Positions 1-64,000 of a stretch of 64,000 nucleotides of DNA are shown piece by piece. This DNA is from Nonomuraea thailandensis (GTDB lineage Bacteria; Actinomycetota; Actinomycetes; Streptosporangiales; Streptosporangiaceae): NCBI RefSeq assembly GCF_024172165.1, contig NZ_JAMZEB010000002.1:1881501-1945500 (forward strand). Reading direction: 5' to 3'. Position 1 is the stretch's first letter. Every line of letters starts with the position of its first letter. A program made the position numbers and the translations under genes. Below the pieces are notes generated by a model that did no database searches, was not told where the DNA came from, and saw only the letters and a list, made by a program, of their open reading frames with translations.

Positions 1-257
1 ACCGTCGCCGGCAGGTTCCGCATCCGTTTCACCCAGGGGTCGCGCACGTCGGCCCCCTCGGGGCTCTCGGCCAGCATCCGGGTGAACGCCCGGTACGTGT
101 TCGCCCCGAAGACCATCCGCTGCTCCTGCTCGTACACGGCGAGCCGGTGGCCGAGCAGCTCGGGGCCCTGCTTGCCCCAGTAGCCGGTCCAGTTGCCGCC
201 GGCGGCGCCGAAGCCGTCGAGGCTGGAGAAGACGTCGAAGGTGTAGGTGGCGGTCAT
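1..257 (-). CDS. Dihydrofolate reductase/RibD C-terminal-like protein (partial)
   Basis: The 85 visible residues begin MTATYTFDVFSSLDGFGAAG and contain an MVFGANTYRAF segment. This is the N-terminal pattern of the RibD C-terminal / dihydrofolate-reductase-like family, small cytoplasmic NAD(P)H-dependent reductases of mostly unknown substrate. The ATG at 257-255 is preceded by a GAGGAGG ribosome site about 6 nt upstream, so the start is secure. The gene runs off the left edge, so the C-terminal half cannot be judged. It is transcribed in the same direction as the Old Yellow Enzyme gene upstream (80 bp gap) and could be its downstream partner. Substrate unknown. Confidence 0.75.
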   Translation of the reverse strand, partial: MTATYTFDVFSSLDGFGAAGGNWTGYWGKQGPELLGHRLAVYEQEQRMVFGANTYRAFTRMLAESPEGADVRDPWVKRMRNLPAT

Positions 258-337
258 GAGGCCCTCCTCGCGTACGGTCGATGCATGTGCCGATACAGAC
301 TGCGGACCCCGGCGAAAGTCATCGGCCGGCGTCCCGT

Positions 338-1492
338 TCAGGCCAGGACGCAGTGGGTGCCGGTGAAGATCGTCGGCATGCACTTGTTGCAGTGGACGCA
401 CAATGAGCGGGTGCCGGCGTCCTTGCGCATGCGGTTGACCAGGTCGGGCTCGCGCAGCAGGGCGCGGGCCATCGCGACGAACTCGAAGCCCTCGTCCATG
501 GCCAGGTCCAGGGTGGCGCGCTGGCTGATGCCGCCGAGCAGGACGAGCGGCAGCCTCAGCGCGGCGCGGAACTGGCGGGCGGAGTCCAGCAGGTACGCCT
601 CCCTGTAGGGGTAGGCGCGGATGAACCGGTCGCCCGCGAGCCTGATGCCCAGGCGCGCGGGTTGCCTGAAGGCGGCGGCGAACTCGCGCAGGGGCGCGTC
701 ACCGCGGAAGAGGTACATCGGGTTGAGCAGGGAGCTGCCGGCGGTCAGCTCCAGGGCGTCGAGGCTGCCGTCGCGCTCCAGCCACCGGGCCACCTGAAGG
801 CTCTCGTCCAGCCAGAGGCCGCCGGGGACGCCGTCGTCCATGTTGAGCTTGGCCAGGATGGCGATGCGGTCGCCGACGGCGTCGCGGACGGCGCGGGCCG
901 CGCCGAGGGCGACCCTGGCGCGGGCGGCCGGCGATCCGCCGTACTCGTCGCGGCGCCTGTTGAGCCTGGGGGAGAGGAACGAGCTGGCGAAGTAGTTGTG
1001 GCCCAGGTGGATCTCCACGGCGTCGAAGCCCGCCTCGACGGCCAGCTCGGCGGCGGTGGCGTGGGCGGCGATGACGCGCTCGATGTCGGCGGCGGTGGCG
1101 CGCCGGGTCATGGTCATGGCCTGCGGGTTGAACGAGGCCGACGGGGCTAACGCGGGCAGGCGGTTGGACCTGCTGTTGGCGACGGGGCCGGCGTGCCCGA
1201 TCTGGGCGGAGACGGCGGCGCCCTCGGCGTGCACGGCGTCGGTGAGGCGGCGCAGGCCGGGCAGGGCTTCGGGGCGCATCCAGAGCTGGCTGCGCTGGGT
1301 GCGGCCCTCGGGGGCGACGGCGCAGTAGGCGACGGTGGTCATGGCGGCGCCGCCGGCCGCGTGGGCGCGGTGGAAGGCGATGAGGTCGTCGCTGACGAGG
1401 GCGCCTCTGGACATGCCCTCGAAGGTCGCGGCCTTGATGATGCGGTTGCGCAGGGTGAGCGGGCCGAGTCTGGCCTGGCCGAACACGTCCAT
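338..1492 (-). CDS. Old Yellow Enzyme family NADH:flavin oxidoreductase
   Basis: A single TIM-barrel FMN domain of 384 residues, related to the N-terminal half of 2,4-dienoyl-CoA reductase. It should reduce activated C=C bonds using NAD(P)H in the cytoplasm. The segments EIHLGHNYFASSFLSPRLN and DEYGGS are family hallmarks. The C-terminus (CVHCNKC followed by a Cys ten residues later) carries the cysteine cluster that binds 4Fe-4S in the two-domain enzymes, yet the second, FAD/NAD(P)-binding domain is absent, so an electron donor protein may be needed. I chose the ATG at 1492, with AGGAG 7 nt upstream, over an upstream TTG at 1528 that has no such site. It is divergent from a TetR gene across one operator, so it is probably the repressed target. 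Confidence 0.85.
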   Translation of the reverse strand: MDVFGQARLGPLTLRNRIIKAATFEGMSRGALVSDDLIAFHRAHAAGGAAMTTVAYCAVAPEGRTQRSQLWMRPEALPGLRRLTDAVHAEGAAVSAQIGHAGPVANSRSNRLPALAPSASFNPQAMTMTRRATAADIERVIAAHATAAELAVEAGFDAVEIHLGHNYFASSFLSPRLNRRRDEYGGSPAARARVALGAARAVRDAVGDRIAILAKLNMDDGVPGGLWLDESLQVARWLERDGSLDALELTAGSSLLNPMYLFRGDAPLREFAAAFRQPARLGIRLAGDRFIRAYPYREAYLLDSARQFRAALRLPLVLLGGISQRATLDLAMDEGFEFVAMARALLREPDLVNRMRKDAGTRSLCVHCNKCMPTIFTGTHCVLA

Positions 1493-1522
1493 GTCGGGCT
1501 CCTGGTCATCCGGTGTGACATC

Positions 1523-1541
1523 ATCCAATCACTGATTGAAT
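1523..1541. promoter_or_regulatory. TetR-type operator between OYE and TetR genes
   Basis: CAATCA-C-TGATTG is a perfect 6+1+6 inverted repeat at 1526-1538, with matching AT/AT bases two positions further out on each side. It lies between the start codons of two divergent genes. A TACGAT -10-like element at 1541-1546 is followed 6 bp later by the ATG of the TetR gene, so the operator would cover the promoter. Binding by the neighbouring TetR is inferred. Confidence 0.6.
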
Positions 1542-1552
1542 ACGATGCGAAC

Positions 1553-2158
1553 ATGACGGAGGACGCTCTTTCCACCCGGGCCCGGCTGCTGGCCGCGGCC
1601 GAGCGGCTGTTCCTCGACAGGGGCTTCGAGCAGGTCTCGGTGCGGGCGATCAACGCCGAGGCCGGGCTCAACCCCGGCGCCGTGCACTACCACTTCGGCT
1701 CCCGCGAGGGGCTGATCGCGGCGCTGCTGGAGCAGGAGCTGGCGCCGTTGTGGGCCGATCGGCTGGACGATCTCTCCCGCCGCTCCCAGGGGGAGGGGCA
1801 GCCGTTCGAGGTACGTGACCTGGTGGCGGCCATCGTGGAGCCGTTCGAGGAGCTGTCGCGCGGCGAGAAGGGGCGCATGCTCTGCCATCTGCTGGCCCGC
1901 TCGGCGCTGCGCAGCGGGCGGCTGGTCAACGTCTCGGCCTGGTTCGGCACCACGCCCTTCGAGGTCATGCTCGGCCGGGCGCTGCCCCGGCTGCCCGTGC
2001 GGGAGGTGGGCGACCGGTGGCGGCTGGCGTTCACGCTGCTGCTGGAGGTCTACGGCCGGTCGGTCGCCCCCGCCCCGGCCGCCGCCGCGCCGCTGCCCGA
2101 GACCGCCACCGTGATCGCCTTCATCACCGCGGGCCTGACGGCGCCCCCGCATCCCTGA
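1553..2158 (+). CDS. TetR/AcrR family transcriptional regulator
   Basis: 201 residues. The N-terminal helix-turn-helix (roughly residues 8-55) shows the TetR pattern ARLLAAAERLFLDRGFEQVS...GAVHYHFGSREGLI; the remainder is the variable all-helical ligand and dimer domain ending in a proline/alanine-rich tail. Expected to be a cytoplasmic dimeric repressor. There is no ribosome site before the ATG, and a -10-like TACGAT ends 6 bp upstream, so the mRNA is probably leaderless. The divergent Old Yellow Enzyme gene and the intervening palindrome suggest it represses that gene and itself in response to an unsaturated carbonyl or related small molecule (inference). Confidence 0.85.
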   Translation: MTEDALSTRARLLAAAERLFLDRGFEQVSVRAINAEAGLNPGAVHYHFGSREGLIAALLEQELAPLWADRLDDLSRRSQGEGQPFEVRDLVAAIVEPFEELSRGEKGRMLCHLLARSALRSGRLVNVSAWFGTTPFEVMLGRALPRLPVREVGDRWRLAFTLLLEVYGRSVAPAPAAAAPLPETATVIAFITAGLTAPPHP

Positions 2159-2308
2159 TGCCGGGGCGGCCGTTCCGGTGAAAATTTCATGGTCAAGAAA
2201 GTTTTGGCGAATCGGTGTCCGGCCATGTGAGCACGCCCGGGATGTTTATGGGCCGGTGTTTTGCGGGTGGCTCATGTTTGACATTCCCGGGTCCAACTCT
2301 TGATGCTC

Positions 2309-2324
2309 ATGGGAGCGCTCCCAT
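2309..2324. promoter_or_regulatory. CebR-type (LacI family) operator in a promoter
   Basis: ATGGGAGCGCTCCCAT is a perfect 16-bp palindrome containing the 14-mer TGGGAGCGCTCCCA, the established consensus for the Streptomyces cellobiose/cellotriose repressor CebR. A TTGACA element at 2278-2283 lies upstream, placing the operator over the expected -10/start region of a promoter reading toward the DoxX gene (start 2452). No LacI-family regulator is encoded in the window, so the repressor would act from elsewhere. The 2159-2451 interval holds no other recognisable gene. Confidence 0.65.
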
Positions 2325-2451
2325 ACATTTTTCCGCCGTTCAGGAAACAAGACCTGGTATGACAACTCAACGCAAAGCCTTGCCGGCCAGGCGGCCGGTG
2401 CGCCGCGCCGGTCAGCAACCCCGGATTCGCCTCGATAGAAAGGACGTCGTC

Positions 2452-2871
2452 GTGGATGCGCTGCTCAGACAGCAGGGGCTGTTCCTGGCCTTCTACCGCT
2501 TCGTGGTGGGGCTGCTGTTCGCCTGCCACGGCGCGGCGACCCTCTTCGACGTGATGGGCGGCCCCCAGGGCCCGGCGCCCGGTTTCGGGCAGTGGCCCGG
2601 GTGGTGGGCCGCCGTCATCGAGCTGGTCGCCGGCACCCTCGTCGTCCTCGGGGTGGCCACCCGCGCCGCCGCCGTCATCTGCTCGGGCACCATGGCCTAC
2701 GCCTACTTCGTCGTCCACCAGCCCCAGGCGCTGTTCCCGATCGAGAACGGGGGCGAGAAGGCCGCCCTCTTCTGCTGGGGCTTCCTGCTCATCGCCGTCT
2801 TCGGGCCCGGCCGCTGGGCCCTGTCCACGCGGCGGGCGTCCGTACGGGCCCTCGCGCCCGAGGAGGCCTGA
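2452..2871 (+). CDS. DoxX family membrane protein
   Basis: 139 residues with about four hydrophobic helices (for example FYRFVVGLLFACHGAATLF, AAVIELVAGTLVVLGVA, ALFCWGFLLIAVFG) and the DoxX features of a YR...HG motif in helix 1 and an E in helix 2. DoxX proteins are small integral membrane proteins linked to redox and quinone-related processes; the reaction here is unknown. The GTG at 2452 has AAAGGA 7-8 nt upstream. An in-frame ATG at 2359 would add 31 basic, non-conserved residues and has a poor ribosome site. The long 5' region carries a CebR-type box, an odd regulator for a DoxX gene. Confidence 0.8.
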   Translation: MDALLRQQGLFLAFYRFVVGLLFACHGAATLFDVMGGPQGPAPGFGQWPGWWAAVIELVAGTLVVLGVATRAAAVICSGTMAYAYFVVHQPQALFPIENGGEKAALFCWGFLLIAVFGPGRWALSTRRASVRALAPEEA

Positions 2872-2951
2872 CACCGCCCCGCCCGCCACCGCCCCGGCCC
2901 CGGCTTTCGCGGTGACGGGCGGGGCCGGTCGGATGGCCGGAAAGCCTGTGC

Positions 2952-3028
2952 TAGACTGGTCAGTGTTGCAGTTGTTGTACCCATAAAAGACTTCGTACGC
3001 ACCTGGCAGATCGATCCCCCAGGTGCGT
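2952..3028 (+). promoter_or_regulatory. Cold-shock gene promoter and leader hairpin
   Basis: A TAGACT -10-like box lies at 2952-2957, followed by a leader of about 170 nt before the cold-shock start codon. Within it a 10-bp perfect stem (ACGCACCTGG at 2997-3006 pairing with CCAGGTGCGT at 3019-3028, 12-nt loop) is followed by TTTGTGTTT. It resembles an intrinsic terminator placed inside the 5' leader, as expected of a transcription attenuator or a thermosensing leader. Function is inferred; no strong -35 was seen. Confidence 0.5.
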
Positions 3029-3129
3029 TTTGTGTTTCCGGTCATCTCCGGATGGGCTTTCATCACGGCGACACCGCAATTCGCACGGTGCGAATAGCGT
3101 CACTCCACATCTCTTCTAAGGAGATCGCC

Positions 3130-3336
3130 ATGGCATCCGGAACCGTCAAGTGGTTCAACTCGGAAAAGGGCTTCGGCTTCATCGAGCAGGACGGCGGCGG
3201 CGCCGACGTCTTCGCTCACTACTCCAACATCGTCTCCAACGGCGGCTACCGCGAGCTGCACGAGGGCCAGAAGGTGTCCTTCGACATCGTCCAGGGCCAG
3301 AAGGGCCCGCAGGCGGAGAACATCGTCCCCGCCTGA
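3130..3336 (+). CDS. Cold-shock protein (CspA family)
   Basis: 68 residues forming one cold-shock (OB-fold) domain. It contains RNP1 (KGFGFIEQD) and an RNP2-like VFAHYSNI segment and begins [18 protein letters not shown] as in actinobacterial CspA/SCO-type proteins. It binds single-stranded nucleic acid and acts as an RNA chaperone in the cytoplasm. The ATG at 3130 has TAAGGAGA 6 nt upstream; an in-frame start 26 codons earlier lacks similarity. Monocistronic, with a long hairpin-containing leader and a strong downstream terminator. Confidence 0.95.
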
Positions 3337-3355
3337 TCTGACGCGGCCTTGAGTC

Positions 3356-3387
3356 CGGGCCCGCACCCGCCACCGGGTGCGGGCCCG
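3356..3387 (+). terminator. Terminator of the cold-shock gene
   Basis: A perfect 14-bp stem (CGGGCCCGCACCCG and its complement, 4-nt loop CCAC) 20 bp after the stop codon. There is no U-tract, as is common in actinomycetes. Confidence 0.75.
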
Positions 3388-3593
3388 ACCCATGTCCGGC
3401 CCCGTACGGGCTCCTCCGGCCCCTGCGGCGAGCTCGTGCCGGACGGCACACCCCGGCCGCGCGGTACCCGCGGGCACGGCGGCGCGCCGGATGAAAGGCG
3501 CTGAAAAAGCATTGCAGGGGATTTCCAGCACCGCTCGGCACTCTGGCGTTGCCCGGGGCCGGAACACCGGCCCCCTCACCCGGAGGAAATCCC

Positions 3594-4967
3594 ATGCCGA
3601 GCACGTCAGCCCCCGCCCGCCTCCTGGCCGGCCTCGCGTTCATCGCCGCGACGTTCTCCTTCACCGCCCTGGACGCCACGGTCACGCCCCGGGCCGCACA
3701 GGCCGCTAGCTCCCCGGACGGCAGGATCACCCGCTCGGAGGTGCTGGCACGCGCCCAGAACTGGGTCGACCGCAACGTCCGCTACAACCTGACGCGCCGG
3801 TCCAACACCCTGGTCACGGACGCGGAGGGGGACGACAAGTACGGGCCGGACTGCTCCGGCCTGGTCTCCATGGCCTGGCACATCACGGCCAACTCCGGCA
3901 AGGGCGGCAACAGCACGGTCGACTTCGCCGGCTACTCCGGAAAGATCAACCTGGGCAGTCTCCACGACCTCAAGCCGGGCGACGCGATCCTCAAGAGCGG
4001 CCACATGGAGCTGTTCGCCCGGTGGAAGAACGAGCAGGACCACACCCAGGGCGCGTGGACCTACTCGCTCAACGGCGGCAGCGATCCCGACGGCGACGGA
4101 TGGCAGAACGACTGGGCCAAGGGCCCGTCGGTCAACTCCCACGGCGAACGCGGGGACGAGTCGTGGGCGAGCATGCAGGACTACACGCCCATCCGGTACA
4201 AGAACATCGTCGACGACCACGCGTCCGTACACGGCGCGGACTTCAACGGTGACGGTGTCGGGGACATCTTCTCGGCGGCGACCGGCACGTTGAACGTGTG
4301 GAACGGCAGGGGCGGCAACAACTTCGCCACGCGGGTGGAGGTGGGGGGCGGCTGGTCGGCTTTCGGCAAGCCGGTGGCGGGTGACTTCAACGACGACGGG
4401 ATCAGCGATCTGGCCGCGGTCAAGGGCGGTAGCACGCTGTATGTCTGGAACGGTGAGGGCGGCAACGAGTTCGGTCCGGCGGTCGAGGTGGGGGCCGGCT
4501 GGGGGCCGTTCGACGGCACGCTGACCTCGATCGGTGATGTCAACCGTGACGGTCATGACGACATCGCGGCGATCAAGGACGGCAGCGCGCTGCATGTCTG
4601 GAACGGCATGGGCGGTAACCGGTTCGGCCCGGCGGTCGAGATCGGGGGCGGCTGGTCAGCCTTCAGCAAGCCGGTCGGTGGTGACTTCAACAACGACGGC
4701 ATCGGTGACCTGGCCGCGATCAAGGACGGCAGCGCGCTGCACGTCTGGAACGGCACGGGCGGCAACCGGTTCGGCCCGGCCGTCGAGATCGGGGCCGGCT
4801 GGGCGCGCTTCGACGGCACGCTGACCTCGATCGGTGATGTCAACCGCGATGGTCATGACGACATCGCCGCCGTGACCGACGGCACCCTGCACGTCTGGAA
4901 CGGCGAGGGCGGCAACGAGTTCGGCCCGGCCACCCCCATCGGCCCCGGCTGGAGCCCCTACTTCTGA
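3594..4967 (+). CDS. Secreted NlpC/P60-like protein with FG-GAP/VCBS repeats
   Basis: 457 residues. A signal peptide (about 1-36, hydrophobic LLAGLAFIAATF, ending near AAQA-ASS) precedes a papain-like NlpC/P60-type domain (about 45-200) with the catalytic Cys in GPDCSGLVSMAWH and the likely His in SGHMELF. About five FG-GAP/VCBS repeats follow, each with a calcium-binding-like DFNGDG / DVNRDG loop, predicted to form a beta-propeller. It probably acts outside the cell on peptidoglycan or a wall-attached substrate. GGAGG lies 8 nt before the ATG at 3594. The repeats alternate in a 300-bp DNA super-repeat with near-identical stretches. The 3' end overlaps the opposing AfsR-like gene by 10 bp. 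Confidence 0.8.
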   Translation: MPSTSAPARLLAGLAFIAATFSFTALDATVTPRAAQAASSPDGRITRSEVLARAQNWVDRNVRYNLTRRSNTLVTDAEGDDKYGPDCSGLVSMAWHITANSGKGGNSTVDFAGYSGKINLGSLHDLKPGDAILKSGHMELFARWKNEQDHTQGAWTYSLNGGSDPDGDGWQNDWAKGPSVNSHGERGDESWASMQDYTPIRYKNIVDDHASVHGADFNGDGVGDIFSAATGTLNVWNGRGGNNFATRVEVGGGWSAFGKPVAGDFNDDGISDLAAVKGGSTLYVWNGEGGNEFGPAVEVGAGWGPFDGTLTSIGDVNRDGHDDIAAIKDGSALHVWNGMGGNRFGPAVEIGGGWSAFSKPVGGDFNNDGIGDLAAIKDGSALHVWNGTGGNRFGPAVEIGAGWARFDGTLTSIGDVNRDGHDDIAAVTDGTLHVWNGEGGNEFGPATPIGPGWSPYF

Positions 4968-7900
4968 TCCTGACGACCGAAGGGCCGGGTCCCCGGGATC
5001 CGGCCCTTCCGCATGCCCGGACCAGACGACCCCGAGCTCGTCACCCCTCGAAGGTGCCCGAGCTCGTCGCTCTCCCGAGCGCCGTGGCGGGCGAAGACGG
5101 CCGACACCTCGGCGATCAGGAGCTCCGCCCCCGCCGTGTCGCCGCGCGCCTCCAGCACCGCCGCCAGGTCGCGCCTGGCCCGCGCCACGGGGAGCGGCGT
5201 CCTGATCTCCTCGGACAGGGCGATCGACCGCAGGAGATGGGCCTCGGCGAGATCCAGCTGGCCGTTCACCAGATGGAGCTCGCCGATGGTGCGCTGCATG
5301 AGCGCCTGGCCGAACCGGTCGAAGTGGTTCGTGCACACCTCCAGAGCGTCGAGGAGGAGCGGCAGGCCGCCTCCGTCGCCCTGCCGGATCCGCGCCTTGA
5401 CGAGGGACTGCACCGCGAAGGCGGCCATGAGCGGGTCGCCGACGGCGCGGAACATGTCCAGCGCCCGGGTGCTCAGCTCGGCGGCCTCGGCGTAACGGCC
5501 CAGGGCGCGATGCACGAGGCTCGTGGTGCGCAGCGTGAGGGCCTCACCGCGCCGGCTGCCCGCCCGGCGGTAGGCGTCCAGGGCCTCATCGAGCAGCGGC
5601 CACGTGGCCTCGTACTCGCCGAGCTCGAGATGGATGGCGGCGGCCATCCGCGAGGTCGCGCCGATCGCGGCGTGGTCGCCCAGCCGCCGGAAGATCGCCG
5701 CGGAGCCGGTCAGGTACGCGAGCCCCTCGCGCATCCGGCACTGCTCGCGGCAGGCGGTGCCCATGCCCGCCAGGGCGACGGCCTCGCCCCTGACGTTCCC
5801 GGTCTCCGCGAACAGCGGCAGGGCCGCCGACAGGTGCTCGTGCACCTGGTCGAAGCGGTCCAGCTTGTAGTGGAGGTGGCCCAGCCCGGCCAGCAGGACC
5901 GCTTCGCCGGCCCGGTTCCCGGCGCGCCGGGCGGCCGCCAGCGCGGCCTCGTGGCTGGCGCGCCACTCGCTCAGCCGGTTGGCGTTGAAGACGTGCGAGA
6001 AGGACAGCGCCGCGGCCAGGTCGCAGGCGGCGGCGTCCAGGTTCAGCGCCGCGGCGCGCGACACGGCCACGATGAGGCAGGGCGCCTCGGCGTCCAGCCA
6101 GGCCGCGGGATCCGCCGCCGCCCGGCCGGCGACGAGGTCGTCGACCGGGCGGGCCGAGGCGTAGCCGCCGCGCAGGACGACCTCCCCGGACGGCGTCCGG
6201 GAGTCGATCCTGTCGATCAGCCAGAGCCAGCCGCCGAGGGTGCGCGCGACGGCCGCCGCGCGCTCGTCCGCGGTGTCGTCCGCCTCGGCGCGTTCCGCGG
6301 CGAAGACCCGCAGGAGATCGTGCAGCCGGTAGCGGGGCTGCCCGGTGGCGTCGATCGCGGCGAAGTCCACGAGCTGGGCGTCCACCAGGCGCTCGGCGAT
6401 GTCATCGGCGTCCGTCGCCGGCACGTCGAGCAGCGGGGCGATGATCCACGGCGCGAAGTCGGGCACCCCCAGGAGGCCGAGCCGGCGAAAGGCCTTCCTG
6501 TCCTGCTCGTCCAGCAGCCGGTAGCTCAGGCTGACACTGGCGCGGACCTCCACGTCCCCGGCGGTGAGCTCGTCCAGCCTGCGGCGCTCGTCGGTGAGCC
6601 TGGCGGCCATGGTGGCCAGGGGCCAGTGCCGGCGCGTGGCCAGCCGCGCGCCCACGGTCCGCACCGCGAGGGGCAGCAGGCCGCACAGCCGGACGATCTC
6701 ACGGGCGGCCTCCGGCTCGGCGGCGACGCGGTCGTCCCCGGCGACGGCCCCGAGGAGTGTGAGCGCGGCCTCGCCGTCGAGCAGGTCGAGGTCGGCCAGT
6801 TGCGCGCCCGCCAGACCGGCGAGCCGCGCGCGTGAGGTGACCAGCACCGCGCAGCCGGCCCCGCCGGGCAGCAGCGGCCTGATCTGCTGCTCGCTGCGGG
6901 CGTCGTCCAGCACGACCAGCACCTGCCGCTGCGCCAGCAGGCTGCGGTACAGGGCGGCCCGCTCCGCCGGTGACTCGGGCTGGGCCTCGTGCTCGACGCC
7001 GAGCGCGCGCAGGAAACGGCCGAGCACCTCCTGGGCGGTGGCCGGGGTGCCGCTCGTACCGCGAAGGTCGGCGAAGAGCTGGCCGTCCGGATGACGCTCG
7101 GCGACCCGGTGCGCCAGGTGGACCGCCACGGCGCTCTTGCCCACCCCGCCCTTCCCCGAGATGATCACCACGGGCGGCGCCGTGCGGCTCCCGGCCAGCA
7201 TCGGCGTCAGCTCGCCGATGACCTCCGCCCGGCCCGTGAAGTCCGGCACGTCCGGCGGAAGCTGCTCGGGCACGAACTGCCGCCTGAGGTACGGCGGCGC
7301 CGCCCCGGACAGCGACGGATCACCACGCAGGACGGCCTCCTGCAACGCGCGTAACTCCGGGCCCGGATCGAGGCCCAGCTCCTCCGCCAGCCTCACCCGC
7401 CCGTCGTCGAAGACCGCCAGGGCCTCGGCCGAGCGGCCCAGCCGGTACAGCGTCGTCATGAGCTGGCCGCGGATCCGCTCCCGCGTCGGGTGCGCGGCGA
7501 CCAGCGCGGTGAGCTCCGCCACCAGGTCGCTGTGGCGGTCCAGGAGCAGCTCGGCGGCGATGCGCTCCTCGATGACGGCTGTGCGAAGCTCCTCCAGGCG
7601 GGCCGCCTCCGCCCGGAGCGTCTCGCCGATCCCGCTCAGCGCGGGGCCGCGCCACAGCGCCTCGGCGGCGCGCAGCGCCTGCTCGGCGTCCTCATGCCTG
7701 CCCTGCTGCGCGGCCAGCCGGCCGTCCGCGGCCAATCGCTCGAACACCTGGAGGTCCAACCGCTCGCCGTCCAGGTGCAGCAGGTAACCGGGGGGACGGG
7801 TCACGATCACCTCGGTCCGCAGCCTGCGCCGCAGCGCGGAGACGTACGTCTGGACGAGCTCCCTGGCGGTGCCGGGAACACGGTCGCTCCAGATCAGGTC

Positions 7901-8038
7901 CACCAGCCGGTCGACCGACACCACGCGCCCGGGGCTGAGGAGCAGCGAGGCGAGGAGCGCCCGCGGTTTGGGCCCGCCCAGCGGCACCCGTTGCGTTCCG
8001 TCCCACACCTCGACGGGCCCGAGCAGGCGAAATTCCAT
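4958..8038 (-). CDS. AfsR/SARP-like transcriptional regulator (BTAD-NB-ARC-TPR)
   Basis: 1026 residues. Residues 1-90 form the OmpR-like winged helix (starts MEFRLLGPVEVWDG; RPPGYLLHLDGERLDLQVFE) and about 95-240 the bacterial transcriptional activation domain. An NB-ARC ATPase follows with Walker A (ISGKGGVGKSAVA) and Walker B (VLVVLDDA), then a long TPR-like C-terminus (repeated ALAGLGHLHYKLDRFDQ-type helices). This is the architecture of AfsR, a phosphorylation- and ATP-dependent activator that recruits RNA polymerase, usually for secondary metabolism. The ATG at 8038 starts the canonical motif. It is divergent from the VanX-like gene (87 bp gap). The last codons contain the opposing gene's terminator. 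Confidence 0.9.
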   Translation of the reverse strand: MEFRLLGPVEVWDGTQRVPLGGPKPRALLASLLLSPGRVVSVDRLVDLIWSDRVPGTARELVQTYVSALRRRLRTEVIVTRPPGYLLHLDGERLDLQVFERLAADGRLAAQQGRHEDAEQALRAAEALWRGPALSGIGETLRAEAARLEELRTAVIEERIAAELLLDRHSDLVAELTALVAAHPTRERIRGQLMTTLYRLGRSAEALAVFDDGRVRLAEELGLDPGPELRALQEAVLRGDPSLSGAAPPYLRRQFVPEQLPPDVPDFTGRAEVIGELTPMLAGSRTAPPVVIISGKGGVGKSAVAVHLAHRVAERHPDGQLFADLRGTSGTPATAQEVLGRFLRALGVEHEAQPESPAERAALYRSLLAQRQVLVVLDDARSEQQIRPLLPGGAGCAVLVTSRARLAGLAGAQLADLDLLDGEAALTLLGAVAGDDRVAAEPEAAREIVRLCGLLPLAVRTVGARLATRRHWPLATMAARLTDERRRLDELTAGDVEVRASVSLSYRLLDEQDRKAFRRLGLLGVPDFAPWIIAPLLDVPATDADDIAERLVDAQLVDFAAIDATGQPRYRLHDLLRVFAAERAEADDTADERAAAVARTLGGWLWLIDRIDSRTPSGEVVLRGGYASARPVDDLVAGRAAADPAAWLDAEAPCLIVAVSRAAALNLDAAACDLAAALSFSHVFNANRLSEWRASHEAALAAARRAGNRAGEAVLLAGLGHLHYKLDRFDQVHEHLSAALPLFAETGNVRGEAVALAGMGTACREQCRMREGLAYLTGSAAIFRRLGDHAAIGATSRMAAAIHLELGEYEATWPLLDEALDAYRRAGSRRGEALTLRTTSLVHRALGRYAEAAELSTRALDMFRAVGDPLMAAFAVQSLVKARIRQGDGGGLPLLLDALEVCTNHFDRFGQALMQRTIGELHLVNGQLDLAEAHLLRSIALSEEIRTPLPVARARRDLAAVLEARGDTAGAELLIAEVSAVFARHGARESDELGHLRGVTSSGSSGPGMRKGRIPGTRPFGRQDQK
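4979..5009 (+). terminator. Terminator of the FG-GAP repeat gene
   Basis: A 10-bp perfect stem (GAAGGGCCGG at 4979-4988 pairing with CCGGCCCTTC at 5000-5009) beginning 12 bp after the stop codon. It lies inside the last codons of the opposing AfsR-like gene. Confidence 0.6.
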
Positions 8039-8125
8039 CGACAGCCTCGCATCCGTGGAATTGCAGCGAACTTACAGCGGGCCCCCTCATGCTCGATGAG
8101 AAAGGCGAGCGAAGGACCGTTGCAC

Positions 8126-8791
8126 ATGACAGATGAATCCATCGTGCTGATGTCGGATCGCCGGCTCCTGGCCATTCCGGTGATGGAGTGCGGTGAACCG
8201 CTGTTCGACCTGCGCAGGGTGCCGGAGCTGGCGCTCGACGGCCGCCAGGCCGACGACGCCGGCGCGTACGCCCGGCTGCGCATCGGCCTCGTCGATCGGC
8301 TGCTGTCGGCACAGGAACACCTGCCCGGGGAACACCGGCTGCTGATCGTCGAGGGCTACCGGCCGCTGACACTGCAGCGGCACTACTTCGACCGGTACGC
8401 CGCCGAGCTCCGCGACGCCAACCCTTCGTGGCCCGAGGAACGCGTCCACGTCCAGGCCGGCCGCTCGCTCGCGCCGCCCGAGGTGGCGCCCCACGTGTGC
8501 GGGGCCGCCGTCGACCTCACACTGATCGACGCCGACGGCGCCGAGCTCGACATGGGCACCCCCGTCAACGCCGGCCCGGAGGAGAGCGGCGGCGCCTGCT
8601 ACACGCATCATCCGGCGGTCTCCTCCCGGCCGCGAGCCAACAGGCGCCTGCTCGCTCGGGCCATGAGCGCGGCAGGGTTCATCAACTATCCGACCGAGTG
8701 GTGGCACTGGTCCTACGGCGACAGGTACTGGGCGCTCACGACGGGCGCCCCCGCGTCCATCTACGGGCCGCTCGACTGGAACGGCTCGTAG
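8126..8791 (+). CDS. VanX-like D-alanyl-D-alanine dipeptidase
   Basis: 221 residues, peptidase family M15D. The zinc site is intact: His123 and Asp130 in PHVCGAAVDLT and His194 in EWWHWSYGD, with Glu191 as catalytic base. Arg78/79 in GYRP matches the transition-state arginine of VanX. No signal peptide, so probably cytoplasmic. It hydrolyses D-Ala-D-Ala, either as a glycopeptide-resistance function or in cell-wall dipeptide recycling (DdpX-like). The ATG at 8126 has GAAGGA about 9 nt upstream. No vanH, vanA or vanRS genes are nearby. The divergent neighbour is an AfsR-like regulator, so co-control is possible. Confidence 0.85.
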   Translation: MTDESIVLMSDRRLLAIPVMECGEPLFDLRRVPELALDGRQADDAGAYARLRIGLVDRLLSAQEHLPGEHRLLIVEGYRPLTLQRHYFDRYAAELRDANPSWPEERVHVQAGRSLAPPEVAPHVCGAAVDLTLIDADGAELDMGTPVNAGPEESGGACYTHHPAVSSRPRANRRLLARAMSAAGFINYPTEWWHWSYGDRYWALTTGAPASIYGPLDWNGS

Positions 8792-8985
8792 GAACTGGTA
8801 CGCCGGGGCCACCGTCGTGCTCCCCACTCCCGCAGCCGATGGGTGCGGTACGCCACACTACGGCGCGCCGGTATGCCGCCGGTATGTCGCGCGGGCGTGC
8901 GCGGTCAGGGGCCCGCGGCGGCTGGTAACCGCAGGTCAGGAAGGTGACCGGCCGGCGGCGCTGCGCCGCTGCGCCGCAAGCCCCC

Positions 8986-9171
8986 GCCGACCTCCTTCAG
9001 CCGCTGCGCGAGGAGCCGGTCGGAGATGCCGGGCACCGACAGGTGGTACTCGCTGAAGCGGCGGGCGCCGCGCTGCCCGGCGAGCAGGATCGCGCTGGTC
9101 CAGCGGCGGCCGACGAGCTCGGCGATGTGCTGGAAGCCGCGGCAGAGCCGATCACGTGCCCGCCCGCCGGG
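8986..9171 (-). pseudogene. HxlR family regulator remnant
   Basis: Reading the minus strand from 9171 gives an open stretch containing CRGFQHIAELVGRRWTSAIL and, further on, RRFSEYHLSVPGISDRLLAQ RLKEV. This matches the winged helix of HxlR-type regulators. There is no in-frame start codon between the preceding TGA (9174-9172) and the conserved Cys, and similarity stops abruptly after KEV (8989), so the wing and C-terminal helix are missing. It is a 5'- and 3'-truncated gene. Its reading frame continues directly from the stop codon of the 68-codon gene upstream. The rest of 8792-8985 shows nothing recognisable. Confidence 0.6.
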
Positions 9172-9378
9172 TCAGCGGGCGCGGCGTACGATCGCGTCGC
9201 TGATCCGGCGGGCCGCCTCCAGCTCGGGCGCCACCCACCGCATGCCCGTGTCGCCGATCTCCACCGGCTCGGCGATCGCCTGCGGCAACGGCCCCTCGTC
9301 CCGCCCGGCCTGCCAGGCGGCCGGGTCGGGCCGCTCCGGAAGGTGCCGGAACCGATCGATCTTCGACTCAGTGCTCAT
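9172..9378 (-). CDS. Hypothetical 68-residue protein
   Basis: A small open frame beginning MSTESKIDRFRHLPERPDPA and ending ARRISDAIVRRAR. It is charged and soluble, without membrane segment or cysteines. I do not recognise the family. No clear ribosome site precedes the ATG at 9378. Codon use is of the normal high-GC third-position type, which favours it being real, but it directly abuts the decayed HxlR fragment in the same frame, so it may be part of the same decaying locus. Confidence 0.4.
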   Translation of the reverse strand: MSTESKIDRFRHLPERPDPAAWQAGRDEGPLPQAIAEPVEIGDTGMRWVAPELEAARRISDAIVRRAR

Positions 9379-9512
9379 ACCGGCTGAACGGCTCGTCCGA
9401 GCCGGTAGTTCCGGCGGGCAGGCGCGACGTCCCCGAGGCCGGCCGCGCACTTCCGGTACGCGGAGCCCCAGCGGTACGGTCGTGCACGACAAAGCACGAT
9501 TAAGGGGGCAAC

Positions 9513-10067
9513 ATGACCACACTGGAGAACCGGCCGAAGACCGCGCTCATCGTCATCGATGTGCAGAACGGCGTCGTGGGGCAGGCACACGAGCGCGACG
9601 CGGTGGTCGCCAACGTGGCGAGCCTGGTCGACAAGGCCCGGGTCGAGCAGGTCCCCGTCGTCTGGGTGCAGCACAACGACGAGGAGCTCCAGCGGGAGAG
9701 CGAGGAGTGGCGGATCGTCCCCGAGCTGGGCAGGTCGGACGACGAGCCGCTGGTCGAGAAGAGCTACCCCGACTCCTTCGAGGACACCACGCTGGAGAGC
9801 GTGCTGGCGGGGCTCGAGGTCGGGCGGCTGGTGGTCGCCGGCGCGCAGACCGACGTCTGCATCCGCTCGACGCTGCACGGCGCGCTCGTCAGGGGGTACG
9901 ACGCGATCCTCGTCAGCGACGCCCACACGACCGAGGACATGTCGAAGTGGGGCGCGCCCACGCCCGACCTGGTGATCGCGCACACCAACCTCTACTGGAA
10001 GTACCAGGCGGCGCCGGGCCGCACGGGCGGGACGGTCGAGACGAAGGACGTCGACTTCGCCGGATGA
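9513..10067 (+). CDS. Cysteine hydrolase, isochorismatase-like family
   Basis: 184 residues with the isochorismatase-like fold. The catalytic triad is visible as Asp16 (ALIVIDVQNG), Lys83 (LVEKSYPDSF) and Cys116 (GAQTDVCIRST, preceded by the usual non-proline cis-peptide region VAGAQ). Such enzymes hydrolyse amides or imides (nicotinamidase-, N-carbamoyl- or ureidoacrylate-type); the exact substrate cannot be named. The ATG at 9513 has AAGGGGG 5 nt upstream. Monocistronic; the next gene is convergent. Confidence 0.85.
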   Translation: MTTLENRPKTALIVIDVQNGVVGQAHERDAVVANVASLVDKARVEQVPVVWVQHNDEELQRESEEWRIVPELGRSDDEPLVEKSYPDSFEDTTLESVLAGLEVGRLVVAGAQTDVCIRSTLHGALVRGYDAILVSDAHTTEDMSKWGAPTPDLVIAHTNLYWKYQAAPGRTGGTVETKDVDFAG

Positions 10068-10135
10068 GCCCGGGGCAGGAAGCCGGAAGGTGACCCGTGG
10101 CCGCGCACCGGCGCCGGTGCGCGGCCACGGGGGTG

Positions 10136-11443
10136 TCAGCGCCTCGGCCGGAGCTCGTGGGCGACCACGTAGGCCGTGACGTTCCTCCCGATCCCGGCCC
10201 CCGCCACGTCCGCCGACCGCGTGTGGATGCCGCCCCACACCCGGGCCTCGATCACCTCGGCGAGCGCGTGCGAGAAGCCGCGGAAGTGCCGCGTGGTCCC
10301 CGAGTCGGCGCTGTAGCCGCTGAACGGGAGGTCGTCGCGCCCGAAGAAGTGGGTCAGCGCCGACATGCTCGCCGCGGTGAAGCAGGCGTGCCCGGAGGTG
10401 TAGTCGGGGTGCGGCGGCGTGACGAGCAGCGGCGTCCACTCGGGGTCGGGGGCCGTCGCCGGGTTGCCGTCGTCGCCGGCGAGCCGGATCGCGGTGACGG
10501 GCCGCCAGAAGTTCCACGCCGCCTTCTCGTTGAAGCAGGCGATGGTGGCGTCGGCCTCGGCCAGGTTCGTCATCGCGAACATGCGCGCCGTCCGCAGCGT
10601 GTCCAGCCGCTGGGACGCCGCGAGCTGCCGCTTGATCTCCCACTCGGTCAGCCGCCGGTCGTGCCACCAGATGGCGGCCTGCGTCTGGTCGGCCGTGCGG
10701 ACGGTGCTGGTGGCCGAGCCGACCGTCTTGACCTCGTTCAGGTCGCGGGCGTAGCGGCGGCCGGTGAGCGCGGGTGGCCCAGAGGTCCGGAACATGGACG
10801 CGCTGGGGATGACGAACGGCCTGACCTGCCCGACCCAGGCGCCGTCCGAGGCGAAGGCGGGAGGCGTGGGCCGCCACTGCCCCGGCTGCGTGCCCACGGG
10901 CCAGGTCTGGCCGCCGAACGCCCCGTCGTCCTTCCGCGCGGCGATCATCGCACCGGCCGTGCGTGTGCCGATGGCGATGCCCTGCTGCTTGGCGCTGCCG
11001 TCGGGGATCTGTGCCAGGGCCTCGTCGTACTGGGCCCGCAGCCGGTCGCGCTGGGCGGGGAAGAGGGCGTCCAGCACGAGGTGGCCCGCGGTGGCGACGG
11101 CCGCGCTCGTGGACTCGCGCCCGCTGGCGCGCGGCGCGACCAGATATGGCTCGTACGGGGCGCCCGCGATCGCGTTCACCGCGTCGTAGACGGCCCCGTG
11201 CACCATCGCGAAGCTGCGCGCGGTGACCTGCGGCGGCTGGCCGGCGACCTCGTAGATGGCCGTCTGGGCGTTCCTGTCCCAGACGACGACCGGATCGGGA
11301 CTCGTGGGCGCGCCGTCGGCCGCGTACCCGGCGGGCGGGCCGGCCCAGACGGCGGCGAGAACGGCGGCGACGAGAACGGCGGCGGCGACGGACAGGCGAG
11401 CGGTCTTTCGCGGCAGGGCACTTGCGCCCCATGACCTGTGCAT
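10136..11443 (-). CDS. Vanadium-dependent haloperoxidase/PAP2-like exported protein
   Basis: 435 residues with an N-terminal signal or anchor (about 18-42, AAAVLVAAVLAAVWAG). The C-terminal half carries the vanadate/phosphate-binding set of the VHPO/PAP2 fold: a Lys/Arg region in NEKAAWNFWRPVTAIRL, PPHPDYTSGHACF (the P-S-G-H type motif, with acid/base His) and the distal ARVWGGIHTRSAD motif with its metal-liganding His. In the known family these proteins oxidise halides with peroxide or act as phosphatases; which applies is undecided. Exported. The ATG at 11443 is the only start giving a good signal peptide. Interval 11444-11706 upstream shows no gene. Confidence 0.8.
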   Translation of the reverse strand: MHRSWGASALPRKTARLSVAAAVLVAAVLAAVWAGPPAGYAADGAPTSPDPVVVWDRNAQTAIYEVAGQPPQVTARSFAMVHGAVYDAVNAIAGAPYEPYLVAPRASGRESTSAAVATAGHLVLDALFPAQRDRLRAQYDEALAQIPDGSAKQQGIAIGTRTAGAMIAARKDDGAFGGQTWPVGTQPGQWRPTPPAFASDGAWVGQVRPFVIPSASMFRTSGPPALTGRRYARDLNEVKTVGSATSTVRTADQTQAAIWWHDRRLTEWEIKRQLAASQRLDTLRTARMFAMTNLAEADATIACFNEKAAWNFWRPVTAIRLAGDDGNPATAPDPEWTPLLVTPPHPDYTSGHACFTAASMSALTHFFGRDDLPFSGYSADSGTTRHFRGFSHALAEVIEARVWGGIHTRSADVAGAGIGRNVTAYVVAHELRPRR

Positions 11444-11706
11444 GGCTGCAAATTACTTCGCCCGCCGCATTCATCACAGTGGCTGAGCGGTCGAAATGTC
11501 CAAATTGACATACCCGAAAAGCCGGGCCGGGAGACCTTCGGAGCAGGGGCGGCCGGGGTTCCAATGAAACGACCGGCGGCGCAATGCGGCACGGTTGAAG
11601 TCTGAATCTTCCGGTGCGGAGATTTATTTAGGTAGAATGACCAAGGCGAACTCATGCTGGTCCGCCTGTCCGCGCACAGAAAATTTCCGGTAAATCTCGA
11701 TACGGC

Positions 11707-11734
11707 TTGACGGCATCGCGCAGAGCGCTACAGT
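11707..11734 (+). promoter_or_regulatory. Promoter of the Lsr2 gene
   Basis: TTGACG at 11707-11712, 16 bp spacer, TACAGT at 11729-11734; transcription would start near 11741, about 28 nt before the ATG. A good match to a vegetative (HrdB/SigA-type) promoter. Confidence 0.6.
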
Positions 11735-11768
11735 ACCGCACAACCTGGGGCTGAATTGGAGTGCCAGC

Positions 11769-12122
11769 ATGGCCAAGAGGTTGATTGAAACGATCACGGA
11801 CGACTTCGACGGCTCCCCCATGGAGGACGAGAACCCCGTCTCCTTCAGCATCAAGGGTGACCGGTTCGTCATGGATCTGAAGCCCGAGAACGAGGACAGG
11901 CTACGCGCGGCCCTGGCGCCCTTCATCGCGAAGGCGCGGCGCGACGAGACAACTGCCACGTCGCGGCCGCGCGGCCGCCGCACCGCCGGCGGCGCGACGC
12001 GGGCCATGAGCAAGGAGAAGAGCCAGGAGATCCGGCAGTGGGCGAAGGCGCACGGTCTGCCGGTCAGCGAACGCGGCCGCATCGCCTCTTCTGTGATCCA
12101 GAAGTACGAGGCCGCGCACTAG
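11769..12122 (+). CDS. lsr2: Lsr2-like nucleoid-associated protein
   Basis: 117 residues. The N-terminal dimerisation domain begins MAKRLIETITDDFDGSP, and the C-terminal DNA-binding domain has the paired-helix pattern EIRQWAKAHGLPVSERGRI, with RGR as the AT-hook-like minor-groove contact. A basic linker (RPRGRR) joins them. Lsr2 is the actinobacterial H-NS analogue that silences AT-rich, often acquired, genes. GGAG lies about 8 nt before the ATG. Own promoter and own terminator, so monocistronic. Actinomycetes often carry several paralogues; whether this is the main copy cannot be told. Confidence 0.95.
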   Translation: MAKRLIETITDDFDGSPMEDENPVSFSIKGDRFVMDLKPENEDRLRAALAPFIAKARRDETTATSRPRGRRTAGGATRAMSKEKSQEIRQWAKAHGLPVSERGRIASSVIQKYEAAH

Positions 12123-12131
12123 ATTGGCCCG

Positions 12132-12161
12132 GGAAAGGCCTCTTCAATAGGGGGCCTTTCC
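12132..12161 (+). terminator. Terminator of lsr2
   Basis: A 9-bp perfect stem (GGAAAGGCC / GGCCTTTCC, 12-nt loop) 9 bp after the stop codon; no U-tract. Confidence 0.65.
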
Positions 12162-12427
12162 TCATGCCCGCGGCACGCGGACTTTAGGAGACCAGGCATA
12201 CGCGGAGGATAAAGCGCGCAGCCGCCGGGGGCGAGCCATTTCAATGGGGCCCTTCGGCCGTTCCCCATCCTGGCCCGTGACATTGACGACGCCCGCCCGG
12301 GCGTTCCCGTCCGGGCTCTCCGCCGAGCGGGCGGCCTTGGAAGATCGGGGACCGCGAGCACTTCCTGCCGGGCCTGTTCGCCGGCTGCGCCGGGCAGGAG
12401 CCGTGAGCCCGGTCCCGCGCAGGGCGA
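12162..12427. other. Intergenic stretch without recognisable gene
   Basis: Between the lsr2 terminator and the nucleotidyltransferase gene. All six frames were considered and nothing with recognisable similarity was found. A short plus frame ending near 12404 (GDREHFLPGLF) has a protein-like look but is too short to assign. Confidence 0.4.
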
Positions 12428-13273
12428 TCACACTCTGGAGCCCGCGCTCGCGATCACCTCGCGCGTGAACTCGCCCGCCAGACGAGGCAGCGCACGCCGA
12501 TCGCTCAGGGCCGTGCCGCCGCCGGCGGGCGCCGGCAGCCCGAGCCGCCGGGCCAGCGCGAGGCGGATCAGCGGATGCCAGCGCGCCCCGAAGGTGTCCA
12601 GCGCGTACGCCGCCGCGGCCTCCTTCGAGATCACCTCGCCCGTCACGACCGTGTGGTGCAGCCGGGGCGGGGACAGCACGGCGGCGATCGCCACCCGATG
12701 CGCCGGCTGCAGCGGCTTGCGCGGCGGCCTGCTCGACAGCGCTCTGCCGGCCCACGCGCTGAAGTGACCGCGCAACTGCCGCAGGCTCCACTCGCGCAGC
12801 CGCCCAGGCTCGGGGTCGAGGCCGAGCTCGCCCGGGGCGGGGCCGCGTACGGTGACGCCCTGGTCCAGGAGCACCTTCCACACCACCGGGTTCGCCTCGA
12901 ACCCCCGCCCTCGCCTGAAGGACGGGCCGCTGTGCGAGGCGACCGGCCGGATGCGCGTGACCGGCTCGCCCAGGTCGCCCGCTGCGACGAAGACGCCGTT
13001 CAGCGTGCCCGGGATGGCCGGCCGGGCCCGGGTCAGGGCCTGCCAGGCCGCCGGCACGTTGCCGGCCTTGTGCAGCAGGGACAGCCGCCGCAGGTCACGC
13101 TCGCCGAGGTCGTCGTCCACCGTGGCGACGAAGTCGATGTCGCTGCGGCCTGCCTGCCAGGCGCCCAGCGCGACCGAGCCGACGACGTAGAAGCCGCGGA
13201 TCCGCCCCGGGAGCAGCCGGTCGGCCACGGACAGGTAGCGGGAGACCGCACGTTCCACCTCGCTCGGGAGCAT
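12428..13273 (-). CDS. Nucleotidyltransferase-fold protein (aminoglycoside adenylyltransferase-like)
   Basis: 281 residues. The N-terminal part holds the polymerase-beta-type nucleotidyltransferase signature GFYVVGSVALGAWQAGRSDID, with the GSxxxG helix start and the SDID metal-binding aspartates. A helical C-terminal half follows (HRVAIAAVLSPPRLH...ISKEAAAAYALD), like the DUF4111 domain of streptomycin/spectinomycin adenylyltransferases. It would transfer AMP from ATP to a hydroxyl. Antibiotic modification is possible but unproved; many actinomycete homologues have no known substrate. ATG at 13273. Alone on its strand here. Confidence 0.75.
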   Translation of the reverse strand: MLPSEVERAVSRYLSVADRLLPGRIRGFYVVGSVALGAWQAGRSDIDFVATVDDDLGERDLRRLSLLHKAGNVPAAWQALTRARPAIPGTLNGVFVAAGDLGEPVTRIRPVASHSGPSFRRGRGFEANPVVWKVLLDQGVTVRGPAPGELGLDPEPGRLREWSLRQLRGHFSAWAGRALSSRPPRKPLQPAHRVAIAAVLSPPRLHHTVVTGEVISKEAAAAYALDTFGARWHPLIRLALARRLGLPAPAGGGTALSDRRALPRLAGEFTREVIASAGSRV

Positions 13274-13385
13274 GGGGCAAAGGCTCCCACAACCGGCGGC
13301 ACCGCGCGCCTGGCCGCGTCACAATTCGCGGCGCCGCCTCGTCGTACTGCCGAGAAGGACACCCCATCCAGCGAGCAGGAAACCG

Positions 13386-13702
13386 ATGAACGATTTTCAG
13401 GCCATCGCCGACCGCGTCGAGATCGAGGCGCTGCGCGGCGAGTTCACCGATGCGGCGATGATGCGTGACTACGACCGCCTGGCGTCGCTGTTCACGCCGG
13501 ACGGCGTGCTGCGGATGCCCGACATCCCGGCCGAGCTCGCCGGGCCCGAGGAGATCCGCGCGTGGGGGCGGCGGGTGCCGGGCTTCGTGGAGTTCCTGGT
13601 GCAGACGACGCATCCGGGCGTCATCCGGATCGAGGGGTCAGGTACCACGACACCACGCCGCTGACGGGCTCACCGCCCGAGGCCGCCGAGCCCGCCCCGT
13701 GA
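13386..13702 (+). pseudogene. SnoaL-like (NTF2 fold) protein with internal deletion
   Basis: The frame from ATG 13386 (AGCAGGAAA upstream) begins MNDFQAIADRVEIEALRGEF, then ASLFTPDGVLRMPD and VEFLVQTTHPGVIRIEG. This is a typical N-terminal half of a SnoaL-like polyketide-cyclase/NTF2-fold protein of about 145 residues, but the frame stops at 13664. From 13643 a different frame encodes YHDTTPLTGSPPEAAEPAP and stops at 13702, which looks like the normal C-terminal tail of this family. About 40-45 codons in the middle are therefore missing and the ends are joined out of frame. The protein would lack the second half of its beta sheet. Confidence 0.65.
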
Positions 13703-13804
13703 GCGGGAGCCGAAGGGGCAGGGGGTGGTGCGCCATGGCGCACCCATGCTCTACCGTCTGCTGAGCGACCGATGAACGCCCACCGCGCGGAAGGACTCTC
13801 TCGC

Positions 13805-13840
13805 ATGGAACACGAGCACACGGCGGGAGGCGTGCGATGA
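13805..13840 (+). CDS. 11-codon mini-ORF coupled to peptide deformylase
   Basis: ATG GAA CAC ... CGA TGA: an 11-codon frame whose TGA overlaps the ATG of the peptide deformylase gene (ATGA). It contains that gene's GGGAGG ribosome site. It may couple translation or be chance; the mini-ORF itself has no strong ribosome site. Confidence 0.25.
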   Translation: MEHEHTAGGVR

Positions 13841-14439
13841 GCGGCGCGGCGAAGCTGGTCGAGCAGGTGCAGGCCCTCCTGGCGGCGCCCAGACCCTGGT
13901 CCGTCACGCAGGTCGGCGACCCGGTGCTGCGCCGCCCGGCCGAGCCGTACGACGGCCAGCTCCCCGACGCCCTGCTGCGCGAGCTGCTCGACGCGATGTT
14001 CCGGCACCTGCCGGGCGTGGGCGTGGGGCTGGCCGCTCCGCAGGTCGGCATCCCCCTGGCGCTGGCGGTCATCGAGGACCCCGCCGAGGTGCCGGCGGAG
14101 ATCGCCGCCGAGCGGGAGCGCGCGCCGCAACCGCGGCTGGAGCTCGTCAACCCCGTCGTGACCCCTCTCGGGTCGCGTTACCGCGCCTTCTACGAGGGGT
14201 GCCTGAGCGTCGAGGGGCTGACCGCCGTCGTCGCGCGGCATGCGCTGGTCCGGCTGTCGGCCGCCGACGGCGGCGGGCGGCCGTACGAGCTGGAGCTGTC
14301 CGGCTGGCCGGCCCGCATCGCCCAGCACGAGACCGACCACCTGAACGGCGTCCTGTACCTCGACCGGGCCGAGCCGCGCTCGTTGTCCACCGTCGCCAAC
14401 CACGAGCGTTTCCAGGCCCCGCGCCCCGGCGCCGGGTGA
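13837..14439 (+). CDS. def: Peptide deformylase
   Basis: 200 residues with all three deformylase motifs in order: GVGLAAPQVG (motif 1), EGCLSV (motif 2, metal-binding Cys) and QHETDHLNG (motif 3, HExxH with catalytic Glu and two metal His). It removes the formyl group from nascent proteins in the cytoplasm using Fe2+ or a similar metal. GGGAGG lies 6 nt before the ATG. It begins with about 30 extra residues, as in many actinobacterial paralogues. It stands apart from fmt and other translation genes, so it is probably a second copy; secondary deformylases can confer resistance to actinonin-type inhibitors (family knowledge, not shown here). Confidence 0.95.
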   Translation: MSGAAKLVEQVQALLAAPRPWSVTQVGDPVLRRPAEPYDGQLPDALLRELLDAMFRHLPGVGVGLAAPQVGIPLALAVIEDPAEVPAEIAAERERAPQPRLELVNPVVTPLGSRYRAFYEGCLSVEGLTAVVARHALVRLSAADGGGRPYELELSGWPARIAQHETDHLNGVLYLDRAEPRSLSTVANHERFQAPRPGAG

Positions 14440-14532
14440 ACGGCGCCCGCCACGTGCGACGCCCCGCGGACGGGGCGGACTGCGGGACGGCGCCCGCTAC
14501 GCGCGGCGGCTCGCGGACGACGGGCCTGCCTG

Positions 14533-14772
14533 GGAAGATCACCATTCCCGCTGGGCCTGCTCCCTGCCTCGGGCGCGGAACGCCGCATCGGCACGGTCCT
14601 CTCGATCCCGGGCGGCCCAGGGGCGTCCGGGATCGACGACCTGAAGCAGTTCCACGGGCGGTTCGCGCGGCTGCGCGACCGGTTCGACGTGGTGAGCCTC
14701 GCGCCGCGCAACACCGTCGAGCCCGGCGGCGCGCTGCCGCCGCCGGGCACCGTCTGCCGGCCCGAGTCCTGA
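14533..14772 (+). pseudogene. TAP-like alpha/beta-hydrolase fragment
   Basis: A plus-strand frame without start codon reads RRIGTVLSIPGGPGASGIDD and then FARLRDRFDVVSLAPRN before stopping at 14772. This is the oxyanion-hole region (NPGGPGxSG) and following strand of secreted TAP-type tripeptidyl aminopeptidases. The signal peptide, catalytic Ser region and everything downstream are absent. It is a relic of a gene that should be about 1.5 kb. The rest of 14440-14892 shows nothing else. Confidence 0.55.
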
Positions 14773-14892
14773 CCCGGGGATCGCTTCGAGCCGGGCAGGA
14801 GCCGATGAGGAAGAGAGCCGCGCGGAGCGCGGGACCGCGCGCGGCCTGCGGCGATGTGCTTTTGTCGGTCCGGTGCGGCACTCTGCTGACCC

Positions 14893-17295
14893 GTGAACGT
14901 GATCGACCTGCTCTCCCCGGAGGCCCGGCACCTCCACCGCCACCTGACCGAGCCCGGCATCGGCTACCCCGACCCGTGGCCTGACGCGTCCCGGCTGACG
15001 GCGGCCGACCTGGGGCATCTGCTGCCGCTCGCCTACCGGACCAGGGGCACGGGCCCCGCCTTCTCCATGCGGTGCGCCGTCGAGGACGAGGTCAGGCGGC
15101 GGCAGCCGGAGTTCACCCCCGAGTCCTGCCTCGCGCTCTACGAGGCGCTGGCCGACGGGCTGGGCAGGCGCCGGTGGGCCGACGTGTGCCTGGCGGCGGG
15201 CGCGCTGCTGCGCTGCCCCGGCGGGGCGCCGCGGGCGGAGCTGGCCGGGATCGCGCGGGTGCTGACCGGGTTCATGGTGGCGCACTCGCGATTCGAGGCG
15301 CCGTACGCGCTGCTGGCCGTGGCCGCGGTCGCCGGGATGGACGTGGAGGGCGAGCCGATGGACGAGGCGCCGGGGTCGCTGGCGGTGGCCGAGCGGGAGG
15401 TGGTGCTGGGGCTCGATCCGGCGGGCCGGGCGCTGGTGGCCGAGGTGGGGCCGCGCTCGTACGGGTCGCCGCCCGAGCTGCCCGGCGTCTGGGAGCGGCT
15501 GGCGGCGCTGAGGCCGTACGCCGGCTTCGCCCGTTCCGCGCTGGAGGCGGCCGAGGCGCGGCTGGCCGCGATCCACGCGGGGGAGCTGCCGTACCGGGCC
15601 GACAAGGCGTTCAGCGCGGCCGAGGTGCCGGCGCTCGGCCGGGCCGCGCGGCTGGCGCTGCACTGCGACGCGCCGTGGCTGCCCGAGCTGCTCGGCAGCC
15701 TGCTGGCCCGGGTGGCCGTCGCGCCGACGAAGGCCAAGACGCTGCCGTCGCAGGCGCTGCTGTTCGAGCTCGGCAGGGCGGTCGGGCGCTTCCCGACGCC
15801 CGAGGCCGTCACGGCGCTGCGCGCGGCCCGCGCCGCGACCCGGCACGCCGGGGTGGTCAAGCAGCTCGACCGCATGATCAAGAAGGCCGAGCCGGGGCTG
15901 GCCGACCGGGTCGAGGTGGCCTTCCGCATGCCGGACCTGGGGTTCGGGCCCGGAGGGCGGCTGGAGGTGCCGCTGGGGGAGCACACGGCGGTGATCGCGC
16001 CCGGCGCGGGCGGTGAGTTCGAGCTGGGCTGGTGGCAGGGCGGCAAGGCGCTCAAGAGCGTGCCGGCGGCGGTGCGCAGGGAGCATCCCGAGGAGGTCAA
16101 GCGGCTGCGCGAGCTGGTCAAGCAGGTGCGGCGGCAGGTGACGACGCTGTGCCGGGCGCTGGAGGCCGGGTTCGCGGGGGAGATGTCGTGGCCGTACGGG
16201 ACGTGGCGCGAGCAGGTCGCCGGGCACCCGATCGCGGGCACGGTGGTGGCCCGGTTGATCTGGGAGGTGGAGACCGCTCCCGGCGAGTGGCGGGCCCTGC
16301 CGCCCGCGTTCGCGCCGGAAGCCGGCCTCGACGGGCTCGACGGGCTCGACGGGCTCGACGGGCTGGGCGAGCTCGGCGGGCCGGGCGGGCCGGAGGGTGA
16401 GGGGCGGCGGGTGCGGTTGTGGCATCCGGCGCGGGCGGGCGCCGAGGAGGTGGCCCGCCGGCGGGAGGCCGTGACCGAGGGGCGGGTCAGGCAGCCGTTC
16501 AAGCAGGCGTTCCGCGAGGTCTACCCGCTGACTCCGGCCGAGGAGGAGACCGCCGCCTACTCCGACCGCTTCGCCGCGCACGTCGTCGACTACCGGCGGC
16601 TGTACGCGATGTTCCGCTCCAGGAACTGGGAGTCCAAGATGCTCGGCCCGTGGGACGGCGGCGACACGGACGCCGCCACCCGCGTGCTGGCGGAGGGCCG
16701 CTGGCGGGTGTCGTTCCACCACGACTACCTCTACGACGAGCCGGGCGAGTACGCCGGCACCGACCAGGTGCGCTTCCACCGGCGCGGCGACGAGGGCGCC
16801 TGGCGGGAGGCGCCGCTGGCCGAGGTGCCGCCGCTGGTGTTCAGCGAGGCCATGCGGGACGTGGACCTGTTCGTGGCGGTGACCTCGATCGCGGGCGACC
16901 CCGGCTGGGCCGACCGCGGGCACGACCGCCACCTGGCCTACTGGCGCGACACCTCCGCCGGCCCGCTGCAGCCCTCGGGCGAGGTGCGCCGCGACGCCCT
17001 GGCGCGCATCCTGCCGCGCACGGCCATCGGCGGTCGCTGCACGCTCACGGACCGGTTCCTGGTCGTGCGCGGCGACCTGCGCACGTACAAGATCCACGTG
17101 GGCAGCGCGAACGTCCTCATGGACCCGGGCGACGTCTACCTGTGCATCGTGCCCGAGCGGGGGCGGGACGAGCGGCTGTTCCTGCCGTTCGAGGAGGACG
17201 ACCGGCTGGCGCTCATCCTCAGCAAGGCCCTCCTCCTGGCCAGGGACACGGAGATCACCGACGAGAGCATCCTCAGGCAGATCAAGGGCGGGTGA
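14893..17295 (+). CDS. DUF4132 domain-containing protein
   Basis: 800 residues, cytoplasmic, no signal peptide. A long helical N-terminal region (HEAT-like, rich in Ala/Leu/Arg) leads to a DUF4132 core around QPFKQAFREVYPLTPAEEET and HVVDYRRLYAMFRSRNWES. A C-terminal domain follows with FSEAMRDVDLFVAVTSI and RGDLRTYKIHVGSANVLM, a pattern seen in the WGR/MolR-type large proteins. The biochemical role of this family is unknown; some members were linked to molybdate regulation. GTG start at 14893. An LDG repeat expansion (four CTCGACGGG units) sits just before the DUF4132 core. Confidence 0.75.
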   Translation: MNVIDLLSPEARHLHRHLTEPGIGYPDPWPDASRLTAADLGHLLPLAYRTRGTGPAFSMRCAVEDEVRRRQPEFTPESCLALYEALADGLGRRRWADVCLAAGALLRCPGGAPRAELAGIARVLTGFMVAHSRFEAPYALLAVAAVAGMDVEGEPMDEAPGSLAVAEREVVLGLDPAGRALVAEVGPRSYGSPPELPGVWERLAALRPYAGFARSALEAAEARLAAIHAGELPYRADKAFSAAEVPALGRAARLALHCDAPWLPELLGSLLARVAVAPTKAKTLPSQALLFELGRAVGRFPTPEAVTALRAARAATRHAGVVKQLDRMIKKAEPGLADRVEVAFRMPDLGFGPGGRLEVPLGEHTAVIAPGAGGEFELGWWQGGKALKSVPAAVRREHPEEVKRLRELVKQVRRQVTTLCRALEAGFAGEMSWPYGTWREQVAGHPIAGTVVARLIWEVETAPGEWRALPPAFAPEAGLDGLDGLDGLDGLGELGGPGGPEGEGRRVRLWHPARAGAEEVARRREAVTEGRVRQPFKQAFREVYPLTPAEEETAAYSDRFAAHVVDYRRLYAMFRSRNWESKMLGPWDGGDTDAATRVLAEGRWRVSFHHDYLYDEPGEYAGTDQVRFHRRGDEGAWREAPLAEVPPLVFSEAMRDVDLFVAVTSIAGDPGWADRGHDRHLAYWRDTSAGPLQPSGEVRRDALARILPRTAIGGRCTLTDRFLVVRGDLRTYKIHVGSANVLMDPGDVYLCIVPERGRDERLFLPFEEDDRLALILSKALLLARDTEITDESILRQIKGG
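16327..16362 (+). repeat. 9-bp tandem repeat inside the DUF4132 gene
   Basis: Four perfect copies of CTCGACGGG encoding (Leu-Asp-Gly)4 followed by a Gly-rich linker. In-frame, so length changes are tolerated; probably slippage in an interdomain linker. Confidence 0.85.
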
Positions 17296-17324
17296 GGTGC
17301 GCATCGCCGCTCCCAACTATGCAA

Positions 17325-17340
17325 ACGACCGATCGTTCGT
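17325..17340. promoter_or_regulatory. TetR-type operator overlapping a leaderless promoter
   Basis: ACGACCGATCGTTCGT is a 16-bp palindrome with one mismatched pair. It abuts TATAGT (17340-17345), a -10-like element 8 bp before the ATG of the TetR gene at 17354, which has no ribosome site. Autorepression is inferred. Confidence 0.55.
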
Positions 17341-17353
17341 ATAGTTTGGCGAC

Positions 17354-17986
17354 ATGACGCAGGACGGCCGGCGGCTGCGCGGGTTGCGCAGCCGGGAGGC
17401 GATTCTCGAGCGGACGGTGGGCCTGGCCTCGGTCGAAGGGCTGGACGGGCTCTCGCTGGGGCGGCTGGCGACGGCCACTGGCACCAGCAAGTCCGGATTT
17501 TTCGCTCATTGGCGCGACAAGGAGCAGTTGCAGCTCGACGCCGTGGAATGGGCCGCCCGCCAGTGGAAGGAGCACGTCGTGGCCCCCGCCATGAGCGCTC
17601 CCGCCGGGGTACGGCGGCTGTTCGCGCTGCACGAGGCGCGGCTGCGGTTCTACGGCGACGGCGTGCTGCCGGGCGGGTGCTTCTTCTTCACCGTGCAGGC
17701 CGAGTTCGACGACCGGCCGGGAGCCGTGCACGACCGCGTCGCGCGGGCCATGCGCGAGTGGCAGGAGTTCATCCAGCGGCTGGTGACGCAGGCCAAGGAG
17801 CTGGGCGAGCTGGTGGACGGCGCGGATCCGGCGCAGCTCGCGTACGAGATCGACGCGCTCGGGGAGATGGTGATCATCCACTCCCGCCTGCATGACGGGC
17901 CCGCCGCCCTCGGCCACGCCCGCCGCGCCGTCCTGCAGCGGCTGCGCGCGCTCTGCCCTGAGCCCGCACTTCTCCCGGAGGATTGA
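17354..17986 (+). CDS. TetR/AcrR family transcriptional regulator
   Basis: 210 residues. The helix-turn-helix spans about residues 10-60 (SREAILERTVGLASVEGLDG...TSKSGFFAHWRDKEQLQ). The C-terminal part contains GGCFFFTVQAEFDDRPGAV, a pattern of the TetR subgroup with a TetR_C_6-like ligand domain. Probably leaderless: a TATAGT element lies 8 bp before the ATG. The thioesterase gene starts 2 bp after its stop, so the two are co-transcribed and autorepression would also control the thioesterase. Confidence 0.85.
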   Translation: MTQDGRRLRGLRSREAILERTVGLASVEGLDGLSLGRLATATGTSKSGFFAHWRDKEQLQLDAVEWAARQWKEHVVAPAMSAPAGVRRLFALHEARLRFYGDGVLPGGCFFFTVQAEFDDRPGAVHDRVARAMREWQEFIQRLVTQAKELGELVDGADPAQLAYEIDALGEMVIIHSRLHDGPAALGHARRAVLQRLRALCPEPALLPED

Positions 17987-17988
17987 TC

Positions 17989-18432
17989 ATGATGATGGAA
18001 GACGGCGTGCACGAGCCCGTCCAGGTGCATTTCGACGATCTCGACGCCATGGGCCTGTTGCACAACTCCCGGTACGCGTTGCTCGTCGAGCGGGCCATCG
18101 GGGCGTACTGGCAGCGGCTCGGCTGGTCGCCCGACGCGGCTCGGTCGGTGTTCAAGGACGTGTTCCTGGCGGTGCGGGAGTTCAAGGTGACCTACCACGC
18201 GCCGATCGTGGGGGCGGGCGAGCCTCTGGTGCACTTCTGGATCGAACGGCTGGGCCGTACCAGCGGGGTGTACGGGTTCCGCGTGTTGTCCCCGGACCGG
18301 GAGGTGGTGCACGCCGATGGTTACCGGGTGAACGTCAACCTCGATCCGGCCACGCTGCGGCCCACCCCGTTCAGCGACGAGTTGCGCGGCGCCGCCGAGC
18401 CCCTGATGCGCCACGCGGCAGCGGCCTGCTGA
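17989..18432 (+). CDS. Acyl-CoA thioesterase, hot-dog fold (4HBT)
   Basis: 147 residues of the 4-hydroxybenzoyl-CoA thioesterase/YbgC type. The active-site segment HFDDLDAMGLLHNSRYALLV has the conserved Asp and the long alpha helix of the hot-dog fold; FKVTYHAPI follows. It hydrolyses an acyl-CoA thioester in the cytoplasm; the acyl group is unknown. Of three successive ATGs the first, 17989, has GGAGG 7 nt upstream. It forms a two-gene operon with the preceding TetR regulator, suggesting an acyl-CoA or fatty-acid signal. Confidence 0.85.
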   Translation: MMMEDGVHEPVQVHFDDLDAMGLLHNSRYALLVERAIGAYWQRLGWSPDAARSVFKDVFLAVREFKVTYHAPIVGAGEPLVHFWIERLGRTSGVYGFRVLSPDREVVHADGYRVNVNLDPATLRPTPFSDELRGAAEPLMRHAAAAC

Positions 18433-18503
18433 CGTTCGGGGCGCCGGCCGGGCCGGCAGGTGGCGCAAGGCTTCCCGGGGGCCGGTGGCGTCGGCGCGAG
18501 GAC

Positions 18504-18527
18504 GAGCCCGCCACGCCGGGCGGGCTC
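18504..18527. terminator. Bidirectional terminator between thioesterase and LuxR-type genes
   Basis: GAGCCCGCC / GGCGGGCTC, 9-bp perfect stem with a 6-nt loop, overlapping the stop codon of the opposing regulator gene. Confidence 0.55.
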
Positions 18528-19251
18528 ATCTGGCCGTTCCCCGCAGGTAGGCGAGCACCGCCAGCACGCGCCGGTTGTCGTCGGCCGTGGCCGGGATCTC
18601 CAGCTTGGCGAACAGGCTGGCCACGTGCTTGCCCACGGCCGCCTCCGTGATCGACAGCGCGCGGGCGACGGCGCTGTTGGAGCGTCCTTCGGCGATCAGC
18701 GCGAGGACCTCGTGCTCCCTCGCGGTCAGCCGGTGCGTCGGCTCGGTGACCTCCCTGGCCCTGGCCCATGTCCGCTCGAACAGGTCGATCAGGGCGGTGA
18801 TCAGGCTCTGCTGCCTGATCAGCAGCGCGCCGGGAGCGTAGGCGACGGGGGTGGGCCGGAGGAAGGCCACCGTGCGGTCGAAGATGACCAGCTGCTGGAT
18901 CGGCTCGTCGACCACGCGATGCAGGTCGCCGGCGGCGTGCAACTGCCTGATCCGCGCGGCGTGGAGCGGCTTGGCCAGCACGTCGGCGTGCACGATCGTC
19001 CGCATCCGCATGCCGCGCTCCAGGGCGTCCAGGTTCTCGCGCCGGGTGGTGCGCTCGTCGCGCGCCGTGTCGGCCAGCCCCACCGGCTGCATGGCGCGCA
19101 ACTCGTCGGCTGAGGCGGCGGCCTCGGAGATGCGCTGCCGGACGAGCGGGCTGTCCGCCAGCCGTTCGACGTCCACGGGGAGCCCCCGCAGGTCGTTCAC
19201 CACCTCTTCGAGCCGCCGGGCGAGCTGGGCCAGCGCCGCGCTCTCTTCCAC
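18526..19251 (-). CDS. LuxR-type helix-turn-helix regulator
   Basis: 241 residues. The last 65 form a LuxR/GerE domain: HRLTAREHEVLALIAEGRSN, SNSAVARALSITEAAVGKHV, ASLFAKL. The N-terminal 170 residues have no receiver aspartate pattern. They look like the sensor-like region of the TrmB-like/LuxR fusion family of actinomycetes (MRMRTIVHADVL, LVIFDRTVAFL). Cytoplasmic, orphan, no kinase nearby. I prefer the GTG at 19251, which has GGAGGG 6 nt upstream, over a GTG six codons earlier. The target is unknown; it is transcribed toward the thioesterase gene. Confidence 0.8.
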   Translation of the reverse strand: MEESAALAQLARRLEEVVNDLRGLPVDVERLADSPLVRQRISEAAASADELRAMQPVGLADTARDERTTRRENLDALERGMRMRTIVHADVLAKPLHAARIRQLHAAGDLHRVVDEPIQQLVIFDRTVAFLRPTPVAYAPGALLIRQQSLITALIDLFERTWARAREVTEPTHRLTAREHEVLALIAEGRSNSAVARALSITEAAVGKHVASLFAKLEIPATADDNRRVLAVLAYLRGTAR

Positions 19252-19328
19252 AGGCCTCCCTCCGCGCACGAACCCTGCCCATGCTAGACAAATCCGGGCC
19301 CTTGATCAGACAGGGGCATTCTGTTGAT

Positions 19329-22172
19329 CTACTTTGTAAAGGGCGCGGGCCGGGTGGGAACAGGGCCGTCCGCCAGGTCGAAGCAGAGCACGACCTCGCC
19401 GAGGGCCGCCCCGTCTCGCATCGACGCCAGGGCATCCCGTACGCGGGCCGCGGGGTAGGCGCCGTACGGCAGCGGCCGACACCAGTCCTGCGCCGTTCCG
19501 GTCATGACCTCGGCGAACACGTCCGGATCAGAGGGATTCGCGGCGCCGGGCTCCACGTACCGCCCGTCCGGGGACAGCGCGCGGTCCCAGCCGGACGGAG
19601 CGGGCCCCGCCATCACCTCGGCGCCCCGGCCGCCCGTCAGCTCCAGCATCCGGCGGGGTGCGTCGGGGGCCAGGGCGTCGAGCACGTGCCACGCGCCGAA
19701 GGTGAGCAGGAGGTCGCGCTGGGCCGGGGTCCGGGCGGCGGCTACGACGCGGGCGCCGCAGTGGCGGGCGTGCCGCAGGGCGGCCAGGCCGAGGCCGGTG
19801 GCGTCGTCGTGCAGGAGCAGGGTTTCGTCCGGTGAGAGCTTGGCCTCGATGGTCAGGGCCAGGTGGGCGTGCAGGTTCGGCAGGGGGGTGGTGGCGGCCT
19901 CGGCGTCGGTCGTGCCCGCGGGGACGGTGGTCAGGAGGCGTGCTGAGGTGAGGACGTGGGAGGCGGGCGCGCCGGGAGCGAGCCCGGCCACGCGGTCGCC
20001 GGGTCTGATGCCGGACACGCCGGCGCCCACGGCGGTGACCAGGCCGGCGCAGGACCACCAGCCGTGCGGGGGTCCGGTTCGCCGCGGCCTGTTTCCCGGG
20101 GGGCGGGGCAGGGTGGCGGCGCGTACTTCGAGGGCGACCATGCCGGGGCCGGGGGGTGGGGGTGGGGTGGTGCGGGTCCATGCGGGGCCCGCGGGTTCGA
20201 GGTCGAGGACGTAGGGGGTGGGAGGGGTGTGGGGCACCTCGCGGATGACGAAGCGGCCTCTTGGGGTCAGGACGATCTCGTGCTCGTCCGGGGTGGGGTG
20301 GAGGAGTTCGTGGGCGAGCCTGCGGGCGTCGGCGGCGAGGGTGTCTCCGGGGTGGAGGGTGATGCGGGGGAGATGGAGGGCGGGATGGTCGCGGGCGATG
20401 GATGTGGCGGCCTCGTGGATGGTGGTGTCGGCGGGGGCGTGGGGTCGTCCGGCGGTGGAAGGGCGGGTCACGACGTACAGGGAGCGCCTGACGGATGCGG
20501 GGAGCACGTCGAAGGCCCGTGCGATGGCCCTCAGCGCGCCCGAGCCCGAGCCCGAGCCGGCGCCTGCGTCCGCGTCCGCGCCTGCACTCGGATCTGCGCC
20601 TGCGTTCGTGGGCGTGTGAGGTGGCTGGGCGTCGGCGTGTGAGGCACGTTCGGCGGGCACGAACGTGACGGCCACCCTCTCGTCGGCCGGTCGGCCGGAC
20701 ACCAGCTCCTTCCACCGTTCCGGCCCCTGCCCGGCGAGCACCGCGACCGCCCGCCCCGTGCTGCCCGTGCCGCTTCCGGCCGCGTTGCCCGTGCCCCCTC
20801 CGGTGGTGCCGGTCGCGGCGGTGGCGGCGGGTTCGGCAGGGACGGCGGCCAGGTCCGGTGCGGTCAGGAGGCGGGCGACCGCGTCGGCCAGGGGAAGCTC
20901 GTCCTCGGATTCCGCGGCGATGATCCAGCGGGTCCTCGCGGCGGCGGCCGGGAGCGGGCGGGGACGGGTGCGGGCGCGGGGGCGGGCGGCCAGGAGGACG
21001 GAGAAGGTGTCCCGGCCGGGCCGGGTGTCGTCGCCGGCCCGGGCGATGTGGGTGAAGCCGCACTCGCGCAGCAGCGGCGGCCACTGCTCGCGGCGCAGCA
21101 GCATGGTGTGGGGCCGCAGGGGGTCGTCCTCGGCGGGCCAGGCGTGCTCCAGCGTGCCGAAGGCGCCGAGCAGCAGGCCGGGTTCGTGGGTCTCGACGGC
21201 CAGCAGGTGCCCGCCGGGTGCGAGCAGGCTGCGTACGCGGTCCAGGGCGGCGGGCAGGTCCCGGGCGGTGTGCAGGGCGTTGGCGGCGATCACGACGTCG
21301 TGGCCGCCGGTGGTGAGGCCCTGGGAGGTGGGGTCGGCGTCGAGGTCGAGCCGATGGTGGTCGAGGAAGTCGTGGCCGGGGAAGCGGCGCCGGGCGGCGG
21401 CGCAGGCGAGGGGGCTGGGGTCGGTGGAGGTGTAGCGGGTGAGGTGGGGTGGCAGGAGCGGGAGCAGGGCGGCGGTGGTGCCGCCGGTGCCCGCGCCCAC
21501 TTCCAGCACCCGCAGCGGGCGGTCGCCGGGCCAGGCGGCGATGATCTGGGCGAGCAGGGCCCGCGCGACGCGGTTGGTGAAGCGGCACACCGGCGCGACG
21601 TCGTACAGGTGCTGCGGGAGGCCGTCGCCGAGCAGGTCGAGGGGGTCGCGCTCGCCGCGGAGGACGGCGGGCAGGTGGCGTCCGGCGCGGGCGCCGAGCA
21701 CCACTTCGGCGAGGTGGGCGGGGTGCCGCTGGAGGAGGACGCGGGTGAGCTCGTCGGGGTCGGCCGGTTCGGTCAGACGCCACCTGTCCGGCGGGCAGGG
21801 GCGGGCCAGGTCGTGTTCGTGCAGGAGGCGCAGGAGGGTGGTGACGAGGCGGCGGTGCCGGGGCTGGACGCCGGCGCCGATGAGGTCGTCCAGGGTGAAC
21901 GGGGTGGTGGCCGCGGCGGGGAGCAGGCGGGTGAGGGCGGCGGAGAAGCGGTGCAGCAGGGCGTGGCGGGCCTCCGGGAGGTAGCGTTCGTAGCGGGAGG
22001 CACGCCAGGCCGCGCGGATCCGCTCGATCTGCTCGCCGGCGCGGGCGAGGATCACGCCGGGCATGGGCAGCGCGCACGTCTCGTCCCCGCCCGGTGCGTA
22101 CGGGGCGGCGCGGAGCCGGGTGCGGCCCAGGGTGATCGTCGGCGGCTGCTCGGCCTCGAGTTCGCAACGCAT
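19329..22172 (-). CDS. Free-standing PKS-like C-methyltransferase/enoylreductase protein
   Basis: 947 residues. About 30-385: a polyketide-synthase C-methyltransferase domain (helical cap, then SAM motif VLEVGAGTGGTTAALLPLL and HDVVIAANALHTARDL). About 400-640: a pseudo-ketoreductase-like structural region with a long Gly/Ala/Ser/Asp linker. About 650-947: a zinc-independent medium-chain reductase enoylreductase domain (SCAGLVTAVGAGVSGIRPGD; NADPH-binding side degenerate). In PKS modules this is the order MT-psiKR-ER, but there is no ketosynthase, acyltransferase or carrier domain here or nearby. It either acts in trans on a PKS elsewhere or is a relic. ATG at 22172 chosen over a TTG at 22193. 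Divergent from a TetR/ABC exporter operon over a shared operator. Confidence 0.7.
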   Translation of the reverse strand: MRCELEAEQPPTITLGRTRLRAAPYAPGGDETCALPMPGVILARAGEQIERIRAAWRASRYERYLPEARHALLHRFSAALTRLLPAAATTPFTLDDLIGAGVQPRHRRLVTTLLRLLHEHDLARPCPPDRWRLTEPADPDELTRVLLQRHPAHLAEVVLGARAGRHLPAVLRGERDPLDLLGDGLPQHLYDVAPVCRFTNRVARALLAQIIAAWPGDRPLRVLEVGAGTGGTTAALLPLLPPHLTRYTSTDPSPLACAAARRRFPGHDFLDHHRLDLDADPTSQGLTTGGHDVVIAANALHTARDLPAALDRVRSLLAPGGHLLAVETHEPGLLLGAFGTLEHAWPAEDDPLRPHTMLLRREQWPPLLRECGFTHIARAGDDTRPGRDTFSVLLAARPRARTRPRPLPAAAARTRWIIAAESEDELPLADAVARLLTAPDLAAVPAEPAATAATGTTGGGTGNAAGSGTGSTGRAVAVLAGQGPERWKELVSGRPADERVAVTFVPAERASHADAQPPHTPTNAGADPSAGADADAGAGSGSGSGALRAIARAFDVLPASVRRSLYVVTRPSTAGRPHAPADTTIHEAATSIARDHPALHLPRITLHPGDTLAADARRLAHELLHPTPDEHEIVLTPRGRFVIREVPHTPPTPYVLDLEPAGPAWTRTTPPPPPGPGMVALEVRAATLPRPPGNRPRRTGPPHGWWSCAGLVTAVGAGVSGIRPGDRVAGLAPGAPASHVLTSARLLTTVPAGTTDAEAATTPLPNLHAHLALTIEAKLSPDETLLLHDDATGLGLAALRHARHCGARVVAAARTPAQRDLLLTFGAWHVLDALAPDAPRRMLELTGGRGAEVMAGPAPSGWDRALSPDGRYVEPGAANPSDPDVFAEVMTGTAQDWCRPLPYGAYPAARVRDALASMRDGAALGEVVLCFDLADGPVPTRPAPFTK

Positions 22173-22236
22173 ATGACTACTGTGCGTGCCCAAAGGGCCA
22201 CATTCCCGCCCGCTGTCCTCGCCATAAAACCACTTG

Positions 22237-22258
22237 AATGAGTGAGTACTCGCTCATT
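22237..22258. promoter_or_regulatory. TetR operator shared by the PKS-like gene and ABC exporter operon
   Basis: A 22-bp inverted repeat centred on GTAC: AATGAGTGAGT followed by ACTCGCTCATT, with one mismatched pair. It lies 13 bp before the TetR start and 65 bp from the start of the divergent methyltransferase/enoylreductase gene. TGAGTGAGT-type palindromes are well known TetR-family sites in actinomycetes. Confidence 0.7.
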
Positions 22259-22270
22259 ACGCTCCGGGGC

Positions 22271-22894
22271 ATGAACAAGAGGCGGAGGGTGCCGGCGATG
22301 GCACCGGAAGACCGCCGGGCCGCGCTCATCGCCGCCACCATCCCGCTGCTGCGGGAGTACGGCGCCGCGGTGAGCACCCGTCAGATCGCCGAGGCCGCGG
22401 GCGTGGCCGAGGGCACGATCTTCGGCGTCTTCCCCGACAAGGCGACGCTGCTGCGGGCGGCGCTGATGAGCGCCTTCGACCCGCGGCACGCCGTGGACGC
22501 GCTGCGGGCCATCGGCACGCGGGCCGGGCTGCGGGAGCGGCTGCGCGAGGCGGTCGCGACGCTCCGGGCGGGGATGACGGCCAACGCCAACCTCTTCGCC
22601 GTGCCCCGGGAGCTGATGGCCGAGGACGCCGAGTTCGGGCAGCGGATGATGGAGGGCCGGCGCCGTATCAAGACCGCGCTGGCCGCCCTGATGGAGCCCG
22701 ACGGCGACCGGTTGCGGCGCTCGCCCGAGGCCGCGGCGCAGCTGCTGCTCATGCTGACCGCGGTGTCCGTGCACCGCGGTTTCGACCAGGGCGGCGACTT
22801 CGCGGACATGGAGGACGAGGAGATCGTCTCCGTGCTGCTCGACGGGCTGCTCGTCAGGCCCTTACCAGACCCCCACCGAGAAAGCCCCTGCTGA
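22271..22894 (+). CDS. TetR/AcrR family regulator of the ABC exporter operon
   Basis: 207 residues. The helix-turn-helix covers about residues 12-60 (RRAALIAATIPLLREYGAAV; ISTRQIAEAAGVAEGTIFGVFPDK, with the unusual GVF in place of the common HYF). The C-terminal ligand domain is helical. The ATG at 22271 follows the operator; an earlier ATG at 22238 lies within the operator and adds residues unlike the family. Its stop overlaps the ATG of the first ABC gene (TGATG), so regulator and exporter are one operon. Probably a drug-responsive repressor. Confidence 0.85.
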   Translation: MNKRRRVPAMAPEDRRAALIAATIPLLREYGAAVSTRQIAEAAGVAEGTIFGVFPDKATLLRAALMSAFDPRHAVDALRAIGTRAGLRERLREAVATLRAGMTANANLFAVPRELMAEDAEFGQRMMEGRRRIKTALAALMEPDGDRLRRSPEAAAQLLLMLTAVSVHRGFDQGGDFADMEDEEIVSVLLDGLLVRPLPDPHRESPC

Positions 22895-24630
22895 TGCTGC
22901 TCCGTCTGCTGCGGGTCCAGCTCAGGCCGTACCGGAGAGAGATCACGCTCGTCGTGCTCTTCCAGTTCGTGCAGACGCTGGCCACGCTCTATCTCCCCGC
23001 ACTCAACGCCGACATCATCGACGACGGCGTCGTCAAGGGCGACACCGGTTACATCATGCGCATCGGGCTGGTGATGCTCGGTGTGACGCTCGTCCAGATC
23101 GCCTGCGCGACCGTGGCGGTCTACTACGGCGCCCGTACCTCGATGGCCCTGGGCAGGGACCTGCGGGCCGCGATCTTCCACCGGGTGCAGGACTTCTCCG
23201 CGCAGGAGGTCGGCAGGTTCGGCGCGCCGTCGCTGATCACCCGGACCACCAACGACGTGCAGCAGATCCAGATGCTCGTGCTGATGGCGTTCACCATGAT
23301 GGTGGCCGCGCCGATCATGTGCGTCGGCGGCATCGTGCTGGCGCTGCGGCAGGACGTGACGCTGTCGTCGCTGCTGCTGGTGGCGCTGCCGGTGATGATC
23401 GTCGTGGTCGCGGTGATCGTCGTGCGGATGCGGCCGCTCTTCCGGACGATGCAGGAGCGCATCGACCGCATCAACCAGGTGCTGCGCGAGCAGATCACCG
23501 GCATCCGGGTCATCAGGGCGTTCGTCCGCGACCGGTACGAGCGCGAGCGGTTCGCCGCGGACAACGACCGGCTGACCGAGGTGTCGCTGCGGGTGGGGCG
23601 GCTGATGGCGCTGATGTTCCCCACGGTCATGCTGGTGGTGAACGTCTCCAGCGTCGCGGTGGTGTGGTTCGGCGGCCATCGCATCGCCGACGGGGCCATG
23701 GAGGTGGGCGCGCTCACCGCCGTCATCTCCTACCTCATGCAGATCCTCATGTCGGTGATGATGGCGATGTTCATGTTCATGATGATCCCGCGGGCCGAGG
23801 TGTGCGCCGAGCGCATCGAGGAGGTGCTGGCGACCGAGCCGACCGTGCACCGGCCGGCGGATCCCGTCGTGCCGGAGCGCCATGACGGCGAGCTGGAGCT
23901 GCGGTCGGTGGACTTCCGCTACCCGGGCGCGGAGGAGCCGGTGCTCTGCGGCGTGAGCTTCGCGGCGCGGCCCGGCCGTACCACGGCGATCATCGGGAGC
24001 ACGGGCAGCGGGAAGACCACGCTGCTCAACCTGATCCCGCGGCTGTTCGACACGAGCGCGGGGGAGGTGCTGGTGGACGGCGTGAACGTGCGCGACCTCG
24101 ACCAGGCCGCGCTGTCGCGGGCGGTCGGCCTGGTGCCGCAGTCGCCGTACCTGTTCACCGGCACGGTCGCCTCGAACCTCCGTTACGGCCGGCCGGACGC
24201 GACGGACGAGGAGCTGTGGCGGGCGCTGGAGGTGGCGCAGGCCCGCGCGTTCGTGGAGGCGATGCCGGGCGGGCTGGAGGAGCCGATCTCCCAGGGCGGC
24301 ACGAACGTGTCGGGCGGCCAGCGCCAGCGCCTGGCCATCGCCCGGACGCTGGTGCACCGGCCGGAGATCTACCTGTTCGACGACTCGTTCTCGGCGCTCG
24401 ACTACGCCACCGACGCGCGGCTGCGGGCCGCGCTGGCCGCGGAGATCGCCGACGCCACGATCGTGATCGTGGCCCAGCGGGTGAGCACGATCCGCGACGC
24501 CGACCGCATCATCGTCCTGGAGGACGGTCGCGTGGCCGGCAGCGGCACCCATGCGGAGCTGATGGACGGCTGCCCGACGTACCGGGAGATCGTGCTGTCG
24601 CAGCTCACGGAACAGGAGGCGGCAGCGTGA
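22894..24630 (+). CDS. Heterodimeric ABC exporter half-transporter, degenerate-site subunit
   Basis: 578 residues: six-helix type IV membrane domain (about 1-315) followed by a nucleotide-binding domain (Walker A GSTGSGKTT at about 368, signature VSGGQRQR, Walker B IYLFDDSFSALD). The catalytic glutamate after Walker B is Asp (FDDS), as in the degenerate half of heterodimeric exporters such as TM287/288 and BmrCD. It pairs with the next gene, whose signature is also altered. Exports hydrophobic drugs, lipids or peptides; substrate unknown. Overlaps the TetR stop by 1 bp and the partner gene by 4 bp. Confidence 0.9.
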   Translation: MLLRLLRVQLRPYRREITLVVLFQFVQTLATLYLPALNADIIDDGVVKGDTGYIMRIGLVMLGVTLVQIACATVAVYYGARTSMALGRDLRAAIFHRVQDFSAQEVGRFGAPSLITRTTNDVQQIQMLVLMAFTMMVAAPIMCVGGIVLALRQDVTLSSLLLVALPVMIVVVAVIVVRMRPLFRTMQERIDRINQVLREQITGIRVIRAFVRDRYERERFAADNDRLTEVSLRVGRLMALMFPTVMLVVNVSSVAVVWFGGHRIADGAMEVGALTAVISYLMQILMSVMMAMFMFMMIPRAEVCAERIEEVLATEPTVHRPADPVVPERHDGELELRSVDFRYPGAEEPVLCGVSFAARPGRTTAIIGSTGSGKTTLLNLIPRLFDTSAGEVLVDGVNVRDLDQAALSRAVGLVPQSPYLFTGTVASNLRYGRPDATDEELWRALEVAQARAFVEAMPGGLEEPISQGGTNVSGGQRQRLAIARTLVHRPEIYLFDDSFSALDYATDARLRAALAAEIADATIVIVAQRVSTIRDADRIIVLEDGRVAGSGTHAELMDGCPTYREIVLSQLTEQEAAA

Positions 24631-26579
24631 CGACACAGGCGCCGGCGCGGCGCCCGCAGCCCGGGTTCGGCCCCGGGCGGATGATGGCGGGGCCGGCCGA
24701 GAAGGCGCACGACTTCGGCGGCACGCTGCGCGAGCTGATGCGGCTGCTGCGTCCCGAGCGGGCGATGCTGATCGTCATCCTGGCGCTGGGCACGGCCGGG
24801 GTGGCGCTGACCGTGGCCGGCCCCAAGCTCCTCGGCCACGCCACGGACCTGATCTTCACCGGCATCATCGGGGAGCAGCTGCCCGCGGGGGCCAGCAAGG
24901 AGCAGGCCGTGGCGGGGCTGCGGGCCGGCGGCCAGGACACCTTCGCCGACATGGTGGCGTCGATGAGCGTCGTGCCGGGCCGCGGCATCGACTTCACCGC
25001 CCTGGCCCAGGTGCTGGGCTGGGTTCTGGCGCTCTACCTGGTGGCGGCGCTGCTGGGGATCGTGCAGTTCCGGATGACGACGGTGGTGGTGCAGCGGGCG
25101 GCGGCCCGGCTGCGCGAGCGGATCGAGGACAAGCTGGCGCGGCTGCCGCTGAGCTACCTCGACGGCCAGCCGCGCGGTGAGATCCTCAGCCGCGCCACGA
25201 ACGACACCGACAACATCGCGCAGACGTTGCAGCAGACGATGAGCCAGCTCGTCTCGTCGGTGCTGACGGTCGTGGCGGTGCTGGTGGTGATGTTCTGGAT
25301 CTCGCCGGTGCTGGCGCTGATCGCGCTGGTGACGGTGCCGGTGTCGGTGTACGTGACGGCGGCCGTCGGCAAGCGGGCGCAGCCGCAGTTCGTCAAGCAG
25401 TGGTCCTCGACGGGCAAGCTGAACGGCCACATCGAGGAGATGTACGGCGGGCACACGCTGGTCAAGGTGTTCGGCAGGCAGAAGGAGGCGGCCGGGACCT
25501 TCGAGGAGCACAACCAGGCCCTGTTCGCCTCCAGCTTCCGCGCCCAGTTCATCTCCGGCGTCATCCAGCCGGCCATGATGTTCATCGGCAACCTCAACTA
25601 CGTGCTGGTCGCCGTGGTGGGCGGGCTGAAGGTGGCCTCGGGCTCGATCTCGCTGGGCGACGTGCAGGCGTTCGTGCAGTACTCGCGGCAGTTCAGCCAG
25701 CCGCTGACGCAGCTGGCCGGCATGGCGGGCCTCGTGCAGTCGGGCGCCGCCTCGGCCGAGCGGGTCTTCGAGCTGCTGAAGGCGCCCGAGCAGTCGGCCG
25801 AGCCGGCCGAGCCCGTGCGGCCGGAGGCGGTCAGGGGGCGGGTGGCGTTCGAGAACGTGTCCTTCAGGTACGCCGAGGACCGGCCGCTGATTGAGAACCT
25901 GTCGCTGACCGTGGAGCCCGGCCAGACGGTGGCCATCGTGGGCCCCACCGGAGCCGGCAAGACGACGCTGGTCAACCTGATCATGCGGTTCTACGAGGTG
26001 ACGGGCGGCCGCATCACGCTCGACGGGGCCGACATCGCGCGGATGTCGCGGGAGGAGCTGCGCGCCGACATCGGCATGGTGCTGCAGGACACGTGGCTGT
26101 TCGGCGGCACGATCGCGGAGAACATCGGCTACGGCGCGGAGGGCGCCACGCGCGAGCGGATCGAGGCCGCCGCCCGGGCCGCGCACGTGGACCGCATCGC
26201 GCACACGCTGCCCGACGGTTACGACACGGTGATCGACGAGGAGGGCGCGGCGGTCAGCGCGGGGGAGAAGCAGCTCATCACGATCGCGCGGGCGTTCCTG
26301 TCGGAGCCGGCGATCCTGATCCTGGACGAGGCGACCAGCTCGGTCGACACCCGGACCGAGGTGCTCATCCAGCGGGCGATGCGCTCGTTGCGCGAGGGGC
26401 GGACGAGCTTCGTCATCGCCCACCGGCTGTCCACGATCCGCGACGCCGGCCTGATCCTGGTGATGGAGGACGGGCGGATCGTCGAGCAGGGCACGCACGA
26501 GTCGCTGCTGGCCGCGGGCGGCGCCTACGCCCGGCTGTACTCGGCCCAGTTCGCCCAGGCCGTCGCGGAGGTCGACTGA
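24627..26579 (+). CDS. Heterodimeric ABC exporter half-transporter, catalytic subunit
   Basis: 650 residues: an N-terminal cytoplasmic extension (about 40), a membrane domain with a longer first extracellular loop (LIFTGIIGEQLPAGASKEQA), and a nucleotide-binding domain (Walker A GPTGAGKTT, Walker B ILILDEATSSVD with intact Glu, H-loop VIAHRLS). The signature reads VSAGEKQ rather than LSGGQ. So the consensus ATP site uses this subunit's Walker motifs and the partner's VSGGQ, and the degenerate site combines the partner's Asp with this altered signature. GTG start overlapping the previous stop (GTGA). A strong terminator follows at once. Confidence 0.9.
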   Translation: MTTQAPARRPQPGFGPGRMMAGPAEKAHDFGGTLRELMRLLRPERAMLIVILALGTAGVALTVAGPKLLGHATDLIFTGIIGEQLPAGASKEQAVAGLRAGGQDTFADMVASMSVVPGRGIDFTALAQVLGWVLALYLVAALLGIVQFRMTTVVVQRAAARLRERIEDKLARLPLSYLDGQPRGEILSRATNDTDNIAQTLQQTMSQLVSSVLTVVAVLVVMFWISPVLALIALVTVPVSVYVTAAVGKRAQPQFVKQWSSTGKLNGHIEEMYGGHTLVKVFGRQKEAAGTFEEHNQALFASSFRAQFISGVIQPAMMFIGNLNYVLVAVVGGLKVASGSISLGDVQAFVQYSRQFSQPLTQLAGMAGLVQSGAASAERVFELLKAPEQSAEPAEPVRPEAVRGRVAFENVSFRYAEDRPLIENLSLTVEPGQTVAIVGPTGAGKTTLVNLIMRFYEVTGGRITLDGADIARMSREELRADIGMVLQDTWLFGGTIAENIGYGAEGATRERIEAAARAAHVDRIAHTLPDGYDTVIDEEGAAVSAGEKQLITIARAFLSEPAILILDEATSSVDTRTEVLIQRAMRSLREGRTSFVIAHRLSTIRDAGLILVMEDGRIVEQGTHESLLAAGGAYARLYSAQFAQAVAEVD

Positions 26580-26628
26580 GGGGCGGCGGCCGGACACGCC
26601 TGGCGTGCCGCGGTCCGGCCGCCGCCCC
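26580..26628 (+). terminator. Terminator of the TetR-ABC exporter operon
   Basis: A perfect 16-bp stem (GGGGCGGCGGCCGGAC and its complement at 26613-26628) with a 17-nt loop, starting 1 bp after the stop codon. Confidence 0.8.
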
Positions 26629-26682
26629 ATGTCGTAGGGTGATCGCACGATCGCCCACCGTACGCGACAGCCGAAGGACACG

Positions 26683-28404
26683 ATGTTCGACTTGATCATC
26701 AAGGGGGGCCGCTGGTTCGACGGCGCGGGAAGCCCGTCAGCGCTGCGCGACCTGGGGGTGCGGGCCGGGCGGGTGGCGGCCGTCTCGGCCGAGCCGCTGC
26801 CGCAGGCGGGCTGCCGCCGGGTGCTCGACGCGGGCGGCTGCTGGGTGCTGCCGGGCTTCCTGGACGTGCACACCCACTACGACATCGAGGTGCTGCTGTC
26901 TCCCGGGCTGCCCGAGTCCGTCCGGCACGGCGTCACCACGGTCGTGCTCGGCAACTGCTCGCTGTCGGCCGTCTACTGCGCGGCCGACGACGTGGCCGAC
27001 CTGTTCAGCCGGGTGGAGGCGCTGCCGCACGCCGCCGTGCTCGACGCCCTGAAGCGGCACCGGAGCTGGTCGGGCGCCGACGAGTACGTGCGGGCGCTGC
27101 TGGCCCGCCCGCTCGGCCCGAACGTGGCCGCCTTCCTCGGCCATTCCGACCTGCGCGCGTACGTGATGGGGCTGGGCCGGGCGGTGGGCGCCGATCCGGC
27201 GTCGGGCAGGGACCTCGACCGGATGACGGCGCTGCTCGGCCGTGCCCTGGACGCGGGTTTCCTCGGCCTGTCCACGGTGACCAGCACGCACTGCCGTCTC
27301 GACGGCGAGCGGTTCCGCTCGGCGCGGCTGCCGTCCACGTTCGCGGGCTGGCGCGAGTACCGGGCGCTGCACCGGGTGCTGCGTGCCCGCGGCCGGGTGC
27401 TGCAGAGCGCCCCCGACCCGGCCAGGCCGGGGGACAGCCTGCTGTTCTTCCTGGCCAGCGCCGGGCTGGGGGTGCGGCCTCGGCTGAAGACGTCGCTGCT
27501 GCCGGCGCTCGACTCCGGCGCCTCGCCCGTGGTGGCGCGCCTGACCACGCCGGTCAACCGGCTGCTGGGGGCAGAGGTGCGCCGGCAGCACCTGCCGATC
27601 CCGTACGAGCTGTACGCCGACGGCATCGATCTGGCCATCTTCGAGGGGTTCGGCGCCACGGCGGCCGCGCTGCACCTGCGGCAGGAGGCCGAGCGGGCGC
27701 GGCTGCTGTCGAGGCGGGCGTACCGGCGGTGGTTCCGCCGCGACTACGACAGCCGGTTCCGGCACCTGTACGACGCCGACATCCTGGCCTGCCCCGACGA
27801 GGGGGTGGTGGGCCGCTCGTTCGGGGAGGTGGCGCACGCGCGCGGACGGCATCCGGCCGAGACGTTCCTCGATCTCGTGGTCGCCTACGGTTCGCGGCTG
27901 CGCTGGCGCACGACGGTCGCGGGCGGGCGGCCGCACGTGCTGGACCGGCTGGCCGGGGATCCGGCGGTGCTCCTGGGGTTCGCCGAGTCGGGGGCGCACC
28001 TGCGCAACATGGCCTGCTACAACTTCCCGCTGCGGCTGCTGCAGCGCGTGGTGGCCGCGCAGGCGGACGGCCGTCCGTTCATGACGGTGGAGCGGGCGGT
28101 GCACCGGCTGACCGGCGAGCTGGCCGACTGGTTCGGGCTGCGGGCGGGCACGCTGCGGGCGGGTGACCGGGCCGACCTGGTGGTGGTCGACCCGGCCGGG
28201 CTCGACGACCGGCTGGCCGGCTACCACGAGGCGCCCATGCCGGACTTCGGCGGCGTGCGGCGCATGGTGAACCGCAGCGACGCCGCCGTCAGGGCGGTGT
28301 GCGTGGCGGGCGAGCCGGTCTTCGAGCGCGGCGCCTTCGCCGCCGGCTACGGCAGCGCGCGACGCACCGGCACGTTCCTGGGGGCGGACCGGCGGTGCGC
28401 GTGA
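26683..28404 (+). CDS. N-acyl-D-amino-acid deacylase-like amidohydrolase
   Basis: 573 residues, metal-dependent amidohydrolase superfamily. It shows the opening beta-sandwich FDLIIKGGRWFDGAG, the metal motif FLDVHTHYDIE (HxH) and VVLGNCSLS with the Cys that bridges metals in D-aminoacylases. In the late barrel the usual SDAGAH motif reads AESGAHLRN, so the aspartate that acts as general base in relatives is replaced by Glu or displaced. Substrate may differ from an N-acyl-D-amino acid or activity may be altered. Cytoplasmic; alone, with its own 5' region. A 29-bp tandem repeat starts inside its last codons. Confidence 0.8.
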   Translation: MFDLIIKGGRWFDGAGSPSALRDLGVRAGRVAAVSAEPLPQAGCRRVLDAGGCWVLPGFLDVHTHYDIEVLLSPGLPESVRHGVTTVVLGNCSLSAVYCAADDVADLFSRVEALPHAAVLDALKRHRSWSGADEYVRALLARPLGPNVAAFLGHSDLRAYVMGLGRAVGADPASGRDLDRMTALLGRALDAGFLGLSTVTSTHCRLDGERFRSARLPSTFAGWREYRALHRVLRARGRVLQSAPDPARPGDSLLFFLASAGLGVRPRLKTSLLPALDSGASPVVARLTTPVNRLLGAEVRRQHLPIPYELYADGIDLAIFEGFGATAAALHLRQEAERARLLSRRAYRRWFRRDYDSRFRHLYDADILACPDEGVVGRSFGEVAHARGRHPAETFLDLVVAYGSRLRWRTTVAGGRPHVLDRLAGDPAVLLGFAESGAHLRNMACYNFPLRLLQRVVAAQADGRPFMTVERAVHRLTGELADWFGLRAGTLRAGDRADLVVVDPAGLDDRLAGYHEAPMPDFGGVRRMVNRSDAAVRAVCVAGEPVFERGAFAAGYGSARRTGTFLGADRRCA

Positions 28405-28480
28405 GGCGTCAGGCGGACCGATGGCGTGCGTGAGGCGTCAGTCGGACTGCCGGTGCACGTGGGGCGTCGAGCGGACCGCC
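28394..28480. repeat. Three imperfect 29-bp tandem repeats
   Basis: Units at 28394-28422, 28423-28451 and 28452-28480 share GTGAGGCGTC and CGGAC cores at identical spacing. The first unit covers the last codons and stop of the amidohydrolase gene, and the array ends at a terminator hairpin. Confidence 0.7.
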
Positions 28481-28508
28481 GGAACGCCAGAACGCCTCAC
28501 GGCGTTCC
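28481..28508. terminator. Bidirectional terminator after the amidohydrolase gene
   Basis: GGAACGCC / GGCGTTCC, 8-bp perfect stem with a 12-nt loop, overlapping the 3' end of the opposing membrane protein gene. Confidence 0.5.
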
Positions 28509-29321
28509 CGGCTCCGTCGGCAGCGGCACGGGCGTGACCGGCCGGGCGCGCGGGGCGGCGAGGTCGTGGGCGGAGCGGGCCAGCCAGGCGGCCGACAGCA
28601 CGCCGGTGGCGGCGGAGAGGCTGTAGAAGAGGCTGCCGGTGTCGACGAGCAGCCAGCCCAGCGCGATGACCAGCATCGGCAGCACCAGGGATGTGATGCC
28701 GTACAGGTAGGTGACGAACGGCCAGCGGTCGTCCCACCGCTGCGCGCGCAGGACCAGCACCATCCACACGAGCTGGCCGACCGCGCAGATCAGGGTGAGC
28801 CCGCCGGGCATGCCCAGGTCGAACTCGTCGGACACCGCGACGACCGCGCCGCCTCCGAACGCCAGCACGCCGGCGGCCAGCCCCAGGCCCGCGTACTCCA
28901 GGCTCTCTCCCAGCACGGGCTGGAACAGCACCGCGACCGCGAGCATCAGCAGGGAGTCGAGCACGAGCGACCACCATGGCCGGTCCGGCACGAGGGGGTA
29001 GAGGAGCCAGGAGGCCGCCGCCGCGTACAGCGCCACGCGCAGCCGCCGCTCCTGCGCGGTCAGCTCGGGAGGCCGCCCGGCGCGCGGCCCGCGCAGGCAC
29101 TCCCACAGCGCGCAGGCCCAGGGCAGGCCGATCAGGACGAGGGTGGCCACGTTCGCCGGGGTCGCCTCGACGGTCTCCTCCACCTCCGCGAACGCCGTGA
29201 TCCGCCACAGCGGGGCGACGTCGCCGGTGGTCAGGGCGATGGCGGCGGTGATGAGGAGCGCGGCGGCGTACAGGGCCGTGACGGTCAGCGCGGGGACGCC
29301 TAATCGGTGATGACGGGGCAC
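28497..29321 (-). CDS. Hypothetical integral membrane protein
   Basis: 274 residues with about eight hydrophobic helices (for example LTVTALYAAALLITAAIAL, LYAAAASWLLYPLVP, LICAVGQLVWMVLVL) and short charged loops. There is no transporter motif or signal sequence I recognise, so the family is unknown. The GTG at 29321 has AGGAAG 6 nt upstream; longer in-frame starts add an arginine-rich, non-hydrophobic stretch not expected in front of the first helix. It could lie in one transcription unit with the methyltransferase gene upstream (68 bp gap). Confidence 0.65.
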   Translation of the reverse strand: MPRHHRLGVPALTVTALYAAALLITAAIALTTGDVAPLWRITAFAEVEETVEATPANVATLVLIGLPWACALWECLRGPRAGRPPELTAQERRLRVALYAAAASWLLYPLVPDRPWWSLVLDSLLMLAVAVLFQPVLGESLEYAGLGLAAGVLAFGGGAVVAVSDEFDLGMPGGLTLICAVGQLVWMVLVLRAQRWDDRWPFVTYLYGITSLVLPMLVIALGWLLVDTGSLFYSLSAATGVLSAAWLARSAHDLAAPRARPVTPVPLPTEPGTP

Positions 29322-29389
29322 GGGACACTTCCTGGGGGGCAAGATCGGATTCGAACGCCTCACCCTAGCGAAACGCCGAGGCGTCCCGT

Positions 29390-30232
29390 TCAGAACCGGT
29401 ACCGCAGCAACCGCCCGGAGTCCCGCCCGCCGGGCAGGCGCGCCCCCAGCCGCAGCCCGATCCGTGCCGCCGCCGGCAGCCTGTCCAGGTCGGGCACGTC
29501 CACGACGTACAGGTCGTCCACGAACTCCAGCCCGTCCTGCCACCGCTCCAGCTCGCGCGGATCGTCGATCCCCCAGTGCCAGCTCTCCAGCACGGCCCGT
29601 GGCGCGATGCCCATCCCCATCCAGCTCATCTTCCGCGCCAGCCGGACGAGCCGCTTGCTGAAGCAGTCGAACAGGAGCTGCCCGCCGGGGAAGTGCCCGC
29701 AGATCCGCTGGACGAGCCGCCGCCCCTCCTCCTCGTGCAGGTACATGGTCAGCCCCTCGGCCACGACCACGACCGGCCGGTCACCGGGGACCTCCGCCGG
29801 CCACTCTTCCTCGGTCACCGAGGCGCCGATCATCCGGTAGTCCCCGCCGGGCTCCGGCAGCAGCCGCCGCCGCAGCTCGATGACGTCGGGGAAGTCGACG
29901 TCCACCCACCGCACCCGTGGCGGCGGGCCGAGCCGGTGCACCCGGGTGTCGAGCCCGCAAGCCAGGTGCAGGACGGTGACCTCGCCGGGACGGGCGGTCA
30001 GGAACTCGCCGGTCCACCGGTCCAGCTCGCGCCCGCGCAGCGCCAGGGTGGCGGCGTCCCACGGCGCCCGCGTGCCGGTCCTGCGCCAGTCGTGGTCCAG
30101 GCGCCTGACCACCTCGTCGGCGGTGCGGTCGCCGAGGATGGAGTACGGGGCGCGGCTGTCCAGCGCCCTGGCGTACAGGGTGGCGAGCATCGTCCCCTGA
30201 ACGGTGGTGAGTTCGACCTTCTCGCGTTCCAT
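29390..30232 (-). CDS. SAM-dependent methyltransferase, LCM/O-methyltransferase family
   Basis: 280 residues of the leucine-carboxyl-methyltransferase-like family (PF04072), abundant in actinomycetes. SAM-binding region EVTVLHLACGLDTRVHRL, followed by WVDVDFPDVIELRRRLL with the acidic ribose-binding residue, and VVVAEGLTMYL. Relatives O-methylate polyketides or small acids; substrate unknown. ATG at 30232. It faces a GbsR/MarR-type gene 54 bp away with an inverted repeat between them, so it is the likely regulated target. Confidence 0.85.
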   Translation of the reverse strand: MEREKVELTTVQGTMLATLYARALDSRAPYSILGDRTADEVVRRLDHDWRRTGTRAPWDAATLALRGRELDRWTGEFLTARPGEVTVLHLACGLDTRVHRLGPPPRVRWVDVDFPDVIELRRRLLPEPGGDYRMIGASVTEEEWPAEVPGDRPVVVVAEGLTMYLHEEEGRRLVQRICGHFPGGQLLFDCFSKRLVRLARKMSWMGMGIAPRAVLESWHWGIDDPRELERWQDGLEFVDDLYVVDVPDLDRLPAAARIGLRLGARLPGGRDSGRLLRYRF

Positions 30233-30251
30233 GGCCAGCAGACTACACAGA

Positions 30252-30269
30252 TTTCACAACTTCGTGAAA
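30252..30269. promoter_or_regulatory. Operator between methyltransferase and GbsR-type genes
   Basis: TTTCAC-AACTTC-GTGAAA, a perfect 6-bp inverted repeat with a 6-bp spacer; an overlapping AACTT/AAGTT repeat lies on the same bases. It lies before a TATGAA -10-like element (30272-30277) that is 9 bp from the regulator's ATG. Confidence 0.5.
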
Positions 30270-30286
30270 GTTATGAATACCGTAGG

Positions 30287-30793
30287 ATGAGCCGGGTGCA
30301 GAGGAAGATCGACCGGGGGCGCGACGAGGAGGCGGTGCGCCGCTTCGTGGAGCGCCTCGCCCTCGACCTGGTGGCCACCGGCATCCCGCGGATGCCGGCC
30401 CGGATCTACGCGGCCCTCCTGGTGGCGGACGAGGGCCGCGGCACCGCGGCCGACCTGGCGGAGTTCCTGCGGGTGAGCCCGGCCGCCGTGTCGGGCGCCG
30501 TACGGTATCTGACGCAGGTGGCCCTGATCACCCGCGAACGCGAGCCGGGCGCGCGCCGCGACCACTACCGGGTCACCGCGGACCAGTGGTACCAGGCGAT
30601 CCTCCAGCAGGACGCGCTGATCACGCAGTGGGAGCGGACCCTGCGCGAGGGCCTCGAAGCCGTCGGCGAGGACAGCCAGGCGGCGGCCCGGCTGCGCGAG
30701 ACGTGGGAGTTCCTGCAGCTCATGCGCGAGGAGATCCCGATCCTGCTGGAGAAGTGGCAGGCACGGCTCGCCGCCCTGCGCGCCCGGGGCTAG
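30287..30793 (+). CDS. GbsR/MarR family transcriptional regulator
   Basis: 168 residues. Winged helix at about 20-95: GIPRMPARIYAALLVADEG, TAADLAEFLRVSPAAVSGAV, REREPGARRDHYRV. A helical C-terminal dimerisation tail (WERTLREGLEAVGEDSQ) follows. This is the GbsR-like branch of MarR. The ATG at 30287 has no clear ribosome site and a -10-like element close upstream, so a very short or absent leader is likely. It probably represses the divergent methyltransferase gene and itself. Confidence 0.85.
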   Translation: MSRVQRKIDRGRDEEAVRRFVERLALDLVATGIPRMPARIYAALLVADEGRGTAADLAEFLRVSPAAVSGAVRYLTQVALITREREPGARRDHYRVTADQWYQAILQQDALITQWERTLREGLEAVGEDSQAAARLRETWEFLQLMREEIPILLEKWQARLAALRARG

Positions 30794-30828
30794 CGGCGCC
30801 GGCCCGCCCGCCGGGTCACAGGCGCCGC
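30793..30828. terminator. Bidirectional terminator between GbsR-type gene and cobF
   Basis: GCGGCGCC / GGCGCCGC, 8-bp perfect stem with further pairing (GGCCCG/CGGGTC) in the intervening bases; covers the stop codon of cobF. Confidence 0.5.
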
Positions 30829-31559
30829 AGCAGGTACGAGTCCATGATCCACCCCTTGCGGGCCCGCGCCTCGGCCCGGACCTGCCTGATGCGCTCGCCC
30901 ACCTCCGCCACCGGCCCCGACACCAGGATCTCGTCGGCGGTGCCCACGTAGGCGCCCCAGTGGATCGCGTAACCGTCCAGGCCGGCGAACGAGCAGTGGG
31001 CGTCGAGCATCACCATCACGTCGTCGGCCGTCGGGCCGCCCTCGGCCAGGCGGCGGCCCGTCGTCAGGTGCACCGGCCGCCCGACCCGCGTCAGGCTGGT
31101 GCGGTGGGCGGCCGTCAGCGCGGCCACGCTGCTGATCCCGGGGACGACCTCGTAGTCGAAGCGGACGTTCCCCCGCTGGAGGATCTCCTCGACGACGGCC
31201 AGCGTGCTGTCGTACACGCCGGGGTCGCCCCACACCAGGAACGCCCCGGTCTCGCCGTCGGCCAGCTCGTCGCGGACGAGCGCCTCGCAGGCCAGCGCCC
31301 GCCGCGAGCGCCAGTCGTCCACGGCGGCCGGGTACGCGGCGGCGTCGCGGTCGCGCTCCGGATCCCGCGCCTCGGCGATCCGGTACGGCGCCCGCCCGTG
31401 CTCGGCGATCATGTCCAGCCGGAGCTGGACGAGGTCGTGCTTGACCTCGCCCTTGTCCACGATGAAGAACACGTCCGTGGCGCCGATGGCCTTGACCGCC
31501 TGGAGGGTGAGATGGTCGGGATGGCCGGCGCCGATGCCGATGAGGAGTAGCCGCTTCAC
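30816..31559 (-). CDS. cobF: Precorrin-6A synthase (deacetylating)
   Basis: 247 residues of the tetrapyrrole methylase fold: N-terminal glycine-rich LLLIGIGAGHPDHLTLQA, AFLVWGDPGVYDSTL and YEVVPGISSVAALTAAH, matching CobF. It methylates C-1 of precorrin-5 with SAM and releases the extruded C-20 fragment as acetate, giving precorrin-6A in aerobic cobalamin synthesis. GTG start at 31559 with a weak ribosome site. No other cob genes are in the window and no cobalamin riboswitch was seen before it; the upstream gene is the sigma factor (63 bp away). Confidence 0.9.
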   Translation of the reverse strand: MKRLLLIGIGAGHPDHLTLQAVKAIGATDVFFIVDKGEVKHDLVQLRLDMIAEHGRAPYRIAEARDPERDRDAAAYPAAVDDWRSRRALACEALVRDELADGETGAFLVWGDPGVYDSTLAVVEEILQRGNVRFDYEVVPGISSVAALTAAHRTSLTRVGRPVHLTTGRRLAEGGPTADDVMVMLDAHCSFAGLDGYAIHWGAYVGTADEILVSGPVAEVGERIRQVRAEARARKGWIMDSYLLRRL

Positions 31560-31622
31560 CCGTGGAAGTCTGCCAGAGCGGTGCGCGGCGCCGGCGTCAC
31601 CCCGGCCGTCACCCCCCGGCCG

Positions 31623-32396
31623 TCACTCCGACAGGGCGGTGCGGAGCTTGGTGAGGACCGCGCGCAGGATGCGGGAGACGTGCATCTGCGAGATGCCGAA
31701 CTCCTGGGCGATCTCCGACTGGGTCATGTTCCCGTAGAACCGCATGAGCAGGATGTTCTTCTCGCGCGGCGGCAGGGCGTCGATGAGGGGCTTGACCGCG
31801 TGCCTGTCGACCAGCGTGTCGAGCGAGCCGTCCTGGTCGGCGATGAAGTCGCTCAGCTCGGCGGCGTCGTCGTCGCCGCTGCTGACGGGGGCGTCCAGCG
31901 AGAGCGTGCTGTAGGCGGTGGAGGCCTCCAGGGCGAGCAGGACGTCCTCCTCGGAGATGCCCATCTTCTCGGCCAGCTCGGCCACGGTCGGCGAGTGGCC
32001 CAGCTTCTGGGTGAGCTCGGCGGTCGCCTTGTTGAGCTCGATGCGCCGCTCCTGGTAGACGCGCGGCACCCGGATCGCCCAGGTGCGGTCGCGGAAGTGG
32101 CGCTTGACCTCGCCCATCATGGTGATCATGGCGTAGCCCCTGAACTCGTGCCCGAGCTCGGGGTCGTAGCCGTTGACGGCCTTCATCAGCCCGACGTACG
32201 CGGCCTGGCGCAGGTCCTCCATGGGCTCGCCTCGGTACCGGTAGCGGCGGGTGACCTCGGTCACCAGCCCGTCGTGCATCTCCACCAGGCGCTCGCGAAT
32301 GCGGACGGCATGCATCTCCGAGATCTGCGGATCGGCGAGCTCGGCCAGCAGGTCCTCGGCGGTGAGCTGCTCGAAAGCGAGGTTCAGGACAGGCAT
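31623..32396 (-). CDS. RNA polymerase sigma factor, SigB/SigF/SigG subfamily
   Basis: 257 residues with regions 2, 3 and 4: region 2 RYRYRGEPMEDLRQAAYVGL and GYAMITMMGEVKRHFRD, region 3 GHSPTVAELAEKMGISEEDV, region 4 LPPREKNILLMRFYGNMTQSEIA plus SQMHVSRIL helix-turn-helix. It is a group 3 sigma factor controlling stress, osmotic or developmental genes. GGAG lies 10 nt before the ATG at 32396. No anti-sigma or anti-anti-sigma gene sits next to it. No clear SigB-type promoter could be assigned upstream. Confidence 0.95.
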   Translation of the reverse strand: MPVLNLAFEQLTAEDLLAELADPQISEMHAVRIRERLVEMHDGLVTEVTRRYRYRGEPMEDLRQAAYVGLMKAVNGYDPELGHEFRGYAMITMMGEVKRHFRDRTWAIRVPRVYQERRIELNKATAELTQKLGHSPTVAELAEKMGISEEDVLLALEASTAYSTLSLDAPVSSGDDDAAELSDFIADQDGSLDTLVDRHAVKPLIDALPPREKNILLMRFYGNMTQSEIAQEFGISQMHVSRILRAVLTKLRTALSE

Positions 32397-32640
32397 GTTG
32401 CTGCTCCAAAGGTGCCAGCGGCCCCGCCCATGACAAAAAGCCCAGGCAGAGGCACGCTTCGGTGATTCGCGTGAGACGAAGCCCTCTGCTGGACTTCGAG
32501 ATCGAAAATGCCCGTAAATTTCAGGTATTCACCTGTTCTGGGTCACGAAAAGGTTACAACCGCCTGGAACGGGCTGAGGCGTGCGCCACATCGTCCGGCG
32601 GCACGTCACGTTCCCGCTCCCGCCGTGCCTCTCAGGAGGC

Positions 32641-32664
32641 ATGACCAAGGGAGGAACATCATGA
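32641..32664 (+). CDS. 7-codon leader ORF coupled to the NmrA-like gene
   Basis: ATG ACC AAG GGA GGA ACA TCA TGA with a perfect AGGAGG just 2-3 nt before its ATG. Its stop overlaps the next gene's ATG (ATGA) and its codons contain that gene's GGGAGGAA ribosome site. It may set translational coupling; product MTKGGTS. Confidence 0.3.
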   Translation: MTKGGTS

Positions 32665-33545
32665 CCGTTCTCGTCACCGGAGCGACCGGCACCGTCGGCC
32701 GGCAGGTCGTCCGGAGCCTGCTCGACCGCGGCCGGAAGGTGCGCGCGCTGACCCGCGACCCCGCCCGCGCGGACCTGCCGGAAGACGTCGAGGTGATCCG
32801 GGGCGACCTCGCCGACGCCGGCGGGCTGGAGGCGGCCTTCGACGGCGCCACCGCCGCCCACCTGATCACCTTCGGCGAGGGCTACCGGCCGCTGGCCAAC
32901 GGCCGCGACCTGGTGGACCTGGCGGAACGGGCGGGGGTCGGCAAGGTGACCGTGCTGGCCGGCTGGCAGGAGGGCACGCTGGAGCCTGCCGTCAGGGCGA
33001 GCGGCGGCCTGGAGTGGACGTTCCTGGAGCCCGTGCAGTTCATGGCCAACTTCCTGGCCGACTGGGGCGAGCCGCTGCGCACCACCGGCCGGGTGCGGGA
33101 GCCGTACGGCGATCGCCAGAGCCCGCCGGTCGACGAGCACGACATCGGCGCCGTCGCCGCCACGGTGCTGACCCAGGACGGCCACGGCGGCCGGTCCTAC
33201 CACCTCACCGGCCCCGAGGTGCTCACCGCGCGCCGGATGGTCGGGATCATCGCCGAGGTGACCGGCCGCGACCTGCGCTTCGAGGAGCTCACTCCCGAGC
33301 AGGTGCGCCGCGAATGGAGCGTTCCCGGGGGCAGGCCGCCGCTGTCGATCTTCGACGCGTTCGCGCAGGCGGCCGGCTTCGGCGAGGCCGACCTGGTGGA
33401 GATCCTGCTGCAGATGTACGGCACCCCCAACGAGTACGGCACCATGCTCACCGACCAGGTGGAGAAGATCATCGGCCGCCCCCCGCGCACGTTCGCCCAG
33501 TGGGCGGCCGAGCACGCCCATCACTTCCTGCCCGCGCCTCGCTGA
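32661..33545 (+). CDS. NmrA-like NAD(P)-binding protein
   Basis: 294 residues, atypical short-chain dehydrogenase fold. The glycine motif LVTGATGTVGRQVV and the family pattern RGDLADAGGLEAAFDGATAA are present, without the usual YxxxK catalytic pair. Homologues are NAD(P)H-quinone reductase-like or redox-sensing NmrA proteins. A frequent actinomycete paralogue beginning MTVLVTGATG. The ATG at 32661 has GGGAGGAA 6 nt upstream. Divergent from the sigma factor gene; the 265-bp gap holds small inverted repeats but no assigned operator. Confidence 0.8.
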   Translation: MTVLVTGATGTVGRQVVRSLLDRGRKVRALTRDPARADLPEDVEVIRGDLADAGGLEAAFDGATAAHLITFGEGYRPLANGRDLVDLAERAGVGKVTVLAGWQEGTLEPAVRASGGLEWTFLEPVQFMANFLADWGEPLRTTGRVREPYGDRQSPPVDEHDIGAVAATVLTQDGHGGRSYHLTGPEVLTARRMVGIIAEVTGRDLRFEELTPEQVRREWSVPGGRPPLSIFDAFAQAAGFGEADLVEILLQMYGTPNEYGTMLTDQVEKIIGRPPRTFAQWAAEHAHHFLPAPR

Positions 33546-33568
33546 GCCGGCGGCCGGGCGGGCGAGGT

Positions 33569-33597
33569 TTGACACCGTCGTCCCGGCTGTGATCATT
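33569..33597 (+). promoter_or_regulatory. Promoter of the MFS transporter gene
   Basis: TTGACA at 33569-33574, 17-bp spacer, ATCATT at 33592-33597. Transcription would start near 33604, downstream of the GTG at 33589, which argues for the GTG at 33649 as the real start of the transporter gene. Confidence 0.45.
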
Positions 33598-33648
33598 TGG
33601 GCAGATGGGGGAAACGGGGGCGGCCACCTGCCGGGCGAGCGGGTCGCC

Positions 33649-34860
33649 GTGTTAGAGGAGCGGGGCGGGCAACGGCTCTGGACCCGCGGGTTCAGCCTGT
33701 TCTTCGCGGCTCGCAGCACGTCCCTGCTGGGTGACCACATGCTGCCGGTCGTCATCTCGGCGGCGATGATCCACGGCGGGTACGGCCTCAGCGGGGTCGG
33801 CTACGCGCTGGCCGCCCATCTGGCGCCCTTCGCCATCTTGATGATCTTCGGCGGGGTCCTGTCGGACCGGTTCGGCGCACGGCGCATGATGATCATTTCC
33901 GACGTCGTGCGCCTGGTCTTCCAGTCGCTGCTCGCCCTGCTCTTCGCTCTGGGCGCGCCCGAGCTGTGGCAGGTGCTCGTGCTCCTGGCGCTGGTCGGCG
34001 CCGGCGGCGCCACCTTCCAGCCCGGGGTCGCCAGCATCACCCCGCAGATCGCCAGGGACGTGCAGCGGGCCAACGCCACGCTGCGCGTCTCCGAGTCGAT
34101 CATGAGTGTGGTCGCGCCCTCCCTGGCGGGGCTGCTCCTGGCCGTCTCCGAGCCGTGGACGGTCTTCGCGATCGACGCGGCGACGTTCGCGGCCAGCGGC
34201 GCCTGCCTGTTCCTGCTCCGCCTCCCGGGGGGCGGGGCCCGGGTGCGGGGCTCGACCTTCCGGCTCGACCTGGTGGTGGGGTGGCGGGAGTTCAGGTCGC
34301 GGACCTGGCTGTGGGCCGTGATCGTGATCTGGTTCGTCTGGCAGGTCACCTCGTCGGGCCCGACGCTGACCCTGGGTCACAGCACGATCATCACCCTGTA
34401 CGGCGCGTCCGCGCTCGGCCTCATCATGTCCGCCCTCGGCGTGGGGAACCTGCTCGGCGGGCTCGCCGCGATGCGGATCAAACCGGGACGTCCGCTGCGG
34501 GCCGGCGCCGTCGCCCTGACGTGCGGCACGCTCATGCCGCTCGGCGTGGCGCTCGGCTGGCCGCCCGTCGCGCTGGCCGTGTGCTACGCGATCGGCGGCA
34601 TGGGCATGACCTTCTGGGTGGTCATGTTCCACACGAGCGTGCAGACCCACGTCCCCCAGGAGTTCCTCGGCCGGGTGCACGCCTACGACGCCGCCGGCTC
34701 GCTCGTCATGAAACCCGTCGGCCAGGCGCTGGCGGGGCCCCTCGCCCTGGTGCTGGGCACGGTGCCGCTGCTGTTCGCGGCCTCGGCCATGGTCCTGGTC
34801 GTCGCCGCCCTGCTGCTCGCCGTCCCCGCCGTCCGGGATCTCGCGCGCGCCGACGGGTGA
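33649..34860 (+). CDS. MFS transporter (MFS_3-like efflux type)
   Basis: 403 residues with about 12 membrane helices. The loop 2-3 motif appears as GGVLSDRFGARRMM. The protein starts LWTRGFSLFFAARSTSLLGD, typical of the MFS_3/enterobactin-exporter-like group that pumps drugs or siderophores outward. Substrate unknown. The promoter position favours GTG 33649; GTG 33589 would add 20 residues. The stop codon lies in a perfect 15-bp palindrome. Monocistronic. Confidence 0.8.
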   Translation: MLEERGGQRLWTRGFSLFFAARSTSLLGDHMLPVVISAAMIHGGYGLSGVGYALAAHLAPFAILMIFGGVLSDRFGARRMMIISDVVRLVFQSLLALLFALGAPELWQVLVLLALVGAGGATFQPGVASITPQIARDVQRANATLRVSESIMSVVAPSLAGLLLAVSEPWTVFAIDAATFAASGACLFLLRLPGGGARVRGSTFRLDLVVGWREFRSRTWLWAVIVIWFVWQVTSSGPTLTLGHSTIITLYGASALGLIMSALGVGNLLGGLAAMRIKPGRPLRAGAVALTCGTLMPLGVALGWPPVALAVCYAIGGMGMTFWVVMFHTSVQTHVPQEFLGRVHAYDAAGSLVMKPVGQALAGPLALVLGTVPLLFAASAMVLVVAALLLAVPAVRDLARADG

Positions 34861-34870
34861 AACTTTCACC
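34856..34870. promoter_or_regulatory. 15-bp palindrome over the MFS stop codon
   Basis: GGTGAAA-C-TTTCACC, a perfect 7+1+7 inverted repeat. It is too tight for an RNA hairpin, so more like a protein-binding site. It shares ACTTTCAC with the GbsR-type operator near 30.26 kb. It lies 200 bp before the DUF6055 gene, whose TTGACA element is at 34966-34971. Confidence 0.35.
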
Positions 34871-35039
34871 GCCCCGGACGCGGCGCGGGCGGGACGTCCG
34901 GGAGCAGGACGCCGGTGAGGCCCGCGCGGGGTGACCGCACGGCCTCACCCGCCATCCGGACGGTCTTGACAGCCATCTGTCGGGACGCCAACACTCGTGC
35001 GGCTCCGGCACGGTCGCCACCCGATCGGGCGGCACCGGC

Positions 35040-35053
35040 TGTTAACGCTAACA
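35040..35053. promoter_or_regulatory. LacI-type operator before the DUF6055 gene
   Basis: TGTTAACGCTAACA, a 14-mer with central CG and one mismatched pair. It has the form of LacI/GalR-family operators found before secreted carbohydrate-active genes in actinomycetes. It ends 15 bp before the ATG, where a bound repressor would block transcription. Confidence 0.55.
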
Positions 35054-35068
35054 CTCCGAGGTGACCGG

Positions 35069-36806
35069 ATGAAACGAACGCGGGCGGCCCTCGTCGCCCT
35101 GTTACTGCTGCTCACCGCCCTGCTCGCCGGGCAGGCGCCCGCGACCGCGGCGGCCAAGACCGTGTACATCCCCGCGCGCTGGGCCACCACCGGCGAGGTG
35201 CCGTGGGTGCCCGCGCGGACGAAGGAATCGGCCAACTTCATCCTGCTGTGGGGCGATCGATCCGGCACGGACCCCAGGAGCGCGCCCTCGCAGTACCGCT
35301 TCGACCCCGACAACATCCTCGGGCAGCTCGAAAGCCTCTACTCCTTCTACATCGGCACCATGCGGTTCACGCCGGAGACCGGCCTCCTCGCCCAGCACAA
35401 GATCATCGTGATCATCACCACGACCTGGTCGAACGCGCCGCTCGACGCCTGGGCGACGGGCGGCTCGACGGACGGCAGGGTGGGCGTCATCAACATCGCC
35501 CCCGCCGCCGCGCGCCCCGGCTCCTGGGGGCTGGCGCACGAGCTGGGCCACGTGTTCCAGAACTACACGTTCCTCGGCAGGCCCGGCTACGGCTTCACGC
35601 ATCCGGGCGCCGGGACGTTCTGGGAGGCGAGCGCCGAGTTCATGGCCATGCAGGTCTACCCGAGGACCGCCGCCGGGGACCTGACCCGGTTCATCCGCAC
35701 GGAGAACCTCGCCTACAGCAGCAGCCGCCACCACTACGGCGCCTGGATGCTGCTGCAGTACATCAAGGACCGCGACGGGCTCGCCATGTTCAACCGCATC
35801 TGGAACGAGGCCAGGAACACCGAGCACCCGCTCGAGGTCTACCGCCGGATCGCCGGCATCGACCAGGCCGAGCTCAACCGGCGCCTCGGCGAGTACGCCC
35901 AGCGCAACGTCACCTGGGACTACTCCAACCGCGCCGACTTCATGCCGTTCGTCAACAGCCTCTATCCGTTCGTCACCGCCTACAACGGCGTCGCGGTGGT
36001 GCCGGTGAACGCCGCCGCCGGCCACTTCCGCATCTCCGACGCTCTCGCTCCCTCCGACTACGGCTACAACAAGATCCGGCTCGTCCCCGGCAGCGACGGC
36101 GCCCTCATCCGGATGCGCTTCAGGGGCCACGTCAACGCCGCCGCGCAATCGGGCTGGTCGTACGGCTTCGTCGCGGTCAGGAACGGGGTCCCCCGCTACG
36201 GGCCCGTGCACAGCTCCGCCAACGGCGAGGTGACCTTCCAGACCCAGCCCGGCGAGAAGGACGTCTACCTGGTGGTCCTCGGCGCGCCCGGCACCGTGCA
36301 CAAGTACGCCTACCTCGACGGCTACCCGCGCAACCACCGCTACCCGTACCAGTTTCCGCCTCCAGGGCGCCACGCCGTGGGGCTTCGAGCCCGGCCACGT
36401 ACGTCCGGCAGCGCCCGGCAACGGGCACTGGCACGCGAACGGCGGCGGCTGGGTCGACAACCGGGCGAACGTGGCCGCCACCGCCTACGTCGGCCCCCGG
36501 GCGGCCGTGTACGGCAACAGCACGGTCGGCGGCAACGCCCGCATCGAGGACCTGGCCTGGGTGAACAGCGGCGCCACCGTCACCGGCAACGCCGTGGTCA
36601 GGAACAACGCGCTCGTCCAGGGAGGGGCCAATCTCAGCGGCAGCGTCGTCGTTGGCGGTGACGCCGAACCGGCCACGGCCTGCGGGGCCGGGACGTACCT
36701 GATGTTCAACCCGGACCGGCGGTGCGACGGCGGAGGCGGCGAGACGGACGTGAACCCGCCGCATCCCGTCTTCAGCGACGCCGACCTCGCCTTCGGCACC
36801 CCGTAG
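35069..36806 (+). pseudogene. Secreted DUF6055 metalloprotease-like protein, frameshifted
   Basis: Start ATG 35069 with GAGGTG 5 nt upstream. Signal peptide (about 1-28, ALVALLLLLTALLAGQ), then a DUF6055-like domain with the zinc-protease motif LAHELGHVFQN and a second acidic motif FWEASAEFMAM. Near 36353-36355 the frame breaks: CAG TTT CCG should read CAG TTC CGC, so one extra T in a T-run shifts +1. After removal the frame continues FRLQGATPWGFEPGH and ends with hexapeptide-like left-handed helix repeats (ATAYVGPRAAVYGNSTVG) to 36806, giving 578 residues. Uncorrected, translation ends at 36661 in an arginine-rich tail. Sequencing error or a recent mutation. Confidence 0.75.
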
Positions 36807-36824
36807 GCGCGGCCGGCCCGCGCG

Positions 36825-37421
36825 CTACTTCGGGCCGCAGACGCCGAGGGCCCTGCCGATCAGCGACGGCTCCTCGGCGGTGTCGAGGAGGGCCATCGCG
36901 TAGTCGGCACGTGAGAGCCGCATGGCCCCGCCCGTCGCGTTGGCCTCGAAGTCGATGTGCACCCGCCCGGCCCCCGGCTTGTCGGTCAGCATGGTGCCGC
37001 GGGCGATGCTCCAGTCGAGGCCGCTGACCTGGAGCATGCCCTCGGCCCTGGCCAGGTCCGCGTAGGCGTCGCGGAAGAACAGCCAGGCCAGGGTGACCGG
37101 CAGGCGCGGGCGGGTGGCGGAGACCGAGCGGCTGCTGGTCATCACCAGCCGCCGCACCCCGCTCTCGCGCATCGCGGCGATGAGGGTGCGGGCGATCTCG
37201 CTGCCGCCGACGGCGGCGATGACGGCGTCCTGGCCGCGCACCGCCGCGCGGACGGCGGCCAGGTCGCAGGCGTCGCCCTGGTGCACGGCTGCCAGGCCGG
37301 CGCCGCCGGGGAGGAGCTCGGGGCGGCGGGCGAACGCGGTGATCTCGTGCCCCCGCCGGACGCCCTGCGTGAGCACGTGCCGGCCGGTGCGGCCGGTCGA
37401 ACCGATGACCAAGATCTTCAT
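36825..37421 (-). CDS. NAD(P)-binding SDR-like protein
   Basis: 198 residues, atypical SDR (NAD(P)H-binding, NmrA/BVR-B-like): KILVIGSTGRTGRHVL nucleotide motif, DAVIAAVGGSEIA, LVMTSSRSV. Such proteins reduce flavins or quinones or act as redox sensors; function not assignable. GGAGG lies 8 nt before the ATG at 37421. It is divergent from a PadR regulator, with two matching palindromes between the starts, so it is the probable regulated target. Confidence 0.85.
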   Translation of the reverse strand: MKILVIGSTGRTGRHVLTQGVRRGHEITAFARRPELLPGGAGLAAVHQGDACDLAAVRAAVRGQDAVIAAVGGSEIARTLIAAMRESGVRRLVMTSSRSVSATRPRLPVTLAWLFFRDAYADLARAEGMLQVSGLDWSIARGTMLTDKPGAGRVHIDFEANATGGAMRLSRADYAMALLDTAEEPSLIGRALGVCGPK

Positions 37422-37437
37422 GATGATGCCTCCTTCT

Positions 37438-37456
37438 ATATTGCAGTCTGCACTAT
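37438..37456. promoter_or_regulatory. PadR operator 1
   Basis: ATATTGCA-GTC-TGCACTAT, 8+3+8 inverted repeat with one mismatched pair, 17 bp before the SDR-like gene; matches operator 2 in sequence. Confidence 0.6.
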
Positions 37457-37487
37457 AGCGAGCTGCTTTCGCACGGCTTCTCGGCTA

Positions 37488-37504
37488 TAGTGCGAACTGC
37501 ACTA
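37488..37504. promoter_or_regulatory. PadR operator 2
   Basis: TAGTGC-GAACT-GCACTA, perfect 6+5+6 inverted repeat overlapping a TATAGT -10-like element (37486-37491) of the PadR gene; followed by GGGGAGGGAG and the ATG. Confidence 0.6.
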
Positions 37505-37518
37505 GGGGAGGGAGATTC

Positions 37519-38121
37519 ATGGCGCGGCGTCCTGACCTGGTCGGCCTCACCGTGCTGGCCATGCTGTCGGTACGTCCCGGCCATCCGTACGAGCTGCACC
37601 GCTTCATCGTCGACACGCACAAGGACTACGTGACGGGGCTGCCCAGAAGCCTCTACCACGCGGTCGAGAGGCTGGCGGGCGAGGAGCTGATCGTGCCGGT
37701 CGAGACCAGCAGGGAGGGCCGGCGCCCGGAGCGCACGGTCTACGAGATCACCGACGAGGGCCGCCGCGAGCTGGCGACCAGGCTCCGGGCGCTGCTGGAG
37801 AGCCCGGGAGCCGAGCGCCGCACGTTCACCGCGGCCGTCTCGCTGATGGGCGTCCTGCCGGTGCCCGACGCGCTGCGGGCGCTGCGCACCAGGGCGGCCT
37901 CCATCGAAGGATCACTGGCCTCCATGAACGCCCACCTCAAGGCGCTGCGGGAGAACGGCCTGCCCGACGTCCTGATGATCGAGGTCGACTACGAGCGGGC
38001 CCTGAGCGAGACCGAGCTGGCCTGGCTCAGGAAACTCATCGCCCGGCTGGAGTCGGGCGAGCTCGACTGGCCGAGCACCGTCAGACGGGAGCTCCTGGAA
38101 GGGATGCTCGGCGAGCCGTGA
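37519..38121 (+). CDS. PadR family transcriptional regulator
   Basis: 200 residues. The N-terminal PadR winged helix (about 8-85) shows LTVLAMLSVRPGHPYELHRF, LYHAVERLAGEELI and the wing VYEITDEGRRELATRL. A long C-terminal Vir-type coiled dimerisation region (ALRALRTRAASIEGSLASMN) follows. Strong ribosome site GGGGAGGGAG. It probably represses the divergent SDR-like gene and itself through the two palindromes. A perfect 14-bp terminator stem follows. Confidence 0.9.
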   Translation: MARRPDLVGLTVLAMLSVRPGHPYELHRFIVDTHKDYVTGLPRSLYHAVERLAGEELIVPVETSREGRRPERTVYEITDEGRRELATRLRALLESPGAERRTFTAAVSLMGVLPVPDALRALRTRAASIEGSLASMNAHLKALRENGLPDVLMIEVDYERALSETELAWLRKLIARLESGELDWPSTVRRELLEGMLGEP

Positions 38122-38130
38122 GGTGAGAAG

Positions 38131-38164
38131 CGGCTGCCAGGGTGCGCCAACACCCTGGCAGCCG
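38131..38164 (+). terminator. Terminator of the padR gene
   Basis: Perfect 14-bp stem (CGGCTGCCAGGGTG and its complement) with a 6-nt loop, 10 bp after the stop. A second, weaker imperfect stem-loop (GGCGCCT...AGGCGCC, 38180-38221) follows in the leader of the next gene. Confidence 0.75.
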
Positions 38165-38242
38165 GACATCCGAGAACAAGGCGCCTGCCCTGCCTGGAGT
38201 CGCACACCCAGGATAGGCGCCGCGACCACGAGGAGTTGCGCC

Positions 38243-38611
38243 ATGTCCGAGATCGCCGAGCTGCTGGCCGGCCTCGCCGAGGCCTGGAACCGCGGCGACG
38301 CCGCCGCCTACGCCGCCCTCTTCACCGAGGACGCCGACTACATCACCTTCGACGGCACCCACACCCGGGGACGTCAGGCCGTCGAGTCCATGCACCGGTG
38401 GCTCTTCGAAGGCCCGCTCAAGGGCTCCACCATGGCCACCGGCGGCGACCACACGGTCAAAGCGCTGGCCGACGGCGCGGTCCTGGTGATCGCCGCCGGC
38501 GGCACCACGGTGGACGGCCGGCAGCGCGCCTCCATCGTCTCCTTCACCGCCGTCCGCACCCCCGAGGGCTGGCGCTTCGCCTCCTTCCAGAACACCCGGG
38601 TGGCGTCATGA
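38243..38611 (+). CDS. SgcJ/EcaC-type SnoaL-like protein
   Basis: 122 residues, NTF2-like fold: LAEAWNRGDAAAYAALFTED, DGTHTRGRQAV, PEGWRFASFQNTRV. The SgcJ/EcaC group occurs in antibiotic clusters and elsewhere with no assigned reaction. GAGGAG lies 8 nt before the ATG at 38243. Its stop overlaps the ATG of the next gene (ATGA), so the two are translated together. Unlike the decayed SnoaL gene near 13.5 kb, this one is intact. Confidence 0.8.
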   Translation: MSEIAELLAGLAEAWNRGDAAAYAALFTEDADYITFDGTHTRGRQAVESMHRWLFEGPLKGSTMATGGDHTVKALADGAVLVIAAGGTTVDGRQRASIVSFTAVRTPEGWRFASFQNTRVAS

Positions 38612-39000
38612 GGAAGCTGATCGCCGAGGCGGCCGGGATCGTCGAGGCGCCCGCGCCCCGGGTGTGGGACGCCCTGGCCGAGGAGCTGCTGCCCGGAGGC
38701 CGCCGCTCCGGCCGCTTCACCGTCGAGGACGCCCCCGGGCACACCTCCACCGTGGAGGTGGCCGGACACACGATCGCCATCCAGGGCGGCTGGTGGTACC
38801 GCGGCGAGTGGAGCGTCGAGCCGCATCCCCACGGGGCGCTGGTCGTGCACCGGGTGTTCAACGTGGCGCGGTGGATGCGGTGGGCGGTGCCGCCGGCCAA
38901 CCGGATGTTCGTGGGGTTCGCCGGGAGCACGCGGAAGGCGTTCACGGAGCTGCTCGCGAAGGTGGGACGCCGCGCGCAGGCCACGACCCGCCCGGCCTGA
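38608..39000 (+). CDS. SRPBCC family protein
   Basis: 130 residues with the START-like helix-grip pattern: an opening strand IAEAAGIVEAPAPRVWDALA, central strands around GGWWYRGEWSVEPH, and a long C-terminal helix (MFVGFAGSTRKAFTELLAKV). These proteins bind hydrophobic ligands in a deep cavity. Function unknown. Translationally coupled to the SgcJ-like gene, so they may form a small lipid- or polyketide-binding pair. Confidence 0.7.
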   Translation: MRKLIAEAAGIVEAPAPRVWDALAEELLPGGRRSGRFTVEDAPGHTSTVEVAGHTIAIQGGWWYRGEWSVEPHPHGALVVHRVFNVARWMRWAVPPANRMFVGFAGSTRKAFTELLAKVGRRAQATTRPA

Positions 39001-39099
39001 GCTGCGGCGGGCCCGTCCGGCCCGGGGCTGCCGGGACCGCCCGGCCTCGGGCCGTGACGGGGCCCGCCCGGCCTGAGGCGTGGCGAGGTCGCTCGCCGA

Positions 39100-41199
39100 T
39101 CACCGGGGACGAGCGGATGCCCGCGCGATGGCGCCGGCCGCCTCCTCCGCCGCGACGAGGCACCGATGGAGCGAGCCGCCGCTGTCTCCCGCGTCCCCGA
39201 TCACGTGCACCCCGAGGCGTGGCCGCAGTTCCTCGAAGGCCGCGAGCAGGGTGGAGAGCGGGCGGGAGGGCGGGACGACACCGTGGGAGACCAGCAGCGG
39301 GCCCGGCAGCGGGCCCGGCAGGGGCAGCCATTCCGCGTGGTCTCCCGAGCGTACGAGCAGGCGCTCGGGCTCGATGGCCGAGATCGTGGACTCCAGCAGG
39401 ATGCGCACCCTGGGGTTCTCCGTGAGCCGCGGCACCAGGAGGATCTTGGCGCGGCGGCCGACCTCCGGGGCCAGGCTCGGCTGGGAGCCGATGATCAGCA
39501 CCTCCGCCCCGCCGGCGGCGAGGTGGTCCGCCACGGCGACGCCCTCGCGGTCGGCGCCCCACACGACGCAGGAGCGGGGCGCCTCCAGGCCCAGCGTGAG
39601 CCAGTCGCGCACGTCGTGGACGTGCGGCGACCGGACACCGGGAACGTCGGGCATCCGGCCGACGCCGCCGGTGGCCACCACGATCGCGTCCGCCTCGGGC
39701 AGGTAGGCGGTGGGCGCGAGCCTGCCGCGGGCGGCCTCGACGCCGGTGCGCACGCTCACGCCGAGCCGGTCCAGCTCGGCGACGTACCACTGCAGCAGGC
39801 GGCGATGCTCCGGGTACGCGCGCAGCCGCCCGGCGAGCGCCAGCCGCCCGCCGACCCGCTCCTCGCGCTCCACCACCTGGACGCGATACCCCGGCCCGGC
39901 CAGCAACCGTGCCGCTTCCAGCCCGGCCGGTCCCGCGCCGATCACCAGCACCGCGCCCTGGCCGGAAGCCGTGGTGGGCGGCGTGCCCCGCCTGAGGGGC
40001 GCGCCGTGGTCCGCGGGTGTGTCGGGCGGCGCGTCCGGCGGCGCGGGCAGGGCGGGCGCCACATCCCGCCTCGCGGGCGCGGTGACCGGGCCCAGGTACT
40101 CGCGCCCCGCCCGCACGTTGACCGCGCACGGGATCGGCTCCCCGGTGCCGAGCCGGTCGATGCACAGGTTGCAGGCGATGCACGGCCGGTAGCCGCGGCC
40201 GGCGAGGGCGTGGCGGGGGAAGTCGGGATCGGCGTGCAGGGCGCGGGCCAGGGAGACGAAGTCGGCCAGCCCGCCCGCCACGACGGCCTCGGCGCTCTCC
40301 GGCGTGTTGATCCGCCCGGCGACCCCCACCGGCAGCCCGAGCGCCCGGTACCGCCCGGCGTACGGGGCGAGCAGCCCGGGCTCCCACTCGGCGGGCTGGA
40401 TGCTCCACTGCCCCGCCTCGTACGACCCGGCCGAGACGTCGAGGAAGTCCAGCAGGTCCAGGCGGGTGCGTGAGATCAGCTCGAACGTGCGCCCCGCGGT
40501 CAGCCCGCCCTCGAACCCCTCGTGCGCGGACAGCCGCAGGCCGACGGCCACCCCGGGGCCGGCCTGCTCGCGGACGGCCTCGACGACCAGCCCGAGGAAG
40601 CGGAGAGGGTGGGCGAACTCGTCGGCACGCAGGTTGAACGCGGGGGAGAGGAACTGGTGGACGAGGTATCCGTGCGCCCCGTGGATCGAGATCACGTCCA
40701 CCCCCGCCTCACGGCAGCGCCGCGCGGCCTGCCCGTAGGCGGCGGCCAGCTCGTACACCTCGGCGGCCGGCGCCTCCCGCGGCAGCTCGCCGCCGGCGGG
40801 CAGGCACGGGACGGGGGAGGGCGCGACCGGCTGGAAGCCGCTGACCGCGCTCTGGGCGGTGCGGCCGCCGTGGTTGAGCTCGACGCCGAGCAGGGCGCCG
40901 CCGTCGTGCACGGCCCCGGCCAGCCGGGCGAGCCCGGGGACGCACGCGTCCGTGTCCACGCCGAGCTGCCGCAGCCGTCCCTTGCCGTCCGCGCGGACGT
41001 AGGCGGCCTCGGCGAACACCAGTGCCGCGCCACCCCGCGCCCGCCGGGCGAGGTAGGCGGTGTAGCGGCCGGTGACGGCGCCGTCGGGCTCGCAGTAGTT
41101 GCGCTCCATGGGGGCCGCGACGAACCGGTTGCGCAGCCGTACGGGACCCAGGGTCAGAGGGCGGCCCACGGCCGGCCCGCCCTCGCTCACCAGTGACAA
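39100..41199 (-). CDS. Two-domain OYE/FAD oxidoreductase, 2,4-dienoyl-CoA reductase family
   Basis: 699 residues. N-terminal FMN TIM barrel (about 1-350; SIHGAHGYLVHQFLSPAFN), 4Fe-4S cysteines CIACNLC with a fourth Cys in GEPIPCAVN, then FAD- and NAD(P)-binding Rossmann regions (AVLVIGAGPAGLEAARLL; a second at CVVWGADREGVAVADHL). Such enzymes pass electrons from NAD(P)H via FAD and Fe-S to FMN to reduce enones or dienoyl-CoA. The TTG at 41199 has GGAG 5 nt upstream; a GTG three codons in is the alternative. It is divergent from aroE in the hydroaromatic cluster, so a cyclic enone or enoate substrate is plausible (inference). Confidence 0.85.
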   Translation of the reverse strand: MSLVSEGGPAVGRPLTLGPVRLRNRFVAAPMERNYCEPDGAVTGRYTAYLARRARGGAALVFAEAAYVRADGKGRLRQLGVDTDACVPGLARLAGAVHDGGALLGVELNHGGRTAQSAVSGFQPVAPSPVPCLPAGGELPREAPAAEVYELAAAYGQAARRCREAGVDVISIHGAHGYLVHQFLSPAFNLRADEFAHPLRFLGLVVEAVREQAGPGVAVGLRLSAHEGFEGGLTAGRTFELISRTRLDLLDFLDVSAGSYEAGQWSIQPAEWEPGLLAPYAGRYRALGLPVGVAGRINTPESAEAVVAGGLADFVSLARALHADPDFPRHALAGRGYRPCIACNLCIDRLGTGEPIPCAVNVRAGREYLGPVTAPARRDVAPALPAPPDAPPDTPADHGAPLRRGTPPTTASGQGAVLVIGAGPAGLEAARLLAGPGYRVQVVEREERVGGRLALAGRLRAYPEHRRLLQWYVAELDRLGVSVRTGVEAARGRLAPTAYLPEADAIVVATGGVGRMPDVPGVRSPHVHDVRDWLTLGLEAPRSCVVWGADREGVAVADHLAAGGAEVLIIGSQPSLAPEVGRRAKILLVPRLTENPRVRILLESTISAIEPERLLVRSGDHAEWLPLPGPLPGPLLVSHGVVPPSRPLSTLLAAFEELRPRLGVHVIGDAGDSGGSLHRCLVAAEEAAGAIARASARPR

Positions 41200-41284
41200 C
41201 CGTGCTCCGTCCTAGAGTACGGACTAGATAGTCCACAAGGCTCCACGCGCGGCGCCGTGAAGTCAAGAGTCATGTCTAGCCAGC

Positions 41285-41306
41285 TAACTCACTAGTACGT
41301 ACATTA
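41285..41306. promoter_or_regulatory. Shared cluster operator, copy 1 (aroE/OYE intergenic)
   Basis: 22 bp beginning TAACTCACTAGT and ending ACGTACATTA. It is identical at 19 of 22 positions to the reverse complement of 44009-44030 and at 16 of 20 to 52792-52811. Its core ACTAGT with ACGT on one side is an imperfect palindrome. A related half-site, ACGGACTAG, begins at 41219 nearer the OYE gene. Confidence 0.65.
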
Positions 41307-41341
41307 AGAAAACCGCAGCACCTGCTTGAAAGGACGATGTG

Positions 41342-42187
41342 ATGCACTCATTCCTGGTCGGGCTGATCGGCTCGGGCATCGGGCCCTCCTGGAGCCCGCC
41401 GTTGCACGAGCAGGAGGCCGTGCACCACGGGCTGCACTACGTCTACCGGCTGCTCGACACCGACCGGATGGGCGGCGAGGTGGGGGAGCTGGTCCGCACG
41501 GCGCGCAGGTTCGGCTACGACGGGCTCAACATCACCCACCCCTGCAAGCAGGCCGTCATCCCGCACCTGGACGAGTTGTCACCGGACGCCCGCATGCTCG
41601 GCGCGGTCAACACCGTGGTGTTCGACGGCGAGCGGGCCGTCGGCCACAACACGGACTGGACGGGCTTCGCCGAGTCGTTCGCGCGGGGCCTGCCGGACGT
41701 GCCCACCCGCAGGATCGTGCAGCTCGGCGCCGGCGGCGCGGGAGCCGCGGTCGCGCACGCGCTGCTCACGATGGGCGCCGACCGGATCACCCTGGTCGAC
41801 GCCGATCCGGCGCGGGCGGGCGCGCTCGCCGGCGAGCTGGCCGCCCGCTTCGGCGCGGGCCGGGCCCGCCCCGCCGGCACGGACGAGCTGCCCGGGCTGC
41901 TGGCCGGTGCCGACGGGCTGGTGCACGCGACCCCGACCGGCATGGCCCACCATCCGGGCCTGCCGCTGCCCGCCGAGCTGCTCCACCCCGGCCTGTGGGT
42001 GGCCGACATCGTCTACCGGCCGCTGGAGACCGAGCTGCTCAGGCAGGCGCGGGCGATCGGCTGCCGGACGCTGGACGGCGGCGGCATGGTCGTCTTCCAG
42101 GCCGTGCACGCGTTCAGGTTGTTCACCGGCCGCGAGCCGGACGCCGAGCGGATGTTCGCCCACCTGACCGATCTCATCGCCGTCTGA
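41342..42187 (+). CDS. aroE: Shikimate dehydrogenase family protein
   Basis: 281 residues. Substrate-binding domain with SWSPPLHEQ and GLNITHPCKQ (catalytic Lys), NTDWTGF (catalytic Asp), then an NAD(P) domain with QLGAGGAGAAVAHALL and the closing GGGMVVFQAVHAFRLFTG. It interconverts shikimate (or quinate) and the 3-dehydro acid. Placed directly before a dehydroshikimate dehydratase and a shikimate-type permease, it is most likely catabolic rather than the biosynthetic AroE. ATG 41342, with AAAGGA 7 nt upstream, is chosen over the preceding GTG. Confidence 0.88.
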   Translation: MHSFLVGLIGSGIGPSWSPPLHEQEAVHHGLHYVYRLLDTDRMGGEVGELVRTARRFGYDGLNITHPCKQAVIPHLDELSPDARMLGAVNTVVFDGERAVGHNTDWTGFAESFARGLPDVPTRRIVQLGAGGAGAAVAHALLTMGADRITLVDADPARAGALAGELAARFGAGRARPAGTDELPGLLAGADGLVHATPTGMAHHPGLPLPAELLHPGLWVADIVYRPLETELLRQARAIGCRTLDGGGMVVFQAVHAFRLFTGREPDAERMFAHLTDLIAV

Positions 42188-42222
42188 CATCACCGTCCCG
42201 AAGCGCCGTCCAAGGAGGAATC

Positions 42223-43989
42223 GTGCGTAAGTCCATCGCCACCGTGTCGGTGAGCGGCACTCTCGCGGAGAAACTGGAGGCGATCGCCGCCGCCGGGTTC
42301 GACGGGGTGGAGATCTTCGAGAACGACCTGCTGGCCTGCCCGCTCTCGCCCGAGGAGGTCCGGGCCAGGGCCGCCGACCTCGGCCTCGGCATCGACCTCT
42401 ACCAGCCGTTCCGCGACTTCGAGGCGGTGCCTGCCGACGTGCTCGCGGGCAACCTGCGCCGGGCCGAGCGCAAGTTCAGGGTGATGGAGCGGCTCGGCGC
42501 GGACCTGCTGCTGGTCTGCTCGAACGTCTCGCCGGGCGCGATCGGCGACGACGAGCTGGCCGCCGAGCAGCTCCGGCTGCTGGCCGAGCGGGCCGCCGAG
42601 CACGGCGTGCGCATCGCCTACGAGGCGCTGGCCTGGGGCCGGCACGTCAACGAGTACCTGCACGCCTGGCGCATCGTGCGCATGGCCGACCACCCGGGCC
42701 TGGGCACCTGCCTGGACAGCTTCCACATCCTGTCGCGCGGCTCCGACCCGATCGGCATCGAGGCCATCCCGGGGGAGAAGATCTTCTTCCTGCAGCTCGC
42801 TGACGCGCCGCTGCTGGCCATGGACGTGCTGCAGTGGAGCCGCCACTACCGCTGCTTCCCCGGGCAGGGCAACTTCGACCTGGCCGGGCTGACCGCCAGC
42901 GTGCTGCGGGCGGGATACACGGGGCCGCTGTCGCTGGAGGTGTTCAACGACGTCTTCCGCCAGGCGTCCGTGGAGCGTACCGCGCTGGACGGCATGCGCT
43001 CGCTCATCGCGCTGGAGCAGAGCCTGGACGGCGTGAGCCACCCCGCCGTGCCCGCCGGCTTCGCCTTCGCCGAGCTGGCCGACACCGGCACCCTCGGCGG
43101 GCTGCTGAGCGCGCTCGGCTTCGCCCGGGCGGGCGCGCACGCGAGCAAGCCGGTCGAGCTGTGGTCGCAGGGGGAGGCCAGGATCCTGCTCAACGCCGGC
43201 GGCCAGGCCTCCCACGAGGGCCCGGCCCTGGTCGCGATCGGCCTGGACAGCCCCGACCCCGGTGGCGCCGTCAAGCACGCCGGCTCGCTGCTGTCACCCG
43301 TCCTGCCCCGCGAGCGCGCCCCGGAGGACGCGCCGCTGGACGCGATCGCCGCCCCCGACGGCACCGAGATCTTCTTCTGCGACACCGCCTGGCTCGCCGA
43401 CTTCGCCCAGGGCGCACCCGCCGTAGCCGGCCCCGGCCAGGGCGCGCCCGCCGACGGCGGGATCACCCGCATCGACCACGTGGCGCTCACCCAGCCGCTG
43501 CACTACTTCGACGAGGCCGCCCTGTTCTACCGCAGCGTGCTCGGCCTGCGCCCGCAGGAGAGCCTGGAGCTGCCGGACCCGTACGGCCTGCTGCGCAGCA
43601 AGGCGATGTCGGCCCCCGACGGCGCGGTCCGCATGGTGGTGAACATCGCCCAGGTCGGCGCCGGCCAGCACCCCTGGCAACACCTCGCGCTGGCCTGCGA
43701 CGACGTCGTGGCCGTGGCCCGCAGGCTCCGGGATGAGCACCCGGACCTGCTGCTGCCCATCCCGGACAACTACTACGACGACCTGGAGGCCCGCTACGAG
43801 GTCGATCCCGAGCTGCGCCACCTCGGCGTGCTCTACGACCGCGACGGGCACGGCGGCGAGTTCCTGCACCTGTACACGGTCACCGCGGGCCGGGTGTTCT
43901 TCGAGCTCGTCCAGCGGATCGGCGGGTACCAGGGTTACGGGGCCGGCAACGCCCCCATCCGGCTCGCCGTCCAGCACGCGGGTGCTTAA
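42223..43989 (+). CDS. quiC: 3-dehydroshikimate dehydratase fused to an HPPD-like domain
   Basis: 588 residues. About 1-270: sugar-phosphate-isomerase-like TIM barrel (GFDGVEIFENDLLACPLSPE; CLDSFHIL; FLQLADAP) as in AsbF/QuiC dehydratases, which convert 3-dehydroshikimate to protocatechuate using a divalent metal. About 290-588: two vicinal-oxygen-chelate repeats like 4-hydroxyphenylpyruvate dioxygenase, with the possible metal set His (RIDHVALTQ), His (WQHLALACDD) and Glu (FFELVQRIGG) kept. This fusion is known for QuiC1 of Pseudomonas, where the second domain's role is unsettled. GTG start with AAGGAGG 5 nt upstream; 35 bp after aroE, same operon. Confidence 0.88.
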   Translation: MRKSIATVSVSGTLAEKLEAIAAAGFDGVEIFENDLLACPLSPEEVRARAADLGLGIDLYQPFRDFEAVPADVLAGNLRRAERKFRVMERLGADLLLVCSNVSPGAIGDDELAAEQLRLLAERAAEHGVRIAYEALAWGRHVNEYLHAWRIVRMADHPGLGTCLDSFHILSRGSDPIGIEAIPGEKIFFLQLADAPLLAMDVLQWSRHYRCFPGQGNFDLAGLTASVLRAGYTGPLSLEVFNDVFRQASVERTALDGMRSLIALEQSLDGVSHPAVPAGFAFAELADTGTLGGLLSALGFARAGAHASKPVELWSQGEARILLNAGGQASHEGPALVAIGLDSPDPGGAVKHAGSLLSPVLPRERAPEDAPLDAIAAPDGTEIFFCDTAWLADFAQGAPAVAGPGQGAPADGGITRIDHVALTQPLHYFDEAALFYRSVLGLRPQESLELPDPYGLLRSKAMSAPDGAVRMVVNIAQVGAGQHPWQHLALACDDVVAVARRLRDEHPDLLLPIPDNYYDDLEARYEVDPELRHLGVLYDRDGHGGEFLHLYTVTAGRVFFELVQRIGGYQGYGAGNAPIRLAVQHAGA

Positions 43990-44008
43990 TCCTGCGGCAA
44001 CACCCTTG

Positions 44009-44030
44009 TAATGTACGAACCGGTGAGTTA
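44009..44030. promoter_or_regulatory. Shared cluster operator, copy 2 (before the MHS permease)
   Basis: 22 bp whose reverse complement begins TAACTCACCGGT and ends TCGTACATTA, differing from copy 1 at only three positions. It lies 50 bp before the permease start, in an otherwise featureless 90-bp gap, suggesting the permease has its own regulated promoter. Confidence 0.65.
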
Positions 44031-44079
44031 GTTTCCTGTCACCGCACTACCCCCCGACGTCACCGTGAGGAGCAAAATT

Positions 44080-45390
44080 GTGACGGTGCAGGGCAAACCG
44101 CGTAAAGCGGCCGTTGCTGCCTGGATAGGCAGTGCCTTGGAGTATTACGACTTCTTCATCTACGGCACGGCCGCCGCGCTGGTCTTCAACAAGATTTTCT
44201 TCCCGTCCTCCTCGCCCGCCACGGGGACGCTGCTCGCGCTGGCCACGTTCGGCGTCGGCTACCTCGCCAGGCCCGTGGGCGCGTTCGTCCTCGGGCACAT
44301 CGGTGACAAGTTCGGCCGCAAGCGCGTGCTGGTCACCACGTTGCTGCTGATGGGCGGCTCCACCTTCCTGGTCGGCTGCCTGCCCACCTACGACCAGGTC
44401 GGCGTGCTCGCGCCCATCCTGCTCGTGGTGCTCCGCCTGCTGCAGGGCTTCTCCGTCTCGGGCGAGCAGGCCGGCGCCAACTCCATGACGCTGGAGCACG
44501 CGCCCGAAGGCCGGCGCGCCTACTACACCAGCTTCACCCTCAACGGCACTCAGGCCGGCCAGATCATCGCCACCGCGATCTTCCTGCCCATCGCGGCCCT
44601 CCCCGAGGAGCAGCTGCTGAGCTGGGGCTGGCGGGTGCCGTTCTGGCTGAGCGTCTTCGTGGCCGTCGTCGGGGTCGTCATCCGCCGCACGCTGGAGGAG
44701 ACCCCCGCGTTCGAGCAGGAGGTCGCCACCAACACCGTGGCGAAGATGCCGCTCGCCGTGCTCTTCCGCGAGCAGTGGCGCGACGTGCTGCGCGTCGTCG
44801 TCGCGGCGGTCATCGCCTCGGTCAGCACGATCTTCACCGTGCACGCCCTGTCGTACGCGGTCAACACGATGGGCCTGGAACGCAGCCCGATGCTGTGGGT
44901 CGGCGTGCTGGCCAACGTCGCCGCCGTGATCACGATCCCGCTGTGGGGCAAGCTGTCGGACCGGGTCGGCCGCAAGCCGGTCTTCATCGGCGGCTCGCTC
45001 GGCTGCGCGGTGCTGATGTTCGCCTACCTGTGGTCGATCTCCGCCGGCAACTACTTCCTGATCTTCCTGGCCGGCATCCTGATGTTCGGCGTGGTGCACA
45101 GCGCCACCAGCGCCGTGTGGCCCTCCTTCTACGGCGAGATGTTCACCACCCGCGTCCGCCTGTCCGGCATGGCGATCGGCACCCAGATCGGTTTCGCCAT
45201 CGCCGGGTTCGCGCCCACCGTGGCCACCGCGGTGGCCGGCACCGGCCCCGAGAGCTGGCTCGGCGTCTCGGTCATCACCGCGGTCGTCTGCCTGATCAAC
45301 GTGGCCGCCGTCGCGACCGCCAGGGAGACGTACAAGGTGCCGACCGACCAGCTCGGGCTCAAGCCGCTCGACGGACGGGTGAAGGTGTGA
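44080..45390 (+). CDS. MHS-family MFS permease, ShiA-like
   Basis: 436 residues, about 12 membrane helices. It opens AAVAAWIGSALEYYDFFIYG, a hallmark of the metabolite:H+ symporter family (ShiA, KgtP, PcaT), and has GHIGDKFGRKRVL and GKLSDRVGRKPVF loop motifs. It imports a carboxylate with protons. Neighbouring aroE and dehydroshikimate dehydratase genes point to shikimate, dehydroshikimate or quinate. The GTG at 44080, with GAGGAG 7 nt upstream, is preferred to the GTG at 44065. Its last bases overlap the next gene's GTG. Confidence 0.88.
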   Translation: MTVQGKPRKAAVAAWIGSALEYYDFFIYGTAAALVFNKIFFPSSSPATGTLLALATFGVGYLARPVGAFVLGHIGDKFGRKRVLVTTLLLMGGSTFLVGCLPTYDQVGVLAPILLVVLRLLQGFSVSGEQAGANSMTLEHAPEGRRAYYTSFTLNGTQAGQIIATAIFLPIAALPEEQLLSWGWRVPFWLSVFVAVVGVVIRRTLEETPAFEQEVATNTVAKMPLAVLFREQWRDVLRVVVAAVIASVSTIFTVHALSYAVNTMGLERSPMLWVGVLANVAAVITIPLWGKLSDRVGRKPVFIGGSLGCAVLMFAYLWSISAGNYFLIFLAGILMFGVVHSATSAVWPSFYGEMFTTRVRLSGMAIGTQIGFAIAGFAPTVATAVAGTGPESWLGVSVITAVVCLINVAAVATARETYKVPTDQLGLKPLDGRVKV

Positions 45391-46172
45391 GCACACACCC
45401 CCGTTACACCGTCTACGCCGTGCGCTACGCGCAGCGCGACGCCCGGCGCGGCGAGCACTTCCACGGCTACGAGCCCGGCGGGGAGAGCTCCCACCCCACC
45501 TCCTACTACGTCTGGGCGGCCGTCTCCGCGCAGCACACGGTCGTCGTCGACACCGGCATCGCGCCGGAGCGGGCGGCTCGCGTCCAGGGCCTCGACTACC
45601 GCTGCTCGCCCGTCGAGGCCCTGGCCGAGCTGGGCATCGCCGCCGACTCGGTCGGCCACGTGGTGCTCACCCACCTGCACTACGACCACACCGGCACCGC
45701 CCGCGACTTCCCCCGCGCCCGCTACGTGGTGCAGCAGGCCGAGCTGGACTACTGGACGGGCCCCTGGGCGGAGCGGATCACCCGCGAGCGCTGGCTGCTC
45801 GAGGACGACGACCTCGCCCACCTGACCGCCGCCACGAAGGACGGGCGGGCGCTCGTGCTGAACGGCGACGCGGCCCTGCTGCCCGGCCTGAGCGTGCACC
45901 TCGTCGGCGGGCACACGGCCGGCATGCAGGTCGTGCGGGTCGAGACGGCCCGCGGCCCCGTCGTGCTCGCCTCCGACGCCAGCCACTTCTACGAGAACAT
46001 CGAGAGCGACCGCCCCTTCCCGATCCTGCACAGCATGACCGGCATGTACGGCGCCTTCGACCGCATCAAGGAGCTGGCCGGCGGCCCCGGGCTCGTGGTC
46101 GCCGGCCATGACCCGCTGGTGCTCGAACGGTTCCCGCTCCGCACCCCCGACGTCGCGGTGATCAGCCCGTGA
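45387..46172 (+). CDS. Metallo-beta-lactamase-fold hydrolase, lactonase-like
   Basis: 261 residues. Dinuclear zinc motif VVLTHLHYDHTG (HxHxDH), further ligands in LVGGHTAGMQ and LASDASHFYEN, and a late VVAGHDP. It belongs to the N-acyl-homoserine-lactonase-like branch. No signal peptide. Coupled to the permease by a GTGA overlap, it most likely hydrolyses a lactone or ester form of the imported acid (for example a quinate lactone or ester); quorum quenching is the alternative. It converges on the quinoprotein gene with an 11-bp overlap of 3' ends. Confidence 0.82.
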   Translation: MSTHPRYTVYAVRYAQRDARRGEHFHGYEPGGESSHPTSYYVWAAVSAQHTVVVDTGIAPERAARVQGLDYRCSPVEALAELGIAADSVGHVVLTHLHYDHTGTARDFPRARYVVQQAELDYWTGPWAERITRERWLLEDDDLAHLTAATKDGRALVLNGDAALLPGLSVHLVGGHTAGMQVVRVETARGPVVLASDASHFYENIESDRPFPILHSMTGMYGAFDRIKELAGGPGLVVAGHDPLVLERFPLRTPDVAVISP

Positions 46173-48228
46173 CCTCGATCTTGCCCGTGGGCCGCGGGCT
46201 GTAGGAGTCGTTGAAGAAGTACTCGCCCGGCTTGGTGAACGTGTACTGGAAGGACTCGCCCGGCTTCAGCCTGACGTCGAACAGGCCCTCGAAGAACTGG
46301 GTGGCCCCGTGCACGTGCACGTTGCCGGGCGGGTTGACGAACGTCACCGTGGTCCCCACCGGCACCCGCAGATGGGTGGGGGCCATGGCGTTGACGGCGG
46401 TGGACTCCACCGCGCCGACCTGCCCGTTCTCGTACACCCGGGCGAGCACGACCGTGTTGTTCACCGTCGCGCCGTCCACCGGCTGGCCGGAGACCGGGCG
46501 GCGGACCACCGGCGGGGGCGGGGCGGGCGCCGGGGGGACGGCGCCGCCGAGCTTGAAGGCCCACAGGTGGTCGCCGCGCGGCGCCGAGTTGCCGTACGGG
46601 ATGCCGGTGCCGCCCGCGTAGACCGCGACGTACTGCTCGCCGTCGACCTCGTAGGCGATGGGGCTGCTGCTGACGCCGGCGCCCGTCTGCCAGCGCCACA
46701 GCTCGCGCCCGCCGCGGGCGTCCAGGCAGAGCAGGTTGCCGTCGGGCTGGCCGATGAACAGCAGGTCGGAGGCCGTGGTCAGGATGCCGTTGCCGTGGGC
46801 CAGCGAGTACGGCAGGTTCCGCTTCCACCGCACCCGGTTCGTCGAGGGGTCCACGGCCACCACGCCCCCGGTCATGTACTCGCCGGGCGGGCGCAGCCCG
46901 TTCGACGACTCGGTCAGCGAGTGGGCGGCGGCCACGTAGCCGAAGCCCGTGTACACCAGGCGGGTGCTGTGGCTGTAGGACTGGTGGTTCCAGTCGGCGC
47001 CGCCGCCGTGGCCGGGGATGGTGAGGATCGGCTCGTCCCAGTGCGGCGTGTAGAGGGAGCCGATCGTGTAGTTCGGCACGGCCCGGTGCGGCAGGCCGGG
47101 CACCTCGGTGCCCAGCGGCTGCGCCACCGGCCGCAGCTCGGTCCAGCCGCCCTGGCGCGGGAACGGCTGCGTCGGCCACGTCTTCTGCCGGGGCTCCTGC
47201 GGCACGGGCACCTCGTCGATGCCCAGCGGGGCCGAGCCGTCGGCGCGGTCGAGGATGTAGTACATGCCGGTCTTGCTGCCGTACACGACGAGCTTGCGCT
47301 GCCGGCCGCGCACGCGGGCGTCGACCAGCACGGGCGCCATGACGTTGTCCATGTCCCAGATGTCGTGGTGGACGGACTGGAAGTGCCACCGGTAGGCGCC
47401 GGTCTTCAGGTCCATGGCCACGATCGAGTTGGCGAACAGGTTCTGGCCGCCGCGTTCCGACCCGTCCTGCGAGGACTTGCTGCCCCGGGCGTTGCCGAAC
47501 GTCCAGTAGACCAGCCCCAGCTCCGCGTCGATCGCGCAGTGCATCCACGGCGTGGCCCCGCCGACCTGCCAGGAGTCGCCCTCCCAGGTGTCGCCGCCGA
47601 TCTCGCCGGGGGCGGCCGTGCCCCAGAAGTGCCACGCCAGGTCACCGGTCGCGGCGTCGAAGGCGAGCGCGGCGCCGCGCGGGCCGTCGTTGGTGCCGCA
47701 GTAGAGCATGCCGTCGTGGTAGGTGACCGCGACCTTCTCCAGGTTGCCGTACCCGTTGTGCTGCCGCTCCCAGACCACCTGCCCCGTGCGCTGGTCGAGG
47801 GCGATCAGCCAGTTGTCGTTGGCGCAGGTGTAGACCCGGCCGTCGCCGACCGCGACGCCGCGGCGGGTGACCGCCCCGCGCGTCTGCTCGTACTTCCAGA
47901 TCGTCGCCCCGGTACGGCCGTCCACCGCCACGACGTTGCCCAGGGCCGACTCGACGAACAGGACGCCGTCCACGGCCACGGCGGTGCTCTGGCTGTTGCC
48001 CGCCATCAGCCCGCCCTCGATGTGGTTCACCCACGCGGCCCGCAGCCGCCTGACGTTGCCGCGGTGCAGGCCGCGCAGCGCCGTGTAGTTCTGGTTCGCC
48101 AGGTTCCCGCCGACCTTCGGGAAGTTCCGATCGGCACGCCGGGTGACCGCGGCGGCGGGGCTCTGACCTGCTCCGGCGAGCGCGACCGCCGCGACCGCGC
48201 CCGCGAGTAACTCTCTGCGACGGACCAT
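46162..48228 (-). CDS. Tat-exported PQQ-type quinoprotein with cupredoxin-like tail
   Basis: 688 residues. Twin-arginine signal at the start (MVRRRELLAGAVAAVALAG). About 40-560 is an eight-bladed PQQ propeller with repeated Trp-docking blades (TGATIWKYEQ, TGQVVWERQ, TGDLAWHFWG, RGGRELWRWQTG) and a GGDTWEGDSWQVGG segment. After a Pro linker, a cupredoxin-like domain (VPVGTTVTFVNP; HVHGATQFF; EYFFNDSYSP) lacks the copper-ligand Cys. No heme-c CxxCH. It probably oxidises an alcohol, perhaps quinate or shikimate, outside the membrane. AAAGGA lies 6 nt before the ATG, and it starts 14 bp after the LivF stop, so it is the last gene of the Liv operon. PQQ synthesis genes are not in the window. Confidence 0.78.
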   Translation of the reverse strand: MVRRRELLAGAVAAVALAGAGQSPAAAVTRRADRNFPKVGGNLANQNYTALRGLHRGNVRRLRAAWVNHIEGGLMAGNSQSTAVAVDGVLFVESALGNVVAVDGRTGATIWKYEQTRGAVTRRGVAVGDGRVYTCANDNWLIALDQRTGQVVWERQHNGYGNLEKVAVTYHDGMLYCGTNDGPRGAALAFDAATGDLAWHFWGTAAPGEIGGDTWEGDSWQVGGATPWMHCAIDAELGLVYWTFGNARGSKSSQDGSERGGQNLFANSIVAMDLKTGAYRWHFQSVHHDIWDMDNVMAPVLVDARVRGRQRKLVVYGSKTGMYYILDRADGSAPLGIDEVPVPQEPRQKTWPTQPFPRQGGWTELRPVAQPLGTEVPGLPHRAVPNYTIGSLYTPHWDEPILTIPGHGGGADWNHQSYSHSTRLVYTGFGYVAAAHSLTESSNGLRPPGEYMTGGVVAVDPSTNRVRWKRNLPYSLAHGNGILTTASDLLFIGQPDGNLLCLDARGGRELWRWQTGAGVSSSPIAYEVDGEQYVAVYAGGTGIPYGNSAPRGDHLWAFKLGGAVPPAPAPPPPVVRRPVSGQPVDGATVNNTVVLARVYENGQVGAVESTAVNAMAPTHLRVPVGTTVTFVNPPGNVHVHGATQFFEGLFDVRLKPGESFQYTFTKPGEYFFNDSYSPRPTGKIEVTG

Positions 48229-48242
48229 GGACCGTCCTTTCT

Positions 48243-48944
48243 CTAGAGGCCGAGATAGATGCGTCGGACCTGGGGGTCGTCGCGGAGCTCCGCGGAGGTG
48301 CCGCTGGCGGCGATCTCGCCGTTCTCCATGACCAGACAGGTGGTGGTGACGTCGAAGGTGAGCTTGGCGTTCTGCTCGACGAGCAGGATGGCCAGGCCGC
48401 CCGCGTTGAGCTTCTTCAGCACGCCGGCGATGTCGCCGACGAGCTTCGGCGACAACCCCATGGACGGCTCGTCCAGCAGCATCACCTTGGGCCGGCACAT
48501 CATGGCGCGGCCGACGGCCAGCATCTGCTGCTGCCCGCCGGACAGCGCGCCGGCCAGCCGGCCGCGCATCTCGCCCAGCACCGGGAACAGCTCGTACACC
48601 TCGTCGATCGGGGTGCGCTTCCAGCTGCTGGTGTACGCGCCGAGCAGCAGGTTCTTCTCCACCGTGAGCCCGGGGAAGACGTGCCGGCCCTCGGGCACGT
48701 AGCCGATGCCGTGCCGGACCAGCGTGTGCGCGGGCGCGCGCAGCAGGTCGCGCTCGCCGAACCGGATCGCCTCGGCCTGCCGGGGCGCCAGCCCCATGAT
48801 CGCCTTGAGGGTGGAGGACTTGCCGGCGCCGTTCGCGCCGATGATGCCCAGCGACTGGCCCGGCTCCACGGTGAAGGACACGTCGTGGGCGGCGCGGACG
48901 CCGCCGTAGTGCACCGACAGCCCCTCGACGGTCAGGGTGGTCAT
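48243..48944 (-). CDS. livF: Branched-chain-type ABC transporter ATPase (LivF)
   Basis: 233 residues: Walker A GANGAGKSS, signature LSGGQQQML, Walker B VMLLDEPSMGLSP, and the LivF feature LLVEQNAKLTFDV. It energises a type II Liv importer together with the fused permease/ATPase. The ATG at 48944 has GAGGAGG 7 nt upstream and overlaps the previous stop by 4 bp. Liv systems outside amino-acid operons often import aromatic or carboxylic acids. Confidence 0.92.
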   Translation of the reverse strand: MTTLTVEGLSVHYGGVRAAHDVSFTVEPGQSLGIIGANGAGKSSTLKAIMGLAPRQAEAIRFGERDLLRAPAHTLVRHGIGYVPEGRHVFPGLTVEKNLLLGAYTSSWKRTPIDEVYELFPVLGEMRGRLAGALSGGQQQMLAVGRAMMCRPKVMLLDEPSMGLSPKLVGDIAGVLKKLNAGGLAILLVEQNAKLTFDVTTTCLVMENGEIAASGTSAELRDDPQVRRIYLGL

Positions 48945-50746
48945 CGGGTCGCCTCCTCGACAGCGGCCTCGGCGGTCTCCTCGGTCGGCGCGGCCATCGA
49001 GTCGCCCAGGTAGGCGGCGACGACGTCCGGGTGCACCGCGACCTCGGCGGGCGGGCCGTCGGCGATCACCCTGCCGCTGGACAGCACGGTCACCTGGTCG
49101 CACAGGGACATGACCAGGCCCATGTTGTGCTCGATGATGATCACGGTGACGCCCGAGTCCCTGATCGAGCGGACGATGTCGGCGAGCTGGCGCACCTCCT
49201 CCCCGTTGAGCCCGGCGGCGGGCTCGTCCAGCAGCAGCAGGGCGGGGGACATGGCCATGGCGCGGGCCAGCTCGATGCGGCGCTGGATGCCGTAGGGCAG
49301 CGAGCGCGGCTCGGCGTCGGCGACCTCGGCCAGCCCGAAGCGTTCGAGCAGCTCCGCGGTCCGCCGGTGCAGCGCCCGCTCGTAGCCCAGCACCTTCCAC
49401 GGCAGGACGGCGTAGCGCCAGATCCAGGTGGTGCGGGTGCGGTCCAGCGCGAGCAGGAGGTTCTCGCGCACGCTGAGATCCTCGAACAGGCGCAGGTTCT
49501 GGAACGTGCGGGCCACGCCGCGCAGCGAGAGCCGGTACGGCGCCATCCCGGTCGCCTCCCGCCCGGCCAGGACCACGGATCCCTCGGTGGGGTCGTAGAA
49601 GCCGCTGATCACGTTGAACAACGTCGTCTTGCCGGAGCCGTTCGGCCCCACGATGCCGCGGATCTGGCCCGTGGGCACGGTGAGCGACACCTTGTCGAGC
49701 GCCACCAGGCCCTTGAACCGCTTGGTCACCTCCCGCACGTCCAGCGCGACCTCCTCGGCGGAGGCGGGCGCGGGGTCGTAGGGCCGGAACGCGCCGAGCT
49801 GGGCTCGCGAGCCGCCGGTCCGCCGGCGCAGCAGCGCCCGGAGCTGCCCGGGCAGGCCCGCCAGCCCCTTGGGCGCGAACACCACCACGAGCACCACGAC
49901 GAGCCCGTAGCCGAGCTGCGCGTAACCCGAGGCGTCCAGCAGCGCCTCCCTGACCAGCGCCAGCGCGATCGCGCCGACGACGCAGCCCAGGATGCTGCTC
50001 CGCCCGCCGATGATCACCATGGCGAGCAGCAGGAACATGTTGGCGATGTTGAAGGACTCGGGGGCGACGAACCGGATCAGCCCCGCGTACAGGATGCCGG
50101 CCAGGCCGCCGTACAGGCCGGACAGCACGAACGCGGTCATCCGCAGCAGCGGGATCTCCGCGCCCAGGGCCCCGGCCGCCAGGTCGTCGTCCCGCATCGC
50201 GCGCAGCCGGCGGCCCAGCGGCGAGCGGGTGACCAGCAGCGCGAACGCCAGCGCGATCGCGAAGACGATCAGCTCGACGTAGTAGAACAGGTAACCGCTG
50301 GACAGGTCGATGCCGAACATCGGCGGCACCGGGATGTCGCTGATGCCCTCGGCCCGCCCGGCGATGTGCGCGTTGGTCACCCAGTTGGTGAACGCCAGCG
50401 CCAGCCCCAGCGTGACGATGCCGAGATAGTGCGACTGCATGCGCAGCGCGGGGATGCCGACCAGCACGCCGAACACCACGGCGGTGAGGACGGCCAGCAC
50501 GGAGGCGGTCCAGAAGCCGAAGCCGGCCTCCGTGGTGAGGATGGCCACCGTGTACGCGCCGACGCCGAAGAAGGCGACCTGGGCCAGGTTGATCTGCCCG
50601 GCCACGCCCATGGTCAGGCCGAGCCCGATGGCCAGGATCGCGAAGATGATCGCGACGTCGGCGACGTGGATGGCGTACCCGCCCAGGCCGTAGGGCAGCA
50701 GCCAGGCCGCGATCGCGGCGATGGCGATGAGCGCCACTCGTTTCAT
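48941..50746 (-). CDS. LivM-LivG fusion: Liv permease plus ATPase
   Basis: 601 residues. About 1-320: LivM permease with about nine helices and ILAIGLGLTMGVAGQINLAQ. About 335-590: LivG ATPase with GIVGPNGSGKTTLFNVISGF, signature region SLPYGIQRRIELARAM, Walker B LLLLDEPAAGLN and IIIEHNMGLVMSLCD. The fusion is common in actinomycetes. Overlaps the LivH stop by 4 bp (ATGA). Together with LivH, LivF and the binding protein it forms a complete importer. Confidence 0.93.
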   Translation of the reverse strand: MKRVALIAIAAIAAWLLPYGLGGYAIHVADVAIIFAILAIGLGLTMGVAGQINLAQVAFFGVGAYTVAILTTEAGFGFWTASVLAVLTAVVFGVLVGIPALRMQSHYLGIVTLGLALAFTNWVTNAHIAGRAEGISDIPVPPMFGIDLSSGYLFYYVELIVFAIALAFALLVTRSPLGRRLRAMRDDDLAAGALGAEIPLLRMTAFVLSGLYGGLAGILYAGLIRFVAPESFNIANMFLLLAMVIIGGRSSILGCVVGAIALALVREALLDASGYAQLGYGLVVVLVVVFAPKGLAGLPGQLRALLRRRTGGSRAQLGAFRPYDPAPASAEEVALDVREVTKRFKGLVALDKVSLTVPTGQIRGIVGPNGSGKTTLFNVISGFYDPTEGSVVLAGREATGMAPYRLSLRGVARTFQNLRLFEDLSVRENLLLALDRTRTTWIWRYAVLPWKVLGYERALHRRTAELLERFGLAEVADAEPRSLPYGIQRRIELARAMAMSPALLLLDEPAAGLNGEEVRQLADIVRSIRDSGVTVIIIEHNMGLVMSLCDQVTVLSSGRVIADGPPAEVAVHPDVVAAYLGDSMAAPTEETAEAAVEEATR

Positions 50747-51612
50747 GCGCGGTTCACCGTTGCCTCTCCGAAGATGCCGGTGGGGCGGATCATGACGATG
50801 ACGGCGAAGACCAGGAACGTGACCAGCTCGGAGTACTCCTGGAAGTTGCCCGCGGCGAAGGAGTCGAGCAGCCCGAAGGCCAGGCCGCCGACGATCGCGC
50901 CGGGCATGCTGCCGAAGCCGCCCAGCATGGCCGCGGCGAAGCCCTTGATGCCCAGGGTGCCGCCCATGGTCGGGTTCACGTACAGCATGGGGCCGATGAG
51001 GCTGCCCGCCAGCGCGGCCAGGCCGGCGCCGATGGCGAAGGCCATGGCGTTGCTGCGGCCGACGTGGATGCCGACCGCGGTGGCGGCCTGGTGGTCCATG
51101 GCGACCGCCTGCATGGCCGCGCCCCGCTTCGTGCGCTGCAGGAACAGCGCCAGCAGCCCGGTCGCGGCGGCGGCCACGGCGATCACCAGCAGGCTGTAGG
51201 TGGGGATGCGGATCCCGGCCACGTCGATCGGCCCCGTGGCGACCGGCGACGGCACCGCGTGCCCGGTCGCCCCCCAGACCAGGACCGCGCCCGCCTCCAG
51301 CACCGCGCCGAAGCCGATGGTGCCGATCAGCATCAGCGTGAAGTCCTTGTTCTCCAGCGGGCGCAGGAACCGCTCGATGACCAGGCCGATCAGCGCGGTG
51401 ACCGCGATCGCGACCACGACGGCCACCGCGAAGGGCAGCTTGCTGGCCATGTAGAAGGTGGAGGCGGCGTACGCGCCGATCATCACGACGCTGCCGTGGG
51501 CGAAGTTGACCAGGCCCATGGTGCGGTAGACGATCGAGAACCCCATCGCCACCAGCGCGTACACCGCTCCGAACGTGACCCCGCCGATCAGGGTCTGAAG
51601 GAAGACCTGCAC
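50743..51612 (-). CDS. livH: Branched-chain-type ABC transporter permease (LivH)
   Basis: 289 residues with about eight helices and the LivH opening LIGGVTFGAVYALVAMGFSI and VYRTMGLVNFAHGSVVMIGA. Partner of the LivM half in the membrane channel. GTG start, 1 bp after the binding-protein stop codon, so tightly coupled. Confidence 0.93.
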   Translation of the reverse strand: MQVFLQTLIGGVTFGAVYALVAMGFSIVYRTMGLVNFAHGSVVMIGAYAASTFYMASKLPFAVAVVVAIAVTALIGLVIERFLRPLENKDFTLMLIGTIGFGAVLEAGAVLVWGATGHAVPSPVATGPIDVAGIRIPTYSLLVIAVAAAATGLLALFLQRTKRGAAMQAVAMDHQAATAVGIHVGRSNAMAFAIGAGLAALAGSLIGPMLYVNPTMGGTLGIKGFAAAMLGGFGSMPGAIVGGLAFGLLDSFAAGNFQEYSELVTFLVFAVIVMIRPTGIFGEATVNRA

Positions 51613-51613
51613 G

Positions 51614-52756
51614 TCAGCTCGCGGCCTCGGGCACGACCTTGCCGTCCTTGACCAGGCCGATCTTGGTTTCGTGGATGCCGACGCCGTTGGCGTCGTAGTT
51701 GTAGCTGCCGAGCAGCCCGGCGCGCTTGACCCCGCGGATGGCGTCGGCCAGCTTCTGGCCGCCCTCGCCGTTGGTCTGCTTGAGCGCCTCGATGAGGATG
51801 GACGCCCCGTCGTAGGCCTTGGCGACGTGCATGCGGGCGTCCTCGTTGTAGGCGGCCTTGTACTTGGCGGCGAACTCCTTGATCTCCGGGGTGGCCTCGT
51901 TGCTCAGGTAGGGGGAGCTGACGATGGTGCCCTCGGCGTTGTCCAGGCCGGCGGTGGTGGCGTACACGTCGGTGCCCACGGGGGCGCCGCCGGCGAAGAC
52001 GGCCTTGATGCCGAGCTCGCGCGCCTGCTTGGCGATCAGCCCTGACTGGACCTCCTCGGCGCCGATGAACAGCACCTCCGGGTCCTGCTCGCGGATCTTG
52101 GCCAGGTTGGAGTTGAAGTCCTTCTGGTCGGGGGTGACGATCTCGTCGGCGGACGGGGTGACGTTCCTGGTCTTGAGCGAGTTGAGGAACGCGTCGTGCT
52201 CGCCGGAGCCGTAGGCGCCGTTGTTGCTGATCAGCGCGATCTTCTTCATGCCCTTGTCGTCGACGAGGTACTTGGCGAGCGTCTCGTCGAAGGTGACGCT
52301 GGTCGGCGCGTTCAGGAAGAGGAACGGGCTCTTCAGCTCGGCGAGCTTGGGCGACTGGCCGGAGGTGATGTTCGGGATCTTGGCGTCCTTGAGGATGGGC
52401 GCCATGGCGAGGGTGACCGCGCTCTCGGCGGTGCCGAGCATCGCGACGTAGCCCTCGGCGGAGATCTTCCTGGCCACGTTGGTGCCGACGGTCGGGTCGC
52501 CCTGGCTGTCGAAGAGGTCGAGCTGGATCTGCCGGCCGCCCACGCCGCCGGCCTTGTTGGCCTCCTCGATGGCGAGCTTGACGCCCTTGTGCTCCCACTG
52601 GCCGAGCGAGCTGAGCTGGCCGCTCTGCGCGTTGACGTTCGCGATCTTGATGGGGCCGGTGGCGGTGGCGCCGGACTCGGCCTGCTGGCCGGGAGGGGCA
52701 CAGGCGGCGAGCGCTATCAGGGCGGCGGCCGCGATGGAGAATCTCGTGAAATGCAC
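51614..52756 (-). CDS. Liv-type substrate-binding lipoprotein
   Basis: 380 residues. Lipoprotein signal with lipobox LAAC (Cys about 19), then a type I periplasmic-binding fold (IKIANVNAQSGQLSSLGQWE; GKKIALISNNGAYGSGEHDA-like segments; RMHVAKAYDGASILIEAL). It captures the ligand on the outer face of the membrane; the ligand is not readable from sequence, but the shared operator and the quinoprotein at the end of the operon suggest a hydroaromatic or aromatic acid. GTG start with GAGGTG 5 nt upstream. First gene of a five-gene operon. Confidence 0.9.
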   Translation of the reverse strand: MHFTRFSIAAAALIALAACAPPGQQAESGATATGPIKIANVNAQSGQLSSLGQWEHKGVKLAIEEANKAGGVGGRQIQLDLFDSQGDPTVGTNVARKISAEGYVAMLGTAESAVTLAMAPILKDAKIPNITSGQSPKLAELKSPFLFLNAPTSVTFDETLAKYLVDDKGMKKIALISNNGAYGSGEHDAFLNSLKTRNVTPSADEIVTPDQKDFNSNLAKIREQDPEVLFIGAEEVQSGLIAKQARELGIKAVFAGGAPVGTDVYATTAGLDNAEGTIVSSPYLSNEATPEIKEFAAKYKAAYNEDARMHVAKAYDGASILIEALKQTNGEGGQKLADAIRGVKRAGLLGSYNYDANGVGIHETKIGLVKDGKVVPEAAS

Positions 52757-52791
52757 GGGTTCACCTCTAGGGGGGTGGGTGAGGTTAATTC

Positions 52792-52811
52792 ACGGACTAG
52801 TACGTTCGTTA
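52792..52811. promoter_or_regulatory. Shared cluster operator, copy 3 (before the Liv operon)
   Basis: ACGGACTAGTACGTTCGTTA, matching copy 1 at 16 of 20 positions and containing the best palindrome of the three (ACGGACTAGTACGT, one mismatched pair). It lies about 36 bp before the binding-protein start. Confidence 0.65.
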
Positions 52812-52866
52812 TAAGCGACGGGACAGGCTGAGGGAATCTCGAACGTGCAACGGTTTCCGCCCGGGA

Positions 52867-54582
52867 TCAGTCGGTGAACAGACCCTGGTAGATGTCCTTG
52901 ATGTTCCAGTGACCGGGGGTCGGCACCGGCTCGTTGACCATCGGCACGTCGATCACCGCGGGGCGCCGGTTCGCGACGGCCTCGCGCAGTGCCGTGCCCA
53001 GCTCGGCCGGCGCGGTGACGGTGTGGCCGTCGGCGCCGCACGCCCTGGCGAGCGCGGCGAAGTCGGGGCTGTAGGGCCGGCCCGCGGGGTCGGTGAAGTC
53101 GCAGCCGTGGCTGCGGCCGAAGTGCGCCGACTGCAGGTCGGAGATCGTGCCGTGGGCGCGGTTGTTCATCACCACGAAGATCACCGCGGCGCCCTGCTCG
53201 ACGGCGAGCGGCACGGCGGGCAGTTGGGCGCTCATCCCGCCGTCGCCGATCAGCGCCACCACCGTCCTGCCGGGCTGCGCGAGCTGCACGCCGACGGCCG
53301 CGGCCGGCCCGAATCCCATGGTGGAGGCCCCGCCCGGGGTGATGAAGCGGCCCCCGGCCGGCAGCTCGTAGCACTGCGCGACGCCGTTCTTGTTCCACCC
53401 CACGTCGGTCACCAGGACCGTGTCCGGCGGCAGCGCGTCGCGCAGGTCCTTCAGGATGCGCTCGGGGCGCAGCGGGAAGTCCTCGCTCCGGCCCCGCTCC
53501 CGGCTGGCCGCGAACAGCTCCGTCCGCGCCTCCAGGATCTGCTTGCGCAGGCCGGTCCTGTCGCGGGCGGGGTGGGCCGCCGCCGCGTCGGCGATCGCCT
53601 CGACCGCGAGCCGCACGTCGGCGACGGCGCCGATCTCCGCCGGGTAGTTGCGGCCGATCTCGGCCGGGTCGATGTCGATCTGGATCAGCGTGCTGCCGGA
53701 CAGGTCCCAGGTGAAGCGCGGATCCCAGGAGCTGGCGTCCGTCTCGGCGAACCGGGTGGCCAGCGCCAGCACCACGTCCGCCTCCCGCGCGCAGGCGTTG
53801 GTGAGCTCCAGCCCCCAGAAGCCCGGCATCCCGATGACCAGCGGATGCGCGTCCGGGACCGTGCCCTTGGCCATCAGCGAGTGCGCGATCGGGATGTCGA
53901 GGTGCTCGGCCAGGCGGATCAGCGGCCCGGGGTCCTCGCGCAGGCCGCCGCCCACGTAGATCAGCGGGCGCTCGGCGCCGGCCAGCCGGGCGGCGATCAG
54001 CTCCGCGGTGCTCTCCGGCAGCCCCGGCGGGGCCGCGTGGCTGAGCGGCGGGTACGGCGCCGCGGGCCGCGAGAAGACGTCCATCGGCACGTTGACCAGC
54101 ACCGCGCCCGGGCGGCCCGAGGTGGCCGTCCAGAACGCGCGCTCGACGAAGCGGCCCAGGTCCTGGGCCCGGTGCACGTTCCAGGCCCGCTTGACGAACG
54201 GCCTGAACACGCTCGCCTGGTCGGCGTCGGCGTGCAGGTTGATCTCCTGGTGCGGGTGCCGGCCGTGGTAGTAGGACGGGATGTCGCCGGAGATCACCAC
54301 CAGCGGCACCGAGTCCAGCGCGGCCGTCATGACACCGGTCGCGGCGTTGGTCAGGCCGGGGCCCACGTGCACGAGCAGCACCCCCGGCCTGCCGGAGGCG
54401 CGGGCGTAGCCGTCGGCGGCGTGCGCGGCGGCCTGCTCGTGGCGGGCGATGACGAAGCGGATCCGGCTGTCGGCCAGCGCGTCCAGGACGGCGATGTTGG
54501 TGTGGCCGCAGGTGCCGAAGACGTACTCGACGCCGAGCTGTTCGAGCTGCTCGACAAGGGCGTGGGCGGCGGTCCTGGTCAC
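52867..54582 (-). CDS. Thiamine-diphosphate enzyme, acetolactate synthase/benzoylformate decarboxylase-like
   Basis: 571 residues. PYR domain with the ThDP-activating Glu49 (VIARHEQAAAHAADGYARAS), central domain, and PP domain with the ThDP/Mg motif VALIGDGGMSAQ ... VVMNN. The family includes acetolactate synthases, oxo-acid decarboxylases and carboligases; sequence alone does not settle which. Partnered by overlap (GTGA) with an aldehyde dehydrogenase, a 2-oxo-acid decarboxylase yielding an aldehyde is the simplest reading. Second gene of a two-gene unit, with a 110-bp gap to the Liv operon's copy-3 operator region. Confidence 0.85.
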   Translation of the reverse strand: MTRTAAHALVEQLEQLGVEYVFGTCGHTNIAVLDALADSRIRFVIARHEQAAAHAADGYARASGRPGVLLVHVGPGLTNAATGVMTAALDSVPLVVISGDIPSYYHGRHPHQEINLHADADQASVFRPFVKRAWNVHRAQDLGRFVERAFWTATSGRPGAVLVNVPMDVFSRPAAPYPPLSHAAPPGLPESTAELIAARLAGAERPLIYVGGGLREDPGPLIRLAEHLDIPIAHSLMAKGTVPDAHPLVIGMPGFWGLELTNACAREADVVLALATRFAETDASSWDPRFTWDLSGSTLIQIDIDPAEIGRNYPAEIGAVADVRLAVEAIADAAAAHPARDRTGLRKQILEARTELFAASRERGRSEDFPLRPERILKDLRDALPPDTVLVTDVGWNKNGVAQCYELPAGGRFITPGGASTMGFGPAAAVGVQLAQPGRTVVALIGDGGMSAQLPAVPLAVEQGAAVIFVVMNNRAHGTISDLQSAHFGRSHGCDFTDPAGRPYSPDFAALARACGADGHTVTAPAELGTALREAVANRRPAVIDVPMVNEPVPTPGHWNIKDIYQGLFTD

Positions 54583-56027
54583 TCGTCTCCCCAGATGGTC
54601 AGGCCCTTGAGCATGAGGGTCTTGGTCACGGTGAAGTCCTCGATCATCCAGCGCGGCGACTCGCGGCCGATGCCGGAGTCCTTCACGCCGCCGAACGGCA
54701 CGTGGTCGAGGCGGAAGTTGGACGAGCCGTTCACGATCAGGCCGCCGACCTCCAGCTCGCGCCAGGCGGTGACGATGCGGCGCACGTCGTGGGTGAACAG
54801 CCCGGCCTGCAGCCCGTACGAGCTGCGGTTGCACTCCTCCAGCACCTCGTCGAAGCCGTCGTAGGGCAGCACGGCCACCAGCGCGCCGAACACCTCCTCG
54901 CGCACGACCCTGGCCTCGGCGGGCGGCGCGACGACGACGGTCGGCGCCATCACCGCGCCCTCGCGGGTGCCGCCCGCCGTCACCTGGGCGCCCTGGCCGG
55001 CGGCCTCGGCCGTCCAGCGGACCACCCGCTCGGCCGCGTCGTCGTCCACCATGGAGCCCACGTCGGTCGCCGGATCCAGGGGGTCGCCCACGACCAGGCC
55101 CTTGACGTGCGCGGTCAGCTCCTGCGCGAACTCCTCGAAGCGGCTGCGGTGCACGTAGACGCGCTGGACGGAGATGCAGCTCTGCCCGGAGTTGCTGTAG
55201 CCGGTGCGGGCGCACGCGAGCGCCGCCCGCGCGATGTCGGCGTCCTCGCAGACGATGGTGGCGGCGTTCCCGCCGAGCTCCAGCATGACCCGCTTCGGCC
55301 CGGCGGCGCGGGCGACGGCGTGACCGGCCGGGACGCCGCCGGTGAAGCTGACGACGGCGATCTCCGGGGCGGCGCACAGCCGCGCGCCCACCTCGCCGCC
55401 GCCGTGCAGCACCTGCACCGCCTCCACCGGCATCCCGGCCTCGAGCAGCAGCTCCACCAGCGCGGTGGAGACCGCGGGCGCCTGCGGCGGAGGCTTGACG
55501 ATCGTGGTGTTGCCGGCCGCGAAGGAGGCGGCGAGCTTGTGGGCCAGCAGGTTCGCCGGAGCGTTGAACGGGGTGATGGCCAGCACCGGGCCGGCCGGGG
55601 CGCGCTGCGTGATCGCGGTGTTGCCGACCCCGCGGCCCCAGCCGGCCACCGGCAGCACCTCGCCGCCGATCATCCGCGCCTCGGCGGCGGCGACGGCCAG
55701 GGTGTCGGCGACCCGTAACACCTCGCCGCGCCCGTCCTTGAGCGGCTTGCCCAGCTCCAGCGCCAGCAGCCGGGCCAGCCGGTCGCCCTGCGCGGTCACC
55801 GCGGCGGCGGCCCGCTCCAGGACGTCGGCCCGGGTGGCCGGCGCCAGGCGGGCGATCCGCTTGGCGGACCGCCGGGCGTAGGCGAGCGCGGCGGTGACGT
55901 CCTCGTCCTGTGCGGTGCGGGCCCGGCTGACCGGCTCGCGCAGGTAGGGGCCGATGCGGTCGGCATGCGGGCCTCCGGTCAGCCACTGCCCGGCGACCAG
56001 GGACCCGGCTTCGTGGATGGTGTTCAT
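54579..56027 (-). CDS. NAD(P)-dependent aldehyde dehydrogenase
   Basis: 482 residues with the catalytic pair: Glu in VMLELGGNAATIV (near 250) and Cys in GYSNSGQSCISVQRVYV (near 285), plus ITPFNAPANLLAHKLA for cofactor binding. It oxidises an aldehyde to an acid. The ATG at 56027, with GGGAG 7 nt upstream, is preferred to the GTG at 56039. Divergent from the IclR gene with two palindromes between, and coupled to the ThDP enzyme downstream, so an IclR-controlled decarboxylase/dehydrogenase module is likely. Confidence 0.9.
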   Translation of the reverse strand: MNTIHEAGSLVAGQWLTGGPHADRIGPYLREPVSRARTAQDEDVTAALAYARRSAKRIARLAPATRADVLERAAAAVTAQGDRLARLLALELGKPLKDGRGEVLRVADTLAVAAAEARMIGGEVLPVAGWGRGVGNTAITQRAPAGPVLAITPFNAPANLLAHKLAASFAAGNTTIVKPPPQAPAVSTALVELLLEAGMPVEAVQVLHGGGEVGARLCAAPEIAVVSFTGGVPAGHAVARAAGPKRVMLELGGNAATIVCEDADIARAALACARTGYSNSGQSCISVQRVYVHRSRFEEFAQELTAHVKGLVVGDPLDPATDVGSMVDDDAAERVVRWTAEAAGQGAQVTAGGTREGAVMAPTVVVAPPAEARVVREEVFGALVAVLPYDGFDEVLEECNRSSYGLQAGLFTHDVRRIVTAWRELEVGGLIVNGSSNFRLDHVPFGGVKDSGIGRESPRWMIEDFTVTKTLMLKGLTIWGDE

Positions 56028-56062
56028 GATGACTCCCACTGGATCCGCTCAGCGGTTCTGAT

Positions 56063-56079
56063 AATCCGCAGTGTGGATT
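56063..56079. promoter_or_regulatory. IclR-type operator near the aldehyde dehydrogenase gene
   Basis: AATCCGCAGTGTGGATT, a 17-bp palindrome (AATCC-N-CA-N-TG-N-GGATT) 36 bp before the aldehyde dehydrogenase ATG. Size and form fit IclR-family sites; assignment inferred. Confidence 0.5.
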
Positions 56080-56129
56080 GCCCTCACGGTATGAGCCGGG
56101 CGAACGTTATGGCAAGGGTGTCGCATAAA

Positions 56130-56161
56130 CCGCTTGGCGGAGCGTATGGACCACCAAGCGG
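56130..56161. promoter_or_regulatory. Inverted repeat near the IclR gene
   Basis: CCGCTTGGCGG and CCACCAAGCGG, 11-bp arms with one mismatch and a 10-bp spacer, 21 bp before the IclR ATG; probably a control site for the regulator's own promoter. Confidence 0.5.
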
Positions 56162-56182
56162 ACTCGATGTTAGCGTGCGGCC

Positions 56183-56968
56183 ATGCCTTCGAACATTGGG
56201 GAGGGCGGGGGCGTACGCAGCGTCCAGCGCGCGTTCGGCATCCTCTCGCTGCTCTCCGAGGACCGGCGGACGCTGACGATCCGCGAGGTCGTCGACGAGA
56301 CCGGCCTGGCCAAGACCACGGCGCTGCGCCTGCTGCAGAGCCTGGAGCACATGGGGCTGCTGTGGGCCACGCCGCAGGGGTTCGCGGCCGGTCCGGCGCT
56401 GTGGCGCTGGGCGCACCTGGCGCGCTCGGCGTGGGAGCTGCCGCCGGAGACCGTCCAGCTCATGCGCGAGCTGGGGGCGCGGCACCGGGAGACCGTCAAC
56501 CTCTACGTGCCGCGCGACGTGCGCCGCGTCTGCGTCGCCCAGCAGGAGAGCCCGCAACCGCTGCGCCACGTGGTGCGCGTCGGTGACGAGCTGCCCCTGT
56601 GGGCCGGCGCCTCCTCGAAGGTGCTGCTGATCGGGGCGCCGGAGCCGCTGCTCGTCAGGGTGGCCCGCTCCTCCCCGTACGGCGAGGCCCACGTGGCGAC
56701 GCTGCGGGCCTGGATCGGCCAGGCGGCGCACGACGGGCACGCGGCCAGCCACGGCGAGCGCGAGCCCGGCCTGTCCGCCGTGGCCGTTCCGATCAACGGC
56801 CCGATCACCGGGTTCGCCGGCGGCGGCACGCGGGCGACCGTGGCGGCGCTGACGCTGAGCGGCCCCACCGTCCGCTTCACCGGGGACCGGGTCCGGGAGT
56901 TCGCCGCGGACCTGCGCGAGGCGGCCGAGCGGATGTCCGAGCGCGGGTTCGACCACCCTCTGACTTGA
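56183..56968 (+). CDS. IclR family transcriptional regulator
   Basis: 261 residues. N-terminal winged helix (RSVQRAFGILSLLSEDRRTL; VDETGLAKTTALRLLQSLEH) and a C-terminal GAF-like effector domain (GASSKVLLIGAPEPL; GLSAVAVPINGPITG). IclR proteins control catabolic operons in response to pathway acids. It sits between the aldehyde dehydrogenase pair (divergent) and the CoA-transferase pair (15 bp downstream, same strand), so it likely controls both. Confidence 0.9.
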   Translation: MPSNIGEGGGVRSVQRAFGILSLLSEDRRTLTIREVVDETGLAKTTALRLLQSLEHMGLLWATPQGFAAGPALWRWAHLARSAWELPPETVQLMRELGARHRETVNLYVPRDVRRVCVAQQESPQPLRHVVRVGDELPLWAGASSKVLLIGAPEPLLVRVARSSPYGEAHVATLRAWIGQAAHDGHAASHGEREPGLSAVAVPINGPITGFAGGGTRATVAALTLSGPTVRFTGDRVREFAADLREAAERMSERGFDHPLT

Positions 56969-56983
56969 CTCAATGGAGCGTGC

Positions 56984-58141
56984 ATGCAGCAGTTGCCACT
57001 GGACGGCGTCAAGGTCGTGGACCTGACCAACGTGCTGGCCGGGCCGTACTGCAGTTACCAGCTGATGTTGTTCGGCGCGGAGGTGGTCAAGGTCGAGCTG
57101 CCCGGCACCGGGGACCTCGCCCGGCGGCTCGGCCCCGACCCCGAGCTCAACGAGGCCCGGATGGGTGCTTCCTTCCTGGCCCAGAACGCCGGCAAGAAGT
57201 CGGTCGAGCTGGACCTGAAGAGCCGGGACGGGCGGGCCGCGTTCGAGTCGATGATCGCCGGCGCCGACGTCCTGCTGGAGAACTTCAGAGCCGGCGTGCT
57301 GGCCAGGCTCGGCTACGGCTGGGACCGCCTGCGCGAGCTCAACCCCGGCCTCGTCTGCTGCGCCATCTCCGGCTTCGGGCAGAGCGGCCCGATGAGCGGC
57401 GCGCCCGCCTACGACCAGATCATCCAGGGGCTGTCCGGCATGATGAGCGTCACCGGCACCCCCGACACCGCCCCGCTGCGCGTGGGCTTCCCCATCTGCG
57501 ACACCGTCGGCGGGCTGATGGCCGCCCTGGCGGTCTCCGCCGCGCTGGCCGGACGGCACCGCACCGGGCGCGGCTGCTACCTGGACCTGTCCATGCTGGA
57601 GGCGTCGATCTCCGCGATGGGCTGGACCGTCTCCAACTACCTGGTCAGCGGGGTCGAGCCGGAGCCGATGGGGGACCAGAACGCCACCGCCGCCCCGTCC
57701 GGCACCTTCGAGACCGCCGACGGGCCGCTCAACATCGCCGCCAACCAGCAGGCCCAGTTCGAGACGCTGTGCCGGCTCGTCGGGCGGCCCGACCTGCCCG
57801 CCGACCCGCGCTTCGCCGGGCGCGAGTCGCGCAAGACCCACCGGCACGAGCTCAACCAGGAGCTCAACTCGGCGCTGCGGGCCAAGACCGCGCTGGAGTG
57901 GGAGGAGATGCTCGCCGCCGGGGGCGTGCCCGCCGCCCGCATCCTCACCGTCCCGCAGGCGCTCGCCCTCGACCAGGTACGCCATCGCGGCTTCCTCACC
58001 GAGCTGCCGTTCCCGGGGGCGGGGGAGCGGCAGGTCACCGTCACCGGGAACGGCGTGATGGTGGACGGCGCCGCGCTGCGCCCACGCGGGCCCGCGCCGC
58101 TGCTCGGGGAGCACAACACCGAGATCGAGGCGGCGCCATGA
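56984..58141 (+). CDS. CaiB/BaiF class III CoA-transferase
   Basis: 385 residues. Family features: GVKVVDLTNVLAGPYCSYQL, FGAEVVKVELPG, NAGKKSVELDLKS and PAYDQIIQGLSGMM, in which Asp144 corresponds to the catalytic aspartate that forms the CoA-anhydride intermediate. It moves CoA from a donor thioester to an organic acid. GGAG lies 7 nt before the ATG. Overlapped by the citryl-CoA-lyase-like gene (ATGA), so activation of an acid followed by retro-aldol/Claisen cleavage is the likely pair of steps. Confidence 0.9.
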   Translation: MQQLPLDGVKVVDLTNVLAGPYCSYQLMLFGAEVVKVELPGTGDLARRLGPDPELNEARMGASFLAQNAGKKSVELDLKSRDGRAAFESMIAGADVLLENFRAGVLARLGYGWDRLRELNPGLVCCAISGFGQSGPMSGAPAYDQIIQGLSGMMSVTGTPDTAPLRVGFPICDTVGGLMAALAVSAALAGRHRTGRGCYLDLSMLEASISAMGWTVSNYLVSGVEPEPMGDQNATAAPSGTFETADGPLNIAANQQAQFETLCRLVGRPDLPADPRFAGRESRKTHRHELNQELNSALRAKTALEWEEMLAAGGVPAARILTVPQALALDQVRHRGFLTELPFPGAGERQVTVTGNGVMVDGAALRPRGPAPLLGEHNTEIEAAP

Positions 58142-58194
58142 GCGGGCGTGATGCCGAGAATGCGGCCCAGGCCATGAGCGGGCGTGATGCCGAG
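58135..58194 (+). repeat. Duplicated 24-bp start region of the lyase gene
   Basis: The 24 bases at 58135-58158 (GCCATGAGCGGGCGTGATGC then CGAG) recur exactly at 58171-58194, 36 bp later, so the gene has two in-frame copies of its own start codon and first six codons. Confidence 0.85.
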
Positions 58195-59058
58195 GCGGCG
58201 GCAAGGGCGGCGGCAGGGGCGGCGGCAGGGGCCGCGAGCGGGCACGATCCGGTCGCGAGTGCCGCGGCCGACTGGTGGGCCACCGGCGTCTCGAAGGTCG
58301 AGCCCGACGTCATCGAGCTGCGCGGGCAGCCGGTCCAGGAGCTCATCGGGCGGATCGGCCTCGCCGAGATGATCTGGCTGATGCTCCGCGGCGAGCGCCC
58401 CGACCCGCGCCGGGCCGCGCTGCTGGAGGCGGCCCTGGTCTCCTCCGTCGATCACGGGCCGCACGCGCCGTCCATCGCCGTCGCCCGCATGGCGGTCACC
58501 TGCGGCGTCGGCCTCAACAACGCCGTGGCCACCGGGGTCAACCTGCTCGGCGACGTGCACGGGGGCGCGGGCGAGCAGTGCGTCAGGCTGCTGGAGGAGG
58601 TGGTCGCCGGCCACGGCCCGCGCGGCGACGCCGGGGGTGCCCCGGGCGGTGATGCGAGCGGTGACCCGGGTGGCGACGTGGATGCCGCTGCCGTGGTCGC
58701 CCGCTGGCGGGCGCGGGACCGCTACCTGCCCGGCTTCGGGCACCGCTTCCACACCCGCGATCCGCGCCGTGATCCGCTGCTCGGCCTCGTGGCGGAGGCG
58801 GCCCGCGACGGGGTGGTGGCGGGCGCGCACCTGCGGGCCGCGCTGGAGGTCGAGCGCCTGATCGCCCCGGTGCCCATGAACATCGACGGCGCGACCGCCG
58901 TCGTCTACGCCGAGCTCGGCTTCCCCGCGCCGCTCGCGCGTGGCCTGTTCGTGCTCAGCCGCTCCGTCGGGATCCTGGCCCACGCCTGGGAGGAGACCGG
59001 CCAGGGCCGGCGCAACAAGGGCCCGATCCCACCGTCCATCCTGCCGACCTGGTTGTGA
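58138..59058 (+). CDS. Citryl-CoA lyase/citrate synthase-like protein
   Basis: 306 residues, citrate-synthase fold of the short, citryl-CoA-lyase type: WATGVSKVEPDVIELRGQPV, SSVDHGPHAPSIAVARMA (active-site His region), LLGDVHGGAGEQC, PGFGHRFHTRDPR and PVPMNIDGATAVVYAELGFP. It would cleave a citryl-CoA-like thioester to acetyl-CoA and an oxo acid. The N-terminus has a duplicated MSGRDAE and an Ala/Gly-rich stretch, and a Gly/Asp-rich insert (GDAGGAPGGDASGD) sits mid-protein, both unlike relatives. Start 58138 overlaps the previous stop; the second ATG at 58174 is an alternative. Confidence 0.82.
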   Translation: MSGRDAENAAQAMSGRDAEAAARAAAGAAAGAASGHDPVASAAADWWATGVSKVEPDVIELRGQPVQELIGRIGLAEMIWLMLRGERPDPRRAALLEAALVSSVDHGPHAPSIAVARMAVTCGVGLNNAVATGVNLLGDVHGGAGEQCVRLLEEVVAGHGPRGDAGGAPGGDASGDPGGDVDAAAVVARWRARDRYLPGFGHRFHTRDPRRDPLLGLVAEAARDGVVAGAHLRAALEVERLIAPVPMNIDGATAVVYAELGFPAPLARGLFVLSRSVGILAHAWEETGQGRRNKGPIPPSILPTWL

Positions 59059-59144
59059 GAAGACCCCGCCGGACGGCGGGGCCCCGCAGGCGATAGGCGA
59101 GAGCTTGTCGCCACGAAGATCCGCAGTTACGCTCAATCCCCCGA

Positions 59145-59162
59145 GTGGACCATGCAGTCCAC
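59145..59162. promoter_or_regulatory. Inverted repeat before the ThuA gene
   Basis: GTGGAC-CATGCA-GTCCAC, perfect 6-bp arms; a third GTGGAC half-site follows at 59166-59171. It lies 27-44 bp before the ThuA-domain gene. Cognate regulator unknown. Confidence 0.45.
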
Positions 59163-59188
59163 CTAGTGGACCCCTTCGCGAGGTGCCC

Positions 59189-60130
59189 ATGCGCAGCAAA
59201 CTGTCCATCGCCGCAGCCACCGGAGCAGCGCTCCTGCTGCTCACCGCCACCGCACCCAGCTCCGCCGCCTCCCCGGAACCGGCCAGGAACCTCGGCGACC
59301 CCGACTACGGCGTCTGCCGGGGCACCGACCCCCGCTGCTACCACGACTGGGGCAACTTCGACCCCGCCGAGGGCTACAAGCTGCTCGTCTACAGCCGTAC
59401 CGCCGGCCCCCGCCACGCCCACCTCGGCACCCCGCTCGGCCCCGGCCTCAACCCGCCGCTCAACGACAACAACGTCGCCGTCAAGGCGGTCCTCAAGCTG
59501 GGCCAGGAGAACGGTTTCACCGTCGACTACACCGAGGACGTCACCCAGCTCTCCTCGGCCGGACGGCTGCTCAACTACAACGCCGTGATGTTCCTCAGCA
59601 CCACCCGCGACACCCTCGACGACGCCGCGCAGACCGCGCTGCGCCAGTACATCCGCGCAGGCGGCGGCTTCGTCGGCGTGCACAACGCCTTCGGCACCGA
59701 GTACAACTGGCCCTGGTACGAAGGCCTGCTCGGCAACGCCAACTTCTACGACCACGGCGCCAACCAGCCCGGCACCGTCGTCACCGTGAACCGCCGCGAC
59801 GCCTCCACCCAGGGCCTGCCCAGGACCTGGGCCTTCTCCGACGAGTGGTACAACCTCATCCCCGCGCCCACCCGCGTCCGCGTCCTGGCCGAGGTGGACG
59901 AGCGCACCCTGCCCCAGGGCGTGCGCGGCAACCTCGGCCACCCCGGCCACGGCGAGCACCACCCGGTGAGCTGGTGCCAGTACTACGACGGCGGCAAGGC
60001 CTGGCTGACCACCCTCGGCCACGACGTCAAGGCCTGGACGGACGAGCCCATGGAAGGCGACCAGTACTTCGTGCAGCACCTGCTGGGCGGCGTCAAGTCC
60101 GTGCTCGGCATGGCCCCCTTCTGCCGCTGA
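59189..60130 (+). CDS. Secreted ThuA-domain protein
   Basis: 313 residues. Signal peptide (about 1-27, IAAATGAALLLLTATAPSSA) and a ThuA domain, a class I glutamine-amidotransferase-like fold without the catalytic triad: YKLLVYSRTAGPRHAH, YNAVMFLSTTRDTLDD, GGGFVGVHNAFGTEYNWPWY, RTWAFSDEWYN. Found alone or joined to glucose-dehydrogenase or carbohydrate-binding domains in secreted actinomycete proteins; activity not established. GAGGTG lies 5 nt before the ATG. Monocistronic with a GTGGAC palindrome upstream; converges on the sulfatase gene across 106 bp of GC-rich repeats. Confidence 0.85.
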   Translation: MRSKLSIAAATGAALLLLTATAPSSAASPEPARNLGDPDYGVCRGTDPRCYHDWGNFDPAEGYKLLVYSRTAGPRHAHLGTPLGPGLNPPLNDNNVAVKAVLKLGQENGFTVDYTEDVTQLSSAGRLLNYNAVMFLSTTRDTLDDAAQTALRQYIRAGGGFVGVHNAFGTEYNWPWYEGLLGNANFYDHGANQPGTVVTVNRRDASTQGLPRTWAFSDEWYNLIPAPTRVRVLAEVDERTLPQGVRGNLGHPGHGEHHPVSWCQYYDGGKAWLTTLGHDVKAWTDEPMEGDQYFVQHLLGGVKSVLGMAPFCR

Positions 60131-60236
60131 CCGCCGCGCGGTCAGGCCGCCGGCGGTCATACGGCTGGGTGGCCGGCGGCGGCTCGGCCGGGCCACGAGC
60201 GGTCGCACGGCCGGGCTGCCGTCGGCGGTCGTGCGG

Positions 60237-62480
60237 TCAGTCGGCGTGCAGGGCGGTCCTGAGGTCGGCGAGCGGGTCCGGTTCGGCGTAGCCCGGTGTC
60301 TGGACGCGGACGGAGACCAGCCGGCCGTTCCAGGCGGCCGGGACGCGATAACGGTCCGACACGGGCAACCCGGCGTCGTGCCCCAGCCGCAGCCCGGCGC
60401 CGCCGTGCTGGAGGGCGACGGGCAGGATGCCGTCGAAGGCCAGGGAGCCGGCCACGGCGGCGTCGTACAGGAGATGGAAGGCCGAGCCGTCCGGCCCGGT
60501 GAGGTGGGCGACGCCCAGGGCCTGGCGGCCGGGCCGTACGGGACGGTCCGCGACCACCTCCAGGATCTCCCCGGCCCGGGAGAAGGTGAACACCAGCCGG
60601 CCGTCCGCGACGTGGAGCGCCAGGCCGCCGTGCAGGTCGCCCAGGGCGAGCAGCACCCCGTCCGGCGCGTCGCCCGCCTCCACCTCGGCCGTGATGCGGA
60701 AGCCGCCGAAGAGCAGGGGCAGGGACTCGTCGCAGATCGGTGAGGCGCCGGGCCGGTAGGTGCGGTCGTCGCCCGGCGGCCAGGCCGGCCCGATGAGGGC
60801 GCCGATGCGGTCCACCAGGTTGTCGTAGAGCGGCAGGACGTGGTTGCGCCCGGCCTCCTCGTCCCACAGGCGCCGCAGCTCCGCGACGACCTCCGGATGC
60901 CCGGCCGACACGTCGGTGGCCTCGGAGAAGTCGGCGGACAGGTCGAACAGCGCCCAGTGGTCGTCGTCGAAGGCGCGGCTCCCGGTGAGGAGCTCCTGCT
61001 CGTCGAGGATGCCGGTGGAGACGTGGTCGGTGGTGGCCTTCCAGCGCCCGTGGATGAGGGAGCGGGAGCCCAGCATCTCGAAGTACTGCGTCTCGCGCGG
61101 CGCGGGCGCCCCGGGGTCGTCGAAGGTGGCGCGGAAGCTGGCTCCGTCGATCCGCTGCTGCTCGACGCCGTCCACGACGTCCGGCGCCTCGACGCCGATC
61201 GTGTCCAGCAGCGTGGGGAACAGGTCGTTGACGTGCAGGACGGGGTCGCGGACCGCGCCGCGCGCGCGGATCCCGGCGGGCCAGTGCACGATCAGCGGGG
61301 TACGCGTGCCGCCGAGCCAGGTGTAGCGCTTCCACAGGCGGAACGGCGTGTTGCCGGCCCACGCCCAGCCCCACGCGTAGTGGTTGTAGGTGGCGGGGCC
61401 GCCCCAGTCGTCGTAGTGGGCGAGGTTGTCCTCCAGGGACTCGGGGATGGCCGAGGAGAAGCGGTGCTCGTTGACGCTGCCGTGCACGCCGCCCTCGGCG
61501 CTGGCCCCGTTGTCGGAGAACAGCACGACGATCGTGTCGTCGAGCCGGCCCGTCTCCTCCAGGTGGTCGAGCAGGCGGCCGATCTGGGCGTCGGTGTGGG
61601 TGAGGAAGCCGGCGAAGACCTCCTGCTGGCGGGCGTACAGGCGGCGTTCGTCGGCGGTGAGGTCGTCCCAGGCGCGCACCCAGCCGGGGCGCGGCGTGAG
61701 GGTGGTGCCGGGCGGGACGAGGCCGGCGTCGAGCTGGCGCTGGAAGATCTCCTCCCGCCAGGCGTCCCAGCCGTGGTCGAAGCGGCCGTGGTAGGGCTCG
61801 GCCCATTCCGGGGTCACGTGGTGCGGTGAGTGCGTGGCGCCGAGGCCGACGTACAGGAAGAAGGGCTTGCCGGGAGCGGCGTGGCGCTGGTCGTCCAGGT
61901 AGCGGATGGCGCGGCCGGTCAGGTCCTCGGTGAGGTGGTAGCCCTCCTCGGGGGTGGCGGGCGGGTCGACGTAGTGGTTGTCCTCGACGAGGTTGGGCGC
62001 GTAGTGGTTGGCGTCGCCCTGGAGGAAGCCGTAGTAGCGCTCGAAGCCGAGGCCGAGGGGCCAGTGGCCGAACGGGCCCGCCGCGGAGCGTTCGAAGCGC
62101 GGGGTGAGGTGCCACTTGCCGACGGCCAGGGTGGAGTAGCCGTGGTCGCGCAGGATCCGTGGCAGGGTGGCGGCCGAGCGCGGGATGCGGGCGGTGTAGC
62201 CGTGGTGGTCGAGGGGGATGTCGGCGAGGAAGCCCATGCCGACGGCGTGATGGTTGCGGCCGGTGAGGAACGAGGCCCGCGACGGGGAGCACAGGGCGGT
62301 GACGTGGAAGCGGTTGTAACGCAGCCCGCCGGCGGCCAGCCGGTCGATGTTGGGTGTGGCGATGTCGGAGCCGAAGCAGCCGAGCTGGGCGAAGCCGGTG
62401 TCGTCCAGGACGATGGCCAGGACGTTGGGCGCCGCGTCGGGCGGGCGGGCGGCGCTGCGGAAGATCGGTTCGGCGGTCAT
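60237..62480 (-). CDS. Formylglycine-dependent arylsulfatase-like hydrolase
   Basis: 747 residues, alkaline-phosphatase superfamily. Metal Asp pair in LAIVLDDTGFAQLG, the formylglycine motif Cys64-Ser-Pro66-Ser-Arg68 (ALCSPSRASFLTGRN) needing a formylglycine-generating enzyme, VGKWHLTP, and the late SDNGASAEGG. No signal peptide, as in the large PAS-like actinobacterial sulfatases. The C-terminal 200 residues form an additional beta-rich domain. It cleaves sulfate esters; substrate unknown. ATG 62480, with GGAGTG 6 nt upstream, is preferred to the GTG at 62489. Likely under the divergent TetR at 62.99 kb, with a decayed transporter gene in between. Confidence 0.9.
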   Translation of the reverse strand: MTAEPIFRSAARPPDAAPNVLAIVLDDTGFAQLGCFGSDIATPNIDRLAAGGLRYNRFHVTALCSPSRASFLTGRNHHAVGMGFLADIPLDHHGYTARIPRSAATLPRILRDHGYSTLAVGKWHLTPRFERSAAGPFGHWPLGLGFERYYGFLQGDANHYAPNLVEDNHYVDPPATPEEGYHLTEDLTGRAIRYLDDQRHAAPGKPFFLYVGLGATHSPHHVTPEWAEPYHGRFDHGWDAWREEIFQRQLDAGLVPPGTTLTPRPGWVRAWDDLTADERRLYARQQEVFAGFLTHTDAQIGRLLDHLEETGRLDDTIVVLFSDNGASAEGGVHGSVNEHRFSSAIPESLEDNLAHYDDWGGPATYNHYAWGWAWAGNTPFRLWKRYTWLGGTRTPLIVHWPAGIRARGAVRDPVLHVNDLFPTLLDTIGVEAPDVVDGVEQQRIDGASFRATFDDPGAPAPRETQYFEMLGSRSLIHGRWKATTDHVSTGILDEQELLTGSRAFDDDHWALFDLSADFSEATDVSAGHPEVVAELRRLWDEEAGRNHVLPLYDNLVDRIGALIGPAWPPGDDRTYRPGASPICDESLPLLFGGFRITAEVEAGDAPDGVLLALGDLHGGLALHVADGRLVFTFSRAGEILEVVADRPVRPGRQALGVAHLTGPDGSAFHLLYDAAVAGSLAFDGILPVALQHGGAGLRLGHDAGLPVSDRYRVPAAWNGRLVSVRVQTPGYAEPDPLADLRTALHAD

Positions 62481-62498
62481 GGCGGTCACTCCAGGATT

Positions 62499-62874
62499 TC
62501 AGCTCGCGGCCGGCGTGGGCGTGACGGCGCGCGGGGCGAGGACACGGTTGAGCAGGAGGCCGAAGCCCGCTGCGACGATCATGATGGTGAGGCCGTGGAT
62601 GCCCGGTGAGGCTGGCCGGGGCGAACAGGACGACGGCCGGGAGCACCGACGTGAGGTCGTCGATCTCCCCGCCCTGCAGTCCGATGCCCTCCTGGGCGGG
62701 CAGGAAGTGCGCCGGCGACAGGTTGGTGATCACCGTCAGGGTGACGACCGACAGCACGGAGCCGACGGTGGTGAGCGTCAGGTTGAAGGCCACGTCGCCG
62801 GCGAAGAGCGGGGAGTGCATGCCGGCGAGCGGGCCGCCGGGCGAGGCGACGACGAGCAGCATGGCTCCGTTCAC
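62499..62874 (-). pseudogene. Decayed bile-acid:sodium-symporter-like gene
   Basis: The minus-strand frame from GTG 62874 reads VNGAMLLVVASPGGPLAGMH and AFNLTLTTVGSVLSVVTLTV, the middle helices of the SBF/bile-acid:Na+ symporter family, but the first two helices are missing. After LPAVVLFAPASLTG the frame is lost. A second frame encodes GIHGLTIMIVAAGFGLLLNR and stops at 62499. The gene is thus truncated and frameshifted. It lies between the TetR operator and the sulfatase, so it may once have imported the sulfatase's substrate or product. Confidence 0.6.
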
Positions 62875-62928
62875 GCGCCGATCCCTTCGGAGACCGTGAG
62901 CAACGGTGCTCTCCTTACTACGATGGAA

Positions 62929-62955
62929 CGGATTAAGGCAAGGTGTCTTAATCCG
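62929..62955. promoter_or_regulatory. TetR operator
   Basis: CGGATTAAG and CTTAATCCG, perfect 9-bp arms with a 9-bp spacer, 37 bp before the TetR start and 55 bp from the decayed symporter gene. Confidence 0.65.
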
Positions 62956-62991
62956 GGCGATTCTATGGCGAATTGGTAGGGATAGACAAGA

Positions 62992-63729
62992 ATGCGGGCG
63001 AAGGAGAAGATCCTTCTCGCCGCCGAGCGGCTCTTCGCCGAACGCGGCTTCGGGGTGTCCCTGCGGGAGATCGCCGTCGCGGCGGACCAGCGCAACCACT
63101 CGGCGGTGCAGTACCACTTCGGGGACAAGGCGGGGCTCATCGACGCCCTGTACGAGTACCGCATCACGCCGCTCGACCGGCGGCGCCGCGAGCTGATCGA
63201 GGACCTGCGCGCGCACGGCCTGGAACGGGACCTGCCCGCCCTCGTCGAGGCCTACGTGGCGCCGTTGGCCGAGCACGTGCTCGCTCACCGGGGGGCGAGC
63301 TGGTACGTGCGTTTCACCAGCCGGTACGTGCTGTCGGGCAGCTACCGGTCCTGGCCCTACTCCAGGGAGCACCATCCCGGGGTCAACGAGGTCGTGGGGC
63401 TGCTCTTCGCGTGCCTGCCCGCCCTGACGAAGGAACGGCTCAGGGTTCTCAGCCTGCACGTCGTCGTGGTCCTGGCCGACATCGAGCAGCGGCTCGGCAC
63501 ACCCGAGTCCGGCACACCCGAGTCCGGCGTACCCGCGTCCGCGCGTGAGTCCGGTACGCCCGCGTCCGAGACGCACGCGTCCGATGAGCCGGAATCGGCG
63601 GCGCCGGACGGCGGCGGGCCGGATCCCGACGAGGCGGTCTTCGGCGAGGCCGAGGCCGTCGCGGCCGTGGCCGACCTGCGCCGCACCGCCCTCGCCATCC
63701 TCACCGCCCCGGACGACCCTCCGCGGTGA
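62992..63729 (+). CDS. TetR/AcrR family transcriptional regulator
   Basis: 245 residues. Helix-turn-helix at about 3-55 (EKILLAAERLFAERGFGVSL; HSAVQYHFGDKAGLIDALYE), helical ligand domain, then an unusual low-complexity tail (about 168-215) rich in Pro, Glu, Ser and Thr with repeated GTPES units before a last helix. The ATG at 62992 follows GGTAGGG. The long perfect palindrome upstream and the divergent symporter relic/sulfatase suggest it once controlled, or still controls, sulfate-ester use. Confidence 0.85.
   Translation: MRAKEKILLAAERLFAERGFGVSLREIAVAADQRNHSAVQYHFGDKAGLIDALYEYRITPLDRRRRELIEDLRAHGLERDLPALVEAYVAPLAEHVLAHRGASWYVRFTSRYVLSGSYRSWPYSREHHPGVNEVVGLLFACLPALTKERLRVLSLHVVVVLADIEQRLGTPESGTPESGVPASARESGTPASETHASDEPESAAPDGGGPDPDEAVFGEAEAVAAVADLRRTALAILTAPDDPPR
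63496..63540 (+). repeat. 15-bp tandem repeat in the TetR gene
   Basis: Two perfect copies of GGCACACCCGAGTCC (63496-63525) and a diverged third (63526-63540) encode GTPES-GTPES-GVPAS; further degenerate units follow. In frame, so a tolerated expansion. Confidence 0.85.
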
Positions 63730-63820
63730 GCGCGAGGACGACCACCCGCGCAACCTGGCGCCCCGCCACGGCAAAGGGCGCGATATACGATTGCCTGGCA
63801 CAAATCACCCGAGGAGGATC

Positions 63821-64000
63821 GTGAACCTGGCCGAGCAGGGCAGCGCTTTCGCCGCCTTCTGGCAGGAGCGGCACCTGTGCACGCTCTCCACCGCCCGCCC
63901 CGACGCCCCGCCGCACGTGGTGCCGGTGGGCGCGACGCTGGACCTGGAGACCGGCATCGCCCGGGTGATCACCTCCGGGACCTCGGCCAAGGCCAGGCTC
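63821..64000 (+). CDS. PPOX-class (pyridoxamine 5'-phosphate oxidase-like) protein, partial
   Basis: The first 60 residues read VNLAEQGSAFAAFWQERHLC, TLSTARPDAPPHVVPVGATL and ARVITSGTSAKARL. This is the split-barrel flavin-binding start of the PPOX family, often F420- or FMN-dependent in actinomycetes. GTG start with GAGGAGG 4 nt upstream. The gene continues past the right edge. Function cannot be narrowed. Confidence 0.8.
   Translation, partial: MNLAEQGSAFAAFWQERHLCTLSTARPDAPPHVVPVGATLDLETGIARVITSGTSAKARL

Follow-up and report, generated by a model that had tools for sequence, protein, structure and literature searches.

Three DNA elements in a 64,000-nucleotide stretch of the Nonomuraea thailandensis genome (the window) lie before aroE, a permease gene and a Liv-type importer operon, and we hold with high confidence that they are operators of a TetR-family repressor (PF00440 plus PF17938) encoded about 5.0 Mb away. 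The regulator is very probably this TetR protein and not the IclR protein encoded in the window, and the TetR phylogeny indicates that its gene reached its present place, behind the pca genes, by a single relocation. The genes that these operators would control are likely used to consume plant acids such as quinate or shikimate.

The element before aroE (41285-41306) is identical to the reverse complement of the element before the permease gene (44009-44030) at 19 of 22 positions and to the element before the Liv operon (52792-52811) at 16 of 20, by hand count from the sequences, so that both matches claimed in the preliminary description of this DNA hold. Sites in relatives extend it from the earlier 22 bp to a 26-bp near-palindrome, TAAnnnACGnACYRGTnCGTnnnTTA, the consensus of 37 distinct sites in relatives' loci L044 to L117. 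In the window, operator 1 (41281-41306, plus strand) precedes aroE-quiC, operator 2 (44009-44034, minus strand) precedes the MHS permease and lactonase genes, and operator 3 (52786-52811, minus strand) precedes the Liv importer-quinoprotein genes. A first matrix, built from all 37 sites, two Nonomuraea loci among them, gave the three sites scores of 42.9, 40.1 and 37.0; a second, built from the 33 sites of genera other than Nonomuraea, gave 39.0, 42.5 and 36.0 for operators 1, 2 and 3, respectively. Random sequence reached at best 9.7, with no position of at least 10, in 400 kb with the dinucleotide makeup of the window (first matrix), and 11.6, with 2 positions of at least 10, in 1 Mb (second matrix).

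A fourth site (41213-41238, listed without a strand) lies before the gene for an OYE-type oxidoreductase and scores 13.8 with the second matrix and, with the first, 14.3 and 13.3 on its two strands. It had been described as a half-site at 41219, and ACGGACTAG does start there, but as one arm of a degenerate whole site. Since its scores of 13.8 to 14.3 exceed both random maxima, it is probably a whole, weak operator, the least certain of the four. Its equivalent in genome G053 scores 23.0, and a site before a distant OYE gene in G006 scores 25.3.

The operators end about 29 to 45 bp before likely start codons and are rich in A+T, features that would also suit a promoter or a sigma-factor element. 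We regard this reading as extremely improbable, as the element is near-palindromic, has opposite orientations relative to its gene at aroE and at the permease, is confined to one cluster and tracks the TetR gene. A scan of the three intergenic stretches around the operators for sigma-70 promoters recognized none. TetR-family repressors bind palindromic operators, and the element found here is conserved and near-palindromic.

What would these operators control? Behind operator 1, on the plus strand, lie genes for an aroE-type shikimate/quinate dehydrogenase (41339-42187; 435 bits against NF009201, cut-off 235) and a QuiC/QsuB-like 3-dehydroshikimate dehydratase with an HPPD-like C-terminal half (42223-43989, start codon picked by eye; AP_endonuc_2 and glyoxalase domains). 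The latter matches NF042435 over its full length (E value of 1.2e-178) with 595.6 bits against a cut-off of 1200; by this match it is QuiC-like, short of equivalog status. Behind operator 2, also on the plus strand, an MHS-family permease gene (44080-45390; MFS_1/Sugar_tr; 311.8 bits against a shikimate-transporter model with a cut-off of 538) overlaps by 4 bp at its stop with the gene of a metallo-beta-lactamase-fold, lactonase-like hydrolase (45387-46172). On the minus strand, operator 3 is followed by genes for a Liv-type substrate-binding protein (51614-52756; Peripla_BP_6), for LivH, a fused LivM-LivG and LivF of the importer (48243-51612; BPD_transp_2 and ABC_tran) and for an exported PQQ-type quinoprotein (46162-48228; PF01011), whose hand-read start lies 14 nt behind the LivF stop. 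Because of the 4-bp overlap and the 14-nt gap to the preceding genes, the lactonase gene probably follows operator 2 and the quinoprotein gene operator 3. The best NCBIfam model for the quinoprotein is a methanol/ethanol family, a glucose/quinate/shikimate family being weaker and both falling below their cut-offs. The OYE/FadH-type flavoenzyme ORF (39100-41199, minus strand, from the first TTG; PF00724 and Pyr_redox_2) likewise scores below the cut-offs of NCBIfam equivalogs. No site of at least 9 precedes the ALDH and TPP genes, upstream of operator 3, in this genome.

The hydroaromatic label given earlier to this regulon still rests on gene families, because the NCBIfam models for QuiC and the shikimate transporter scored below their curated cut-offs; the aroE product passed its model. 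Between the operator and aroE, Streptosporangium L046 and G053 carry a type II dehydroquinase gene, which fits quinate or dehydroquinate as the substrate.

Over the whole genome (13,765,184 bases), the 20-bp pattern ACKNACYRGTNCGTWCRTTA with up to 2 mismatches matches only the three window sites; it was built from these very sites, so the informative result is that nothing else matched. The 14-bp core ACKNACYRGTNCGT has 9 matches, six of them outside the window in G+C-rich flanks unlike those of the operator. A looser 24-base pattern with 1 mismatch, whose backward control gave 0 matches, found the three window sites and three other places, whose scores stay at or below 1.2 with the two unknown end letters counted as -3 each and were estimated to reach at best about 12 given ideal ends. 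A wider regulon was thus sought with two degenerate patterns, and no further credible site was found; therefore the regulon of N. thailandensis seems to be confined to one cluster.

The same operator recurs upstream of orthologues in Nonomuraea, Streptosporangium, Actinomadura and Streptomyces. Within the fetched Nonomuraea loci (orthologs at 70% identity or more), a site of at least 20 lies within 700 bp upstream of 20/20 aroE, 14/14 permease and 12/12 Liv binding protein genes, and accompanies the one OYE orthologue counted (1/1). None of the 95 control genes has such a site within 300 bp upstream, a range that can miss sites farther upstream; these represent nine neighbouring genes (13 LAC, 12 LivH, 12 LivMG, 10 QP, 10 TPP, 7 ALDH, 7 IclR, 4 CoAT and 20 quiC). 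Most of these loci were fetched owing to the presence of a site or TetR, so the contrast from gene to gene weighs more than the full scores. Permease genes below 70% identity (as in G035 and G041), outside the count, also carry sites, and a second quiC-like gene (55 to 56% identity), present in five Nonomuraea genomes, is preceded by a site of 29.7 to 34.0 in 5/5. Outside this genus, sites lie before ALDH-TPP-SBP-Liv in Actinomadura L047, before SBP in Sphaerisporangium L055 and before aroE in Streptomyces, where a somewhat different version precedes an MHS-like permease gene. Since the motif is not dispersed across the genome and is found again upstream of aroE, permease and Liv orthologues, the earlier proposal that one operator is common to three promoters of one regulon is supported.

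In most relatives, a TetR gene lies inside the quiC/aroE/permease cluster, behind the same operator. Among 78 named loci outside Nonomuraea (L046 to L123, excluding the Nonomuraea loci L044 and L045), 65 have both an operator (score of at least 18) and the TetR (at least 55%), 11 have neither and 2 have one alone, an agreement of 76/78 in loci on part of which the matrix was trained and which are not independent observations, because those with neither tend to be more distant relatives. The two exceptions are L047, with operators and no TetR in the fetched stretch, and L078, with TetR and no operator on its 6.8-kb contig.

The preliminary description had placed the regulator either in the window, as the IclR gene at 56.2 kb, or outside it, and only the second placement stands. 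The IclR gene (56183-56968) diverges from the ALDH-TPP genes, and its product is very unlikely to bind the three sites. Of the regulator genes it is the one closest to the Liv operon, its product bears a weak similarity to PcaR/PcaU (88.7 bits, cut-off 284.75), PMC8222616 mentions IclR regulogs that include quinate/shikimate genes, and one 1-mismatch match to the IclR consensus given there, GTNCG-N5-6-CGNAC, overlaps site 4. Yet an IclR of at least 55% identity occurs in 4/78 named loci, compared to the operator in 66/78, no site of at least 20 lies within 300 bp upstream of any of the 7 IclR and 7 ALDH orthologues examined, and the IclR consensus has no exact match at the operators, sites 1 to 3 all differing from it at 2 or more positions. 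The IclR protein was rejected as the regulator on its distribution and this motif mismatch, the promoters lacking the signature of an IclR-type regulon.

Within the genus, the TetR repressor is found in 34/54 genomes (E value of at most 1e-40) and the QuiC-like enzyme in 34/54 (E value of at most 1e-120), with the same genomes on both lists. An operator with up to 1 mismatch is present in 33/34 TetR-bearing genomes versus 1/20 TetR-less ones, one of which, G033, has a completeness of just 63%; the TetR gene of G030 lies 2.8 kb from a site with 2 mismatches. Matches with up to 2 mismatches occur in 46/54 genomes, N. thailandensis included, and many of the 2-mismatch matches look like chance. 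Such matches recur across the genus, for example, ACGAACCGGTGCGTACGGAA. The TetR-less genome with an operator, G043, also lacks quiC; its operator is perfect and stands upstream of a C-terminal citrate-synthase fragment, with no cluster gene in 20 kb, probably a deletion scar. This co-occurrence is tied to phylogeny and to the presence of the cluster, TetR-less genomes being also without QuiC. In 12/34 genomes, however, the sole copy of this TetR lies apart from quiC in the assembly: seven copies lie behind pca, those of G004 and G024 are beside another MHS permease gene, those of G006 and G007 lie elsewhere, and that of G021 is beside a permease gene with quiC on another contig. That TetR and quiC are kept or lost together though unlinked in these 12 speaks for a functional tie over mere linkage.

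The TetR of N. thailandensis shares 85% identity with the copy in the G005 cluster over residues 5 to 220. Could another TetR of the genome, or two competing regulators, bind the sites? TetR genes are numerous in this genome (57 matches at an E value of at most 0.001), and site 4 and the Streptomyces permease sites are of a somewhat different type. We consider this unlikely, since the next-best match in the genome has 42% identity over 124 residues and an E value of 2.9e-14 versus 4.6e-117, and in relatives linkage to the operator was observed for the family of the pca-linked TetR alone, with systematic screening of TetR genes confined to this family. The repressor has the hallmarks of its family, an N-terminal helix-turn-helix (PF00440; E values of 2.2e-12 to 8e-15 in four cluster-linked relatives, which also have PF17938) and an all-helical C-terminal ligand-binding domain. 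The predicted model of a Streptosporangium copy is an all-helical TetR (pLDDT of 90.9), and the best solved structure match is DIP1788 (3npi; TM-score of 0.77 to 0.79 over 198 columns, 30% identity), followed by RutR (4jyk and others), with the same fold and 21 to 22% identity. The title of 3npi gives no function and RutR binds uracil according to its title, neither being known to control the present pathway.

Where is the repressor gene of N. thailandensis? It encodes 219 aa at about G000:C2:6949289-6949948, 149 bp behind pcaDC on the same strand, and is preceded by pcaB, pcaH, a thiolase gene (below the pcaF cut-off) and pcaJ- and pcaI-type genes; a PcaR-type IclR gene (419.6 bits, cut-off 284.75) is divergent from this pca operon. 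The same pca-linked place is occupied in six more genomes (G010, G017, G018, G028, G037 and G045). The TetR phylogeny covered 48 proteins, comprising every Nonomuraea copy found (36) and 12 others. It groups the seven pca-linked copies in one clade (98/95), whose sister is the quiC-linked G040 copy (98/87), and the enclosing clade (96/90) otherwise contains mostly quiC-linked copies, some deeper forks being weak. A single pca-linked clade among quiC-linked copies indicates that the gene moved once and that the operators stayed behind. No such TetR lies at the pcaDC end (about 1.5 kb fetched) in G026, G031, G040 and G047 or in the distant G002 and G005, and no pcaDC was found in G053 at the threshold used. 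All seven pca-linked genomes retain an aroE-type and a permease-type site at 0 mismatches, and six of the seven retain a Liv-type site at 0 mismatches, none being listed for G017. In the window, 19 bp remain between quiC and operator 2, where relatives have TetR. No operator site of at least 10 was found in the seven pca-linked TetR loci, and the best operator score within 19 kb around the TetR and pca genes of N. thailandensis is -0.3; self-regulation was therefore probably lost on relocation. The TetR genes of G006 and G007 have other surroundings, with no pca genes among the few neighbours scanned and no operator of at least 12.

TetR proteins mostly repress. Without inducer, one or two TetR dimers would sit on the 26-bp near-palindrome and block the promoters of the aroE-quiC, permease-lactonase and Liv-quinoprotein operons and, more weakly, that of the OYE gene, until a pathway intermediate releases them. 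In quiC-linked relatives, the tetR gene follows or faces an operator, suggesting that TetR probably controls itself there. One tentative possibility is that relocation rewired this circuit. The repressor would now be made together with the pca pathway, and protocatechuate, which the QuiC-like enzyme is expected to produce, would thereby increase the amount of a protein that represses the very genes needed to form this compound. If so, feedback from the downstream pathway took the place of self-repression, and operators 5 Mb away stayed under selection and almost unchanged.

Known regulators of related pathways belong to other families. According to PMC11258901, QsuR of Corynebacterium glutamicum is a LysR-type, chorismate-dependent regulator of quinate/shikimate-use genes. 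Its regulon resembles the present one in comprising actinobacterial quinate/shikimate-use genes and in having the regulator gene antiparallel to the cluster, as TetR is in Streptomyces; QsuR differs as a LysR-type activator responding to chorismate, whereas the TetR-type protein is a presumed repressor. The linked regulator is of the TetR type in 66/78 named loci, LysR genes having been outside this screen. PcaR/PcaU/PobR-type IclR regulators of the beta-ketoadipate pathway control the next pathway and belong to another protein family with another DNA motif; no operator of the present type lies near pca. Among the full-text literature matches listed, a scope excluding subscription journals, there was no TetR regulator of the quinate/shikimate pathway and nothing relevant on regulator relocation. 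The identity of the regulator and its relocation appear to be new, and the parts are ordinary.

These findings point to the likely regulator for the use of hydroaromatic acids across a large actinomycete group, for which the described QsuR belongs to another family, and with its operator in hand the regulon becomes readable from sequence. A further use of the TetR-operator pair could be in sensing the ligand of TetR. The seven genomes in which the regulator gene has moved and the operators are unchanged represent a natural experiment on a local repressor moved into the neighbourhood of the next pathway.

Upstream of operator 3, the predicted TetR site before the Liv importer-quinoprotein genes, lies a second block, AAACCGTTGnnnGTTCGAnATT (window 52835-52856, minus strand), which is kept across the Liv promoters compared and has a single match in the whole genome with up to 2 mismatches allowed. 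It could act as an activator site or as part of a promoter.

Possible operators of other regulators were also observed. In the same genome, the palindrome CAACCAACCAGTTGGTG (G000:C2, 5672351-5672374) is located ~35 to 60 bp before another TetR-like match (5672409-5672747) and probably serves as the operator of that TetR-like regulator itself. The Nonomuraea genome G009 does not encode the present TetR, the predicted regulator, and it has a site with an operator matrix score of 26.9 (locus L206 on G009:C199, 8249-8274) between a different TetR (PF17940) and an FAD-binding monooxygenase, perhaps a related operator belonging to another regulator.

G043, which lacks both the TetR and quiC, retains a perfect operator without partner genes (L202 on G043:C1, 9598-9623). 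This orphan operator precedes a citrate-synthase C-terminal fragment and is probably the scar of a deletion.

Two copies of the TetR are present in G049 and likewise in G050, where they flank aroE-quiC (L204, 9620-10270 and 13401-14063). The G050 copies are not sisters in the TetR protein tree, which means that one of them was probably acquired.

In G006, G047, G046, G028, and G041 (L124-L127 and L231), the same operator is found at an additional quiC-like gene that lies outside the cluster, and in L124 a distant OYE gene bears it too, indicating that these genomes have a wider regulon.
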